In this document: one piece after another, positions 1 through 64,000 of the stretch | Position numbering within the stretch: position 1 is the stretch's first letter | Layout: each line of letters begins with the position of its first letter | Source: Pseudomonadota bacterium | Lineage (GTDB): Bacteria > Pseudomonadota > Gammaproteobacteria > Steroidobacterales > GCA-2729495 | Direction of reading: 5' to 3' | Assembly: GCA_963205295.1 (NCBI GenBank) | Contig: CAUJIY010000096.1 | Coordinates: 62,001-126,000, forward strand | Length of the DNA: 64,000 nucleotides | Notes under the pieces: model-generated | Database searches by the model: none | Seen by the model: only the letters and a program-made list of their open reading frames with translations | What the model was told of the DNA's origin: nothing | Program-made: the position numbers and the translations under genes

Positions 1-522
1 TATGGCGTGCGGCCCGAGAGCGCCTGGGAACGCCTGCCCGGCATCACCTGGCAGAGCCCCCTGGTGCAGGCACGCGCCCGGCGGCTGGCTGCGTGGCGCG
101 AGCGGCGCGCAGACCAGGCCGACCGCCCGCGGCAGTGGATCCTCGCCGACCAGGCCCTGCTGGCACTCGCCGGTACGGGACCGGTCGATGTCGCCGCCAT
201 CGAGGAACTCGACGTGATGCCGCGTGGCGCCGTACGCAACTCCGGTGCGGCCATCGTCACCGAACTGCGCGCCGCCGAAGCCGACCTCGCCGACGGTCGC
301 GTGCAGATCACGCAGCAGGAACGCCCGGCGGCAACCGACAACGGCCGGGTGAAGCAGCTCGGCACCCTCGTCCAGAAGGCTGCCGCCGACCTCGGCATCG
401 CTGCCGAGATCCTCGCGACGCGCGCGGAACTCGCCGCCCTGCTACGCGGTGCGAGCGAGCTGCGCCCGCTGCGCGGCTGGCGCCGCGAGGTCATCGGCAC
501 GACCCTGCTCGCTGCCCTCTGA
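1..522 (+). CDS. rnd: Ribonuclease D, C-terminal part (5' truncated by the window edge)
   Basis: Open frame from the window start to a stop at 520-522. HRDC-like tail (RQWILADQALLALAGTGPVDVAAIEEL...GWRREVIGTTLLAAL). Confidence 0.7.
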   Translation, partial: YGVRPESAWERLPGITWQSPLVQARARRLAAWRERRADQADRPRQWILADQALLALAGTGPVDVAAIEELDVMPRGAVRNSGAAIVTELRAAEADLADGRVQITQQERPAATDNGRVKQLGTLVQKAAADLGIAAEILATRAELAALLRGASELRPLRGWRREVIGTTLLAAL

Positions 523-561
523 CGCCCTCCGCCTGCAGGACGGGGAGCGAGGCAGCCGGCG

Positions 562-1215
562 TCAGGGCCTGGCGACGCCGAGCGCGGCGACGAGGCGACG
601 GTAGATGTCGTCGATTTCGCCCTCGCCATCCACGACCCGCAGCAGGCCGGTGGCGCGATAGTGCGCGATCAGCGGCTCGGTCTGCTCGCGGTAGACGCGC
701 AGCCGGTTGCCGATCGTCTGCTCGTTGTCGTCGGCGCGCTGGATCAGTTCGCCGCCGGCCTTGCGGCAGGCGTCGAGCTCGGCCTGCGGCGAGAAATGGA
801 TGTTGAGAAGCTTGCCGGTCACCGAGCAGGTGCGCCGGCCCGTCAGCCGCTTCATGAGTATGTCGAGGTCGACCTCGAGCAGGACCACGGCGTCGAGCGC
901 CAGGCCGGCCGCCTCCAGCACGGGGCCGAGCGCACGGGCCTGGGCGACGTTACGCGGGAAACCATCGAGGATGAATCCGCGGCGCGTGTCCGGTGCCTGC
1001 AGCCGTTCGCGGATCAGCTCGAGCACGATGTCGTCGGAAACCAGTTCACCGGCATCCATGCGGGCCTTGGCCTTCAGGCCGAGCGGCGTTGCCGATTTCA
1101 CGGCTTCACGCAGCAGGTCCCCGGTGGAGACCTGCACCATCCCATGGTCGGCCATCAGGCGCTGCGCCTGGGTGCCCTTGCCGGAGCCCGGGGCTCCGAG
1201 AAATACGATGCGCAT
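562..1215 (-). CDS. adk: Adenylate kinase
   Basis: MRIVFLGAPGSGKGTQAQRL P-loop, DGFPRN motif and a LID region with TGRRTCSVTGK. Confidence 0.95.
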   Translation of the reverse strand: MRIVFLGAPGSGKGTQAQRLMADHGMVQVSTGDLLREAVKSATPLGLKAKARMDAGELVSDDIVLELIRERLQAPDTRRGFILDGFPRNVAQARALGPVLEAAGLALDAVVLLEVDLDILMKRLTGRRTCSVTGKLLNIHFSPQAELDACRKAGGELIQRADDNEQTIGNRLRVYREQTEPLIAHYRATGLLRVVDGEGEIDDIYRRLVAALGVARP

Positions 1216-1370
1216 TGCCGGTCAGACCTCCTGCGGAACGTGGCGCAGGACAACCGCAGGCAGCTGCGGGTCGTCCGTGGTGCGGAACCGTACAGGGCGC
1301 ACCGGCAGCGGTCAAACGCCAGCGGTGCTGTGCTATGGTTCCGCGTCGTCGCAGGTCCCCGGAGAGTGTC

Positions 1371-2627
1371 ATGGCCACGCGCAATGCCTTCTACGCCCAG
1401 TCGGGCGGCGTCACCGCCGTCATCAACGCCAGCGCCTGCGGTGTCATCGAGACGGCACGGCGCCATGCCAGGCAGATCGGCAAGGTCTACGCCGGCCGCA
1501 ATGGCATCCTGGGCGCGCTCGACGAAGACATGATCGACACCAGCCGCGAAAGCCGCCAGGCGATCGCAGCCCTGAAACACACCCCCGGCGGGGCCTTCGG
1601 CTCGGCGCGCTACAAGCTCAAGGGCCTCGACCAGAATCGCGCCGAGTACGAACGGCTGATCGAGGTGTTCCGCGCCCACGACATCGGCTACTTCTTCTAC
1701 AACGGCGGCGGCGATTCCGCCGATACCTGCCTGAAGGTCTCGCAGCTCGGCGCCAGCCTGGGTTACCCGCTGGTGGCGATCCATGTGCCGAAGACGGTCG
1801 ACAACGACCTGCCGATCACCGACACCTGTCCCGGCTTCGGCTCCGTGGCGAAGTACGTCGCCGTCTCCACCCGCGAAGCGGCACTCGACGTGGCCTCGAT
1901 GGCGAAGACCTCGACGAAGGTCTTCATCCTCGAGGTCATGGGCCGCCATGCCGGCTGGATCGCGGCCGCCGCGGGACTGGCGGGCCGCAAGGCCGGAGAC
2001 GCCCCGCACCTCATCCTGTTCCCCGAGATCCCCTTCGACCGCGCCGCCTTCCTGGCCCGGGTGCGCGAGTGCGTCGACCGCCACGACTACTGCGTCATCG
2101 TCGTCAGCGAGGGTGCCCGCAATCCCGACGGCCGGTTCCTAGCCGATGCCGGCACCACGGATGCTTTCGGCCACAAGCAGCTCGGCGGCGTGGCGACCGT
2201 GGTGGCCGAGATGGTCCGCAGCGAACTGAAGCTCAAGTACCACTACGCCATCGCCGACTACCTGCAGCGCTCGGCGCGCCACATCGCCTCGAAGGTCGAC
2301 GTCGAGCAGGCCTATGCGGTCGGCAAGGCCGCGGTTGAACTCGCCCTGAAGGGGCGCAATTCCGTCATGCCCACCATCGTGCGCAAGTCCGACCGGCCCT
2401 ACCGCTGGACCATCGGCGAAGCCCCGCTGGCCCGGGTGGCCAACCAGGAGAAGATGATGCCCCGCCGCTTCATCACTGCGGATGGCTTCGGCATCACGGC
2501 GGCCGCCCGCCGCTACCTGGAGCCGCTGATCCAGGGCGAGGCCTACCCGCCCTACCGCGCCGGACTGCCCGACTACGTCACCCTGCGCAAGGTCGGGGTA
2601 CGGCGCAAACTCCCCCCCCGCGGCTGA
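1371..2627 (+). CDS. pfp: 6-phosphofructokinase, probably PPi-dependent
   Basis: ATG at 1371 (MATRNAFYAQSGGVTAVINASA). GGGDSADT and PKTVDNDLP motifs are of the PPi-dependent type. Confidence 0.88.
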   Translation: MATRNAFYAQSGGVTAVINASACGVIETARRHARQIGKVYAGRNGILGALDEDMIDTSRESRQAIAALKHTPGGAFGSARYKLKGLDQNRAEYERLIEVFRAHDIGYFFYNGGGDSADTCLKVSQLGASLGYPLVAIHVPKTVDNDLPITDTCPGFGSVAKYVAVSTREAALDVASMAKTSTKVFILEVMGRHAGWIAAAAGLAGRKAGDAPHLILFPEIPFDRAAFLARVRECVDRHDYCVIVVSEGARNPDGRFLADAGTTDAFGHKQLGGVATVVAEMVRSELKLKYHYAIADYLQRSARHIASKVDVEQAYAVGKAAVELALKGRNSVMPTIVRKSDRPYRWTIGEAPLARVANQEKMMPRRFITADGFGITAAARRYLEPLIQGEAYPPYRAGLPDYVTLRKVGVRRKLPPRG

Positions 2628-2737
2628 CGGACTCCCCCTGCAGGGCGGGCCGGTGCTATCATGCGCCGCCTTTTTCCGGCCCGGTAAAGCCGCCCGCAGA
2701 AGCGGCCCCGCCCGGGCTCTTGCTGGAGTACTGACTG

Positions 2738-4798
<2,061 letters not shown>

Positions 4799-4804
4799 AC
4801 GACG

Positions 4805-4837
4805 CGCGGCCCGGGCGCGTTCGCGCTCCGGGCCGCG
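4805..4837 (+). terminator. Hairpin downstream of hppA
   Basis: 10-bp inverted repeat CGCGGCCCGG...CCGGGCCGCG just after the hppA stop, with no clear T-tract. Confidence 0.4.
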
Positions 4838-4865
4838 TGGCGGCGGGCATTTCCGCCGTCCTGTC

Positions 4866-6095
4866 CTACTGGATCGTCTTGCTGGCGATATTCGAGAGCG
4901 AGCTCTCGACGTTGTCGCTGGTGTACGCGCGCACGCCGAAGTACCAGGTGCCCGGGGAGAGGTTCTGGATCACGTAGCTGGTGATCCCGGCGCCGCTGAC
5001 GTTGACGACCTGGTTGAGAGCCGCCTGGCTCGTGCCGTAGTAGATCTTGTGGCCGGCAAGATTGGTCAGTGCCGAACCGTCGGTGCGCGTGGTCGGCGGG
5101 GTCCACGAGGCCGTCGCGGAACCGTTGGCCACCTGGTTCACGGTGATCGAGAACGCCGGCAACGATGCGCTCGCCGCATCGTCGCTCACCCTGATGACGA
5201 TATTGCTGGTGGTGCCGACGTTGCCGCTGCCGGGCGTGCCGCTCAGCCGGCCAGTACCGGTGTTGAAAGTCGCCCAGTCCGGCTTGTTGGTAATGCTGAA
5301 GGTCAGCGGGTCGCCATTGGCGTCCGCTGCCGTGGGCAGGAACTGATAGGCGCTGCCGACGGTCACCGATGTCGATGGGGTACCGGAGATGGTCGGTGCC
5401 GCATTCGCGGCGGTGACGGTGATCGAGAAGGGTCCCACGGACGCTGTGGCACTGCCGTCACTGACCGTAATGCGGATGTTTGCGTAGCTGCCCGCATTGC
5501 CACTGCCCGGTGTGCCACTGAGGCGCCCGGTGGAGGTATTGAAAGTCGCCCAGCCCGGCGGGTTGGTAATGCTGAAGGTGAGCGGATCGCCATTGGCATC
5601 GGCGGCCGTGGGCTGGAACAGGTAGGCGCTGCCGGCGGTGACCGCAGCCGGCGGCGTTCCGGAGATCGTCGGCGCGCTGTTCGATACGGTGATCGAGAAG
5701 TCCGGCAGGGTGTCGCTCGCACTACCGTCGCTGACCGCGATGCGGATGTTGGCGTGCGCCCCTACGTTCGCACGGGTCGGCGTGCCGCTCAAGCGCCCCG
5801 TGCTGGTGTTGAACGTCGCCCACCCGGGCCTGTTGGTGATGCTGAAGGTCAGGGCGTCACCGTCGGCATCCGTCGCACTGGGCTGGAAACTGTAGGCGCT
5901 GCCGGCAGCGATCGCACCGGAGGGCGAGCCGGAGATCACCGGTGCGCTGTTGTCCGGGCCAGGGTCGTCCGGAGCCCCGGCAACTTCACTGGTCGATCCG
6001 CCACAGGCGCCGAGCAGTGTGGTAGCCGCTGCCAGCGTGGCCAGCCGCAGGTAACCCGGCAGCGACGCGCGGGCAGAACAGGTATCCATGTGCAT
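4866..6095 (-). CDS. Putative Ig-like (He_PIG-type) repeat lipoprotein with a C-terminal FnIII domain
   Basis: Signal with lipobox-like LLGACGG. Three repeats of the type 'PTISGTP..VTAGSAYLFQPTAADANGDPLTFSITNPPGWATFNTSTGRLSGTP', then an FnIII-like C-terminus (KIYYGTSQAALNQVVNVSGAG...). GAGGA precedes the ATG. Confidence 0.8.
   Translation of the reverse strand: MHMDTCSARASLPGYLRLATLAAATTLLGACGGSTSEVAGAPDDPGPDNSAPVISGSPSGAIAAGSAYSFQPSATDADGDALTFSITNRPGWATFNTSTGRLSGTPTRANVGAHANIRIAVSDGSASDTLPDFSITVSNSAPTISGTPPAAVTAGSAYLFQPTAADANGDPLTFSITNPPGWATFNTSTGRLSGTPGSGNAGSYANIRITVSDGSATASVGPFSITVTAANAAPTISGTPSTSVTVGSAYQFLPTAADANGDPLTFSITNKPDWATFNTGTGRLSGTPGSGNVGTTSNIVIRVSDDAASASLPAFSITVNQVANGSATASWTPPTTRTDGSALTNLAGHKIYYGTSQAALNQVVNVSGAGITSYVIQNLSPGTWYFGVRAYTSDNVESSLSNIASKTIQ
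5130..5935 (-). repeat. Three tandem intragenic repeats (about 270-280 bp) encoding Ig-like domains
   Basis: Recurring segments such as 'gctgaaggtcagcgggtcgccattggcgtccgctgccgtggg' and 'ccggtggaggtattgaaagtcgccca'. Confidence 0.8.
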
Positions 6096-6254
6096 AGCAT
6101 CCTCGTCCCAACCGGGAGCATTCCTTGTCTCGCGATCTGGCACCGTTCCCAGCGGTAACGAGGCGCGCCCATACTGGACGCGTCCCAATGACGAGAAGGG
6201 AGAATGCTACGAAGCCAGCTTTACCTGCGCGACCGCAGTCCCTGCGGTCCGGCT

Positions 6255-6350
6255 GACCTTCGGCAACCCCGCTGTCATTAGGTCAATACCCTAAAGACCG
6301 GTGGCTTTGCGTCCCCGCCTCGCGACGGGTTTGCCCATTTGACGAATGTT
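6255..6350 (-). ncRNA. Cyclic di-GMP-I (GEMM) riboswitch aptamer
   Basis: Minus-strand sequence ATTCGTCAAATGGGCAAACCCGTCGCGAGGCGGGGACGCAAAGCCACCGGTCTTTAGGGTATTGACCTAATGACAGCGGGGTTGCCGAAGG contains the conserved GGGCAAACC, a P2 stem with GNRA loop (GCGA), GGGACGCAAAGCC, a P3 stem (GGTC/GACC) and GACAGCGGGGTTGCCGAAGG. Confidence 0.93.
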
Positions 6351-6531
6351 GCTAGTACACCGTACGGCGGTGCGTTTCGCAACCTCGGGCAGCGTGCGTA
6401 ATTTACCTAATCTTCGGTCAGCGCTCACAATTTTTGATATTCAGTCATATGCTGCACCGCAGCCTCAACAGCACAACTGGTAACAGCTTTCTGCGGTTCA
6501 ATACACAGACGTCTGATCCGGCAGGACTTAC

Positions 6532-6619
6532 CATGAACGGAGATGCCGGGGCCCAACAGGTCCTCCGGCCCGTGGGGGAAGCGCTCGACAGGGACAAGAA
6601 CGCGAAGGCACGGACGTGA
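6532..6619 (+). CDS. Short ORF (28 aa from ATG 6532; longer in-frame starts exist) overlapping the next start as GTGA
   Basis: MNGDAGAQQVLRPVGEALDRDKNAKART*. The TGA at 6617-6619 overlaps the GTG start at 6616. Confidence 0.35.
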
Positions 6620-8043
6620 AATTTCTCTCCTCGCCGAAAACGGCCCTCAAGCTCGGGCTGCTGCACGGCATCCATCACCTCGATCGCTGGCGCCACGGCA
6701 ACCGCCGTGTCGACCTCATCGCCATGGCGGAGCGGGACTGGGGCCTCACGACCGATCCGCGCGGCCACCTGCTCGTGCAGGGCTGCGATCTCGCGGAACT
6801 CGGCCGGCGCTACGGCACGCCTCTTTACGTCGTCAACCGCGAGCAGCTCGCGCAGACGTATCACGCCTTTCACGACGGTTTCGCCAGTCGCTACCCGCAG
6901 GTCGAGGTCGCCTACTCCTACAAGACCAACCCGGTTCCGGGCGTGATCCGCGAGTTGCACGCCATGGGCGCCATCGCCGAGGTGATCTCCGAGTTCGAGT
7001 TGTGGCTGGCTCTGCAGCTCGGCGTACCGCCTGACCGCATCATCGTCAACGGACCCGGCAAGACCCCCGCCGGGCTCGAGCGCGCCGTGAAAAGCGGCGT
7101 GCGCATCATCAACATCGACAACCCGGCGGAAATCGACGCCATCGATGCGCTGGCAGCGCGTCACGGCGTGCTCCAGAAGGTCGGGGTGCGCGTGATCACC
7201 TCCGTCGGCTGGTCGTCGCAGTTCGGCATCCGCATCGACAGCGGGAAGGCGCTCGAGGCCTTTCGCCGCATTCGCGCCCGGACCAACCTCGCCGGCTGCG
7301 GAATGCACCTGCACCTCGGCACCGGCATCCAGGACGTGGGCACCTACGTCCAGGCGATCCGCGAAGTCCTCGAATTTGCCGGCGTGGTACAGCGGGAAAC
7401 CGGCCTCGTGATGGAGTATCTCGATTTCGGTGGCGGATTCGGCGTACCGACCGTAAGACATCACTCGGTCATGGACGGGAAGCTGATGCTCAATGGTCTG
7501 CCGCCGTTGCTGGCACCGGGTCCGGTGCCACCGGCGCCGACCGACTACGCGGATGCGATCACGACACTCGTGCGCCGGTTCTATCCCGACGGCACGGCGC
7601 GGCTGCCGACGCTCGTGTTCGAACCGGGCCGGGCGATCTCCAGTTCGGCCCAACTGCTGCTGCTCGAGGTCCTGGCGATCAAGGACGGCCGCCGTGGCGT
7701 GCGCAACGTCATCCTGAACGGCGGCAAGAACATCACCATGCCGCTCGGATACGAGTTCCACCGCATCTTCGCCGCGTCGCGGATGCGGGAGCCGGTGGCG
7801 GCTGCCTGGCACCTGTTCGGTCCGCTGTGCCACCCGGGTGACATCGTGGCGCAGTTCGAGCCGCTGCCCGAACTCGCCGTCGGCGATGTCCTCGCCATCA
7901 TGGATGCCGGCGCCTACTTCGTCCCGAACCAGATGAATTTTTCCAATCCGCGCCCGGGTGTCGTCATGGTGAGCGATGGCCGGGACCAGCTGATCCGCGA
8001 ACACGAGTCCTTCGAGGACATCGTGCGTCGCGACCGGCTGTGA
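6616..8043 (+). CDS. PLP-dependent decarboxylase of the diaminopimelate/ornithine decarboxylase-like fold (LysA-like)
   Basis: VEVAYSYKTNPVPGVIRELHAMGAIAEVISEFEL (PLP lysine region), HLHLGTG, LDFGGGFGVP, FEPGRAI. Confidence 0.88.
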   Translation: MKFLSSPKTALKLGLLHGIHHLDRWRHGNRRVDLIAMAERDWGLTTDPRGHLLVQGCDLAELGRRYGTPLYVVNREQLAQTYHAFHDGFASRYPQVEVAYSYKTNPVPGVIRELHAMGAIAEVISEFELWLALQLGVPPDRIIVNGPGKTPAGLERAVKSGVRIINIDNPAEIDAIDALAARHGVLQKVGVRVITSVGWSSQFGIRIDSGKALEAFRRIRARTNLAGCGMHLHLGTGIQDVGTYVQAIREVLEFAGVVQRETGLVMEYLDFGGGFGVPTVRHHSVMDGKLMLNGLPPLLAPGPVPPAPTDYADAITTLVRRFYPDGTARLPTLVFEPGRAISSSAQLLLLEVLAIKDGRRGVRNVILNGGKNITMPLGYEFHRIFAASRMREPVAAAWHLFGPLCHPGDIVAQFEPLPELAVGDVLAIMDAGAYFVPNQMNFSNPRPGVVMVSDGRDQLIREHESFEDIVRRDRL

Positions 8044-8065
8044 ATGCGTATCACCGTACCGGCCG

Positions 8066-9307
8066 ATGAGCACGGCGCAGGCCATGGCAGCACCGGCCGA
8101 TAGCGCACCAGCGGTGCTCCTTGGCCTGTCGTACACGAGCCTGCCCGTCGCGCGCAGCCTCGGACGCCGGGGAATCCCGGTGATCGGGCTGGACCCGGAT
8201 CCGGCGGCAATCGGCACCCGCTGCCGTTACGTGCAGCCGCTCACCGTATCGAGCGACGACGCGGCCCTGCTGCCGGTCCTGCTCGATCTCGGCGCGAAGT
8301 TCGGACGCAAAGCCGTGCTCTATCCGTTCGGCGACGAACAACTGCTGTTCGTGGCGCGACACCGCGAGCAGCTGGCATCGCGCTTCTGGCTGCATCACCA
8401 GCCACGCCACACCCTCGACCTGCTGGTCGGCAAGGAGACTCTCGGCAGCATCCTCGCGGCGGCCGGTGCACCGATGCCGCGCAGCGCCGTGTTCGACCGC
8501 GAGCCGCCGGGCGGCTGGGCACGTCTCGAGGCCGACCTCGACTTCCCGGTGGTGATCAAGCCCGACCACCACGAGAAATGGCTCGACGATCCGCGGGTCG
8601 TGGCACGCATCGGCCGGCGCAAGGCGCTGCAGGTCGACGACCTGGGGGAACTGCGCCGGCGCTGTGCGGACCTGGCTGCTTTCGACACGATCATCGCCCA
8701 GGAATACATCCCGGGGCCGAGCGAGAACCTGCATTACTACGTCGGCTATCGCGATGCACGCGGGCGCATGCTGGTCTCCTTCGTCGGGCGCAAGCTGCGA
8801 ACTTTTCCCGACCGCTTCGGCACGGAAAGCTATCTGCAGTCGGTCGCCGACCCGGCACTCTGCCGGACCGCCGAGGCACTGCTCGCCCAGCTCGACTACG
8901 TCGGCGTTGCTGGCCTCGATTTCAAGTACGACGCGAGGGACGGCCGCCTGCGGCTTATCGAGATCAACTGGCGCTTCGGGCTGAGCGACGGGCTGCTGTC
9001 CGACTGCGGCGTCGACCTGCCGTGGATCTTCTATCGCGACGTTCAGGGCCTGCCAACCCGGCCCGCACTCGATTACCGTACGGACGTCCGCTGGGTATGG
9101 CTCGAGAAAGAGCTGGAATGGATCCGTGAGTACGGCAAGGGCCAGCGCACCCCGTTCCTGCGCTGGCTCGGGCAACTGCTCGACCCGCGCTGCTCCCACG
9201 CCGTGCTGGCACGCGACGACCTGCAGCCGTTCCTGCAGGTGCTCGGCGGCCTCGCCAGACGTGCGTGGCAGGCGCTGCCCGGTATACGCCGCCGCGGGCA
9301 CGGCTGA
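8066..9307 (+). CDS. ATP-grasp domain protein (carboxylate-amine ligase-like)
   Basis: LSYTSLPVARSLGRRGIPVIGLDPDP N-domain, FPVVIKPDHHEKW, IIAQEYIPGPSENLHYYVGY, GLDFKYDARDGRLRLIEINWRFG. Confidence 0.85.
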   Translation: MSTAQAMAAPADSAPAVLLGLSYTSLPVARSLGRRGIPVIGLDPDPAAIGTRCRYVQPLTVSSDDAALLPVLLDLGAKFGRKAVLYPFGDEQLLFVARHREQLASRFWLHHQPRHTLDLLVGKETLGSILAAAGAPMPRSAVFDREPPGGWARLEADLDFPVVIKPDHHEKWLDDPRVVARIGRRKALQVDDLGELRRRCADLAAFDTIIAQEYIPGPSENLHYYVGYRDARGRMLVSFVGRKLRTFPDRFGTESYLQSVADPALCRTAEALLAQLDYVGVAGLDFKYDARDGRLRLIEINWRFGLSDGLLSDCGVDLPWIFYRDVQGLPTRPALDYRTDVRWVWLEKELEWIREYGKGQRTPFLRWLGQLLDPRCSHAVLARDDLQPFLQVLGGLARRAWQALPGIRRRGHG

Positions 9308-9324
9308 CGCGCCCCACAGCCTGG

Positions 9325-10587
9325 ATGACCCGGACGATGGACAAGGTGCTGATGGTCGCGTTCCACTACCCGCCCTGGCAGGGCAGCAGCGGCATTCAGC
9401 GCACGCTGAAGTTCACCCGCTACCTGCCGGACAACGGCTGGTGTCCGCTGGTGCTGACGGCCAACTCCCGCGCCTACCCGGCGGTCAGTCCGGACCTGCT
9501 CGGCGAAATACCGCCGGGAACCGCAGTCAGGCGCGCCTTCGCGCTCGACACCGCGCGCCATCTGGCCCTTGCCGGGCGCTACCCTGGCTGGCTGGCGCAG
9601 CCGGATCGCTGGATCAGCTGGCTCGCCGGTGCCGTGCCAGCCGGCCTGATGCTGGTGCGCCGGCACCGCCCGCGCGCGCTCTGGTCGACCCATCCGATCG
9701 CCAGCGCGCATCTCGTCGGCCGCGCGCTCGCGCGGCTGACCGGGTTGCCGTGGATCGCCGACTTCCGCGACTCCATGCTGGACGACGAATTCCCCACCGA
9801 TCCGCTCACGCGGCGCAGCTACGGCTGGGTCGAACGGCAGGTGGTTGAACATGCCACGCGCCTGGTTTTCACCACCGAGTCGACCCGGCGCATGTACCTC
9901 GCGCGCTACCCACAGCTGCCGGCCGGCCGCTGCCTGGTCATCCCCAACGGCTACGACGAACCCGACTTTGCCGGCATCCGCCTGCCCGAGCAGGGGCCGA
10001 AGCCGCCAGGGGCACCCGTGCGGCTGGTCCATGCCGGTGTGATCTATCCCGGGGAGCGCGATCCGAGCCAGTTCTTCGCGGCGCTCGCGCAGCTCAAACG
10101 GGCCGGACAGTTGCGCGCGACCGACTGCGTGTTCGACCTGCGCGCCTGCGGCTCGGAGCAGTACCTTGCCCGGATGATCACCGATCTCGACATTGGCGAC
10201 CTGGTGCGGCTGCTGCCGGCATTGCCGTATCGCGCAGCGCTGCAGGACTGCGCCGACGCCGACGGGCTGCTCATCCTGCAGGGCGCCTCGTGCAACCACC
10301 TGGTACCGGCGAAAGTCTACGAATACCTGCGACTGCGCCGCCCGATCCTGGCCCTGACCGCACATGCCGGCGATACGGCTGGGCTGCTCGCCGAAACCGG
10401 CGGCGCAACGGTGATCGACCTGGCCGATGCTGCAGCGATCGTCGCCGCACTGCCAGCGTTCGTGGCCGCGATCCGCCAGGGCGCCCATGCCGTGCCGGGC
10501 AATGACGTGGTGCTGCGCTATGCCCGCAGCCACCAGGCCGCCGAGCTGGCGCACTGTCTTGCCGCAGCGGCGCCGGGCCGGGGTTGA
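9325..10587 (+). CDS. Glycosyltransferase, group 1/GT4-like
   Basis: MTRTMDKVLMVAFHYPPWQGSSGIQRTLKFTRYLPDNGW..., LPWIADFRDS, LVIPNGYDEPDF, VYEYLRLRRPILALT. Confidence 0.85.
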   Translation: MTRTMDKVLMVAFHYPPWQGSSGIQRTLKFTRYLPDNGWCPLVLTANSRAYPAVSPDLLGEIPPGTAVRRAFALDTARHLALAGRYPGWLAQPDRWISWLAGAVPAGLMLVRRHRPRALWSTHPIASAHLVGRALARLTGLPWIADFRDSMLDDEFPTDPLTRRSYGWVERQVVEHATRLVFTTESTRRMYLARYPQLPAGRCLVIPNGYDEPDFAGIRLPEQGPKPPGAPVRLVHAGVIYPGERDPSQFFAALAQLKRAGQLRATDCVFDLRACGSEQYLARMITDLDIGDLVRLLPALPYRAALQDCADADGLLILQGASCNHLVPAKVYEYLRLRRPILALTAHAGDTAGLLAETGGATVIDLADAAAIVAALPAFVAAIRQGAHAVPGNDVVLRYARSHQAAELAHCLAAAAPGRG

Positions 10588-10898
10588 GGGCACGGCAGTC
10601 CCTGCGCGCCGCGGCGCCACGAACCGGATTGCGGAACTGTGACGCGTGCGCCCGGCTTATGTCGCGCCCGGGTCAAAAACGTGCGCCTGCAGCCTGTCCG
10701 CAGCTTGCCGAGCGCAACCCGCGGGGGCGAGAATTGCGGCGCGCGGTGCAGCCCCAGCCAGCGTCTCGATGCGTTGCAGACGCCGGCGGACCCGGCCCAC
10801 GGATGGGTGCCGGCCAGACAGGGTTCGTTCGCCGCCAGGGCTGCATGACAACCGCAGCCAAGGGTGATGGGATCGTGACGAGTTCGAATCGGGAGGCA

Positions 10899-11957
10899 AT
10901 GGAAATGCGTCTTTCAGCCCTACTGGCCGCGACCGCGCTGTCGCTCGCGGGCCCGACGATCGCTGCAGGTTCGGCCCTGAGCGACCTGGCCGCTACGTTG
11001 CAACCCGGAACCTGGGCGGAACTGCAGACCGGCAACATCGACAGCGCCCTCAGCGATACGCGGACCGGCGGCGTCGGCCATATCCTCCCGTACGCCGAGG
11101 GCATCCGCTGGGACCCGGTATCGAAGAAGGCCTACTACATCGGCAGCGATGATCCCGGCGACGGCCGCCGCTTCGTCGTCTACTCCGAAGCGACCAATTC
11201 GTGGAGTGTCCTGCCGGACCCGTGGTCCGGAACCGGCGTGGCACACGAGTACGACCTGACCGACATCGATGTCACCAACCGTGTGATCTACACGGTGCTG
11301 CCCGACGGCTTCGTCGGCAAGCAGTACAACATCAACACCGGCACGTTCAGCGACATGCCCTCGTTTCCGAGCATGAGCTATTCGTGCTGTGAAGCGGCAG
11401 TGCACTTCCCTGAAGCCGGTGGCCTGCTGCTGCTGAACAAGGGCACGTTCTACCGGCTGAGCGACAGCAGCCACAGCTGGAGCGAGTTTGCCGACGGCCC
11501 GACGACCAGCTACCACAGCGTCGCCGAGTACAACCCCACCCACAAGGTCGTGATCTTCGGTGGTGGCAACGACACCAGCCGTGCATTCGGCAAGGTGGCC
11601 AGCAACGGGCAGGTGACCGCGCTGCGTACACCGCCGATCGACCTCGAATCACCGCGTGTCGAAATCACGACGGACCCCGCCACGGGCCTGTACCTGGTAC
11701 TCGAGTACGGGCGGCGTTTCTACACCTACAACGTGCAGACGGATACCTGGACCGCACAGCAGACCGGCTCGATCCCGACAGCGATCTGGGCGACCGAGCC
11801 CGACCCGGGTCAGCTCAACACGCTGGCCACCCCGATCCCCGAATACGGGGTGATCATGTACACGACCTGCATGTACGACTGCACCGTGTTCCTGTACAAG
11901 CACGCCGACAGGCCGACGGCGCCGCCATCGGCTCCGACAGGCGTCAACGTACAGTAA
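10899..11957 (+). CDS. Secreted kelch-like beta-propeller protein ending in a short FnIII-like linker
   Basis: Signal peptide MEMRLSALLAATALSLAGPTIAAGS. Repeated blades (YNINTGTFSDMPSFPSM, YNPTHKVVIFGGGNDTSRAFGKV, YGRRFYTYNVQTDTW). Ends TAPPSAPTGVNVQ*. Confidence 0.7.
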   Translation: MEMRLSALLAATALSLAGPTIAAGSALSDLAATLQPGTWAELQTGNIDSALSDTRTGGVGHILPYAEGIRWDPVSKKAYYIGSDDPGDGRRFVVYSEATNSWSVLPDPWSGTGVAHEYDLTDIDVTNRVIYTVLPDGFVGKQYNINTGTFSDMPSFPSMSYSCCEAAVHFPEAGGLLLLNKGTFYRLSDSSHSWSEFADGPTTSYHSVAEYNPTHKVVIFGGGNDTSRAFGKVASNGQVTALRTPPIDLESPRVEITTDPATGLYLVLEYGRRFYTYNVQTDTWTAQQTGSIPTAIWATEPDPGQLNTLATPIPEYGVIMYTTCMYDCTVFLYKHADRPTAPPSAPTGVNVQ

Positions 11958-12017
11958 GGCCCCGCTGGGCCGCGGGCCGGTGCGATCACCCGCCGGGGTA
12001 ACGAAGCGCTGCCGGCT

Positions 12018-12428
12018 TCAGCACCGCGCCAGGGTGGGTGAACCCGGCGTGAGGGGCGCGCGGCTCGAGCGCGTGTGCTGGTCGAGCCACGACAGCAGGC
12101 ACTTCGTCAGCGCCTGGTCACAGGCTCCGCAGCGACCCTCGTAGAAGGCGTCCATCATGGCGCCGATGCGCTCGAGCAGGGCGTGGTAACGTGCCTTGCG
12201 CAGCGAGACCGCCTCGAGGGATCGCTCGTGCGCCAGGCGCTGTTCCAGCGCGACGTAGGCATTGATCCGCACGTACAGCAACCCCAGTCCATCGAGGACC
12301 GAGTCGCGGTCGGCGCCATGCTCGAGTCCCGCGCAGGTCTCGTTGATCGCCTCGACCAGCCGCTGGTGCTCGAGATCGAGCGGCCCGATGCCCGTCGTAC
12401 CCTTGATCGTCGCCTGACCGTCGTTCAT
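12018..12428 (-). CDS. Hemerythrin-like protein, apparently degenerate in metal ligands
   Basis: MNDGQATIKGTTGIGPLDLEHQRLVEAINETCAGL...YVALEQRLAHERSL...ARYHALLERIGAMM...LLSWLDQH. Confidence 0.5.
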   Translation of the reverse strand: MNDGQATIKGTTGIGPLDLEHQRLVEAINETCAGLEHGADRDSVLDGLGLLYVRINAYVALEQRLAHERSLEAVSLRKARYHALLERIGAMMDAFYEGRCGACDQALTKCLLSWLDQHTRSSRAPLTPGSPTLARC

Positions 12429-12583
12429 AAGCTGCCGCCTTGCGCGCTGCCTCATGGGACGATTCGACGCTAGCACCGGCCCGACCGCAGTCACAATGCG
12501 GCTTTCCCCTACCCGGATTTCGCCACTGCGCTGGCAGGCCACACACAGGCGCGTTGTTGCAACGCGGGAGCCCAGCGGCGCGG

Positions 12584-14917
12584 TCAGTGAACGGCGACGG
12601 CGACCGCACCGGGTTCGCCGATCCGATAGGGCCGATCGACAAAATGGCCCTGGATGTAGTCGACCCCCATCTCCCGCAGGACATCGAAATCGGCCTGCAC
12701 CTCGACCTGCTCGGCCACGACCTTGAAGCCGACGGTTTTCGCCAGCCGCGTGATCGCCGCGACGACCTGCCCGTTGACGGCATCCGACTTCAGGTTGCGG
12801 GTGTAGGCGCCGTCGATCTTGAGATAGTCGATCGCCAGTCCGCGCAGGCTGGCAAGCGCACCGACGCCGCTGCCGAAGTCGTCGAGCCCGAACTGGCAGC
12901 CCATGCCGTGCAGCACACTGGCAAAGCGCTCGGCACGCTCGACGTCGGCCATGAGGGCGTTCTCGCTGACTTCGAAGCACACCTGCGCCGGCGCCACCTG
13001 GCTCTGGTCGAGGCACTCGACCACGAACTCGAGGAAATCGTCCTCGCCCAGGCTCTGCCCCGACAGATTGATGGTGCAGCTGCGGCCTTCCGGCAGGCGG
13101 ATCGTGCCCTGCCCGATGGCACCGAGCGTGGTGCGCACCACCCAGCGATCGAGGCTGCCCATGAGGTGGTAGCGCTCGGCGGCCTGCAGGAAACTCGCCG
13201 GCTGCACCAGCTTGCCCTGATCGTCGATCAGACGCAGAAACACCTCGAGCGCCGGTCCCTGACCCTGGCGGCCAGCCACCGCGAGGATAGGCTGCACGAA
13301 CAGGTCGAGACGATCTTCCTTCAGTGCGGCCTGCAGCTGCCGCAGCCAGTAGATCTCGCCACGCTGGCGCGCCGCGACTTCGTCCCGCGCGGAGTACACG
13401 TGGACCCGTCCCCGCCCCTCCTGCTTGGCGACGTAACAGGCGGAATCGGCAGCACCGAGGATGTCCTCGATCGTGGTGCTGTCGCGGTCGATCTCGACCA
13501 TGCCGATACTGACGCCGATGGAAAACACCTTGTCCTGCCACACGAAGCGGTGGTCACGCACCGCGGTGCAGATGTCGTCGGCGATCTGGCGCGCCTTGTC
13601 GAGCGGACAGCCGAGCAGCAGTACGCCGAACTCGTCGCCGCCGAGCCGCGCCACCGCGTCGGACTCACGCACCTTCTCGCGGATCAGCCCGGCAACGCTG
13701 CGCAGCAGGCTGTCACCGGCAATGTGCCCGCAGGTGTCGTTAACCGGCTTGAAGCGGTCGAGGTCCAGGTAACAGAGCACGTGGCTGACGTTGTGCTCGC
13801 GCACCGATTGCAGCGCCTCATCGAGGCGGCGCTCGAACTCGCGGCGATTGACGAGGCCGGTCAGCGCATCGTGCGTGGCCTGATAGCTCATGCGCTTGGT
13901 CAGGCCGCGGATCTCCGAGACGTCGTGCATGATGACGACCGCCCCGGCAAGGACATCCCCCGGCCCCCGGATCGGCGAGGCGGTCAGCTCGATCGACAGC
14001 TCCCTGCCGCCCGCCTGCGACAGCAGCATCGCCCGCCGGCCCATGTTGACGCGGCGACGATCGGTCAGGCAGCGCTGGATCGGATCGCCGAGGTCGCGCC
14101 GGTCGGTCTCATCGATCAGCCTGGCGACGTCGCCCATGCGCTTGCCGATCGCCTGCTCACGGCCGATGCCGGTCAGCTTTTCGGCAGCGGCGTTCATGTA
14201 ATCGATCACGCCGTCCTGATCCGCCGTGATGACCCCTTCGCCGATCGATTCGAGCGTGATCTGCGCCTGCTGCTTGCCGCGGCCGAGCGTGCTCTCGATA
14301 TCCTTGCGGTAGCTGATGTCGCGCGCGATCGTGAGGATCGCCCGCTGCCCACGGTAGTCGATGATTGCGCCGCTCACCTCGGCCCACAGGCCGGACTCCT
14401 GACCGTTGACGAGCTGCACCTCCATGCGCTCCGGGAGGATTTCTCCGGCGAGACGCCGGGTGACCGCATTGCGGGTCATCGCCCGGTAAGCCGAGCGGAC
14501 CATGTCGGTCACGGGGCGGCCGATGAGGGTCTCCGGCGCGGCACCGAGGAGCTCGGCTGCGGCGCGATTGGCAAAGATGATGCGCTCGCGGTGCACCAGC
14601 ACCGGCTCGGGCATGGTGTTGGCGAGGTCGGCAAACAGCGTCTCGCGCTCGCGCACCTGACGGTCGCGCGCCTGCAGCGTCTCGAACAGGCGGTTGATGG
14701 TGGCGCCCAGCCCGGCGAGCTCGGCCGAATCGCGGGGATAGTCGAGCCGGGTGTTGAAGGCGCCACCATCCGCGGCCGCAGATACATCCTTGTGCAGCGT
14801 GTCGATGCGCCCGGCCTGGCGACGTAGCGCCAGCCAGAGCACCAGCGAGATCCCGGCCAGCGCCGCGCAGCCGAGCGCAAGCGAACCGATGAGCCAGAAC
14901 TGGGTCGTGGCCGTCAC
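12584..14917 (-). CDS. Membrane-anchored PAS-PAS-GGDEF-EAL protein (intact GGDEF, degenerate EAL)
   Basis: N-terminal TM, two PAS-like regions, ARLGGDEFGVLL, EAL-type domain with ALEVFLRL and GLDDFGSG. GTG start at 14917. Confidence 0.93.
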   Translation of the reverse strand: MTATTQFWLIGSLALGCAALAGISLVLWLALRRQAGRIDTLHKDVSAAADGGAFNTRLDYPRDSAELAGLGATINRLFETLQARDRQVRERETLFADLANTMPEPVLVHRERIIFANRAAAELLGAAPETLIGRPVTDMVRSAYRAMTRNAVTRRLAGEILPERMEVQLVNGQESGLWAEVSGAIIDYRGQRAILTIARDISYRKDIESTLGRGKQQAQITLESIGEGVITADQDGVIDYMNAAAEKLTGIGREQAIGKRMGDVARLIDETDRRDLGDPIQRCLTDRRRVNMGRRAMLLSQAGGRELSIELTASPIRGPGDVLAGAVVIMHDVSEIRGLTKRMSYQATHDALTGLVNRREFERRLDEALQSVREHNVSHVLCYLDLDRFKPVNDTCGHIAGDSLLRSVAGLIREKVRESDAVARLGGDEFGVLLLGCPLDKARQIADDICTAVRDHRFVWQDKVFSIGVSIGMVEIDRDSTTIEDILGAADSACYVAKQEGRGRVHVYSARDEVAARQRGEIYWLRQLQAALKEDRLDLFVQPILAVAGRQGQGPALEVFLRLIDDQGKLVQPASFLQAAERYHLMGSLDRWVVRTTLGAIGQGTIRLPEGRSCTINLSGQSLGEDDFLEFVVECLDQSQVAPAQVCFEVSENALMADVERAERFASVLHGMGCQFGLDDFGSGVGALASLRGLAIDYLKIDGAYTRNLKSDAVNGQVVAAITRLAKTVGFKVVAEQVEVQADFDVLREMGVDYIQGHFVDRPYRIGEPGAVAVAVH

Positions 14918-15191
14918 GGGAGAAGTCGGTCGCCGGTACCCGGCCTCATCATGATGTCATCGTCCATGTCGGTCGGGGCACCACTGCGCGTCGCAGCGCA
15001 CTGCCCGCGGCAGGCGCTCCCCGGGGGACGTGCCGCCCGGACATCCCGGTCCGGTGGCGAATTTTTCGGTAGCATAGCCGATGGGCTTGCGGCCCAACCC
15101 CGGGTTTTCACCATAATGGCGGTTGGCCGCCGGCCCGTGCCACCTCCACCGGGTCCCTGCCCAGCAACGCTCCGAAGGAGTCCGTTTCCCG

Positions 15192-15845
15192 ATGTCCCTG
15201 AACACCCCAGCAGCCCGCGCCCAGATGGTGAACCAGCAGATCCGTGCCTGGGACGTGCTCAATCCGGCCGTCCTGCGGGCGCTCAGCGAGGTGCCGCGCG
15301 AGAAATTCGTGCCCGAGACCTACCGCACCCTCGCCTTTGCCGACACCGAAATCCCGTTGGCCGGCGGCCAGCGGATGCTGACGCCCCAGGTCGCCGGACG
15401 CATCCTGCAGGCCCTGGACGTCGGCGCCACGGACCGGGTACTCGAGGTCGGCACCGGCAGTGGCTTTCTCACCGCCTGTCTCGGCCGGCTCGGGGCGCAG
15501 GTCACCAGCCTGGAGATCGACCCTGTACTTGCCGAGACGGCACGACGCAACCTGCGGGACGCGGGCGCCGCCAACTGCGAAGTCCTCACCCAGGACGTCT
15601 TCCGCTGGCAGCCACCCGGACCGTTCGACTGCATCGCCGTCACCGGTTCGCTTCCCGAATACGACAGCCGCTTCCAGGAGTGGCTCGCCCAGGGGGGACG
15701 CCTGTTCGTCGTTGTCGGGCAGGCACCGGCAATGGAAGCCTGCCTCGTCCATCGCACCCCGGAGGGCTTCGAGCGCGAGTCGCTGTTCGAGACCGTATTG
15801 CCGGTGCTAGCCCACGCACCGCAGCGGGAAAGGTTCCAGTTCTGA
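15192..15845 (+). CDS. pcm: Protein-L-isoaspartate O-methyltransferase
   Basis: MSLNTPAARAQMVNQQIRAWDVLNPAVLRALSEVPREKFVPETYRTLAFADTEIPLAGGQRM..., VLEVGTGSGF. Confidence 0.93.
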   Translation: MSLNTPAARAQMVNQQIRAWDVLNPAVLRALSEVPREKFVPETYRTLAFADTEIPLAGGQRMLTPQVAGRILQALDVGATDRVLEVGTGSGFLTACLGRLGAQVTSLEIDPVLAETARRNLRDAGAANCEVLTQDVFRWQPPGPFDCIAVTGSLPEYDSRFQEWLAQGGRLFVVVGQAPAMEACLVHRTPEGFERESLFETVLPVLAHAPQRERFQF

Positions 15846-15989
15846 TGCCGGCGGCAGACCCGGTCGGCGACGTTACAAATCGTTACAGTATGCGCCTGCG
15901 CCTGCGCCGGACTTTCCATTAGTCTTTACGCTTCGCCGACGTCGCCCGCCCGATGGCGTGGCCGCGGCGCTTCATCGGGAACGACGAAC

Positions 15990-17414
15990 ATGGTCAGAAC
16001 CCTGACGATTGCCGGTTTTCTCGCCCTGCTGCTGGTCACGACGCCGGGGCGCGCCGAGACGCTCTGGGACGTCTACCAGATGGCGCGCCAGAACGACCCG
16101 CAGCTGCGCGAGGCGGAAGCGAGCCGCATGGCCGCACGCGAGGCCAAGCCGCAGGCACGTGGGGCGCTGCTGCCACAGATCTCGGGAACCGCGTCCTTTG
16201 GCCAGGACGAGACCGACAGCACCCGCAGCGGAGTTTCCTTCGGTTCAGTCGGCGGTCTCACCGATTCCGCATTCCGGACCGACAAGGACGACTGGCAGGT
16301 GCAGCTGCGCCAGACGGTATTCCGCTGGGACCAGTGGGTGCGCTTCCGACAGGCCGACAAGGAGGTCCTGCAGGCCGACATCGATTATCGCGTCGCCGAA
16401 CTGGCCCTGTACACGCGCGTCGCCGACGCCTACTTCAACGTCCTCGCCGCCGAGGACACGCTGGCTGCCAATATCGCGGCACGGGAGGCCATCGCCCGCC
16501 AGCTGGAGCAGGCGCAGAAGCGCTTCGAGGTCGGGCTGATCGCCATCACCGACGTGCAGGAAGCACAGTCCGGCTACGACCAGTCCATTGCCGCCGAAAT
16601 CCTCGCCAAACGCCAGCTCGCCAACAGCAAGGAGGTCCTGCGCGAAATCGTCGGAGACTATCCGGGAGACCTGGCGAAGCCCAAGGACGAGTTCCCCCTT
16701 CTGCCGCCGACGCCGGCCGACGAGGACCAGTGGGTCGAGACAGCCCTGCAGCAGAACCTCAGCCTGCAGTCGGCCCAGCTCGGTGCGGAGATCGCCCGGG
16801 ACGACATCAGCATTGCACGGGCCGGCCATCTGCCGACAGTCGATCTGGTCGGCAGCCACACGGACAACCGGCAGCGCGGCAACCAGAACGTGTTCTTCGA
16901 CTCCGATCCTCCCGGAGGCGGCACCTTTACCATCGGTGGCCAGGCATTCGACAGCGAAACGGACAGCATCAGCCTGCAGGTCGCCCTGCCGATCTTCAGT
17001 GGTGGCGCCACCAGCTCGCGTGTGCAGCAGTCCGTCTACCAGCATCGCGCCGCCAAGGAGCGGCTCGAACGTACGGCGCGGCAGACGGAACGCGCCACGC
17101 GCGATGCCTACCTCGCCGTGACCTCCGAGATCTCGCGCGTCAAGGCGCTGCAACAGGCGCTGAAATCAGCCCAGACCGCACTGCAGGCAACCGAAGCCGG
17201 GTTCGAGGTCGGCACCCGCACCACCGTTGATGTCCTCGACGCCCGCCGCCAGCTCTACCAGGCCGAGACCAACTACGCACGCAGCCGTTACGACTACATC
17301 GTCAACGTGGTCAAGCTCAAGGAAGCGACTGGGGCTCTCGCCGAGCCGGATCTGCAGAAGATCAACGCCTGGCTCGAGAGTCGGCCCACCGCGCCGGCGC
17401 CAGCAACGCCCTAG
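15990..17414 (+). CDS. tolC: TolC family outer membrane protein
   Basis: Signal peptide; ETLWDVYQMARQNDPQL; VADAYFNVLAAEDTL; FEVGLIAITDVQEAQSGYD; FEVGTRTTVDVLDARRQLYQAETNYARSRYDYIVNVVKLKEATG. Confidence 0.95.
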   Translation: MVRTLTIAGFLALLLVTTPGRAETLWDVYQMARQNDPQLREAEASRMAAREAKPQARGALLPQISGTASFGQDETDSTRSGVSFGSVGGLTDSAFRTDKDDWQVQLRQTVFRWDQWVRFRQADKEVLQADIDYRVAELALYTRVADAYFNVLAAEDTLAANIAAREAIARQLEQAQKRFEVGLIAITDVQEAQSGYDQSIAAEILAKRQLANSKEVLREIVGDYPGDLAKPKDEFPLLPPTPADEDQWVETALQQNLSLQSAQLGAEIARDDISIARAGHLPTVDLVGSHTDNRQRGNQNVFFDSDPPGGGTFTIGGQAFDSETDSISLQVALPIFSGGATSSRVQQSVYQHRAAKERLERTARQTERATRDAYLAVTSEISRVKALQQALKSAQTALQATEAGFEVGTRTTVDVLDARRQLYQAETNYARSRYDYIVNVVKLKEATGALAEPDLQKINAWLESRPTAPAPATP

Positions 17415-18706
17415 CCCGACGGACCCGCAACCACGCCTGCCCCGGCAGCGACCAGGGGTTCGACCAGCGCGAGCAGGCGGCTCACGGCACCGCGATTACT
17501 CTCGAGGACCTGGCGCGCCCGCTGACCGCGTCGCTCACGCTCGTCCGCATCGCCGCAGAGCCGGATAACCTCGGCAGCGAGCGTACCGGCATCACTCGCG
17601 ATGCTCGTGGCGCCCTGTTCCAGCAGCAGCTCCGCGATGTCCGGGGCGTTGAAGTTGTACGGCCCCGTGATGGAGGGCAGGCCAAGAGCAGCCGGCTCCA
17701 GCAGGTTGTGGCCACCGACCCGCACCAGGCTGCCGCCGACAAAGGCAACGTCGGCGGCCGCGTAGAACAAAGCCAGTTCGCCCATGCTGTCGCCAAGGAA
17801 CACCTCGGTCGCCGACGTGCAGGTCGCCGTGCTGCTTCGAGAAACGCTCGAGAAGCCCTCCCGTGCGACCAGCGCAGCGACCGTGGCGAAACGCTCCGGA
17901 TGGCGCGGCACCAGGATCAGCAGTGCATCGGGCCGGCTGACCAGAACCTGCCGATGCGCCTCGAGCACCACCTGTTCCTCGTCCTGGTGCGTGCTTGCCG
18001 CAATCCAGACGGCGCGACCGGGAGCATGGGCCATGCGCAGCGCCTGCCCGGCGGCCGCCACCCCGGCAGGCAATTCGAAGTCGAACTTGATGTTTCCGGT
18101 GACGTGGGTACGTGCGGGGCTGGCACCGAGCCGGCGAAACCGCTCCGCATCAGCCTCGCTCTGGGCGCCAATCACGATGCCGTGCGCGAGGCTGTCGCGA
18201 ATCAGGTTGAAGAGGATCCGGTAGCCCCGTGCCGACCTGGCCGAGATCCGTGCACTCGCCATGACCAGCGGGATCCCGCGGCGTCCACACTCGTGGTAGA
18301 GGTTCGGCCAGATCTCGGTCTCCAGAATGACCGTGAGTGCAGGCCGGACCCGGTCGAAGAAGCGCCGCACCGATCCCGGATCGTCATAGGGCATGTAGCT
18401 GTGGGTCACCGTCGCGCCGAACAGGTCCCGGGCACGCTGCGAACCCGTGGGTGTCATCGTGGTGACGACCAGCGGCATCCCGGGATAGCGCCGGCCGAGC
18501 GCGCGGACCAGCGGCGCCGCCGCCGTCACTTCACCGACAGACACCGCGTGGATCCAGATGCTCGGACCCGGCAGCTGAGCGAATCCGCAGCCGAAACGCT
18601 CGGTCAGGCGCTCGCGGTAGCGTGGCTCGCTGAGGCTTCGCCACAGGAGGTGCCCGAGGAATACGGGCAGCATCAGCCAGGAGAAAACGACGTAGGCGAG
18701 CCGCAC
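17411..18706 (-). CDS. waaA: 3-deoxy-D-manno-octulosonic acid transferase
   Basis: IWIHAVSVGEVTAAAPLVRAL, TVILETEIWPNLYHEC, HVTGNIKFD, AFVGGSLVRVGGHNLLEPAALGLP. Confidence 0.96.
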   Translation of the reverse strand: MRLAYVVFSWLMLPVFLGHLLWRSLSEPRYRERLTERFGCGFAQLPGPSIWIHAVSVGEVTAAAPLVRALGRRYPGMPLVVTTMTPTGSQRARDLFGATVTHSYMPYDDPGSVRRFFDRVRPALTVILETEIWPNLYHECGRRGIPLVMASARISARSARGYRILFNLIRDSLAHGIVIGAQSEADAERFRRLGASPARTHVTGNIKFDFELPAGVAAAGQALRMAHAPGRAVWIAASTHQDEEQVVLEAHRQVLVSRPDALLILVPRHPERFATVAALVAREGFSSVSRSSTATCTSATEVFLGDSMGELALFYAAADVAFVGGSLVRVGGHNLLEPAALGLPSITGPYNFNAPDIAELLLEQGATSIASDAGTLAAEVIRLCGDADERERRGQRARQVLESNRGAVSRLLALVEPLVAAGAGVVAGPSG

Positions 18707-18716
18707 GGTCCGGTGG

Positions 18717-20144
18717 TCAGGTCCGGTCGCGGATCGCCGCGATGATGCGCGACGTCGAGCGGCCTTCCCGGAACCTCAGCACCTCGACCGTGCCGCCGTT
18801 GGCGATGACAGCAGCGCCGCCGGCGATATCCTCGGGACGGTAGTCACCGCCCTTGACGAGCACGTCGGGCAGGACTTCGCCTACCAGTTCCGCCGGTGTG
18901 TCCTCGGTGAACGGCACCACCCAGTCGACCGCAGCCAGGCCGGCAAGCACCGCCATGCGATCCTCGAGGTTGTTGACCGGACGAGCGGCACCTTTCAGGC
19001 GACGCACCGAGTCGTCGTCGTTGACCGCCACCAGCAGGCGATCGCCACGCGCCTTGGCCTCTTCCAGATAGGCAACGTGGCCGGCGTGCAGGATGTCGAA
19101 GCAACCGTTGGTCATGACGATACGCTCGCCACGCGCCCGCGCTTCCTCGGCCACCCGGCGCGCCTCGTCGCGATGGAGGAGCCCGCGCCCACCCCGACCG
19201 CGCTCGTGCAGCTCCAGGCGCAGCTCGGAAGGTGTCACCGAAGCCACGCCGATCTTGCGCACCACCAGGCCGGCGGCGACATTGGCCAGTGCGGCCGCAT
19301 CCGTGAGGGTCATCCCGGCTCCGAGCCCGGCGGCAAGCGTGGCGATCACCGTATCGCCGGCGCCGGTGACGTCGAACACCTCGCGGGCGCGCGCCGGCAG
19401 GAACACCGCCTGGCGCTCGGCGCTGACCACGACCATGCCGCGCTCGCCCAGCGTGATCACCAGCGCGGCCAGTGCCAGATCGGTGCGCATCCGCTGCGCA
19501 CGCGCAACGAGTTCGGTGTCGTCGGCAGAGGACCCGGCGACAGCCTCGAACTCGGCGAGGTTCGGCGTGAGCAGCGTCGCGCCCCGGTAGCGGGTGAAAT
19601 CCGCGCCCTTCGGGTCGACGAGTACCGGCACGTTGCGTTCGCGGCAGTCCTGTACGAGGCGCTGGGCTTCGCTCAGCGTACCCTTGGCGTAATCCGACAG
19701 GATACAGACGGCGGCTGCCTGCAGGTGCCGGCGCACGATCCCGACGAGGTCGGCAGCGTCGGCGGGCCCGAAGGCATCCTCGGTATCGAGCCGGATGAGT
19801 TGCTGGTTTCGGCTCAGGACACGCAGCTTGGTGATGGTCGGCAGCGTCGCCGACTGCACGGCGTCGAGGCCGATACCGCGTTCGCCGACCAGCGCCCGCA
19901 GGGTCGCACCGGGCGGGTCGTTGCCGATGATACCGGTCAGGACGGTCTCGGCGCCGAGGCTCGCCAGGTTGACGGCCACGTTGGCCGCCCCACCTGCGCG
20001 CGCCTGCGATTGCGTCACCTTGACGACCGGCACCGGTGCCTCGGGCGAAATCCGCGACGTCGGCCCGAACCAGTACTGGTCGAGCATCAGGTCGCCCGCG
20101 ACCAGGGTCCGAACCGTGGAGAAATCGGGAACGGCGAGGCTCAT
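18717..20144 (-). CDS. hldE: Bifunctional D-beta-D-heptose 7-phosphate kinase / heptose 1-phosphate adenylyltransferase
   Basis: PfkB-like N-domain (DLMLDQYWFGPTSRISPEAPVPVV, DVTGAGDTVIA) plus nucleotidyltransferase (MTNGCFDILHAGHVAYLEEAKARGD). Confidence 0.96.
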   Translation of the reverse strand: MSLAVPDFSTVRTLVAGDLMLDQYWFGPTSRISPEAPVPVVKVTQSQARAGGAANVAVNLASLGAETVLTGIIGNDPPGATLRALVGERGIGLDAVQSATLPTITKLRVLSRNQQLIRLDTEDAFGPADAADLVGIVRRHLQAAAVCILSDYAKGTLSEAQRLVQDCRERNVPVLVDPKGADFTRYRGATLLTPNLAEFEAVAGSSADDTELVARAQRMRTDLALAALVITLGERGMVVVSAERQAVFLPARAREVFDVTGAGDTVIATLAAGLGAGMTLTDAAALANVAAGLVVRKIGVASVTPSELRLELHERGRGGRGLLHRDEARRVAEEARARGERIVMTNGCFDILHAGHVAYLEEAKARGDRLLVAVNDDDSVRRLKGAARPVNNLEDRMAVLAGLAAVDWVVPFTEDTPAELVGEVLPDVLVKGGDYRPEDIAGGAAVIANGGTVEVLRFREGRSTSRIIAAIRDRT

Positions 20145-20284
20145 GCCGGCAAGTTTACAGGCTGCCACGGCCCCCGCGTAGGAGCCGACTTCGGCCGTGA
20201 TCTCCGGCCGGCCCTGCCGCGGAACATCGCGGCTGACGGCGTGCCTCCAGGGACGCGCCGGATACGGTCAGAAACGGCGGGCTG

Positions 20285-20998
20285 TCAGCCGCACTTCGAA
20301 TCGCCGCAGGCGAGACAGGTCAGGCAGCCATCCATCATCACCACGGCGGTGACGTTGCAGACCTTGCACAGCTGTGCTCCGTCCGGGTAGTGCCCCTTGG
20401 CGAAGGCATCCTGCTGGCGGCTGCGCTCCTCGAACTCCCGGCGCTTCGACTCTATCAGGCGTTTCTGGTGCTCATCGAGCGAATCCGGTGGCAACAGGCC
20501 GATCGACTTCAGGTGGCGCTCGATGATGTGGCCGAGGTCGGCGATGATCGAAGGCATGAACTTGCCGCCCGGCTGCCAGTAGCCGCCGCGCGGATCGAAC
20601 ACCGCTTTCAGCTCGTCGACCATGAAGGTGACATCGCCGCCCTTCCTGAACACCGCCGACATGAGGCGAGTCAGCGCCACGATCCACTGGTAGTGATCGA
20701 GGTTCTTCGAGTTGATGAAGATCTCGAACGGGCGGCGCTGTTCATGCTCGGTACCGGCATTGAGCACAATATCGTTGATCGTCACGTACATCGCGTGGTC
20801 CGAGACCGGTGTCTTCACCTTGTAGGTCGAGCCCATCAGCATCTCCGGGCGCTCGAGCCTCTCGTGCATGCGCACGACCTTGCCGTCCGGGCTGACTTCG
20901 CGCGTCGCCGGCTTCTCAGCCTTGCTCTCGGCGGCCCTGCTGTCGGCGCCTTCGACGCGATAGCGGACGATCTTCTTGTCGATGGTGATCTTCGGCAT
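20285..20998 (-). CDS. nrdJb: Class II ribonucleotide reductase, TSCPD-like C-terminal subunit (NrdJb-like)
   Basis: MPKITIDKKIVRYRVEG..., NAGTEHEQRRPFEIFINSKNLDHYQWIVALTRLMSAVFRKGGD..., CKVCNVTAVVMMDGCLTCLACGDSKCG. Adjacent to nrdJa. Confidence 0.88.
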   Translation of the reverse strand: MPKITIDKKIVRYRVEGADSRAAESKAEKPATREVSPDGKVVRMHERLERPEMLMGSTYKVKTPVSDHAMYVTINDIVLNAGTEHEQRRPFEIFINSKNLDHYQWIVALTRLMSAVFRKGGDVTFMVDELKAVFDPRGGYWQPGGKFMPSIIADLGHIIERHLKSIGLLPPDSLDEHQKRLIESKRREFEERSRQQDAFAKGHYPDGAQLCKVCNVTAVVMMDGCLTCLACGDSKCG

Positions 20999-21031
20999 GC
21001 GGGTGTCTCCAGGCAGCTCTGCGCCAGCGCG

Positions 21032-23179
21032 TCAGAACTTGCCGTAATAGCCTTCCTTGAGCGCGTCGAACAGGTTGGCGGCCGTGTGTAGCTCGCCGTC
21101 GTACTCGACCTCGTCATCTCCCTTGACCGTGACCTCGGCACCATCCTCGAGCACGAAGGTATAGCTGGTGTTCCTGAGGTCCTGCTCCTTGACCAGCACG
21201 CCCTGGAATGCCTCGGGGTTGAAACGGAAGGTCGTGCAGCCTTTCAGGCCCTTCTCGTAGGCGTACAGGTAGATGTCCTTGAACTCCTCGTACGGGAAGT
21301 CAGTCGGCACGTTGGCGGTCTTGGAAATCGAGGAATCGACCCACTTCTGTGCCGCCGCCTGGATGTCGACATGCTCGCGCGGCCTGATATCGTCAGCGGT
21401 GACGAAATATTCTGGCAGCCGCTCCTCCGGCCGCGTCGAACCCGGCATGGCGTTAGGGTTGACGAGCTGGCGGTAGGCCAGCAACTCGAAGGAGAAGACG
21501 TCGACCTTCTCCTTCGTCTTGCGGCCTTCGCGGATGACGTTGCGGAAATAGTGGTGCGCGAAGCTCGGCTCGATGCCGTTGCTGGCGTTGTTCGCAAGCG
21601 ACAGCGAGATCGTGCCGGTAGGCGCGATCGAACTGTGATGGGTGAACCGCGCGCCGATCTCTTCGATCTCCCTGACCAGTTCGGGAGCAACCTGCGCCAC
21701 CCGCTGCATGTAGCGGCTGTAGCGGGCATGCAGCACCCGGCCCGCTATGCGGTCACCGACCTGCCAGCCGTCGGCGGCCATCTCCGGGCGCTGGCGCAAC
21801 ATGGCGCGCGTCACGGCAAACTCCTCGAGCATGATCGGCGCCGGCCCTTTTTCGCGGGCCAGTTCGATCGCCGTCTCCCAGCCGGCAATGGCCATTTCGC
21901 GGGCCACGTCCTCGGTGAACTGCACCGATTCACGTGAACCGTAGCGCAGCCGGAGCATGGCCATGGCCGAGCCGAGCCCGAGAAAGCCCATGCCGTGGCG
22001 GCGCTTGCGCCAGATCTCGTCACGCTGGCGTCCGAGCGGCAGGCCGTTGATCTCCACGACGTTGTCGAGCATGCGGGTGAAGACGCAGACCACCCGGCGG
22101 AACTCGTCCCAGTCGAAGCGCGCACCGTCGGTGAACGGTTCCAGCACGAACTTGGTGAGGTTGACCGAACCGAGCAGGCAGGAACCGTAGGGCGGCAGCG
22201 GCTGCTCGCCACAGGGGTTGGTCGCGCGGATCGTCTCCTCGAACCAGTTGTTGTTCATCTCGTTGACGCGGTCGATCAGCACGAAGCCCGGCTCGGCAAA
22301 GTCGTACGTCGACGCCATGATCATGTCCCACAGGCGTCGCGCCGGGAGCTTCTTGTAGACGCGGCAGGCGATTTCACCGCGTTCGTTGCTCACGTAGCCC
22401 TCGGTGACCGGCCACTCGCGCCACAGGACCTGCTCGGGATCGTCGAGGTCGATGCCCCCGTCCTGCATGAGGCGTGCGTCGATCGGAAACACCAGCGGCC
22501 AGGGCTGGTTTGCCTTGACTGCCCGGATAAAATCGTCGGTGATCAGCAGCGAAAGATTGAACTGCCGCAACCGGCCGTTTTCGCGCTTGGCGCGCACGAA
22601 GTCGAGCACGTCCGGATGGCCGACGTCGAAGGTGCCCATCTGGGCGCCGCGCCGGCCACCGGCCGACGACACCGTGAAGCACATCTTGTCGTAGATATCC
22701 ATGAACGACAGCGGCCCGGAGGTATGGGCACCAGCACCGCTGACGTAGGCGCCGCGCGGACGCAGGGTCGAGAATTCGTAGCCGATGCCGCAGCCGGCCT
22801 TCAGGGTGAGGCCCGCCTCGTGGACCTTCTCGAGGATCGTGTGCATCGAATCGGCGATCGTGCCGGACACGGTGCAGTTGATCGTCGAGGTGGCCGGCTT
22901 GTGCTCGCGCGCTCCGGCGTTGGAAACGATGCGCCCGGCCGGAATCGCGCCCCGGCGCAGCGCCCAGAGAAAGGTCTCGAACCAGCGCTCGCGCTCGGTC
23001 TCCGGCTCCACCTCGGCCAGCGCCCGGGCGATGCGCTGGTAGGTATCGTCCATGGTCTCGTCGATGACCTCACCGCTCTTCGACTTGAGGCGGTATTTCT
23101 TGTCCCAGATGTCTATCGACGCTTCCTGGAAGGAAATGCCCGGGGTCTTTGCCCGGTCGACCTGGACTGCCATTTTCAT
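21032..23179 (-). CDS. nrdJa: Adenosylcobalamin-dependent (class II) ribonucleoside-diphosphate reductase, catalytic subunit
   Basis: VSNAGAREHKPATSTINCTVSGTIADSM, NPCGEQPLPPYGSCLLGSVNL, GTISLSLANNASNGIEPSF, KGCTTFRFNPE. Confidence 0.93.
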   Translation of the reverse strand: MKMAVQVDRAKTPGISFQEASIDIWDKKYRLKSKSGEVIDETMDDTYQRIARALAEVEPETERERWFETFLWALRRGAIPAGRIVSNAGAREHKPATSTINCTVSGTIADSMHTILEKVHEAGLTLKAGCGIGYEFSTLRPRGAYVSGAGAHTSGPLSFMDIYDKMCFTVSSAGGRRGAQMGTFDVGHPDVLDFVRAKRENGRLRQFNLSLLITDDFIRAVKANQPWPLVFPIDARLMQDGGIDLDDPEQVLWREWPVTEGYVSNERGEIACRVYKKLPARRLWDMIMASTYDFAEPGFVLIDRVNEMNNNWFEETIRATNPCGEQPLPPYGSCLLGSVNLTKFVLEPFTDGARFDWDEFRRVVCVFTRMLDNVVEINGLPLGRQRDEIWRKRRHGMGFLGLGSAMAMLRLRYGSRESVQFTEDVAREMAIAGWETAIELAREKGPAPIMLEEFAVTRAMLRQRPEMAADGWQVGDRIAGRVLHARYSRYMQRVAQVAPELVREIEEIGARFTHHSSIAPTGTISLSLANNASNGIEPSFAHHYFRNVIREGRKTKEKVDVFSFELLAYRQLVNPNAMPGSTRPEERLPEYFVTADDIRPREHVDIQAAAQKWVDSSISKTANVPTDFPYEEFKDIYLYAYEKGLKGCTTFRFNPEAFQGVLVKEQDLRNTSYTFVLEDGAEVTVKGDDEVEYDGELHTAANLFDALKEGYYGKF

Positions 23180-23331
23180 CGCGACACTCAACCCCCGCGA
23201 AAACCACGGTCCGCAGCTGCGGGCCTGCCCCCGTAAAAACCCCACCCCGACCGCTCCACGTACCGTCCTCCGGCGGCCTTCCAGCCATCCGCCAGGGTGG
23301 TGGCGGACACGGAATTCCTCGAGAGGCGGCA

Positions 23332-23347
23332 GCACAAGATCTTGTGC
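23332..23347. promoter_or_regulatory. NrdR-box-like perfect palindrome GCACAAGATCTTGTGC
   Basis: 16-bp perfect palindrome 153 bp upstream of nrdJa, resembling the NrdR-box pattern acaCwAtATaTwGtgt. Confidence 0.65.
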
Positions 23348-23511
23348 CGGTCGACGTGTAGGTTATGTCCGTCACCGGGGGGGTGTCAAGCGATCAGCGC
23401 TATCTTAGAACATGTTTTAAATTGTTTAAAAACAATCGCTTGGTACACTACCTTCGTATTGCTCAAATAATGATCATGGGCCCGGCTGCAAGCTCCTGTC
23501 CTGCCTGCAAA

Positions 23512-23527
23512 ACACAATATCTTGTGG
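23512..23527. promoter_or_regulatory. NrdR-box-like site ACACAATATCTTGTGG
   Basis: Near-palindrome with a good match to the NrdR-box pattern; about 180 bp from the first site. Confidence 0.6.
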
Positions 23528-23651
23528 TTTCCATTCCCAGGCTTTCCCCCGGTTGTCCACCGGCTGTCCACCGCTGAACACCACCGGGAACCGGCTATGA
23601 TTCGCGCTCTCCAGGCCACCCCCAGATCGCCAGTCACCGAGGAAATCACGC

Positions 23652-25022
23652 ATGCGGATCCCGACCCTGCGCACGGCCATGCTTGCCGCGGCCCTGACCT
23701 TCGCCCTCGCCCCACCCGGCCATGGCGCTTTGCCCGCGGTCGTCGGCGAACAGCGCGTCCCAAGCCTCGCGCCGCTGGTGAAACAGGCATCGCCCGCCGT
23801 CGTCAGCATCGTCACCCGCGGCACCGTCAACATCCCGCGCAATCCGCTCATGGATGACCCGTTCTTCCGGCGCTTCTTTGGCGGGCCGGACCAGCAACCG
23901 CGCGAGGTGAGCGGCGCCGGCTCGGGCGTGATCGTCGACGCCCGCAACGGCTACGTCATCACCAACCACCATGTCGTGGAAAACGCCAGCGAGATCGAGG
24001 TGATGCTGAACGACAACCGCAACTTCAAGGCCACGGTGATCGGTTCCGATGCTGGCACCGACATCGCCGTGCTGAAGCTGACCACACCCGAGAAGCTCAT
24101 CCAGATCGAGCTCGGCAATTCCGACGAGGTGGAGGTCGGCGATTTCGTGGTGGCGATCGGCAACCCCTTCGGCCTGCAACACACGGTCACCTCCGGAATC
24201 GTCAGCGCACTCGGTCGCAGCGGCATCAACCGGGACGGTTACGAGGACTTCATCCAGACCGACGCGTCGATCAACCCGGGCAATTCAGGCGGCGCGCTCA
24301 TCAACCTGAAAGGCGAGCTGATCGGCATCAACTCCGCGATCTTTTCCAACAGCGGCGGCAACATCGGCATCGGCTTCGCGATCCCGGTGAACATCGCCAA
24401 GTCGATCATGTCGCAGATCCTGGAGTTCGGTAAGGTGCGCCGCGGCCTGCTCGGCGTCAGCATCAGCGACTTCAATGCCGAGACTGCGCGTGCCTACGGC
24501 GTCGACAACGGCGAAGGCGCGCTGGTGCAGGAGGTAACCCCAGGCTCGGCGGCCGAGAAGGCCGGGGTGAAGGTCGGCGACGTGATCGTCGAGGTCGACG
24601 GCAAGAAGATCCGGAGTGCTGCCGAGCTGCGTACCGCCATCGGCGTCAAGCGCAGCGGCGACAAGGTCGGGCTCGGCCTGCTGCGCGAGGGCAAGCGCCG
24701 CGACGTCACCACCACCCTCGACGAGCGCGAGAATGCCACCCAGGTCAGCGCCGGCGAAGTCCATCCGGCCCTGGCGGGCGCCGAGTTCTCCGCCTACGGC
24801 GGCAGCGAAGGCAGCTTCAAGGGCCCCGCCGTGCTGATCGCGAGCGTCGAGCCCGGCAGCCCGGCAGCCGCGCGCGGCCTGCGCACCAACGACATCATCG
24901 TCGCGGTCAACCGCATCCGGGTGCGGTCCGTCGAGCAGTTGCAGGAAGTGGCGCGCGACCAGCGACTGCTGATCCTCGCCATCCGGCGCGGCGACCGCGA
25001 CCTGCTGCTGCAGATCCGCTAG
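23652..25022 (+). CDS. degQ: Periplasmic Do/DegQ-type serine endoprotease with two PDZ domains
   Basis: Signal peptide; YVITNHHVVENASEIEV, GTDIAVLKL, QTDASINPGNSGGALINLKGELIGIN, two PDZ regions. Confidence 0.93.
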   Translation: MRIPTLRTAMLAAALTFALAPPGHGALPAVVGEQRVPSLAPLVKQASPAVVSIVTRGTVNIPRNPLMDDPFFRRFFGGPDQQPREVSGAGSGVIVDARNGYVITNHHVVENASEIEVMLNDNRNFKATVIGSDAGTDIAVLKLTTPEKLIQIELGNSDEVEVGDFVVAIGNPFGLQHTVTSGIVSALGRSGINRDGYEDFIQTDASINPGNSGGALINLKGELIGINSAIFSNSGGNIGIGFAIPVNIAKSIMSQILEFGKVRRGLLGVSISDFNAETARAYGVDNGEGALVQEVTPGSAAEKAGVKVGDVIVEVDGKKIRSAAELRTAIGVKRSGDKVGLGLLREGKRRDVTTTLDERENATQVSAGEVHPALAGAEFSAYGGSEGSFKGPAVLIASVEPGSPAAARGLRTNDIIVAVNRIRVRSVEQLQEVARDQRLLILAIRRGDRDLLLQIR

Positions 25023-26128
25023 CCGGCAGGCGCTGTGGCACGGGCCTGGCAGTCATTGCCGGGTCCGTGCTCGTCCGCTGCGGTGATCGCCCCCAGCACT
25101 TCGCCGCGCGCAGCCTCGTCGAGTTGCGCCAGCCGTTCGGCCCGGCGGTAGAAGGCTGGCAGATCGCCGCCTTCGCTTGCGAGGATCACGCGCAGCACAC
25201 CGACCAGGCGATCGTAGGCAGCGAGAGCGCCGAGGCTCGCATTGTTGATGTCGCCCTCGAACCAGCCGTCGAAGTACGGCGGCTCCCGCCAATCCGCCCG
25301 CAGCATGCGATAGCGTCCGAGCAGCCGGGCGAACGCGGCCGCTTTGGCCGCGGTGCGTTGCGCCTCGGGCGACGCCGAACGGTAGATCGCGGCAAGCTCC
25401 GCACGCGCTTCATCGAGCAGCGCCCGCAACTGTCGCGCGCGCTCCAGCCCATTCCCGAAGCGACACAGCGCCGCCCACTCGCCCCGTTCGGCCAGCCAGC
25501 GGGTCAGCCCTTCCTGCTCCACCAGCGTCGCGAAGCTCTCGTTGAAAACGGTGTCGCCCGGCACATACAGGCGCTGGTGTGCCAGCTCGTGGAAGATCAG
25601 CGCCGCCGCGGTTGCGCCGGGAAGCTGCAGCACACTGCTCAGCAGGGGATCGCGCAGGTAACCCAGGGTCGAGTAGGCCACTGCCCCGGCGACGTGGACG
25701 TCGTCGCCGTCGGCAGCGAGCCCGGCCGCGAAAGCCCGCGCCTTGTGCTCGGCGAAGTAGCCCCGGTAGGCCACGCAGCCGGCGATCGGGAAGCACCAGC
25801 GGCGCAGCGCGAGATCGAACGGTCCCGCCGCAAACACGTTCCAGACCGCATAGGACCGGCCAACATCCACGTACTCGCGGTAGCTGCCGTTGTCAGGCAG
25901 TGCCAGCGCCGTGTGTGCGAACGCCACCGCGGCGGTCGCCTCCTCCAGTTGCCCGCGCGTGGCCGGTGCCGTGGCCGGATCCGCAATCACCTCGGCCACC
26001 GGCCGGCGCGTCTTCATCAGCTGCCATTGCCCGCCCGCAGCCTGCACCAGGTAGGCCGGATTGCAGCCGGCGAGCAACCCGAGGACAAGCAAGCCGGTGC
26101 AGCAGAGCGCGGGAGGTCTGGCGATCAT
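25019..26128 (-). CDS. Predicted aminopeptidase (PF10023-like lipoprotein)
   Basis: Lipobox LGLLAGC. FHELAHQRLYVPGDTVFNESFATLVEQEG, GYFAEHKARAFAAGL. Confidence 0.85.
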   Translation of the reverse strand: MIARPPALCCTGLLVLGLLAGCNPAYLVQAAGGQWQLMKTRRPVAEVIADPATAPATRGQLEEATAAVAFAHTALALPDNGSYREYVDVGRSYAVWNVFAAGPFDLALRRWCFPIAGCVAYRGYFAEHKARAFAAGLAADGDDVHVAGAVAYSTLGYLRDPLLSSVLQLPGATAAALIFHELAHQRLYVPGDTVFNESFATLVEQEGLTRWLAERGEWAALCRFGNGLERARQLRALLDEARAELAAIYRSASPEAQRTAAKAAAFARLLGRYRMLRADWREPPYFDGWFEGDINNASLGALAAYDRLVGVLRVILASEGGDLPAFYRRAERLAQLDEAARGEVLGAITAADEHGPGNDCQARATAPAG

Positions 26129-26159
26129 GACCGGAAAAGATACCGGCTAGAATGGCCCC

Positions 26160-27389
26160 ATGCAGACCTTCCTGGTGGGCGGCGCCGTGCGCGACCGGCT
26201 GCTCGGCCTTCCGGTGCGCGAGCGCGACTGGGTGGTCGTCGGCGGGACTCCGGCGGCAATGGAAGCAGCCGGATTCCGGCGTGTCGGCGCAAGTTTTCCC
26301 GTCTACCTGCACCCGCAGACCGGCGAGGAGCATGCCCTGGCGCGCACGGAGCGCAAGACAGCACCCGGCTATCAGGGCTTTGCCGTCCACGCCGCCCCCG
26401 ACGTGACGCTCGAGGCTGACCTGCTGCGGCGTGACCTCACCATCAACGCCATGGCCGAGGACGCCAACGGCCGGATCATCGACCCCTACGGCGGCCAGGC
26501 CGATCTCCTCGCACGCCGCCTGCGTCACGTGTCCGACGCCTTCCGCGAGGACCCCGTGCGCATCCTGCGCGTGGCGCGCTTCGCGGCGCGCTTCGCCCCG
26601 CTCGGCTTCGCCGTCGCTGCCGAGACGCTGCAGCTCATGCGCGAGATGGTTGCGGCGGGCGAGGCCGGTGCCCTGGTGCCGGAACGCGTATGGCAGGAGA
26701 CCGAACGGGCGCTGGCAGGACCTCACCCCGACGTGTTCATTGCCGTCCTGCGCGACTGCGGCGCCCTCGCCGTGATCTTCCCCGAGATCGATGCCCTGTG
26801 GGGCGTGCCGCAGACCCAGGCCTGGCATCCGGAGGTCGACACTGGCGCCCACCTGCTGCTCGCCCTGCGCGAAAGCGCCCGCCTGTCGGCGAAGAGCGAG
26901 GTGCGCTTCGCCGTGCTCGTGCACGACCTCGGCAAGGCTGCGACACCAGCACGGTACTGGCCAAAGCACATCGGTCACGAGGAGCGCAGCGTGGCGCTCG
27001 CCGAGAACCTGTGCCGGCGCCTCGGTGTCCCGAACCGGTTCCGCGAACTAGGCCTGGCAGTCGCCCGCTACCACGGCCTCGCCCACCGCGCGGCGGAGCT
27101 GCGCCCCGCCACGCTGCTCGCGTTGCTCGAAGATGTCGATGCCCTGCGCCGCCCGGAACGCTTCGAGGACTTCCTCGCCGCCTGCGAAGCCGATGCCGGC
27201 GGCCGCCTGGGCCGCGCCGGGGCTCCTTATCCGCAGGCAACGCTGCTGCGCGCTGCACGCAGCGCCGCTGCAGCGGTCGATGTGTCGTCGATCGTGGCCC
27301 GCGGCCTCACCGGTGAAGCGCTGGGCGATGCGATCCGCCAGGAACGTGCCCGCGCCATCGCGACCGTGAAGGCAGCAACCGGCGCCTAG
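26160..27389 (+). CDS. cca: Multifunctional CCA tRNA nucleotidyltransferase
   Basis: MQTFLVGGAVRDRLLGLPVRERDWVVVG, DLLRRDLTINAMAED, HD domain VLVHDLGKAATP. Confidence 0.96.
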   Translation: MQTFLVGGAVRDRLLGLPVRERDWVVVGGTPAAMEAAGFRRVGASFPVYLHPQTGEEHALARTERKTAPGYQGFAVHAAPDVTLEADLLRRDLTINAMAEDANGRIIDPYGGQADLLARRLRHVSDAFREDPVRILRVARFAARFAPLGFAVAAETLQLMREMVAAGEAGALVPERVWQETERALAGPHPDVFIAVLRDCGALAVIFPEIDALWGVPQTQAWHPEVDTGAHLLLALRESARLSAKSEVRFAVLVHDLGKAATPARYWPKHIGHEERSVALAENLCRRLGVPNRFRELGLAVARYHGLAHRAAELRPATLLALLEDVDALRRPERFEDFLAACEADAGGRLGRAGAPYPQATLLRAARSAAAAVDVSSIVARGLTGEALGDAIRQERARAIATVKAATGA

Positions 27390-28564
27390 AGCAGGTGGCG
27401 CAGGTCGCGCCAGCCGAAGCCACCTGGCAACACCGGTCCGCGCACCAGCGCCATGACCTTGAAACGCTCGCCCATTTCACCCGGCAGCAGCAGCGTCTTG
27501 GCCTGCTGCACCAGGCGCATGTCGGGCAAGCCGCCGGTGCCGCTGGCCGCCACGAGTTCGGCATCGATCCCGGCGCCCATCAGGAAGTGCGCCTGCGTGG
27601 CATAGCCGGCGACCGTCAGTCCCGCGGCCTCGCCCGCCGCGGCGACCGCCGAGAAATCCACCCAGGCCGTGATGTCCTGCAGCCCCGGCAGGAGCAATGG
27701 GTCGTGATGGACGCGGTGGCGGTAGTGACAGGTCAGAGTGCCCTCGTGCCGCTCGGGGTGATAGAACTCGCGCCGCGAGCAGCCGTAGTCGCAGATCAGG
27801 AGGCAGCCGTTACCGAGCAGAGCGCCGAGCGCAGCGATCCACGCCGGCAGGCGCAGGCTCACTTCCGAGGTGTAGCCCTCGGGCAGCGGTGCGCCGCGGT
27901 CGGCCTCGATGGCGGCAACCGCGCGTGCGAGATCCGGCTGCGCTGTGCGCGCCTCCCAGGCGCAGCCGTCCGCCACACGGCACACCCCCTGCTCGAGGAC
28001 GGATCCAGCCGTACGCGTGAACCGGCTCACCGGCAGCGCGTCGGCAACCTCGTTGGCGATCACCACGCCGTCGAGGGATTCCTGCGGCAGGGTGTCCAGC
28101 CACTCGACCCGCGACAGGAACCCGGGTGCCAGGCGGGCGAGCGTCTCGCGCTGGCGCTCACGCAGTTCCGCACTGACCTCCAGCACCCGGTAACGCACCT
28201 TGTCGGCCCCGTGCCGGGCGAGGGCCGGCAGCAGCTCGGCCGCGAGGATCCCGCTGCCCGCACCGACCTCGAGCACGCTGCGCCCCGGGTCGCCGGCGAG
28301 CAACGGCGCACAGGCGCGTGCGAGACAGCGCGCAAACAGCGGCGAAATCTCCGGTGCGGTGACGAAGTCACCGGCGGGCCCGAACTTCGTGGCACCGGCG
28401 CTGTAGTAGCCGAGGCCGGGTGCGTAAAGCGCCAGATCCATGAAGCGCGCGAAGTCGATCCAGCCACCGGCCGCATCGATCGCCTCGTGGATGTGCGCCG
28501 CCACACGTTCACCGTGGACACGCGCGGCCGCATCGGGTGGCGGCAGTTCGAATCGCTGCTGCAT
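27386..28564 (-). CDS. SAM-dependent methyltransferase, MidA/PF02636-like
   Basis: GDFVTAPEISPLFARCLARA, LEVGAGSGILAAELL, VIANEVADALPV, LICDYGCSRREFYHPERHEGTLTCHYRHRVHHDPLLLPGLQDITAWVDFSA. Confidence 0.9.
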   Translation of the reverse strand: MQQRFELPPPDAAARVHGERVAAHIHEAIDAAGGWIDFARFMDLALYAPGLGYYSAGATKFGPAGDFVTAPEISPLFARCLARACAPLLAGDPGRSVLEVGAGSGILAAELLPALARHGADKVRYRVLEVSAELRERQRETLARLAPGFLSRVEWLDTLPQESLDGVVIANEVADALPVSRFTRTAGSVLEQGVCRVADGCAWEARTAQPDLARAVAAIEADRGAPLPEGYTSEVSLRLPAWIAALGALLGNGCLLICDYGCSRREFYHPERHEGTLTCHYRHRVHHDPLLLPGLQDITAWVDFSAVAAAGEAAGLTVAGYATQAHFLMGAGIDAELVAASGTGGLPDMRLVQQAKTLLLPGEMGERFKVMALVRGPVLPGGFGWRDLRHLL

Positions 28565-28629
28565 GGTGGTGTAATCTTACGGCCTCGGGCCAACCCACTG
28601 GCGACACGGCACGCAGCAGGCACCTCACC

Positions 28630-29385
28630 ATGACGGCGGGAACGGCGACGCTCGACGGTCGATGGGCGCTGATCACCGGTGCCGCCCGGCGCGTCGGTGC
28701 CACCATCGCGCGCACGTTGCACGCCCATGGCGCCGGCATCGCCATTCACTACCGGGCCTCGGCGCAGCCGGCGCGCGCACTCGCCGCAGAGCTCGAAGCG
28801 CTCCGGCCCGGATCGACGCAGCTCGTGCAGGCCGACCTGCTCGACGTCCAGGGCCTTCCGGCGATGGTCGGGGAGGTGGTGGCGAAGACCCGCCGCCTCG
28901 ACATCCTCGTCAACAACGCCTCGAGCTTCTACCCCACCCCGCTCGGCAGCGTTACCACCGAACAGTGGGACGACCTGATCGGCACCAACCTGCGCGCACC
29001 GCTGTTCCTGTCGCAGGCCGCGCTGCCTCACCTGCGCGCAAGCGGTGGCGTCATCGTCAACCTGATCGACATCCACGCCATCCGGCCCTTGCGCGATCAC
29101 GCCGTGTACGGCGCCGCCAAAGCCGGACTGGCCATGCTGACGCGCTCCATGGCGCGCGACCTCGCCCCCGCTGTGCGGGTCAACGGCGTCGCTCCCGGTG
29201 CCGTCCTGTGGCCGGACGACGGCATCGCCGACACGACCCGCGACAGCATCGTCCGCCAGATCCCCATGAATCGCGCCGGCACTCCGGAGGACATCGCCGG
29301 CTGCGTGCTGTACCTGGTCCGGGACGCCAGTTACGTCACCGGCCAGGTGATCGTCGTCGACGGCGGGCGCAGCGTCGGCTGGTAA
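28630..29385 (+). CDS. Pteridine reductase (SDR family)
   Basis: WALITGAARRVGATIARTLHAHGAGIAIHYRAS, LVNNASSFYPTPLG, YGAAKAGLAMLTRSMARDLAPAVRVNGVAPGAV. Confidence 0.87.
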   Translation: MTAGTATLDGRWALITGAARRVGATIARTLHAHGAGIAIHYRASAQPARALAAELEALRPGSTQLVQADLLDVQGLPAMVGEVVAKTRRLDILVNNASSFYPTPLGSVTTEQWDDLIGTNLRAPLFLSQAALPHLRASGGVIVNLIDIHAIRPLRDHAVYGAAKAGLAMLTRSMARDLAPAVRVNGVAPGAVLWPDDGIADTTRDSIVRQIPMNRAGTPEDIAGCVLYLVRDASYVTGQVIVVDGGRSVGW

Positions 29386-29390
29386 CGCCC

Positions 29391-29924
29391 TCAGGCACCA
29401 GCGAGTTCGACCCGCGTCCGCGGGTGTCGCTCCCGGTCGAAGGCCTCCCACAGCTCCTGCATGGTGCGCCCGTTGACCGGATGGCGCAGCGTCGGCGCAA
29501 GGTCGGCCAGTGGGCCGAGGACGAAAGCGTGGTCGGTGATGTCGGTGCGGGGCAGCTGCAACTCACTGCTCACCGCATCTCCGTAGAGCAGGAGGTCCAT
29601 GTCGAGAGTTCGCGACACAAAGCGCTCGGCCTCGCGTACGCGACCCGCCTCGACATGCAACCGCTCGAGAAAATCGATCACGGCCCCGGGTTGCTCCCGG
29701 GTGTCGAAGGCGACCACCAGGTTCAGGAAATCGTCGCCGGTGAACCCCTCGGCCGGGCTGCGATAGACGGGCGACAGGCGCAGTTCGCCGAACCGTTCCC
29801 GCAAGCGCCGCAGTGCTGCCCGGATATGCCGCTCCGGTTCGATGTTGCTGCCGATGCCCACGTAGGCGGTCACCCACGGCGTGGACGGCGTCGCGCAGGC
29901 AGCAGGCCGTCGCCGCCGCACCAT
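29391..29924 (-). CDS. folK: 2-amino-4-hydroxy-6-hydroxymethyldihydropteridine pyrophosphokinase
   Basis: AYVGIGSNIEPERHIRAAL, DDFLNLVVAFDT, RTLDMDLLLYGD, PRTDITDHAFVLGPLADLAP. Confidence 0.93.
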   Translation of the reverse strand: MVRRRRPAACATPSTPWVTAYVGIGSNIEPERHIRAALRRLRERFGELRLSPVYRSPAEGFTGDDFLNLVVAFDTREQPGAVIDFLERLHVEAGRVREAERFVSRTLDMDLLLYGDAVSSELQLPRTDITDHAFVLGPLADLAPTLRHPVNGRTMQELWEAFDRERHPRTRVELAGA

Positions 29925-30283
29925 CAGGGCTCCCGCTGCCCTCGCTCGATGCTGATGCCCACGTCGCGTGACCCGCGCACGGCGAATGGCTTGCGTACGG
30001 CCACGCGCACCCAGGGCACGCCGAACTCCTCGGTCACGATGCCAGCGATACGCTCGGCCAGGGTCTCGACCAGCTGGAACCGGGACTCCTCGACGAACTG
30101 CGTGACCCGTTTGGCCACGGCCTTGTAGTTCAGGGTCGCGTCGATGTGGTCACGCGCCGCGGCCGTGCGTACGTCCGCAGCCATCTCCAGGTCGATGCTG
30201 ACGACCTGGCGAATGCGCCTCTCCCACTCCCATATCCCGACGACGGTGCGGACGCGCAGGTCGTTGAGAAAAATCGTGTCCAT
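29924..30283 (-). CDS. folB: Dihydroneopterin aldolase
   Basis: MDTIFLNDLRVRTVVGIWEWERRIRQVVSIDLEM, LNYKAVAKRV, FQLVETLAERIA. Confidence 0.94.
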   Translation of the reverse strand: MDTIFLNDLRVRTVVGIWEWERRIRQVVSIDLEMAADVRTAAARDHIDATLNYKAVAKRVTQFVEESRFQLVETLAERIAGIVTEEFGVPWVRVAVRKPFAVRGSRDVGISIERGQREP

Positions 30284-30309
30284 GGCTCGTTTCAGGCCTC
30301 GGGCCGGCT

Positions 30310-31338
30310 TCAGGCCGGCGCCAATTCTTCGAGGTCCCAGCGGGCGCGGGCGGTGATCGCGTAGCTGCGGGTAGCGTCGCGGGACGGGAAACGCCGGCGA
30401 CCAGCCACGGCCACCATGGCAGCATTGTCGGTGCAGAACTCGTGGCGCGGATAATAGACTTCGCGGCCCCGGGCTGTCAGTTCGTCACGCAGCCGCTGGC
30501 GCAACCGCTGATTGGCCCCGACGCCGCCGGCAACCACCAGGCGCGTGAGGGACGTCTGCTCGAGTGCCCGCAGGCACCGGGCCACGAGTATGTCGACGAC
30601 GGCTTCCTGGAACGAGCTCGCGAGGTCGGCCCGCACGGATTCCTCGAGTGGCCGCGCCGCGGCCAGCTGCCTCGCTTCGAGCACCACGGCGGTCTTCAGG
30701 CCGCTGAAACTGAAGTCGAGGCCGGCGCGGTTGAGCATCGGTCGCGGAAACCGGAACCGGTCCGGGCGGCCGGTACCGGCGAGGCGCGCGAGCTGTGGGC
30801 CGCCCGGATAGGGGAGTCCGAGCATCTTCGCGGTCTTGTCGAACGCCTCGCCAGCAGCATCGTCCAGCGTCTGGCCCAGGACCCGGTAGTCGCCGACGCC
30901 GCCGACCGCCACCAGCAGCGTATGCCCTCCCGACACCAGCAGCGCCAGGAACGGAAACCCGGGACGCGGCGTCTCCAGCAACGGCGCCAGCAGGTGGGCT
31001 TCCATGTGGTGGACCGGAATTGCCGGACGGCGCCAGGCTGCCGCCAGCCCCGTAGCGACGGTCGCCCCGACCAGCAGGGCACCGATCAGCCCCGGACCCG
31101 CGGTGTAGGCCACGCCATCGATGTCGCTGCTACGCAGCGAGGACTGTTCCAGGGCCTGCCGGACCAGCGGCAGCAACTTGCGGATGTGGTCTCGCGAGGC
31201 AAGTTCCGGCACCACCCCGCCGAAGGGGGCGTGGATAGCGATCTGGCTGTGGACCAGGTGGGCCAGCAGCCCGCGGTCGTCGTCGAGCAGGGCCACAGAA
31301 GTCTCGTCGCAGCTGGTCTCGACGCCGAGGATGATCAT
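30310..31338 (-). CDS. tsaD: tRNA N6-adenosine threonylcarbamoyltransferase
   Basis: [60 protein letters not shown]. Confidence 0.97.
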
Positions 31339-31363
31339 GGTCGACCCGGGAGTCCCGGCTCCT

Positions 31364-31391
31364 TTGCAAACGGCGCAGGAATGGCTATATT
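31364..31391 (+). promoter_or_regulatory. Putative sigma70 promoter for the rpsU operon (TTGCAA-16-TATATT)
   Basis: TTGCAA at 31364-31369 and TATATT at 31386-31391 in the tsaD/rpsU divergent region. Confidence 0.5.
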
Positions 31392-31402
31392 GTGCGGTCT
31401 CG

Positions 31403-31425
31403 ACCGGCCGCGTGCCGGTTTTTTT
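31403..31425 (+). terminator. Terminator-like hairpin plus T7 in the rpsU 5' leader (possible attenuator)
   Basis: ACCGGC-CGCGT-GCCGGT followed by a T-run (GCCGGTTTTTTTCGCC), between the putative promoter and the rpsU start. Confidence 0.6.
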
Positions 31426-31456
31426 CGCCTGAACATCACGGCCGAGGACGACGAAC

Positions 31457-31672
31457 TTGCCGAGCGTACGCGTCAGAGAAAACGAGCACTTCGATGCTGC
31501 CCTGCGCCGCTTCAAGCGCGCCTGCGAGAAGGCTGGCATTCTCACCGAGCTGCGCCGTCGCGAGTTCTACGAGAAGCCCACCCAGGAACGCAAGCGCAAG
31601 CGTGCCGCCGCCATCAAGCGCCAGCTCAAGCGCTCCTCCCGCGAGAGCAATCGGCGCCGGCGCCTGTACTGA
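31457..31672 (+). CDS. rpsU: 30S ribosomal protein S21
   Basis: [59 protein letters not shown]. Confidence 0.98.
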
Positions 31673-31697
31673 TGCGGGCGCCAGTCCTGCACGTGCA

Positions 31698-32150
31698 ATG
31701 AGCAGCACGCTCAAGAGCAGGATCCAGGACGACATGAAGGCCGCCATGCGTGGCGGCGAAAAACTGCGCCTCGGTACGATCCGCATGCTGCTCGCCGGCA
31801 TCAAGCAGCGTGAGGTCGACGAGCGGCGCGAGCTGTCCGACGCCGACGTGCTGCAACTCATCGAGAAGTCCATCAAGCAGCGGCGTGAAGCAGCCGCGCA
31901 ATTTGCCAGCGGTGGGCGCGCCGACCTCGAGGGCAAGGAACTCGAAGAAGCCCGTGTGCTGGAGGCGTACCTGCCGGCACAGCTCGGCGAGGCCGAGATC
32001 AGCGCCCTGCTCGAGGAAACGCTGCGCGCCACTGGCGCCGCCAGCGCGAAGGACATGGGCAAGGTCATGAACGCGCTGCGCCCACAAGTGCAGGGCCGGG
32101 CCGACATGGCCCGGGTCAGCGCGCTGGTGAAGGCCCGCCTCGCCGGCTGA
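31698..32150 (+). CDS. GatB/YqeY domain-containing protein
   Basis: MSSTLKSRIQDDMKAAMRGGEKLRLGTIRMLLAGIKQREVDERRELSDADVLQLIEKSIKQRREAAAQF. Confidence 0.95.
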   Translation: MSSTLKSRIQDDMKAAMRGGEKLRLGTIRMLLAGIKQREVDERRELSDADVLQLIEKSIKQRREAAAQFASGGRADLEGKELEEARVLEAYLPAQLGEAEISALLEETLRATGAASAKDMGKVMNALRPQVQGRADMARVSALVKARLAG

Positions 32151-32238
32151 GCGCGACCCCCGGCGCATGGACGGCGGATCGCGCCGGCCGTTATCCTCGC
32201 CGCTGCACCCCGCGGCGCACAGGGCTCCGACAACCGTC

Positions 32239-33987
32239 ATGACCGGGCGCATCCCCCAGCATTTCATCGACGAACTGCTGCAGCGGGCCGACATCGTCGA
32301 GATCGTCGGCTCACGCGTGCCGCTCAGGAAGGCAGGCCGCGAGTACAAGGCCTGCTGCCCGTTTCACGGTGAGAAGACGCCGTCGTTCACCGTGAGCCCC
32401 ACCAAGGGGTTCTATCACTGCTTTGGTTGCGGCGCGCATGGCACCGCCCTTGGCTTTCTCATGGAGTACGATCGGGTCGAGTTCGTCGCCGCCGTGGAGG
32501 AACTCGCCGCCCGGCTCGGCCTGGAAGTGCCACGGGAAGGTGGTGGTCAGCCACAATCCCCGCTCGCGCCACTCTACGATGTGCTGGCCAGTGCCACGAA
32601 CTTCTTCGAGCAGGCCCTGCGTGCACACCCGGCGGCGATCGAATACCTGCGCGGGCGTGGTCTGGACGGTGAAACCGCGCGCGTGTTTCGCATCGGCTAC
32701 GCGCCGCCCGCCTGGGATGCGCTGCTCGGCGAGTTCCCGGAGGCGCAGGACGAGCGTGCGCGGCTTGCGACCGCCGGCCTGATCGTCGCGCGTGATGGAG
32801 GCGGTTACTACGACCGCTTCCGCGACCGGATCATGTTCCCCATCCGTGACAGCCGTGGCCGCGTGATCGGCTTCGGCGGCCGGGTCCTCGGTGCCGGCGA
32901 ACCCAAGTACCTCAACTCGCCGGAAACACCGGTCTTCCACAAGGGGCAGGAACTTTACGGGCTGTACGAGGCGCGCCAGGCGGAGCGTCGGCTGACGCGG
33001 CTGCTCGTGGTCGAGGGGTATATGGATGTGGTGTCACTGGCGCAGCACGGCATCCGCGATGCCGTCGCCACACTCGGCACCGCCACGACTCCCGACCAGG
33101 TCCGGCGCCTGTTCCGCGTCGTGCCGGAAATCGTCTTCTGTTTCGACGGTGATCGCGCTGGCCGCAGCGCGGCCTGGCGCGCCCTGCAGGCCTGCCTGCC
33201 GGAGGTGCGCGAAGGGCGTCAGGTCCGCTTCCTGTTCCTGCCTGACGGCGAAGATCCCGATTCGCTGGTGCGCAGGGAAGGTGCCGCGGCCTTTGCGGAA
33301 CGTGCTGCCGGCAGCCTGCCACTCTCGGACTACCTGCTCGATGAACTGCGCCGGCAGGCCGGTCCGGACTCGCTCGACGCCCGCGCCCGCCTCGCGGAGC
33401 TGGCACGTCCGCTCCTCGCACTCCTGCCGCCCGGTGTGTATCGCGAACTGCTCACCGACCGGCTGGCCGAGGCGGTCGGACTGCGCCGCGAGCGACTGAC
33501 TGCGGCCCTGGGTGGTGAGCCGGTCAATGCGCCGCCGCCGATACCGGAACGCAGGCCACGATCGGCCGGCCAGCGCCCGTCGTTGGTGCGGCAGGCCATC
33601 ACGCTGCTCGTGCACCGGCCGGATCTCGGCCGTGATGTGCCGGTACCGTCCGGGCTCGGCAACGTCCGCTCGAAGGGCACGGCATTGCTCGTCGAGCTGC
33701 TGCAGCTCACGCGCGATGTACCAGGGCTGACCCCGGGCGCACTGGTAGAGCGATTCCGCGACCGGCCCGAAGGACCGCACCTTGCCGAGATCCTGACCGG
33801 GCAGCTGCTGGTCAGCGAGGCGGCCGCGGCCCGGGAACTGGCCGACAGCCTGCAACGCATCGTCGCTCAGGGACGCGACGAGCGCCTGGCGGAACTCGTC
33901 GCCAAAGCCGCGACCGACGGCCTGACCACCGCAGAGAAAGAGGAATTCCGGCAACTGCAGCGCGCCGGCATCGCGGACAGCGGGTAA
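32239..33987 (+). CDS. dnaG: DNA primase
   Basis: MTGRIPQHFIDELLQRADIVEIVGSRVPLRKAGREYKACCPFHGEKTPSFTVSPTKGFYHCFGCGAHG; TOPRIM VVEGYMDVVSLAQHG. Confidence 0.98.
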   Translation: MTGRIPQHFIDELLQRADIVEIVGSRVPLRKAGREYKACCPFHGEKTPSFTVSPTKGFYHCFGCGAHGTALGFLMEYDRVEFVAAVEELAARLGLEVPREGGGQPQSPLAPLYDVLASATNFFEQALRAHPAAIEYLRGRGLDGETARVFRIGYAPPAWDALLGEFPEAQDERARLATAGLIVARDGGGYYDRFRDRIMFPIRDSRGRVIGFGGRVLGAGEPKYLNSPETPVFHKGQELYGLYEARQAERRLTRLLVVEGYMDVVSLAQHGIRDAVATLGTATTPDQVRRLFRVVPEIVFCFDGDRAGRSAAWRALQACLPEVREGRQVRFLFLPDGEDPDSLVRREGAAAFAERAAGSLPLSDYLLDELRRQAGPDSLDARARLAELARPLLALLPPGVYRELLTDRLAEAVGLRRERLTAALGGEPVNAPPPIPERRPRSAGQRPSLVRQAITLLVHRPDLGRDVPVPSGLGNVRSKGTALLVELLQLTRDVPGLTPGALVERFRDRPEGPHLAEILTGQLLVSEAAAARELADSLQRIVAQGRDERLAELVAKAATDGLTTAEKEEFRQLQRAGIADSG

Positions 33988-34190
33988 AGATCCCGCCACG
34001 CCGGCCGATATACCTCGCGCCCCGGCAGCGGGCCGGCTGCCACCCGGGCACGACGTGGTATTTCTAGTATTTTCATGAGGTTGCCAGCCAGCCGAGGGGC
34101 TGCGGCACCAGACCGGCCACCGGTAGCCGCCCGGCCAGCGGCTGTGGATGGGCGGGCAGCGGCCCCATATAATGCGCGGTTTACGCGTTC

Positions 34191-36053
<1,863 letters not shown>

Positions 36054-36054
36054 G

Positions 36055-36082
36055 AACCCGGCCAGGCAGACCGGCGGGTTTT
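36055..36082 (+). terminator. Probable intrinsic terminator of rpoD
   Basis: Imperfect inverted repeat AACCCGGCC...CCGGCGGGTT followed by TT, just after the rpoD stop. Confidence 0.5.
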
Positions 36083-36107
36083 CGCGGCTGGGTACCGGCA
36101 ACCTCGC

Positions 36108-37595
36108 CTAGGCGCTGCCGACCGGGTCCGGGTAGATGTCGCTCAGCAGCGCGGTGTGCCCACCGGTCTGCACGATGCGGCAGTGCTGTCGGCGCAGCAG
36201 GCGTGGTTCGGCGACGCCGCAGGAGTGCGCGATCACCGCAACCTCCTTTTCCATGCCTTCCTGGTAACGCGCCACGCGCTCGGCCTTGTCGGCCACCACC
36301 AGGCCGCGTTGCAGGTTGCGGTCGTGCGTCGTGATTCCGGTGGGGCAGGTGTTCTTGTTGCATTTCATCGCCTGGATGCAGCCCAGTGCGAACATGAAGC
36401 CACGGGCCGAGTTGATGAAGTCCGCGCCCACGCACAGTGCCCAGGCCACCCCGGCGGGGTTGATCATCTTGCCGCTGGCGATCACCTTGATCCTCTCGCG
36501 CAGGCCGTGCTCGCGCAGCAGGTCGACGACGTGGGGCAGGCTCTCGCGCACCGGCAGCCCGACATTGTCGAGCAAGGTCATGGGAGCGGCGCCGGTGCCG
36601 CCGTCGCCGGAATCGATGGTGATGAAATCCGGGGCGCTCTCGATGCCGCGTCGGTGGACCTCCTCACAGACCTCGGCGAGCCAGTCGTAGGACCCGAACA
36701 CGGTCTTGAAGCCGGTTGGCCGGCCGCTGATGTCACGTACCCGGGCGATGAAATCGAGCAGCGAGCCGGCATCGTGAATTTCCAGGTGGCGGTTCGGACT
36801 GATCGAGTCGCGGCCCTGCACAATGCCGCGGATGCGGGCCACCTCGTCGGTCACCTTGGCTGCAGGCAGGATGCCGCCCTTGCCGGGCTTAGCGCCCTGG
36901 CTGAGCTTGACTTCGATCATCCGCACCTGCTCGTAGTTGGCCAGTTCCCGCAGGCGCAGTTCACTCAGCCGGCCATCGTGATCACGTACGCCATACTTGG
37001 CCGTACCCATCTGGAACACGATGTCGGCACCACCGGCCAGGTGGTAGGGTGCAAGCCCGCCCTCGCCCGTATTCAACCAGCAGCCGGCCGTCCTGGCACC
37101 CTGCGCGAGCGCCAGCACCGCCGGCTTCGAGATCGCTCCGTAGCTCATGGCCGAGACGTGGAAGAAGCGGCTCGTCGTGTACGGCAGCCGGCAATACGGA
37201 CCGAGCGTCACCGCCGAAGTGGGCCGGGTTTCCTCGTCCAGGATCGGATAGGGACAATTGACAAAAATCGCCGTGCCCGCCGGCCGCAGGTCACGGGTCG
37301 AGCCGAAAGGCACGGTGTTTTCCTCGCCTTTCGCCGCGCGATACACCCAGGCGCGCTCGGCCCGGTTGAACGGCATCTCCTCGCGGTCCATCGCGAAGAA
37401 GTACTGGCGGAAAAACTCGCCGATCTGTTCGAACAGGTAGCGGAAGCGCCCTATGACCGGGTAGTTGCGGCGGATCGCGTGCTTCGTCTGCGTCTTGTCG
37501 ATGACGTAGATGACGGCAGCCGCAATGGCTCCGAGACCCACGATGGTGACGAAGGCGTAGGCGAACAGGGCGAGGATCTGACTCACGAGACTCAT
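36108..37595 (-). CDS. FMN-binding glutamate synthase-family protein with N-terminal TM segment
   Basis: [52 protein letters not shown]; hydrophobic N-terminus. Confidence 0.87.
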
Positions 37596-37658
37596 CGGGC
37601 ATTCTCCCGGATCGGGACGGCGACGCTCGCGCGACCGGCACCGGGGCCGGCGCCAGCA

Positions 37659-38702
37659 CTATTTACCATGCTCACCCCCGGATTTCCTGCCGGCCTGCGC
37701 GCGGACCAGGTGCACTTCGAGCGGATAGTGGTCGGACCCGACTGCAGGCCCACGCTGCACGCGGGTGGCCGCAAGCGATTCATCGACGATCGCGTGGTCT
37801 ATCGGTATCTGCAGCGGCAGCAGCCAGCCTGGCCAGGTGCCGTGCAGGCCCTGTGACCGGCGGGCGTCGTGCATGCCGGTGCGCGCCAGGAAGTCGCGCA
37901 GATAAGGTGAAAAGGGGGTGATGTTGAGGTCACCCACCAGAAGGCGCGGCAAGGCCGGGTCCGACGCTGCGAGGATCTGGGCGAGCTGTTCGAGCTGGCG
38001 GTTACGCGCCTGCGCGAAGCGCGGTCGTGTCGGTGAGGCGAGGTGTACGGCGACCAGCCGGACCGGACCGGCGAGCCAGTCCACGGTGGCAATGACGTTG
38101 AAGCTGCCGCGCACACCGAGGTCGGTGCCGAACGCCTCGCGCAACGGATAACGTGAGTACACCCCCAGCCCCCAGGGGCTGCGCCGACTGGCGGCAAGCG
38201 CATGTGGATAGCCCGCGAGCACCGGTTGCAGCGCGCGTGACCAGTCGGGCGTCAGCTCCGCAAGGACGAGCAGGTCCGGTGTGACGGCCTGCAGGTAGCT
38301 GGCGACCCGTTCGTACTCGGTATTGCGATAGTGCAAATTGAGCGACACCACCGATGGCGCGCCGCTCGCGAGTGGCGTCCGGGTGGCAAACCACGGTGCC
38401 AGATAGGGCCAGGCGATCCACAGGTTCACCACCGCTATACCCAAAGCGGCAGTCGCTGCCAGGCGCCGCCCGGCCGCCAGTGCCAGCAATCCGGCCAGCA
38501 GACCGAGGAACCCGTACTGCGGCCGGAAGTGCGTGGCCAGTTCCGTCAGCCAGCCTATGCGGGCGGCAGCGGCGAGAACCGTCGCGATACAGAGTCCGCC
38601 CACCATCGTGACGAGCACGCCATCGAGCAGCCGCCAGACTCCGCGCCGTGAGACAGGACCGGCCATTGGCGCTTCTGTCACCGCGGCCGCCCGTCTACCC
38701 AC
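37659..38702 (-). CDS. Membrane-anchored endonuclease/exonuclease/phosphatase family protein
   Basis: N-terminal TM helices; VVSLNLHYRNTEYERVASYLQAVTPDLLVLAELTPDW, LLVGDLNITPFSPYLRDFL, GSDHYPLEVHL. Confidence 0.88.
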   Translation of the reverse strand: MGRRAAAVTEAPMAGPVSRRGVWRLLDGVLVTMVGGLCIATVLAAAARIGWLTELATHFRPQYGFLGLLAGLLALAAGRRLAATAALGIAVVNLWIAWPYLAPWFATRTPLASGAPSVVSLNLHYRNTEYERVASYLQAVTPDLLVLAELTPDWSRALQPVLAGYPHALAASRRSPWGLGVYSRYPLREAFGTDLGVRGSFNVIATVDWLAGPVRLVAVHLASPTRPRFAQARNRQLEQLAQILAASDPALPRLLVGDLNITPFSPYLRDFLARTGMHDARRSQGLHGTWPGWLLPLQIPIDHAIVDESLAATRVQRGPAVGSDHYPLEVHLVRAQAGRKSGGEHGK

Positions 38703-39375
38703 GACGGCGTCGTCGACGTCGCAGGGTCAGCGCGCGCCAGCCCCGGCGCAATACACGGGCCAGCCGCTCCGGTACCGTGGGTCTGTAGATGGCTGCGTCG
38801 GCAGCGGTGACGGTGCGTGACTGGCGCTGGTACTTCAGCTTGAACCACGCATTGAGATCGGTGCGACGCGCCTGGCGGAACAGCCAGCGGCGCAGCGGGC
38901 CGGAGCTGGCGTCGATCGTGACCGCCATGCCGAAATCGATGAGGAAGGGCTGCCCGTCGGGTCCGACGAGGATGTTGTCCTTGCGCTTGAGGTCGGCATG
39001 CGCGACGCCGGCACCGTGAATGGCGCGGATGAGTGCCAGCAGCTCGGCAAAGAATCGCTCGCGTGCCGCACCGTCGAGCCGCTGCTCGCGCATGGATCCG
39101 CCCGGTACGAACTCGAGCACGAGATCCTCCCCGGCCACCAGCCCGTCGCAGCGCGGAATTCCCCGGATACCCTGCAGGCGCTGGTACACGGCATATTCGC
39201 GCCTGAGCATGGCGCGGCGCGCGCTGCGTGCGAGACCGTTGCCGATCGGCGACTTCACGATACGCGGCCCATCGGCCAGCTCGCGCAGGTAGACCACGCC
39301 TTGGTAGCCGCTCCCGAGCAGCCGGTCGGATTTCCGGGCCACGACGGGCGAGGATGGGTCCCTCTGCCCACTCAT
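38695..39375 (-). CDS. Small protein kinase-like protein (RIO/WaaP-like)
   Basis: LLGSGYQGVVYLRE, HGAGVAHADLKRKDNILVGPDGQPFLIDFGMAV; C-terminal RRRRRRRG. Confidence 0.8.
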   Translation of the reverse strand: MSGQRDPSSPVVARKSDRLLGSGYQGVVYLRELADGPRIVKSPIGNGLARSARRAMLRREYAVYQRLQGIRGIPRCDGLVAGEDLVLEFVPGGSMREQRLDGAARERFFAELLALIRAIHGAGVAHADLKRKDNILVGPDGQPFLIDFGMAVTIDASSGPLRRWLFRQARRTDLNAWFKLKYQRQSRTVTAADAAIYRPTVPERLARVLRRGWRALTLRRRRRRRG

Positions 39376-39388
39376 CGATCGAACGTCC

Positions 39389-39970
39389 TCAGAGATCTCG
39401 GTAGATCCAGAGGAAGCAGGCCGCCGTGTAGGCGATGACCACCGGCTCGAGGTTGCGGCTGAGGCTGGTGCGCAGCGACCACTGGCCACCACGCCGCGGC
39501 ACCAGCGAGCGCGGGATCACCGCGGGTGTCACCTGCTGCCACTGCGCGCAGGGTGCGCCGAAAATCCGCCGCAGCTTGCGATCCTCGTACTCGATGGCTG
39601 TCGGGTAGTAGAACCACCAGAATGCTGCAGAAACCAGCGCCACCCAGATCACCGAACTCGCCAGCGTGAAGCCAACGAGAATCAGCAGATTGCCGGTGTA
39701 CAGCGGGTGGCGCACCAGCGAATACGGCCCGGATGTCGCCAGTTCCTGGTTCTTGACGATGAAGCCCGAGGCATAGAGTCGCACCCCGGCACCGGCCAGC
39801 ACCAGGACAGCGCCGGCGATGAACCAGGCTGCAATAGGCTCGGCAACGAGGGCATACAGCGGCATCAGCAGCAGACCCAGCCCCTGGCGCGCGACCTCCT
39901 GGTAGCGCAGTTCGCGCACGATGTGGGCCAGACCGGTCAGCGGCGGCAGGTCTCTGGTTCGGGTCCCCAT
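39389..39970 (-). CDS. Isoprenylcysteine carboxyl methyltransferase/PEMT-like membrane methyltransferase
   Basis: Multi-TM protein with GVRLYASGFIVKNQELATSGPYSLVRHPLYTGNLLILVGFTL...YYPTAIEYEDRKLRRIFG. Confidence 0.8.
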   Translation of the reverse strand: MGTRTRDLPPLTGLAHIVRELRYQEVARQGLGLLLMPLYALVAEPIAAWFIAGAVLVLAGAGVRLYASGFIVKNQELATSGPYSLVRHPLYTGNLLILVGFTLASSVIWVALVSAAFWWFYYPTAIEYEDRKLRRIFGAPCAQWQQVTPAVIPRSLVPRRGGQWSLRTSLSRNLEPVVIAYTAACFLWIYRDL

Positions 39971-40126
39971 AGCGCTCCGTTGCCAGGTTGCTGGTTCGCT
40001 GGCTGCGGTCGCGACAGTAACAGAATCCCGCACTGGCGGTCACGCCGGCCCCTGCCCCGCGGGCAGCACTGCTAGAATTCGCAGCATCAGCCGTCCCGCA
40101 GGTCGGGACGTCCGGTGGCGCAACAC

Positions 40127-40200
40127 GGGCCTGTAGCTCAGCTGGTCAGAGCGGCGGACTCATAATCCGTTGGTCGCAGGTTCAAGTCCTGCCGGGCCCA
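40127..40200 (+). tRNA. tRNA-Ile2 (anticodon CAT, predicted lysidine-modified); CCA not encoded
   Basis: GGGCCTGTAGCTCAGCTGGTCAGAGCGGCGGACTCATAATCCGTTGGTCGCAGGTTCAAGTCCTGCCGGGCCCA folds as a cloverleaf with CAT anticodon; resembles Ile2 tRNAs. Confidence 0.9.
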
Positions 40201-40306
40201 TTCACGCGCACACTAAAAAAACCGGCCATGGGTCGCAGAACAGGGCAGCGCCTGCCCGTACCCTGCGCCGATCGGCGGATCACGGGCGGGATGCACCCCG
40301 CGTTCG

Positions 40307-42220
40307 ATGGACGGCTGGATCAGACTCACCCGCGAATTGGCTTCTGGCGATGGCCCGGGATGGCTCGCCCTGCTCGGCGTGACCCTGTTCATCGCCCTGG
40401 GTGCGGGCATGGTGCTGGCGTTCGACACCGAGCACTCCCGCAGCCGCTGGCGCCTGCCGGTACCGCATACCCTGCGCGGCCGGATCACGACGGCCATGGT
40501 GCTGCTGGCCACCATACCGGCGATTTCGCTGGCGCTGGTTCTCAGCGATCGCGCCAGCCGGCAGCGTGCCGAGCGGGTGACCGATGCGCTGCAGGCACAG
40601 TCGATCGGCCTCGCCGGCAGCCTCGCCACCGCGATCGACGGCGCTGCTGCCGACCTCGGGAGTCTCGCCAGCCACATCGGCCGCGAGGCCGAGTTCTCGC
40701 CGGCAGCGCTCGAGCGCCAGCTTCGGCTGCACCACGAGTGGGCACCGGCCATGGTGAGCGTGATGGCGGTACGATCCGATGCGACCGTGGTGGCGGCGAC
40801 CGCGCGCGTCGGCGGCAAGGTCACGCTCATCTCCGCAGGGCAGGCCGGCACCATGGATGCCCGTGGTGTCACGACCGCCGTCGCCACCCGCGACCCGGTC
40901 CGCGGCGAGCGTGCCACGCTGCTGCTCACCGCACCGGTCACCACGCCTGGCAGCGCACCCTGGGGCCATGTCACGGCGGCACTCGACCTTGCGACCACAC
41001 CTGCAGCGCAGGGCTGGCTCACCCGCCATCCGCCGGGCGAGGTCATCGTCACGGACGCCACGGGCCGGGTGCTGCTCGCCAGCGCGGGCAGCGGTTTTGC
41101 GCCTCTCGATGTCCTGCCCCCCGCACTGGTGAAAAGCGCCGAACGTACGACCGGTGTGCCCTTCGGGATACCGGCCGGAACCAACGCGACACTATCGGCC
41201 GCATTCATCGGCATCAGCACGTCCTTCGGGCCCGGCCTGCGGGTGCTGTTGCTCGCCCCGGCCGCGACGTTCGCCGCCGCCCGCAGCACGGAACTCGCCG
41301 TGGTGCTCGGCTGGACGATCGGTGCCCTGCTCGTGGCGGGCTGGCTCGCGGTCGCACTGTCGGCGAGCATCACCGATCCGCTGCGAGCGCTCGATGCCGC
41401 GGTCCGTGGTTTCGACCCGGAACACCCGGTGGTGCCCGTCGCACCAGCCGGCACCCCGCGGGAAGTGGCCGTGGTCTTCGAGCAGCTCGGCAGCGTCGGC
41501 GAGCGCCAGCGGGTGGCGTACGACGACCTGCAGCGATCGCTCGCGGAGGGCGAGCGGCTGCGTCGCGAACTGATCAGCGTACTGGAAGGGCGCGAGGCCG
41601 AGATCCACGACCGCACCCAGCGCCTCAAGGCAGCCAACGAGCAGCTCGACCGCCTCAGTCGCACCGACGCGCTGACCGGCGTGGCGAACCGGCGCGGCCT
41701 CACCGAGTTCCTCGATCGCGCCTGGCGCAAGGCGATGCGCACGCAGGGACCGGTGTCGCTGCTGCTGATCGACATCGACCACTTCAAGGCCTACAACGAC
41801 CGCTACGGCCATCCTCAGGGCGACCGCTGCCTGCAGGCCGTCGCCAACGCGCTGCATCACGTGGCCGGCCGGGCGGGCGATCTGGTGGCACGCTACGGTG
41901 GCGAGGAGTTTGCGGCCGTGCTCGGGGATACGGCGCTGGAGGGCGCCCTGCAGGTCGCCGAGCAGGCGCGGTCCGCCATCGAGCGGCTGGGCATCGAACA
42001 CGCATCGGCGCCCGGGCGCATCGTGACGGTGAGCATCGGCGTGACGTCCGCCCTGCCGGTCCGCGGCATGCACCCGGAAGCGTCTCTCGAGGCTGCCGAC
42101 CAGGCGCTGTACGCGGCCAAGGAACAGGGGCGCAATCGTGTCGGCTACAGCATGGTGTCGCACACTGCGCTCTATGACCCGGCGTCGCTGCCGGGCAACC
42201 CCGGGCACCGCCTGTCCTGA
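40307..42220 (+). CDS. Membrane sensor diguanylate cyclase (extracytoplasmic sensor region, HAMP-like, GGEEF)
   Basis: TM segments flank a sensor region; VARYGGEEFAAVL, LLIDIDHFKAYNDRYGHPQGD. Confidence 0.93.
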   Translation: MDGWIRLTRELASGDGPGWLALLGVTLFIALGAGMVLAFDTEHSRSRWRLPVPHTLRGRITTAMVLLATIPAISLALVLSDRASRQRAERVTDALQAQSIGLAGSLATAIDGAAADLGSLASHIGREAEFSPAALERQLRLHHEWAPAMVSVMAVRSDATVVAATARVGGKVTLISAGQAGTMDARGVTTAVATRDPVRGERATLLLTAPVTTPGSAPWGHVTAALDLATTPAAQGWLTRHPPGEVIVTDATGRVLLASAGSGFAPLDVLPPALVKSAERTTGVPFGIPAGTNATLSAAFIGISTSFGPGLRVLLLAPAATFAAARSTELAVVLGWTIGALLVAGWLAVALSASITDPLRALDAAVRGFDPEHPVVPVAPAGTPREVAVVFEQLGSVGERQRVAYDDLQRSLAEGERLRRELISVLEGREAEIHDRTQRLKAANEQLDRLSRTDALTGVANRRGLTEFLDRAWRKAMRTQGPVSLLLIDIDHFKAYNDRYGHPQGDRCLQAVANALHHVAGRAGDLVARYGGEEFAAVLGDTALEGALQVAEQARSAIERLGIEHASAPGRIVTVSIGVTSALPVRGMHPEASLEAADQALYAAKEQGRNRVGYSMVSHTALYDPASLPGNPGHRLS

Positions 42221-42328
42221 CACCGTCGATTGAATTCCTCCCGGACGCCCCCATGACTGGGCCTGAGCCCGTTCGCTGCCGGCGTTGCCGTTCGGCGGCA
42301 AACCCGGGCCCGGAGGAAACAGGCCATC

Positions 42329-44701
<2,373 letters not shown>

Positions 44702-44773
44702 GGGACGTCCGGCCGGCGTCGACAACGCCCGCACCGCGGCGATACCGCGGCGTCACACATCCGCGATCGCGGT

Positions 44774-45229
44774 TCAGGTGCTGGTGGCCGGTGCTGCAGC
44801 CCGCGTCGTGCGATAGCCCCAGCGACCCGCACGGCGCTCGTTCAACTGCCCGACGATCTGCTCGGCGGCAGTCTTGACCCCGCCCGCCGTCCCCTGCAGG
44901 TAACCGTGGATGGCGTTGGCGCTCTGGCGGATGGTGTACCGGTACCAGTTGCGACCTGCTGCCCCCGCAGGCGGCTCGGTACGCTCGATCGCCACCAGCC
45001 GGAAGGCTTCGGGGTTGGCACCAGCGGGTGCCTTGATCTCGATGCGCTCGACAGGTCGCTCCGGCCGCGGCGCACGCTCGATCTTCACGACTTTCGCAGC
45101 GCGGGCCGGCGCCGCCTTGGGGGCGTTGGCAGCCGCCTTCGGCCGGGTAGTCCCGGTCGCCTTGGGTGATGCCGGCCGCTTGCCGGTCACCCGGACGCGG
45201 GTCTTGGACTTTGCGCGTGCCTTCGCCAT
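44774..45229 (-). CDS. Small protein with a basic Ala/Lys/Pro-rich N-terminal tail and short C-terminal domain
   Basis: MAKARAKSKTRVRVTGKRPASPKATGTTRPKAAANAPKAAPARAAKVVKIERAPR... then NWYRYTIRQSANAIHGYLQGTAGGVKTAAEQIVGQLNERRAGRWGYRTTR. Confidence 0.6.
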   Translation of the reverse strand: MAKARAKSKTRVRVTGKRPASPKATGTTRPKAAANAPKAAPARAAKVVKIERAPRPERPVERIEIKAPAGANPEAFRLVAIERTEPPAGAAGRNWYRYTIRQSANAIHGYLQGTAGGVKTAAEQIVGQLNERRAGRWGYRTTRAAAPATST

Positions 45230-45507
45230 GACGTCACCTGATCGGGGCAATCTGCTTGATCGAGCGGATGGGTGCCACTGTTCTGCTGGTCTATCCGCCG
45301 GCAGCACCCTTGACCACCACCCGGAAAGGGCGGGCCTCGACGCGCGGCTCGGTCTACGACGGGACAGGCACGCTGAAGCTGGTCGGCGCGTAAGGTATCA
45401 CCCGCCACCGGCCTGGCGCAATTGAATTGTCTCTAACTACTTGTTTAAGAAGATTTCTGGCGTTGAGGTACAACATTCGGTGACCGCATCCTGCGCCGCT
45501 GCCAGGT

Positions 45508-45882
45508 TCATCGGTCCTGCTTCGGCTTGGAGCGAAACAGCACATCGGCGGCTGACTGCGTTGCCGTATCAGGGGAAGTGCCCCCAGTACCGAACAGCGT
45601 CGCCAGCTGGTCCCTGGACTGCTGCTCCGCAGCAGCACCCTTGGTATCGAACGCCCCCGGCCGTGGGCGGAAATAGTCGCAGAAGTTGGCCTGCTCCTTG
45701 TTGCGGACCTCCTCGGCATCCTCCTGTCGGCACTGGCGTGCGCGGCGCGGTTCCCAGGCCTCGCACATGCGGCACACGTGCAGTTCGGCGCGACATCCCG
45801 GGCATTCCTCGCGGCGGCGCAACGGCAGCGTGAACTGCGCGAGCGAAGCGCCGCAGCGCCAGCAGACCAGAGGTTCGGACAT
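45508..45882 (-). CDS. Zinc-ribbon-like Cys-rich hypothetical protein
   Basis: CWRCGASL...[45 protein letters not shown]. Confidence 0.75.
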
Positions 45883-45942
45883 AGGCCCGGAAGTATAGCG
45901 GCCCGTATAATGCCCGGCTTTCCCGCCTGGCCCCACCGCCCC

Positions 45943-47763
<1,821 letters not shown>

Positions 47764-47785
47764 ACGGCGGCGCGGACCACGGCCC

Positions 47786-49606
47786 ATGGCGAGCCCCGAG
47801 GAAGAAGCACGCCACCGGCCGAAAGGCCGATCCCTGCGGCCACTGGCCGCACTGATCCCTTTCCTGCGACCGTACCGCGGCATGCTGGCGCTCGCGATCG
47901 CCGCCCTGCTGATCGCCTCGGGCCTCATGCTGGCCTTGCCGGCAGCCGGCAAGCTGGTGATCGACCATGGCTTCGCCCCCGGCAATGCGGGCCGGCTCAA
48001 CGCGTACTTTCTCGGGTTCGGCGCGTTGATCGTGGTCTTCTGCGCCTTCGCTTCCCTGCGCTACTACCTGCTCTCCTGGATCGGCGAACGCGTGGTCGCC
48101 GACGTGCGCGACCGGATCTATGCGCACGTGATCCGGCTCGACCCGACCTTCTTCGAAGTGACGCGCACGGGCGAGGTGCTATCACGGCTCACCGCCGACA
48201 CGACCCTGATCCAGTCGATCGCCGGCGTCAACCTCTCGATGGTGCTGCGTTCGCTGGTGCAGCTGCCAGGCGCCCTGGTGCTGCTGGCAATCACCAACAT
48301 CAGGCTGATGGGCGTGATCGTCCTGTTCATCCCCGCGGTGATGGCGCCGGTGATACTCATCGGCCGCAAGGTTCGCACCCTGTCGCGGGCTTCACAGGAC
48401 CGCATCGCCGACACCAGCGCGCTCGCCAGCGAATCGCTCAATGCGGTGCAGATCGTGCAGGCCTTCACCGCCGAGCCCACCCTCGCCGCCCGCTTCCGGC
48501 GCGCGGTGGAGAGCAGTTTCGTGACGGCGATAGTCCGCACGCGGGTGCGGGCCTTCATGACCTTCGTGACCTTCGTGTCGGTGTTCGGCGGCATCACCTT
48601 CGTGGTGTGGATCGGTGCGCGTGCTGTCCTGGCCGGCGAGATGACCTATGGCGAACTGGCGCAGTTCCTGCTGTACGCCATGTTCACCGCCACGTCGGCC
48701 GGCACCCTCACGGAGATGTGGGGCGAGGTGCAGCGTGCCGCCGGTGCCATGGAACGCATGGTCGAACTGCTGAACGCCCGGCCCGCCGTGCAGCGGCCGG
48801 CGAACCCCCTGCCGCTGCCACAACCGGGACGCGGCCAGCTGCGCTTCGAGGATGTGCGGTTCAGCTATCCCTCCCGCCCCGGACAACGCGCCCTCGACGG
48901 TTTCACGCTTGAGATCCGCCCCGGCGAGCGTGTCGCATTCGTCGGTCCTTCCGGCGCCGGCAAGAGCACGACGTTCCAGCTGCTGTTGCGCTTCTATGAC
49001 CCGCAGGGCGGACACATCGTCGTGGACGGCGTGGACATTTCCCGGGCAGATCCTGCAGACCTGCGTGCCCGCATCGGTGTGGTCCCGCAGGAAACGGTGA
49101 TCTTCGGCGACTCCGCCCGCGAGAACATCCGCTTCGGCCGGCCCGACGCCACCGATGCCGAGGTCGAGGCCGCGGCGCGCTCGGCGGTGGCGGACGGCTT
49201 CATCCACGAACTGCCGCAGGGTTACGACACCTTCCTCGGCGAGCGCGGTACGCGCCTGTCTGGCGGCCAGCGCCAGCGTATTGCCATCGCGCGGGCCATC
49301 CTGCGCGACCCGCCGATCCTGCTCCTCGACGAGGCCACCAGTGCGCTGGATTCCGAAAACGAGCGGCTGGTCCAGGAGGCCCTCGGCCATCTCATGGCCA
49401 ACCGCACCACCATCATCATTGCCCACCGGCTCGCCACGGTACTCGAGGCCGACCGTATCGTGGTGATGGACCGCGGGCGCATCGTCGACATCGGCACGCA
49501 CGACGAGCTGGTGCACCGCGACCCGCTGTATGCCCGCCTTGCCGAACTGCAGTTCGGCGAAGCTGTGGAGCCGCAGCGCGCTGCCTTGCAGGCCGCGGGC
49601 ACCTGA
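47786..49606 (+). CDS. ABC transporter, fused permease/ATPase (MsbA-like exporter)
   Basis: TM domain plus VGPSGAGKSTTFQLLLRF, LSGGQRQRIAIARAIL, ILLLDEATSALDSENE. Confidence 0.95.
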   Translation: MASPEEEARHRPKGRSLRPLAALIPFLRPYRGMLALAIAALLIASGLMLALPAAGKLVIDHGFAPGNAGRLNAYFLGFGALIVVFCAFASLRYYLLSWIGERVVADVRDRIYAHVIRLDPTFFEVTRTGEVLSRLTADTTLIQSIAGVNLSMVLRSLVQLPGALVLLAITNIRLMGVIVLFIPAVMAPVILIGRKVRTLSRASQDRIADTSALASESLNAVQIVQAFTAEPTLAARFRRAVESSFVTAIVRTRVRAFMTFVTFVSVFGGITFVVWIGARAVLAGEMTYGELAQFLLYAMFTATSAGTLTEMWGEVQRAAGAMERMVELLNARPAVQRPANPLPLPQPGRGQLRFEDVRFSYPSRPGQRALDGFTLEIRPGERVAFVGPSGAGKSTTFQLLLRFYDPQGGHIVVDGVDISRADPADLRARIGVVPQETVIFGDSARENIRFGRPDATDAEVEAAARSAVADGFIHELPQGYDTFLGERGTRLSGGQRQRIAIARAILRDPPILLLDEATSALDSENERLVQEALGHLMANRTTIIIAHRLATVLEADRIVVMDRGRIVDIGTHDELVHRDPLYARLAELQFGEAVEPQRAALQAAGT

Positions 49607-49623
49607 GCGGCCAGCCGACACCG

Positions 49624-49776
49624 ATGGGCGCCTGGTCGCTGCTGATCGTGCTTGGCCTGCTGGTGGCCTTCATGGGCCTGTTCACCCACTGGCTGCTCAT
49701 TCTGGCCGGCGCCCTCCTGCCGTTCGTGCCGGTGCTCATCGAGTGGCGGCGACGACGGCGCTCACGCCGTTCCTGA
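49624..49776 (+). CDS. 50-aa small membrane protein (below the supplied ORF length cutoff)
   Basis: MGAWSLLIVLGLLVAFMGLFTHWLLILAGALLPFVPVLIEWRRRRRSRRS*, 18 bp after the ABC transporter stop. Confidence 0.5.
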   Translation: MGAWSLLIVLGLLVAFMGLFTHWLLILAGALLPFVPVLIEWRRRRRSRRS

Positions 49777-49790
49777 CCGGCCGCCGTTAT

Positions 49791-49827
49791 CGCTGCCCCG
49801 CCCCGGCGCTGCCGGGGCGGGGCAGCG
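49791..49827. other. Perfect 17-bp inverted repeat, 3-nt loop
   Basis: CGCTGCCCCGCCCCGGC-GCT-GCCGGGGCGGGGCAGCG; no T-tract follows on either strand. Confidence 0.85.
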
Positions 49828-49987
49828 ACAAACATCGAAGTTATTCGCATAACCATCTGCGGACGTCGTCTAACCGGCCGACGACCCGGTCGCTAAGCTG
49901 TGTCCCATTCCGGCCGGCGACCCGCTGTCGCCCGGCTGCCCACGGCGACAGCGAAAAGATCGCAGGACTCCCGGAGGATCCCGTCCG

Positions 49988-50494
49988 ATGGCTCTCATCA
50001 AGCACGGTGAAGTGGTGGCCGATCGCTTCCTCGATGTCACCGGTGCCACGGCGATCCCGGCCAGGGGTGCCATCGTCGTCAGCCTGGAGCAGTGGCTCGC
50101 GAACCTCGACGTCCTGGTCGCACGCACCGATCCGCTCGGCATCCGCCTGAAGCGCGACCAGCACCCCGAGGTGGTGGCGGACGACCTCGATCACTTCGCC
50201 TTGATCGCACTCGAGGTCCCCGTCTTCAAGGATGGGCGCGCCTTCGGCTACGCGCGCCTGCTGCGTGAGCGCTGGGGCTTCCGGGGTGAACTACGCGCGG
50301 TCGGCGACGTGCTGCCTGAACAGGTTCCCTTCATGCAGCGCATCGGTTTCGACGCCTTCGAACTGCGCGGCTGGACACCGGCCGGGAGCGGCACACCAGC
50401 TGACCAGTTGCGCTGGCTCAGGCAGGCAGCGTCCGCGCCAGATCGGCAAGGAGCCGGCGGGCACGACCTGGAGCGGCCAGCGTACCCTGGTTGA
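49988..50494 (+). CDS. DUF934 family protein
   Basis: GIRLKRDQHPEVVADDLDHFALIALEVPVFKDGRAFGYARLLRERWGFRGELRAVGDVLPEQVPFMQRIGFDAFEL. Confidence 0.85.
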   Translation: MALIKHGEVVADRFLDVTGATAIPARGAIVVSLEQWLANLDVLVARTDPLGIRLKRDQHPEVVADDLDHFALIALEVPVFKDGRAFGYARLLRERWGFRGELRAVGDVLPEQVPFMQRIGFDAFELRGWTPAGSGTPADQLRWLRQAASAPDRQGAGGHDLERPAYPG

Positions 50495-50964
50495 ACTCGA
50501 GTTCGTTCCCGAGGTAACGCGCAGCCGCGAAACGCCGGCGCAGCGCGACCACCAACCCGTCCGATGTCCCGCGGTATGGGAAGTTGCGACGCACCACCCA
50601 GCTGACCCGGCCGGATGCCAGCGCCCCCTGCCAGGCACGGCACAGCTGCTGCTCGTCCGGTCGGGCGGGATCGTAGAGCAGGCCGAGATCGCCGTTCCGG
50701 CGCTCACCGTGCCACCACGGCGTGAAGGAGTGCACCGACAGGTGCAGCACCCGCTCGCCGCCGGCGATCCGGGCCGCAATCCGGTTTTCGACCAGCCCGC
50801 GGTAAGGATGGTAGTGGCGCGCGAGCAGCCGGGCCCGCGGCGTGCGCGCCGATGTCGTAACCCTCGTGCGAAGCCAGGCGTCCGCCGCAGCCCGCGAAGA
50901 GCCGCCGATATTCCGCCGGTATGGCATTGCCGCCGTGCTCGCAGGTCAGCAGCAGGCACGCCAC
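50418..50964 (-). pseudogene. N-formylglutamate amidohydrolase family gene, frameshifted and apparently internally deleted
   Basis: N-part in one frame (MACLLLTCEHGGNAIPAEYRRLFAGCGGRLASHEGYDIGA). C-part in another frame (RLLARHYHPYRGLVENRIAARIAGGERVLHLSVHSFTPWWHGERRNGDLGLLYDPARPDEQQLCRAWQ...RRNFPYRGTSDGLVVALRR...YLGNELEFNQ). Confidence 0.8.
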
Positions 50965-50979
50965 GGACCACTCTTCCGT

Positions 50980-52218
50980 TCAGCGTCCCGCCGGCGGCGC
51001 ATAGGGCTCGCCGGCGGCCAGGCAGTCGCAGAGCTGCCGGTAGACCCGCTCGAGGTCGGCTCGCGCAGGCTCGGCGGGCAGCGCGGTGACGATACGCGTC
51101 GCGAGTGTCCCGTGTCGCAGGTAGTGCTCGAGGGCACGCTCGGCGTCGCGGTCGAGCGCCCCGGCAGCAGCCGCCCGCTCCGCGAGCAGGCCCCACACCG
51201 CGCCGACCCGCGTGCCGGCGGAACGACAGCCGAGCAGCTCGAGATAGCGGCGGTCGTGGATCTCGGTCGCCTCGGCACCGGCCACCGTCGCCTCGAAATA
51301 GCGCGCCAGGTCGGATGTGCGCCAGGCATTGAGCATCGCAACGTCGCCGTGGTATCGCTCACAGAGCGAGCGCAGGGTGGCGGCCACCACGCGGGCGAAG
51401 GCGAGATCCATCCGCGGGCATTCCTGCACGTCGAGCACGCGGATCTCCAGCGCCATGCGCTCGAAGCGGGCGATCGCGCCGCGGGCATTGACCCATTCCC
51501 CGGCCAGCACGCCCTCGGGGTCGTGCGGCGCCAGGTCCGCGTAGATGCGCCCGAGGATCTCGCGTTGATACTGGGCGATGCCGGTGACGGGCTCCGGGAC
51601 CACCGCGCCGGTGACAGAAGGGATGCGCGCGCAGTTCTTGCGGTAAACGGCGAGGCGGTTGTCGGCGGTGCCGGTAAGGCGCGCGTCCATCACGGGCGAA
51701 CTGGCCGCAAGCCCCGGCAGCAGCGGCAGCATGAAGCGTGTCGCCGCGTGCAGCAGCGTGAACTCGGCGTCATCGGCGAATGGCAGGTTGAGGTGCATGC
51801 TCTGCAGGTTCGCCCAGCCGTGACCCCGGCAGGAGAAGATGCGGTCGAAGGCTGCGTAGATTTCGCGGTTCTCGTGCGGCCACAGGCGCAGTTCCACGTC
51901 CGGATCCATCCACGGGTGCATGCCCCCCGGCATGAGGCGCAGGCTGCGGCTGCCGAGTATGCCGTCGATGCGCACCACGTCCGCCTGGAACGCCGTGGAC
52001 GCGCCGTCGAGCGAGGCTGCCGGAGCCGCGAGCTTCAGCTCGACGACATGCAGGGCCAGCTCGTTGTTCCAGGCCAGCGGGCCGCTCAGGTATTCACCGG
52101 TCACCTCACCGGCCGCCTCGGCGAGCAACCAGTCCGCTGCGGGTGCGACGCCGAGCGTCGCGGCGTCCACCAGCATGTACTCGAGCTCGATGCCGAAGGC
52201 CTCGAACAGGCGCAGCAT
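50980..52218 (-). CDS. GCS2-type carboxylate-amine ligase (glutamate-cysteine ligase family 2)
   Basis: MLRLFEAFGIELEYMLVDAATLGVAP..., LALHVVELKLAAPA, LMPGGMHPWMDP, ANLQSMHLNLPFADDAEF, EIRVLDVQECPRMDLA. Confidence 0.82.
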   Translation of the reverse strand: MLRLFEAFGIELEYMLVDAATLGVAPAADWLLAEAAGEVTGEYLSGPLAWNNELALHVVELKLAAPAASLDGASTAFQADVVRIDGILGSRSLRLMPGGMHPWMDPDVELRLWPHENREIYAAFDRIFSCRGHGWANLQSMHLNLPFADDAEFTLLHAATRFMLPLLPGLAASSPVMDARLTGTADNRLAVYRKNCARIPSVTGAVVPEPVTGIAQYQREILGRIYADLAPHDPEGVLAGEWVNARGAIARFERMALEIRVLDVQECPRMDLAFARVVAATLRSLCERYHGDVAMLNAWRTSDLARYFEATVAGAEATEIHDRRYLELLGCRSAGTRVGAVWGLLAERAAAAGALDRDAERALEHYLRHGTLATRIVTALPAEPARADLERVYRQLCDCLAAGEPYAPPAGR

Positions 52219-52228
52219 GGCAGCCGGT

Positions 52229-53689
52229 TCAGCGCCCGTTGCCGCCGCGGGCGGCCTCGAGTCGGGCGCGGAACATCTGCATCACCGCGTCATAGAGTGC
52301 ATCACCGAGCACCTGGTCCTCGACACCGCGCTCCACGCTCGGGTTGTCGTTGACCTCGATGACGACGTAGCGACCGTCGACCTCCTTGATGTCGACGCCG
52401 TAGAAACCATCCCCGATGGCATTGGCCGCGCGCACGCCGAGGTCGACCACGCCCGGCGGGGCATCCTCGACGCGCAGCGTGTCCCAGCGCCCGCCCGTCA
52501 GGCGCCCGCCCGCCTGCTGCTTGTAGATCTGCCAGTGGCCACGGGCCATGTAGTAACGACAGACGTAGAGAACCCTGCGGTCGAGCACACCGACGCGCCA
52601 GTCGAAGGAAGTCGGCAGGTATTCCTGGGCGACGACCAGGGCACTTTTCTCGAGCATCTGCCTGAGCGCCGCATGCAGTGCGGGCCGGTCGGCCACCTTG
52701 AGCACACCCTGCGAGAAACTGCTGTCGGGCTGCTTCAGCACGCACGGCAGGCCGAGTTCGGCCTCCACGCGCTCGACATTGTTGCGGTGGACGATGACGG
52801 TCCGTGGTGTCGGGATGCCGAGGCGCGTCAGCAGTTCCGCGAGATACACCTTGTTGGCGCAGCGTACGATGGAGTCCGGGTCATCGACGACGATGAGACC
52901 CTCGTTGCGCGCCCGCGCCGCGAAACGATAGGTGTGGTGGTTGACGCGGGTGGTCTCGCGGATGAACAGGGCATCGAATTCGGCCAGCCGGCCGAAGTCA
53001 TCCGGCCCGATCACCTCGGCCTCGAAGCCGTTGGCCTCGGCCGCTTTCTCGAACCTGCGGATCGCAGGCGGGTCTGACGGCGGGGAGCGGTCGGCCGGGT
53101 TGACGAGGATGGCCAGCTCGAAGCGTACCGCTGGAGCCTTCGGCTCCGGCATGCGCCGGGCGAAGTGCTGCTCGATGGCGCCGCGCAGGAACTCGCGCTG
53201 CCCGGCCGGGATGTCCCCGACCGGGATGGGGCGCAGGCCCTGCAGGCGCCACTTCTGGCGGCGCAGGAAGCTCGCCCGGAGCAATGGCACCGGAAACACA
53301 TTGAACAGTGCCTGTGCCAGGCGGTGGAAGCGCGGCTCCGGGTGGTGTCCGAAGTAGACGCTGAGCTCCACGCGCTCCTCGGTGCAGTCAGCCAGTGCGC
53401 GCTGCATCACCTCCTCGAGATCTTCCGTCGGACGGATCAGCGCCGGGGTCTTGATGTCCTGCATCGTCAGCACGTCGGGCAACGGCCGGTGGCCGCGCGC
53501 CGCAGCCAGCAGCGACACGTAATAGCCGCTCGCCTGGTACGCGTAGGACTCGCACAGGTTGTAGATGCGCGGACGGCGCAACCCGCTGAAGCGCCCGTCC
53601 GTCAGGTACGCTGCCGCGGCGACGACCTCGGCCGAAGGAATGTGCAGCGGCCACTCGGCCGGCTCGTCGACGACGATCAGCGTGGCCAT
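52229..53689 (-). CDS. RimK-family ATP-grasp ligase with N-terminal RimK-like extension
   Basis: YNLCESYAYQASGYYVSLLAAARGHRPLPDV, LFIRETTRVNHHTYRFAARA, ANKVYLAELLTRLGIPTPRTVIV, VLKQPDSSFSQGV, GVDIKEVDGRYVVIEVNDNPSVERGVED. Confidence 0.92.
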   Translation of the reverse strand: MATLIVVDEPAEWPLHIPSAEVVAAAAYLTDGRFSGLRRPRIYNLCESYAYQASGYYVSLLAAARGHRPLPDVLTMQDIKTPALIRPTEDLEEVMQRALADCTEERVELSVYFGHHPEPRFHRLAQALFNVFPVPLLRASFLRRQKWRLQGLRPIPVGDIPAGQREFLRGAIEQHFARRMPEPKAPAVRFELAILVNPADRSPPSDPPAIRRFEKAAEANGFEAEVIGPDDFGRLAEFDALFIRETTRVNHHTYRFAARARNEGLIVVDDPDSIVRCANKVYLAELLTRLGIPTPRTVIVHRNNVERVEAELGLPCVLKQPDSSFSQGVLKVADRPALHAALRQMLEKSALVVAQEYLPTSFDWRVGVLDRRVLYVCRYYMARGHWQIYKQQAGGRLTGGRWDTLRVEDAPPGVVDLGVRAANAIGDGFYGVDIKEVDGRYVVIEVNDNPSVERGVEDQVLGDALYDAVMQMFRARLEAARGGNGR

Positions 53690-54426
53690 CGGCGGCGCCT
53701 CGGCACTTCGATCACGAGCAGGTTGGCATCATAGGTCAGGCTGCCGAGCAGCACGGCACCGATCAGCCGGTTGAGATCCACGGAGTAATAGCGCTGACCG
53801 CCGAGCGGATTCCACTCGTAGGGGTCGGCGACATCGACGAGACGCGTATCGCGATCATACCCCGACAGCACCACGAAGTGTCCGACCGGCTCGCCACCCA
53901 CGTCGTCCGGTGCACCCGTATCCGGGATCTCGCGCCGCGCCTGGTACAGGTACGTTGCCGACAGGCCGGTCATGATCGGGATACCGCGGCCGAGGAAGCG
54001 CCGGATCAGTGCCGGCCGCAGGTCCTCGAAGCGCAGCTTGCCGCCAAGCTCGAGGAAGCGCAGGTAGCCTGCGCTGGCGATCCGCAGCTTCGCGTCGTCC
54101 TTCGCCGCAGCCTGCGCCTGCATCCGGGCGGCGAGGTCCGGAACCGGCAGCAGCGCCCAGCTCGGGTCGAACAGGTGCAGGTTGTAGGTGAACAGCGTGA
54201 CCCGGTAGCCGCGCGCCAGCGCATGGTTGGCCAGGAACACATCGAGCGTGCCGCCCCCACCGCTGCGGAGCATGTCGACACCGCCGATGACGTCCTCGAG
54301 CTGGATGTCGTCGCCGAAGTAGCGATAGATACCGTGCAGGCAGGTGGGGCCGCAGGTGACCCCGTCGGGCTGGGCCGCGATCTGGAAACGCAGGCGCTCG
54401 TGCATCGCATCGGTCCGGGCTGCCAC
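53677..54426 (-). CDS. C39-like (papain-fold) peptidase
   Basis: QPDGVTCGPTCLHGIYRYFGDD, IPIMTGLSATYLY, GHFVVLSGYDRDTRLVDVADPY. Confidence 0.85.
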   Translation of the reverse strand: MAARTDAMHERLRFQIAAQPDGVTCGPTCLHGIYRYFGDDIQLEDVIGGVDMLRSGGGGTLDVFLANHALARGYRVTLFTYNLHLFDPSWALLPVPDLAARMQAQAAAKDDAKLRIASAGYLRFLELGGKLRFEDLRPALIRRFLGRGIPIMTGLSATYLYQARREIPDTGAPDDVGGEPVGHFVVLSGYDRDTRLVDVADPYEWNPLGGQRYYSVDLNRLIGAVLLGSLTYDANLLVIEVPRRRRWPR

Positions 54427-54499
54427 CCCGCGGGCGGCCTGTGGGTGCGAAGGCTAGAGCATCCCGTCTCGGTTGCAAGCGGCCCGGACACCCCGGGGC

Positions 54500-55417
54500 T
54501 CAGCCCGGGAACTCCGCCGCGCCGGCCAGGCTGCGGGACGGCTTGGCGAAACCCGTGTCGATCTGCCCGACGATGCGCTCTTCCTGCAGGTCCACCTTCG
54601 ACATCACACCGGTGAAAATGTTGGCTACCAGCACGTAACGCTGGTCGCGGCAGGTGCGGATCATCGCATAGCCGTACTCGTCCAGGGGCACGGTACGCAG
54701 GGACTGGCCTGCCTCGTCGATCAGGTCGATGAAGCTCCCGCGCAGCAGCAGCAGGGTACCATCGTCCAGGTAGGCGACACCGGTGGTCCACCGGCGCGTG
54801 TATTCCTTGCCGCCCGGGTAGGTCACCAGGTCCGGCAGCTGGCGCGCCTCCAGCACATCGAAACGCAGCACGCGCATGCCGAGGTCGGTGATGTAGGTGA
54901 TGAACCGGCCACCAGGATGCAGCGCCGCATGGGTCACGCCGTGAAAGCCGGTCATGGACGGTGCGGTCTCGTTGTCGTATTCGGTGACCACGGTCAGGTC
55001 GGCGGCGAGTCTGCGGATGCGCCCATGACCGACGACATCCGTTCCCTCCAGCAGGCGCATCGCGCCACGCTGGTAAGGCTTCTGGCCCTTGAGATACTCG
55101 CACAGGTAAACGCTGCCATCCCGCCCGAACACCGCGCTGCCCCAGGGACGGTCGCCGAAGTCATGCGCCGGCAATTGACGGCCATCACGGCCGACCCGTA
55201 CGACCGCCCGGGCAAACGGGTCGAAGGCCCACAGGGTCCCGTCCGGTGCAAAGCTCAGGTTGATGACCAGGTGGGTCGTGCCCGCGGTGTAGAGCGTTCC
55301 CTTCGGTACCATCCGGCAGTCGAACTGCAGGATGCGCCCCTCGCCCGCGTGGTCGTCGTGCGGATCGTTCAGGTACGTGCAGCCGAGGAAGATGTCCCCT
55401 GCTGCGAACGGCCTCAT
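54500..55417 (-). CDS. Beta-propeller/SMP-30-like protein of unknown function
   Basis: LSFAPDGTLWAFDPFARAVVRVGRDGR, GSAVFGRDGSVYLCEYLKGQKPYQRGAM, VTHAALHPGGRFITYITDLGMRVLRFD, YVLVANIFTGVMSKVDL. Confidence 0.7.
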   Translation of the reverse strand: MRPFAAGDIFLGCTYLNDPHDDHAGEGRILQFDCRMVPKGTLYTAGTTHLVINLSFAPDGTLWAFDPFARAVVRVGRDGRQLPAHDFGDRPWGSAVFGRDGSVYLCEYLKGQKPYQRGAMRLLEGTDVVGHGRIRRLAADLTVVTEYDNETAPSMTGFHGVTHAALHPGGRFITYITDLGMRVLRFDVLEARQLPDLVTYPGGKEYTRRWTTGVAYLDDGTLLLLRGSFIDLIDEAGQSLRTVPLDEYGYAMIRTCRDQRYVLVANIFTGVMSKVDLQEERIVGQIDTGFAKPSRSLAGAAEFPG

Positions 55418-55654
55418 GGTCGAAACCCTGGTCACGACGCTGGGCTCCCTGGCGCCGCCCGGCGGTCATCCGGGCGCCATCCGACGAGGCGATTTTACGG
55501 CTTGCCCTGAATGCCGGCGCCATGCCCGCCCCGGGATCCGCTGGTCGGTCAGGGTCGTGACGTATTACACATAATCTGGCAGGTGCTGTCGCTACGCTTG
55601 GCAGGCAATCGCTCACCGGCTGGAGCCGGAACGGAGCAGTCGGAGACTGTCTCG

Positions 55655-58009
55655 ATGCGGAGCCTGAGAGTCAAGATCCTTGCGCTGGCGGCGCTGCTGG
55701 TGGTTCTCACCCAGGCAGGGACCATCGGCACGATCCTCGTCACCGCCAATCGTGAGGCGAGGAATAACGCTGCGGAAAAACTGCACGGCTCCGGCGCCAT
55801 GCTGGAGCGGGTGCTGCAGCTGCGCGCCGACCAGATGCAGAACACCATGCGGCTGCTGGTGACCGAGCCCGATTTCCTGGCAGCGGTCGCCAGCGGTGAT
55901 CCGGCCAGGATCGCCACGGCACTGCAACGGCTGGGCACCCGCACCGACGCCAACGTCCACCTCATGCTCGACAGCGAGGGCCGGCTGCTCGGCGGAATTG
56001 CCGGTGCGACCGCCCTGCCCGCCGCCACCAGCGCGGCTTTTCGCGACGCGCTCGCCGGTTCCACCGGCCGCACCATCGTGCGGGCGGGCGGACAGGCGTT
56101 CGACATCATGTCCGTGCGGCTCGCCGACCGCTCCCTGCTCGCCATGGGCATCACGCTCGACGATGCCCGCGCCCGCCGCATCGGGCGCCTGTCGGGACTC
56201 TGTGTCGCGTTCGTCACCAACGACCGTGAACCCGTGGTGCTTGGCAGTTCCATCGATGGCGCAGACTTCGGCGCCATCGCCCGCCACGCAGCCCGGCAGG
56301 AGGCCGGCGCGGGCAGCGTCTTCGACCTCCGCGCGGACAACCGCGACTTTCTCGCCCTGCGACAGCCGATGCTGGCCGGTACCACCGGAGTCGACCTGCT
56401 CCTGTTCGAGTCGGTCGACAACGCTGTCGCACCATTTCGTATGCTGCGCACCACGGCCGTGGTGCTCGGTGGGCTGGCCCTGCTGGTCGCGCTTGCCGGC
56501 GGCGCCCTGGTGGCCCGTGCCATCACCCTGCCGATGCGCCAGCTCACGCAGGCGGCGCTGCGGATCCGCGGTGGCGACTACAGCGAGCCCGTGCGCGTCA
56601 CGACCGACAACGAGCTTGGCATGCTGGCCGCAGCCTTCAACACCATGCAGGGCAGCCTGGCCGAGCGCGAGGCGCGCATCACCTACCAGGCCCAGTTCGA
56701 TCCGCTCACCGGCCTGCCGAACCGGCTGCTCGCGCTGTCGCGCCTGGCCCAGGCAATCGGCGCCAGCGGCGCACGCGGGACCAGCGTCGGCCTGCTGGTC
56801 GTCGACCTCGGCAGCTTCGGGGCCATCACCGCGAGCCTCGGGCACGAGATCGGCGATGCCCTGCTGGCGCAGGCAGCCGAACGCCTGCGCTCGAGCATCG
56901 ACCCGCGCCACATGCTGGCGCGCCTCGAGGGCGACCGGTTTGCTGTCGTGCTCGAGGACGTCGGGCTCGATGAAGCGCGGGCCCTCGCCGAAGACCTGCT
57001 GCGCCTGCTCGGCATCGGCCTGTCGGTGCGCGACGTCAACGTCAGCCTCGACGTCGCGATCGGCATCGCGCTGTACCCCGAGCACGGCACCGACGCCGAC
57101 CAGCTGCTGCTGCGTGCCGTGGTCGCCCAGAACGACGCGCGGGCTGCCCAGCAGCGCATCCACGTCTATCAGCATGGTCGCGAGGAACGCCGCGTGCGCC
57201 AGCTCGCCATTCTCGGCGACCTGCGCCGGGCGGTGCGGCACGACGAACTGAAGCTCTACCTGCAACCCAAGCTGTCGCTGCGCACCGGGCGCATCTGCAG
57301 CGCCGAGGCGCTGGTGCGCTGGGATCATCCGACCCTCGGCTGGCTGCCCCCCGGCGAGTTCATCGGTGTCGCCGAGCAGTTCGGCAACATCTCGCTCATC
57401 ACGCACTGGGCGCTGGCGACTGCCGTACGCGAATGCCGTCTCTGGCTGGAAGAAGGCCTCGACCTGAATGTATCGGTCAACCTCTCCGGCCGCGACCTGC
57501 TCGACCAGGACCTGCCGATCCACATCCTGAAGCTGCTGCGCGACCACGACCTCGCCCCGCGGCACCTGACGCTCGAAGTGACAGAAGAGGCCCTGGTGCA
57601 GGATTTCTCCCGTGCCACGCTCGTCCTGCAGTGCCTGCGCGACCTCGGCGTGCGCATTGCCATCGATGACTTCGGCACCGGCTACTCGTCGCTGGGCCAG
57701 ATCCGCAACCTGCCCGTCGACGAACTGAAGATCGACCGGACCTTCGTCATGCAGCTTCCCGACAGCCGCGACGACGCGGCTATCGTGAGCGCGGCGCTCG
57801 ACCTTGCCCACAAGCTCGGTCTGGAGGTCGTGGCCGAAGGCGTGGAGACGGCCGCCGCGTTGAGCTGGCTCACCGCTCATGGCTGCGAAACCGTGCAGGG
57901 CTTCCTGATCAGCCGACCGATGCCTGCAGAGGCACTGTCGGACTGGGTGCACCGCTATGGCACCGACGAAACCGGACTGGCGCGCGTGGGGTCTGGCTTC
58001 GCCGCCTGA
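55655..58009 (+). CDS. Sensor-HAMP-GGDEF(degenerate)-EAL(intact) protein, predicted c-di-GMP phosphodiesterase
   Basis: N-terminal TM plus sensor region; LARLEGDRFAVVL replaces GGDEF; SAEALVRWDHPTLGWLPPGEFI and AIDDFGTGYSSLGQI are intact. Confidence 0.93.
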   Translation: MRSLRVKILALAALLVVLTQAGTIGTILVTANREARNNAAEKLHGSGAMLERVLQLRADQMQNTMRLLVTEPDFLAAVASGDPARIATALQRLGTRTDANVHLMLDSEGRLLGGIAGATALPAATSAAFRDALAGSTGRTIVRAGGQAFDIMSVRLADRSLLAMGITLDDARARRIGRLSGLCVAFVTNDREPVVLGSSIDGADFGAIARHAARQEAGAGSVFDLRADNRDFLALRQPMLAGTTGVDLLLFESVDNAVAPFRMLRTTAVVLGGLALLVALAGGALVARAITLPMRQLTQAALRIRGGDYSEPVRVTTDNELGMLAAAFNTMQGSLAEREARITYQAQFDPLTGLPNRLLALSRLAQAIGASGARGTSVGLLVVDLGSFGAITASLGHEIGDALLAQAAERLRSSIDPRHMLARLEGDRFAVVLEDVGLDEARALAEDLLRLLGIGLSVRDVNVSLDVAIGIALYPEHGTDADQLLLRAVVAQNDARAAQQRIHVYQHGREERRVRQLAILGDLRRAVRHDELKLYLQPKLSLRTGRICSAEALVRWDHPTLGWLPPGEFIGVAEQFGNISLITHWALATAVRECRLWLEEGLDLNVSVNLSGRDLLDQDLPIHILKLLRDHDLAPRHLTLEVTEEALVQDFSRATLVLQCLRDLGVRIAIDDFGTGYSSLGQIRNLPVDELKIDRTFVMQLPDSRDDAAIVSAALDLAHKLGLEVVAEGVETAAALSWLTAHGCETVQGFLISRPMPAEALSDWVHRYGTDETGLARVGSGFAA

Positions 58010-58027
58010 AGCGCACTGGCGTTCGCG

Positions 58028-58591
58028 CTACTGGGCCGGTGACAGCACCAGGCCGGCAGGAACGGCAGCAAACACCTTCTCGTAGAGCGTCTGCTCGTGG
58101 CGGGCCTCGGCGTCCGTGACGCCGGCCATGTAGGCCCAGTCGTCCATGGAGAACAACGACTGCGCCAGCTCGGTAGTCGCACCGTGGTGGCCCATATTGG
58201 CGGTGATGAAGGCCGTGTAGTCGGCGCTCACCTGTTCGAACTCCGCCAGCCGCGCCGCCCCCTCCTGGCGCAGCGCATCGCGACAGGCGAGGAACTCCCG
58301 CAGGTAGCGCTGGTTGGCATTGAGGCGCTCGTCGAGTTCCTTCAGCCCGGCCTGTGCACGCGCATCGAGCTTGCCACCGAGCCTGGAGTGGATCATCTCG
58401 CCCATGCGCACGTCCTGGATGTGCAGGCGATGCATGGCAGCGTCGATGTAGTCGGCCACGGCGACATAAAACGGCACCCAGGACGGATTGCCACCGGATC
58501 CACTGGCAACAGCCGCCGACAGGGCCTGGCGCACCGATTTCAACCGGCGCCTTTCGTTGGCAACGCGTTCTCGCAACGGCAGTTGGTTCAT
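58028..58591 (-). CDS. Helical conserved hypothetical protein (possible hemerythrin-like bundle)
   Basis: MNQLPLRERVANERRRLKSVRQALSAAV...FYVAVADYIDAAMHRLHIQDVRMGEMIHSRL...; mostly predicted alpha-helical with several His/Glu. Confidence 0.55.
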   Translation of the reverse strand: MNQLPLRERVANERRRLKSVRQALSAAVASGSGGNPSWVPFYVAVADYIDAAMHRLHIQDVRMGEMIHSRLGGKLDARAQAGLKELDERLNANQRYLREFLACRDALRQEGAARLAEFEQVSADYTAFITANMGHHGATTELAQSLFSMDDWAYMAGVTDAEARHEQTLYEKVFAAVPAGLVLSPAQ

Positions 58592-59001
58592 GTCACAGTC
58601 CTTGGCATCCGGTGATGCGCGTTCCCTGGCAGGACTGGATTATAGGCTGTCGCTGGACGGCACCGGCAGGGCCGTCCCGACGGGCGGCGCGAGGCGGCCG
58701 CTGGCGCGGATCGGCAGGCGGTCGCGATCACGCCGGCGAGGATACGGCGGCTGAACATGGGTTCAGGATAGCATCGGTGTGCGGCCGTGGGCACCTTATA
58801 CTGGCGGCCGGCAACATCCATGCAGAGATCCTGGGTGCCCCAGCGCGGTCGGCGACGTCGCCCCAGCCGGCGCCAGTGCCTTCGTGATCACCCGGGTGCC
58901 GATCGCGCTCGCTGGCTGGCGCACGCAGCGGTGAAGCGAGGTCGCGCAGGCATGGCCATCCTGTATCCTGTGCGGCGCTTTTGAGCCACGGAGTTTCCGG
59001 C

Positions 59002-59793
59002 ATGAAGATCGTGAGGGCGCGTCTCCTGCGGCTGGTACTGGCCGCGAGCCTTGGCATCCTGGTCGGCGCCTGCGCTGGCACCACCAGGGCGCCGAAGACA
59101 GTGCTGGTCGCCGGCGCGACAGGCCAGACCGGCCAGCAGGTGGTCAGGCACCTGCAACTCGCCGGCTTCCACGTTCGCGCACTGGTACGCGACATGGACA
59201 AGGCGCAGAGCCAGCTCGGCGAAGGCGTGGAACTGGTGAAGGGCGACGTCAAGGACCCGGCCTCGCTCGACGCCGCCGTCGCCGGCGTCGCGGCCGTGAT
59301 CTCGAGTATCGGTGCGCGCGGCAAGGACGGCCCGGATCGGCCGGAGATGATCGACTTCGAGGGCGTGCGCAACCTCGTCGATGCCGCCAAGACCGCGCGG
59401 GTCCAGCAATTCGTGCTGGTGTCGTCACGCGGCGTGACCCAGGACGATCATCCGCTGAACCGCATGTTCGGCGATGTGCTCCGCTGGAAACTGAAGGGCG
59501 AGGACTACCTGCGCCAGAGCGGGCTCGCCTACACCGTGATTCGTCCCGGCGGCCTGCTCAACGAGCCGGCGGGCAAGTCCGACATCGCCTTCGAGCAGGG
59601 TGACCGGCGTATCGGCAACACCGTGCTCGCGATCCCCCGGGAAGACGTGGCGATCGTCTGCGTTCAGGCCCTGCTCAACCCCGAAGCGCGGTTCCGCACA
59701 TTCGAAATCCACCGCACCGGAGGACCACCGGTCACCGGATGGAAAGCAAAGTTCGCGGGCCTGAAGCCCGACGCCGGCCAGGCTGCCCGTTAG
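59002..59793 (+). CDS. NmrA-like NAD(P)-binding Rossmann protein with an apparent lipoprotein signal peptide
   Basis: MKIVRARLLRLVLAASLGILVGAC (signal plus VGAC lipobox), then TVLVAGATGQTGQQVVRHLQLAGFHVRALVRD and VLVSSRGV. Confidence 0.8.
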   Translation: MKIVRARLLRLVLAASLGILVGACAGTTRAPKTVLVAGATGQTGQQVVRHLQLAGFHVRALVRDMDKAQSQLGEGVELVKGDVKDPASLDAAVAGVAAVISSIGARGKDGPDRPEMIDFEGVRNLVDAAKTARVQQFVLVSSRGVTQDDHPLNRMFGDVLRWKLKGEDYLRQSGLAYTVIRPGGLLNEPAGKSDIAFEQGDRRIGNTVLAIPREDVAIVCVQALLNPEARFRTFEIHRTGGPPVTGWKAKFAGLKPDAGQAAR

Positions 59794-62678
59794 TCGACCG
59801 GCACCGTGCGCCAGCCCGTCGTGGGCTCGCAGTCCGGCAGGGCCGCATGGGCCGGCGGACAGGGCAACGCGCCCCAGCTGATCTCGTAGGCCGGCCAGTA
59901 GGTCTGGTCGGGCTTGAGCGTCAGCACTTCGGTGAAGTTGTTCCAGGTGATCGTGGTGAGGCGCACGGCCTCGCCATCCCGCCGGCGGCGTACGGTGTCG
60001 ATGAAGGCATCGAGATCGGGGATCGCGTGCCCGTCGACCTCGACGATGCGCCGGCCGGCCAGCAGGCCGTGGCGTGAAGCCGGCGAGCCGAAGGCAAAGA
60101 AGGCGACATACACCCCGTAGGGCTCCACCGCCCGCTGTGCAGCGATGTCCCGATAGGGCGCCTGCAGCAGCGCCCCGGCCCACATGACCGCGCGGCGCAC
60201 GCCGTCGCCACCGAGGCCGACGGTAGGCACCTCGACCTCGAGCGGACGGCCATTGCGCAGGATCAGCAGGCGCACTGCAGTCTGCTGTGTCGCGACCTCC
60301 GCTTCGCGCACGCGGGTGACGGGCCGTCCGTCGATACCGAGCAGCAGATCACCCGGTTGCAGCATCCGCGCCGCCGGTGTACCGGCCACCGCGCGCACGA
60401 CGGTCAGCGCCTGCGGCCGTTCCCGATCGTGCTCCTGCAGTCGTTGCGCCCACTCGTCGGGCAGACCGAGCCGGCGCGCCACCGCGAGCGGAACCTGGTT
60501 CCATTCGACCTCGAGAGAACGCAGTTCGCGGCCCTCGCGGGCGAGGGCGACCATTTCGCGGACGAGGTCCGCCGGGAGGCCGCGATTCTCCTGAGCAGGC
60601 TCGCTGGCGCCCTGGTAGGCGAAGCTCGACCACAGCGCCACCACGGTGCCGCGGCGATCGAGGATGACGCCATCGATGTCCCCGGGGCCATTCACCAGGT
60701 CGAGCGTGTCGAGGTTGGTTTCGCGGAAACGGATGGTGCGCGACAGCGGGTATTGCACCGCCTCGAGCGAGGCCACCTCGGTGCTGCGATAGACGACCTT
60801 GAAGTCCGGACGCAGGCCGACGACCTCGACGGTTTCACCCGGCCGCGGCAGTTCCGTCCCGAGACGCGCCGCGCGAACCGGCGTGTCACCGATCAGCGCC
60901 GGGTCGTAGACGATGAGCGCCAGGTTGTGGGTCGGATGGATCCAGGCGCCCCTGCCGGGCACCTCCAGGCTGCCACCGAACGTGACCTGCACATCGCCCA
61001 TGGCCTCCGGCACGGTGTTGCGGTCGACCACGACATAGCCGCGCTGCGCGTCGACGATGACTCCGGTGCCGTAGTAGTGCCGGTCGGCAACACCCGAGAT
61101 CGTGTAGGGCATGTCGAAGTTGACCATCACCAGCGAGGGTGCGATGCGGGCAATGCGCCTGTCCGGGTGCTCGGCAAAGCGGGTCGAGCGGGCCACAGGT
61201 GAGGTGGCCGGCGGGCCTCCCGCCAGTTCGCGGCAGGGCCAGATGCCGCTCACGTCGTTGCGGCGGCAGCGACGCGCCGCAAACCAGCGCCGGTCCATGC
61301 GGATGGTACGCAGCTTGCTGGTGGCCGGATCCTCGAAGGTGAAGAACCGCACCGCAGCGCGCTGCTGGTCGGCGAGCGTGGCCAGCACCGCCTCGAGGTC
61401 GTCGAGCTTGCGCACCGGCTGGTCGTCGACGGCGACGATGATGCTCGCGCGCGGAATCCCCGCCGTACCGAACACGTAACCGGGTCCGGCAACGTAGACG
61501 CCGCTCGTGGCCCGGTTGTAATGGCGTGCCTGCTGCAGCGACAGGTCATGCACGACCGCGTCGCCGAACTCGATGTATTCGGCCGGCGCGAGTGCGTGCA
61601 GGTCCGCCACCGGGAGGCGCAGCTCGACCAGACTGCCGTTGCGCACGATGCTGACGGCGACTTCGCGTCCGACGGTCTCGTCGAGGACATTCTCCAGGGG
61701 CACGAAATCGGTCACCAGATCGGCCCCGAGCTGCAACAGAATGTCGCCGACCCGCAGACGCCCGTCGGCCACGCCCCCGGGAATGACCTGGTCGACCACC
61801 AGCATGCCGGTCTGGTCGGGAAACCGCCTGCGGACCAGTGCCTCGGTCGCCTCGGGCAAGCCGAGCCGGTGCAGTTCGTCGAACGGCTGGTGCATGAACA
61901 CCGTGGCGAGCGTGCCGCGGGTGACGGGTCGCCCCGCACGTACCAGCGCGAGCGCACGCGTGACGCGGTCGAGCGGCAGGAAGAAACTGCTCGCCGCCTC
62001 GTTGCTGCCGCCGGCGTTCAGTGCCACCACCCGCCCGTCGATGTCGATCACCGGCGAACCCGAGGAACCACCTGAGGTACCCGAGGCAGCCTGCAGGTAG
62101 AAGGTATTGAAGTCGTTGTAATTGCCCCGGCCGTAGTCCGGCGCCGGCCGGCGCAGCCGCGCGATCGTGCCCGACAGGATCGAAAGTTGCTCGCCGGCAT
62201 CGTTGCCGACCACGCGGATCTCGCGCCCGAGCTGGGCCCGCTCCGGGGCCAGCGTCAGCTCGGCGGGAGTGATGTAGCGCAGCTTCGCCGGGTCGTAGCG
62301 GAAAATGCCGAAGTCGTGCACCGGGTCGCGGTACACCGGCACGAGTTCGACCTCTTCCTGGTTGACGAACAGCGCCTCGGCGCGCACCGGGCCCGGTGCC
62401 ACGACGTGACGGTTGGTCAGGATCAGGCCGAGGCGCGCATCGACGACAAAACCGGTCGCCTGGCCCGATGCGTTCCACTCGGTGTCGAAGGCACGCGTGG
62501 CGTCGACCTTGATGGCGACGACGCCGGAGGCGATTCGCTGCAGCGTGCGCCGCCAGGCGACGGGCTCCGCCTCGCTGCCGTCGGCCGGGTGGGCCGGCAC
62601 AGCGAACACGACCAGGATGGCCGCCGTGACCGCGCGGACGTCTATGGCCGGCTCCCGGCGCGGCCGCTCACAGCGCAA
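59790..62678 (-). CDS. Duplicated HtrA-like protease of the Nma111/Deg7 type (second protease-like domain degenerate, PDZ domains)
   Basis: Signal-like N-terminus; GLILTNRHVVAPGPVRAEALFVNQEEVELVPVYRDPVHDFGIFRYDP, IRVVGNDAGEQLSILSGTIARLRRPAPDYGRGNYNDFNTFYLQAASGTSGGSSGSPVI, second copy YVVVDRNTVPEAMGDVQVTFGGSLEVPGRGAWIHPTHNLALIVYDP, C-terminus LTLKPDQTYWPAYEISWG. Confidence 0.92.
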   Translation of the reverse strand: MRCERPRREPAIDVRAVTAAILVVFAVPAHPADGSEAEPVAWRRTLQRIASGVVAIKVDATRAFDTEWNASGQATGFVVDARLGLILTNRHVVAPGPVRAEALFVNQEEVELVPVYRDPVHDFGIFRYDPAKLRYITPAELTLAPERAQLGREIRVVGNDAGEQLSILSGTIARLRRPAPDYGRGNYNDFNTFYLQAASGTSGGSSGSPVIDIDGRVVALNAGGSNEAASSFFLPLDRVTRALALVRAGRPVTRGTLATVFMHQPFDELHRLGLPEATEALVRRRFPDQTGMLVVDQVIPGGVADGRLRVGDILLQLGADLVTDFVPLENVLDETVGREVAVSIVRNGSLVELRLPVADLHALAPAEYIEFGDAVVHDLSLQQARHYNRATSGVYVAGPGYVFGTAGIPRASIIVAVDDQPVRKLDDLEAVLATLADQQRAAVRFFTFEDPATSKLRTIRMDRRWFAARRCRRNDVSGIWPCRELAGGPPATSPVARSTRFAEHPDRRIARIAPSLVMVNFDMPYTISGVADRHYYGTGVIVDAQRGYVVVDRNTVPEAMGDVQVTFGGSLEVPGRGAWIHPTHNLALIVYDPALIGDTPVRAARLGTELPRPGETVEVVGLRPDFKVVYRSTEVASLEAVQYPLSRTIRFRETNLDTLDLVNGPGDIDGVILDRRGTVVALWSSFAYQGASEPAQENRGLPADLVREMVALAREGRELRSLEVEWNQVPLAVARRLGLPDEWAQRLQEHDRERPQALTVVRAVAGTPAARMLQPGDLLLGIDGRPVTRVREAEVATQQTAVRLLILRNGRPLEVEVPTVGLGGDGVRRAVMWAGALLQAPYRDIAAQRAVEPYGVYVAFFAFGSPASRHGLLAGRRIVEVDGHAIPDLDAFIDTVRRRRDGEAVRLTTITWNNFTEVLTLKPDQTYWPAYEISWGALPCPPAHAALPDCEPTTGWRTVPVD

Positions 62679-63606
62679 TCGTCCGGCCGAAGGCCCGCTG
62701 GTAGTCGGCGGCGAGGCTCGCGCGCGTGAAGCTGTGGTTCTGTGTGCCCTGGTGCGCGATCTTGACCGCGCCGATCAGCGAGGCGAGCCGCCCGGTCTCC
62801 TCCCAGCCGAGGCCCTGCAGCAGCCCGTGCAGCAGGCCGGCGCGGTACGCGTCGCCACAGCCGGTCGGGTCGGTCACGCTGGCCGGCACCACCGGCGGGA
62901 TGTCGTGGCGCCGGCTGTCGGCGAAGATCGTCGAGCCCTGCGCCCCGCGGGTCACGATGAGCGCTCGCACCCGCGCGGCGATTTCGGTCTCCGACCAGCC
63001 GGTCCGCTCGCAGAGCAGCCGCCCTTCGTAGTCGTTCACGGTGACCCACGCCGCCTGGCCGACGAAGCCGCGCAGGTCCTCACCGTCGAACATGGGCAGG
63101 CCCTGGCCCGGATCGAAGATGAAGGGGATGCGGGCGGCTGCGAACTGGGCCGCATGCTCGATCATGGCCTGGCGCCCGTCCGGGGACACCATGCCGATGG
63201 TCACTCCGGCATCACGCGGCACCTGGTTGACGTGGGCATGGTCCATGGCGCCCGGATGGAAGGCGGTGATCTGGTTGGCGTCGAGATCCGTGGTGATGAA
63301 GGCCTGGGCGGTCAGCGTCTGCGGCAGTTCGGTGATGAAGCGCATATCGAGTCCCTGCTCGCGCAGCCGTGCACGGTAGCGGTCGAAGTCGCGGCCAACC
63401 GTCGCCATGATCAACGGCGCACCGCCGAGCAGGCGCAGGTTGTAGGCAATGTTGCCGGCGCAGCCACCGAGTTCCTGGCGCATCTCCGGCACCAGGAACG
63501 CGACGTTGAGGATGTGGATCTGGTCGGGCAGGATGTGCTCCCGGAAGCGGCCACGAAACACCATGATGTTGTCGTAGGCCATCGAGCCACAGATCAGTGC
63601 GGTCAC
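62668..63606 (-). CDS. PfkB-family carbohydrate/nucleoside kinase
   Basis: ELGGCAGNIAYNLRLLGGAPLIMATVGRDFDRY, VTDPTGCGDAYRAGLLHGLL. Confidence 0.9.
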   Translation of the reverse strand: MTALICGSMAYDNIMVFRGRFREHILPDQIHILNVAFLVPEMRQELGGCAGNIAYNLRLLGGAPLIMATVGRDFDRYRARLREQGLDMRFITELPQTLTAQAFITTDLDANQITAFHPGAMDHAHVNQVPRDAGVTIGMVSPDGRQAMIEHAAQFAAARIPFIFDPGQGLPMFDGEDLRGFVGQAAWVTVNDYEGRLLCERTGWSETEIAARVRALIVTRGAQGSTIFADSRRHDIPPVVPASVTDPTGCGDAYRAGLLHGLLQGLGWEETGRLASLIGAVKIAHQGTQNHSFTRASLAADYQRAFGRTIAL

Positions 63607-63625
63607 GGAGCGATCTCCTCGCGGT

Positions 63626-64000
63626 TCAGGCGCCGTTTGCGGGCATGCCGTGCCCGCGCCAGGCGAGATCGAGATCCCGTGCGGCGCGCACGTCGTCGAG
63701 GCGGCGCACGGGCGTGGTCAGGGGGGCTGCCTTGACCGCAGCCGCATCGCTGCGTGCCTGGTCGCGGATCGCGACGAGTGCCGCGACAAAGGCGTCGAGC
63801 ACCTCGCGGCTCTCGGTCTCGGTCGGCTCGATCAGCAGGCACTCGGGCACCAGCAACGGAAAGTACGTGGTCGGGGCATGGAAGCCGCGGTCGAGCAGGG
63901 CCTTGGCGAAGTCCATGGCGGTGACTCCCGTGTCGCGCGCGATGCCCTTCAGCGAGACGATGAACTCATGGCTTGCACGCCGTTGCGGATAGGCCACCTC
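63626..64000 (-). CDS. gcvPB: Glycine dehydrogenase (decarboxylating) subunit 2, C-terminal part (continues beyond the window)
   Basis: [65 protein letters not shown]. Confidence 0.93.

Follow-up and report, generated by a model that had tools for sequence, protein, structure and literature searches.

A predicted c-di-GMP class I riboswitch precedes a He_PIG/FnIII lipoprotein gene, a pairing that recurs among related Gammaproteobacteria

Judging by its sequence, an element on the minus strand of the window (the whole stretch of 64,000 nucleotides of DNA analysed here) is very probably a riboswitch of c-di-GMP class I, placed in the 5' leader of a gene for a predicted surface lipoprotein. The pairing of the riboswitch with He_PIG/FnIII genes recurs across many related Gammaproteobacteria and is not a one-off. 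The riboswitch is genuine but ordinary, and the window copy alone amounts to one further c-di-GMP-I riboswitch; the conserved pairing hands the He_PIG/FnIII surface lipoprotein family, so far unstudied, a testable regulator. The principal features are:

6258 to 6345, minus strand: predicted c-di-GMP-I (GEMM-I) riboswitch aptamer, matched by RF01051, RF03167 and our own model R1
4866 to 6095, minus strand: gene for a 409-aa lipoprotein, from Pfam matches and the conserved family alignment A1
6095 to 6107, minus strand: Shine-Dalgarno region GACGAGGAUGCUA, read from the sequence, with GAGG at 6104-6101, through the first base of the start codon

Scanning the 64 kb with cmscan returned a single riboswitch match, to RF03167 (c-di-GMP-I-GGC), at 6344-6258 on the minus strand, scoring 71.1 bits (cut-off 59, E-value 7.6e-15 over that length). 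This family is the one reported because cmscan keeps one family per clan, that with the best E-value. The same site scored 81.7 bits with RF01051 (gathering cut-off 35, E-value 1.7e-16 for the genome) in the covariance check that the initial annotation had called for, and 85.0 bits with R1, which had the window copy in its training set. The match is far beyond chance, and the riboswitch annotated at 6255-6350 on this strand had been correctly placed, its extent now being 6345-6258. Its elements are GGGCAAACC, a P2 helix (CCCGUC-GCGA-GGCGGG), GGGACGCAAAGCC, a P3 helix (GGUC/GACA) and AGCGGGGUUGCC. In an alignment of 43 aptamers, 16 of the 20 helix pairs showed compensatory changes, so that P2 and P3 are supported by covariation, and the window aptamer keeps all helices and all contact bases intact. 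The initial annotation had described all core elements as present; the motifs that it listed are indeed all in the sequence, including the GNRA-capped P2, but the P3 tetraloop receptor is missing, which it overlooked along with four further copies in the genome.

The product of the downstream gene carries a signal peptide with the lipobox LGAC, three He_PIG Ig-like domains (PF05345, 119 bits over three stretches) and a C-terminal FnIII domain (PF00041, 26.3 bits), in agreement with its annotation as an Ig-like/FnIII lipoprotein. Its ATG (6095-6093) lies 163 nt past the aptamer on the same strand, with GAGG 5 nt before it; the aptamer is therefore in the sense orientation relative to the gene, as had been claimed. 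The window also encodes, at 12584-14917 on the minus strand and about 6.5 kb from the riboswitch, a PAS-GGDEF-EAL protein of 777 aa that could be a c-di-GMP turnover enzyme.

Ligand choice and aptamer subtype can be read from the following positions, given with their Vc2 equivalents (numbering from PMC11218506, PMC4744006 and PMC9262584):

6335, minus strand: G equivalent to Vc2 G20 (G for c-di-GMP, A for cGAMP), RF01051 position 11
6308, minus strand: A equivalent to Vc2 A47, RF01051 position 38, invariant in alignment A2
6263, minus strand: C equivalent to Vc2 C92, RF01051 position 83, invariant in alignment A2
6320 to 6323, minus strand: P2 tetraloop GCGA, read from the sequence, in an aptamer whose P3 tetraloop receptor is lost

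The discriminating base sits just before P2, at the J1/2-P2 boundary (PMC6274999). It had been annotated as G, and alignment gave the same base and specified the site as 6335, the second G of GGGC, immediately 5' of the basal P2 pair. Because this base is G, c-di-GMP and not cGAMP is the predicted ligand. Of 105 copies in this genome and its relatives, 103, among them the window copy, have G at this site. The remaining two aptamers, L076 (G010:C281:7144-7227) and L090 (G013:C186:3568-3652), have the A that is the cGAMP signature, and L076 precedes a gene whose small product carries three CxxCH haem motifs. The cGAMP riboswitches of Geobacter likewise stand before genes for proteins with CxxCH haem motifs.

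The loop GCGA is of the GNRA type but is not GAAA, and the P3 tetraloop receptor CUAA/UAUG is absent from the window copy, where CUUUAGG/CCUAAUG replaces CUAAGG/CCUAUG. Within the same 105 copies, the 5' receptor motif was found in 65 of 76 GAAA aptamers compared with one of 21 aptamers with another GNRA loop (Fisher 5.6e-12), 20 of the latter thus missing the receptor. The receptor is typical of the GAAA type and not required, and a receptor-less GYRA type of c-di-GMP-I has been described (PMC11218506). Since loop and receptor have changed together, the window copy fits this subtype, and by every testable sequence feature it appears as a member of the c-di-GMP-I family, of the receptor-less kind.

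We analysed the pairing of riboswitch and gene in 79 loci from named genomes, chosen by protein similarity alone and coming mostly from Steroidobacteraceae, Woeseia-type and other Gammaproteobacteria. A model from 43 aptamers identified 67 aptamers in these loci, all 67 on the coding strand, compared with about one copy expected in this amount of sequence at some 5 copies per 3 Mb. Among genes of the named genomes with an intact 5' end and a strong FnIII tail (at least 100 bits), 54 of 66 had the riboswitch just upstream, versus two of 14 genes with a weak tail and one of 12 for He_PIG proteins lacking the tail. As riboswitch-linked genes supplied the FnIII profile, the contrast between strong and weak tails is biased; the locus and strand results are unaffected. 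He_PIG repeats alone are not tied to the riboswitch: one relative has 19 matches to the lipoprotein, most of them within large repeat proteins. That so many genomes keep the pairing strengthens the proposal of the initial annotation that the lipoprotein is a target of c-di-GMP, which we infer from sequence. In nine loci (L142, L144, L148, L158, L160, L161, L165, L167 and L214), from Steroidobacter-like and other genomes, tandem c-di-GMP-I aptamers less than 300 nt apart stand before He_PIG-type genes.

The MAG (assembly of 2.97 Mb, 94% complete) contains five riboswitch copies, which precede an M23 peptidase gene near lpxC (L001), the window lipoprotein, a second He_PIG/FnIII gene (L003), pilM (L004) and a PEP-CTERM-like gene (L005). 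The last copy (C15:3859-3971) is degenerate, with 49 bits, CC/GG replacing the usual GC/GC junction pair, a GCGA loop and no receptor. The placements at pilM and in the M23 peptidase/lpxC region are conserved through the family. In the relatives, the genes after the riboswitch most often encode He_PIG/FnIII proteins (19), PilM (19), M23 peptidases (18), redoxins (11) and FAD-type oxidases (11), these counts being approximate as they come from single-linkage clusters. The riboswitch regulon is common to about 40 genomes of one family and to Steroidobacter-type and Woeseia-type Gammaproteobacteria, and it places the lipoprotein family beside type IV pili (pilM).

Around the aptamer, the leader offers these candidate elements:

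6377 to 6382, minus strand: possible -35 element TTGCGA, weak, read from the sequence, 17 nt before TGTACT
6354 to 6359, minus strand: possible -10 element TGTACT, weak, read from the sequence, with 4 of 6 consensus bases
6190 to 6209, minus strand: 5' strand UAGCAUUCUCCCUUCUCGUC of a helix covering the ribosome-binding site and start codon, from the minimum free energy fold

From the placement of the -10 element, transcription would begin close to the aptamer's first base. TTGC boxes resembling that of the window were seen by eye before the aptamers of L043, L048, L054 and L058; a promoter consensus scan did not report the candidate pair of the window. In the minimum free energy fold of the leader, 6209-6190 pairs with 6107-6095, and the unpaired probability of the start region was 0.06 in the free leader and 0.12 when the aptamer was imposed, lower than in any other of the 18 leaders folded. 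Comparing bound with free forms, accessibility of the start site was unchanged in 14 of the 18 leaders, up in one and down in three, hence without a consistent difference. As the start site of the window copy is shut with and without the aptamer in equilibrium folding, these folds demonstrate no switch mechanism; moreover, the leader fold had a z-score of only -1.34, and GC-rich leaders fold strongly regardless. A hairpin of CGAAGGUCAGC (6262-6252) with GCUGGCUUCG (6219-6210), an idea by eye for a competitor of P1, was rejected because it is absent from the minimum free energy fold. A conserved expression platform was not evident among the relatives, whose leaders are too divergent between aptamer and gene. 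No intrinsic terminator was identified in the window leader, nor, by a simple test, in any of 105 leaders, which by elimination points to translational or Rho-dependent control of the lipoprotein.

Two readings would deny the window element its role as a c-di-GMP sensor. It could be a decayed or ligand-blind aptamer that lost switching together with the tetraloop receptor, as the absent receptor, the lack of a switching fold and the loss of binding upon a loop mutation in Cd1 (PMC9262584) might suggest; however, contact bases and helices are all intact, and the joint change of loop and receptor, here and in 20 of the 21 other-GNRA copies, has the look of a compensated subtype (PMC11218506), which makes decay quite improbable. 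An aptamer of the GEMM-Ib type sensing 3',3'-cGAMP would belong to the same RNA family, and the discriminating base contributes to selectivity without being an absolute filter (PMC9262584). Yet GEMM-Ib needs A at the equivalent of Vc2 G20, whereas the window copy and nearly all its relatives have G, and a gene for a full GGDEF-EAL protein lies nearby; we therefore rejected cGAMP specificity and regard it as highly improbable.

For a c-di-GMP sensor, we propose that ligand binding would refold the leader and thereby alter either the initiation of lipoprotein translation or Rho-dependent termination. Adhesion-type proteins usually increase with c-di-GMP. Because of this tendency, exemplified by Vc1-gbpA, and because the start site is shut by default, we lean slightly towards an ON switch. 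The opposite direction, in which c-di-GMP lowers lipoprotein expression, for instance by holding the start region closed or by uncovering a Rho site, is a serious though lesser prospect. The data themselves show neither direction, and the linkers that follow the aptamer have on average a slight excess of C over control upstream regions (median skew 0.05-0.08 versus 0.00, p ~0.002-0.004), but the window's own linker contains no C-rich bubble of the Rho type, and expression of adhesion-type targets, gbpA among them, goes up with c-di-GMP (PMC4744006).

The ON switch favoured for the window copy may have a counterpart of opposite sign in one branch of the family. In eight loci (L003, L049, L053, L105, L219, L221, L224 and L226), a lipoprotein-like frame is open from an AUG within the aptamer; L003, the paralog in the same genome, lies at L003:1501-1600 (C94:3286-3371). 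The embedded AUG is located in the P3 receptor strand and encodes M-T/I-A-G-L-P followed by a signal peptide, gap-free between loci. An AAGGGG-like sequence precedes it by 6 to 8 nt, and similar stretches also occur in some aptamers without this arrangement. Seven of the eight loci have a GUG at the end of the aptamer, L049 being the one without. Differences in these loci numbered 72, 30 and 56 at codon positions 1, 2 and 3, which is not clear-cut, and 14 open frames of at least 150 codons compared with 13 in another frame. An exact pattern for the embedded start had no matches in 274 genomes of the class, and more cases came from nearer relatives. An embedded start is plausible from these sequences. 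That translation in this branch starts inside or against the aptamer, where bound c-di-GMP and the ribosome would be in direct competition (an OFF switch), is an idea to which we give a little less than even credence; if true, the expression platform of the L003-type branch would be the aptamer itself. The window copy does not have this arrangement.

A literature search, with most subscription journals outside its scope, yielded no paper joining Steroidobacter, c-di-GMP and riboswitches, and the nearest comparisons come from other groups. With the RF01051 members Vc2, Vc1 and Cd1, the window copy shares the core, the contact bases G20, A47 and C92 and the helices, and it differs from them in the GCGA loop and the missing P3 tetraloop receptor. 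The P3 of the RF03167 model is likewise receptor-less, although the raw score of the window copy is lower with this model than with RF01051. Vc1 of Vibrio cholerae is an ON switch before gbpA, established in cells, whereas the window copy is known from sequence alone; in both, a c-di-GMP-I aptamer opens a long leader before the gene, which in Vibrio encodes a secreted attachment protein (PMC4744006) unrelated to the window lipoprotein. In Geobacter sulfurreducens, from another phylum, a GEMM riboswitch is located upstream of the FnIII protein KN400_1971 (PMC13194489), which we liken to the window protein by domain alone. Hence, a GEMM element before a gene for an FnIII-domain surface protein is already on record, and this type of target is not new.

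Follow-up and report, generated by a model that had tools for sequence, protein, structure and literature searches.

Conserved gene neighbourhoods of RLAN-RimK amidoligases (PF14401) were reportedly described by Iyer et al. in 2009, as they also are in the Pfam entry; the RLAN-ATP-grasp protein of those neighbourhoods is the same as that encoded by the second gene of the operon described here. The C-terminal half of this gene 2 product is a RimK-like ATP-grasp ligase and in this respect resembles RimK, LysX and MptN, but it scores below their cut-offs, carries an extra N-terminal RLAN domain and has other gene partners. Likewise, gene 3 shares with YbdK and other GCS2 ligases their fold, the GhExE signature and a profile match to the YbdK structure 1r8g (E = 2.6e-4), but it reaches 45.8 bits against a subfamily cut-off of 176 and belongs to a distinct clade tied to RLAN.

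In the N-acetylglutaminylglutamine amide (NAGGN) pathway (AsnO-Ngg-peptidase), Ngg acetylates one glutamine and joins the acetylated glutamine to a second (PMC8070244). That operon unites amino-acid ligation, amine capping and a peptidase, the combination proposed for the operon here, and the GNAT-RLAN-ATP-grasp fusions that we call architecture C below are, like Ngg, GNAT-ATP-grasp fusions; however, the operon studied here has neither AsnO nor GNAT, with GCS2 and FGase instead, and the type C ligases do not match the NAGGN synthetase family TIGR03103. In Pseudomonas, RimB-RimK and RloABC also couple a RimK-like ligase to a peptidase that acts on or opposes the ligase product (PMC12239564), but there the C39 cysteine peptidase has as its counterpart an aspartic protease of retropepsin type, and GCS2 and FGase are missing. 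Our literature search found no functional or biochemical study of the four-gene operon.

Layout of the operon

The operon lies in a 64,000-nucleotide stretch of DNA from a Pseudomonadota bacterium, which is the whole stretch that was analysed and is called the window hereafter. Four coding regions, all co-directional on the minus strand, follow one another closely; genes 1 and 2 overlap by 13 bp, and the next two junctions are gaps of 10 and 15 bp:

53677-54426, minus strand: gene 1, C39-like (papain-fold) cysteine peptidase, 249 amino acids as called (Pfam PF13529)
52229-53689, minus strand: gene 2, RLAN-RimK ATP-grasp ligase, 486 amino acids (PF14401 and PF08443)
50980-52218, minus strand: gene 3, GCS2-fold carboxylate-amine ligase, 412 amino acids (PF04107)
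50418-50964, minus strand: gene 4, broken FGase (N-formylglutamate amidohydrolase family), from split Pfam matches and DNA alignment to the related loci L002, L003 and L004

A Pfam profile search gave the order C39_2, RLAN plus RimK, GCS2 and FGase, upholding the family assignments that an earlier note had made for the four genes, including the HMM check that it had proposed for RimK and GCS2. Its description of four tightly joined minus-strand genes was right in position, strand and spacing, with the exception that gene 4 is a broken frame. Genes 1-3 retain every residue that is invariant among their orthologues and are 81-91% identical to their nearest relative.

Directly upstream of the operon, 54500-55435 on the minus strand encodes a 311-amino-acid protein with no match in Pfam, NCBIfam, PADLOC or PHROGs; we did not accept it as a member of the operon, its homologues lying near the operon only in the close relatives L002, L003 and L005, and once 1.4 kb off. 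At the other end, a DUF934 gene on the plus strand (49988-50494) is convergent with the FGase remnant and overlaps it by 77 bp. Its profile match stops 30 positions before the DUF934 C-terminus, so the junction between the two may be rearranged or misassembled. PADLOC models matched no protein of the locus, on which ground we ruled out an anti-phage defence system, and a link to phages was set aside, the phage matches being to generic RimK-like ATP-grasp proteins only.

A peptidase and two ligases with intact catalytic residues

Gene 1 scores 34 bits against Peptidase_C39_2 (PF13529, cut-off 24), and its Cys-His-Asp triad is intact: C25 and H183 are invariant, and D201 nearly so, in an alignment of 57 orthologues in which Q19 is also invariant. 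Because relatives begin there, the start is probably ATG 54405, not GTG 54426. Among PDB structures, its AlphaFold2 model (pLDDT 92.7) comes closest in fold to the C39 domains of PCAT1/ComA, to the endoisopeptidase PeiR and to phytochelatin synthase, and from these neighbours hydrolysis or transfer at an amide appears likely. It is not a double-glycine leader peptidase fused to an ABC transporter, since gene 1 encodes a stand-alone protein and no conserved transporter lies beside it.

RimK-type enzymes phosphorylate carboxylates other than those used by GCS2 enzymes and join them to an amine. In gene 2, an RLAN domain at residues 26-169 is followed by a pre-ATP-grasp region and a RimK-like ATP-grasp domain at about 279-454, with Pfam scores of 145.2 bits for RLAN (cut-off 25) and 32.6 bits for RimK ATP-grasp (cut-off 21). 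The ATP-grasp residues K280, K319, D433, E445, N447 and N449 are present and invariant across 46 aligned orthologues. Its best NCBIfam scores, 77 bits to LysX and 73 bits to rimK_fam, accompany a failure to reach the cut-off of any equivalog among the matches listed. We do not claim that the RLAN domain is a degenerate ATP-grasp half: the best matches of its model (pLDDT 90), to LysX/ArgX, are weak (E about 1e-3, TM-score 0.5, rmsd above 9), and hhalign of the domain against the ATP-grasp half of the same protein returned no match.

Gene 3 scores 76.5 bits against GCS2 (PF04107, cut-off 21), and its GhExE signature reads GIELE at residues 9-13, with E11 and E13 invariant in an alignment of 45 orthologues. 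It falls outside every named NCBIfam subfamily (YbdK, GshA-cyano and others), all scores lying far below cut-off. Catalysis by GCS2 enzymes proceeds by phosphorylation of a carboxylate, in most cases the glutamate gamma-carboxylate, which is then joined to an amine (PMC2588565); this clade would form gamma-glutamyl-type amides, with the gamma-carboxylate of glutamate most plausibly its substrate.

A broken FGase and its relatives

The earlier note had counted gene 4 as an amidohydrolase gene of the cluster, but the copy in the window is disrupted by a deletion and a frame change. Its Pfam FGase match (39 bits) covers the C-terminal half alone, its span of 547 bp is not divisible by three, and its N-terminal remnant (GTG at 50964) and FGase-matching remnant (50418-50927 frame) lie in different frames. 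DNA alignment to three close relatives (L002, L003 and L004) places about 137 missing bp at about 50834/50835. The lost stretch holds the RLLVDLNRS motif with the invariant residues R59, L60 and N65-S67 (L002 numbering), so the product should be a dead enzyme.

The operon FGase is intact in the genomes of L002, L003, L004 and L006 but absent beside the operon in the relatives L005 and L008. In Cesiribacter andamanensis (L054 10610-11359) the FGase likewise falls into two separate open stretches; loss or breakage of FGase may therefore be a recurrent event.

A second operon-type FGase, scoring 299 bits to the operon FGase model, is found in the host genome, a draft assembly in 172 contigs whose contamination is estimated at 2.3%. 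It lies near the end of contig C55 (L156 10997-12114; contig segment 12000-24113), directly downstream of the C-terminal part of a C39 gene truncated by the contig end; both are about 48% identical to their counterparts in the window, and no second RLAN or GCS2 gene was found in the host genome bin. The L005 genome likewise has an FGase on another contig, with 72.5% DNA identity to the C55 copy. The pattern, drawn from small numbers and a draft genome, fits displacement of the operon FGase by a stand-alone copy; C55 could belong to another organism in the bin.

The operon is conserved across distant phyla

The earlier note had proposed looking for the four-gene neighbourhood in other genomes, and it proved strongly conserved, in distant phyla. 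In the best 80 RLAN-RimK loci from the genome contigs searched, C39 lies beside the RimK gene in 76/80, GCS2 in 75/80 and FGase in 54/80. Of the 26 loci that lack FGase, 11 lie so near a contig end (about 150 bp or less) that they are no test of its presence, which leaves about 54 of 69 testable loci with FGase. Two loci, L017 and L032, are rearranged yet hold all four genes together; otherwise the order hardly varies, and the junctions are mostly overlaps or short gaps.

The operon is found in at least ten bacterial phyla, its carriers comprising Gammaproteobacteria, Rhodospirillaceae, Desulfobulbaceae/Desulfuromonadales, Myxococcota, Bdellovibrionales, Nitrospirota, Planctomycetota, Fibrobacterota, Parachlamydiales, Bacteroidota, Balneolaceae, Ignavibacteria, Leptospiraceae and Omnitrophota; because it recurs in phyla so distant, the arrangement exceeds chance. 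The pairwise distances measured for one of the four families track those of the others (r 0.67-0.83, against a permutation maximum of 0.18), as would be expected if the genes were inherited together, though species phylogeny accounts for part of the correlation. Among recurring neighbours there was no conserved target protein, no co-conserved transporter and no conserved thiol or metal gene. Within 700 bp of either end we found no small precursor ORF shared beyond two or three close relatives, and there is no room for one inside the operon; the absence of a conserved precursor ORF in the flanks favours a non-ribosomal product.

Two genome samples independent of the query link GCS2 to RLAN. Clade membership was set at 500 bits or more, and the clade is sharply separated because other GCS2-like matches score below 25 bits. 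Among 274 Gammaproteobacteria, RLAN occurs in 63 and the GCS2 clade in 14, all 14 of which also have RLAN; among 148 Bacteroidota, RLAN occurs in 17 and the GCS2 clade in 13, again all with RLAN (hypergeometric p = 3e-10 and 2e-15, respectively, both treating genomes as independent, which related genomes are not).

RLAN ligases have mutually exclusive partners

We read the surroundings of 40 RLAN loci from the Gammaproteobacteria sample. Eleven have the arrangement C39, RLAN-RimK, GCS2, FGase (architecture A), nine of them complete. The other 29 are of architecture B, in which a gene for a GNAT acetyltransferase fused to a C39-like peptidase (GNAT-C39-like, PF11814), or part of such a gene, lies nearby in 28/29, usually adjacent, and neither GCS2 nor FGase was found near any of the 29. 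The Bacteroidota RLAN loci comprise 13 of architecture A and four of architecture C, a stand-alone GNAT-RLAN-ATP-grasp fusion of about 650 amino acids (L178-L181); the 10 kb read at these four contained neither C39 nor GCS2. GNAT and GCS2 are thus mutually exclusive partners of the RLAN ligase in the loci examined; the families themselves were already known, and this exclusivity is new in this analysis.

The A and B ligases, labelled by HMM score with their gene partners scored independently, separate into two clades (support 0.91 and 1.0) when their tree is rooted at its midpoint. Of 106 ligase positions conserved in A, 80 are conserved in B too and none is swapped for another residue, and the ligation chemistry is therefore probably shared while the capping partner changes. 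By analogy with NAGGN synthesis, we infer that GNAT and GCS2/FGase may serve the same end by different means, the capping and uncapping of a short peptide at its amine; the exclusivity could instead reflect different pathways rather than equivalent steps.

A candidate pathway for a capped peptide

We propose, at a probability of roughly 45%, that the operon is a cytoplasmic non-ribosomal pathway for a short peptide with a capped amine end. In a first ATP-dependent step, GCS2 would build a gamma-glutamyl-type cap by linking an amino acid or amine to a side-chain carboxylate, for which glutamate with its gamma-carboxylate is the most plausible donor; RLAN-RimK would then, with ATP, activate a carboxylate and add one or more amino acids. 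The C39 thiol enzyme would cut or transfer at an amide of the product, for maturation, length control or turnover, and FGase, where intact, would take off the N-acyl cap, this last step in the host genome being either missing or carried out by the second FGase on another contig. In architectures B and C, GNAT would take the place of GCS2/FGase, probably with an N-acetyl cap, by analogy with NAGGN synthesis. Within this pathway, we infer the substrate, the order of steps, the cap chemistry and the direction of the peptidase.

In favour of this pathway, catalytic residues are conserved in the orthologues of all four families, FGase-family enzymes remove N-acyl groups from small molecules, and the folds matched by gene 1 include that of phytochelatin synthase, which acts on glutathione; against it, the carboxylate that a GCS2-fold enzyme attaches need not be that of free glutamate, and with FGase absent or broken in some members the removal of a cap is not obligatory. 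The earlier note had suggested a peptide-like metabolite or a peptide tag as the product; that class is still sensible, and the GNAT architectures narrow it towards amine capping.

More broadly, and more tentatively, RLAN ligases may define a widespread superfamily of pathways to capped peptides. One conserved ligase would be combined with either of two interchangeable, mutually exclusive modules, GNAT for an acetyl cap or GCS2 for a gamma-glutamyl-type cap (the latter usually with FGase for decapping), and the product would be a small peptide metabolite so far undescribed in bacteria. Because GNAT and GCS2/FGase exclude each other, a vague prediction of a peptide metabolite becomes a testable claim, one ligation chemistry with two alternative caps, and this architecture switch is likely to prove the most useful of the results. 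A coupled unit with two unrelated ATP-driven amide ligases has persisted in at least ten phyla, and culturable species of Pontibacter, Rufibacter and Desulfobulbus are among its carriers, yet we found no described product for it; it might serve to make a compatible solute, to make a thiol or redox peptide, or to modify a protein.

The last of these is the alternative that survives best, although we consider it unlikely. In such a cut-and-cap or tagging system, C39 would cleave a host protein, RLAN-RimK would extend the new C-terminus, GCS2 or GNAT would cap the N-terminus or a side chain, and FGase would reverse the cap. There are precedents in both ligase folds, as RimK glutamylates ribosomal protein S6 (PMC12239564) and the Pup ligase PafA arose from the GCS2 fold (PMC2588565), and C39-type peptidases have relatives that process proteins or peptides. 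The architecture-B GNAT also exceeds the threshold of RimI, an enzyme that acetylates protein N-termini (88.8 bits against a cut-off of 86.4), and this points towards a protein substrate. However, neither a tag-sized ORF in the flanks nor a neighbouring target protein is conserved, and FGase and YbdK-like enzymes act on small molecules.

A glutathione- or phytochelatin-like pathway for a thiol or metal-binding peptide, with GCS2 corresponding to GshA, RLAN-RimK to GshB and C39 to a phytochelatin-synthase-like transpeptidase, would follow the same step logic of GCS fold, ATP-grasp and papain-fold enzyme, but we regard it as improbable. The gene 1 model does match the phytochelatin synthase Alr0975 (E about 3e-4), but C39 domains match at least as well, and the recurring neighbours bring no conserved thiol or metal genes. 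The host has canonical GshA (513.7 bits) and GshB (223 bits) families, both on other contigs, which rules out the operon as its GshA/GshB glutathione pathway; glutathione is therefore an unlikely product.

Slightly less probable again is that the operon is decaying in the host genome and its product is no longer made. The broken FGase, and its absence beside the operon in L005 and L008, would be in keeping with decay, but genes 1-3 are intact at the identities given above, and contig C55 carries a second FGase, though, as noted, perhaps from another organism. A RiPP-type pathway, with leader cleavage by C39 and cyclization or extension of a ribosomal precursor by the ATP-grasp enzyme, is very improbable, for although C39 peptidases trim leader peptides, ATP-grasp enzymes build graspetides and the gene 1 model is closest to PCAT1/ComA peptidase domains, the operon has neither a conserved small ORF nor a co-conserved transporter.

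In two Planctomycetota (L046 5439-7199, and L047), a gene fusing GNAT to a carbon-nitrogen hydrolase (nitrilase) lies just upstream of the operon; we set aside this fusion and the DUF1501 gene beside the operon as partners, the cases being too few. In a single case, a Pseudomonas aeruginosa plasmid, RLAN-RimK has no GNAT-C39 or GCS2 nearby. Finally, a 9-kb plasmid-typed record of Legionella adelaidensis (NZ_LR134436.1, L159), which may be a misassembled chromosomal piece, opens with RLAN-RimK, GCS2 and FGase beside fur and bamE.
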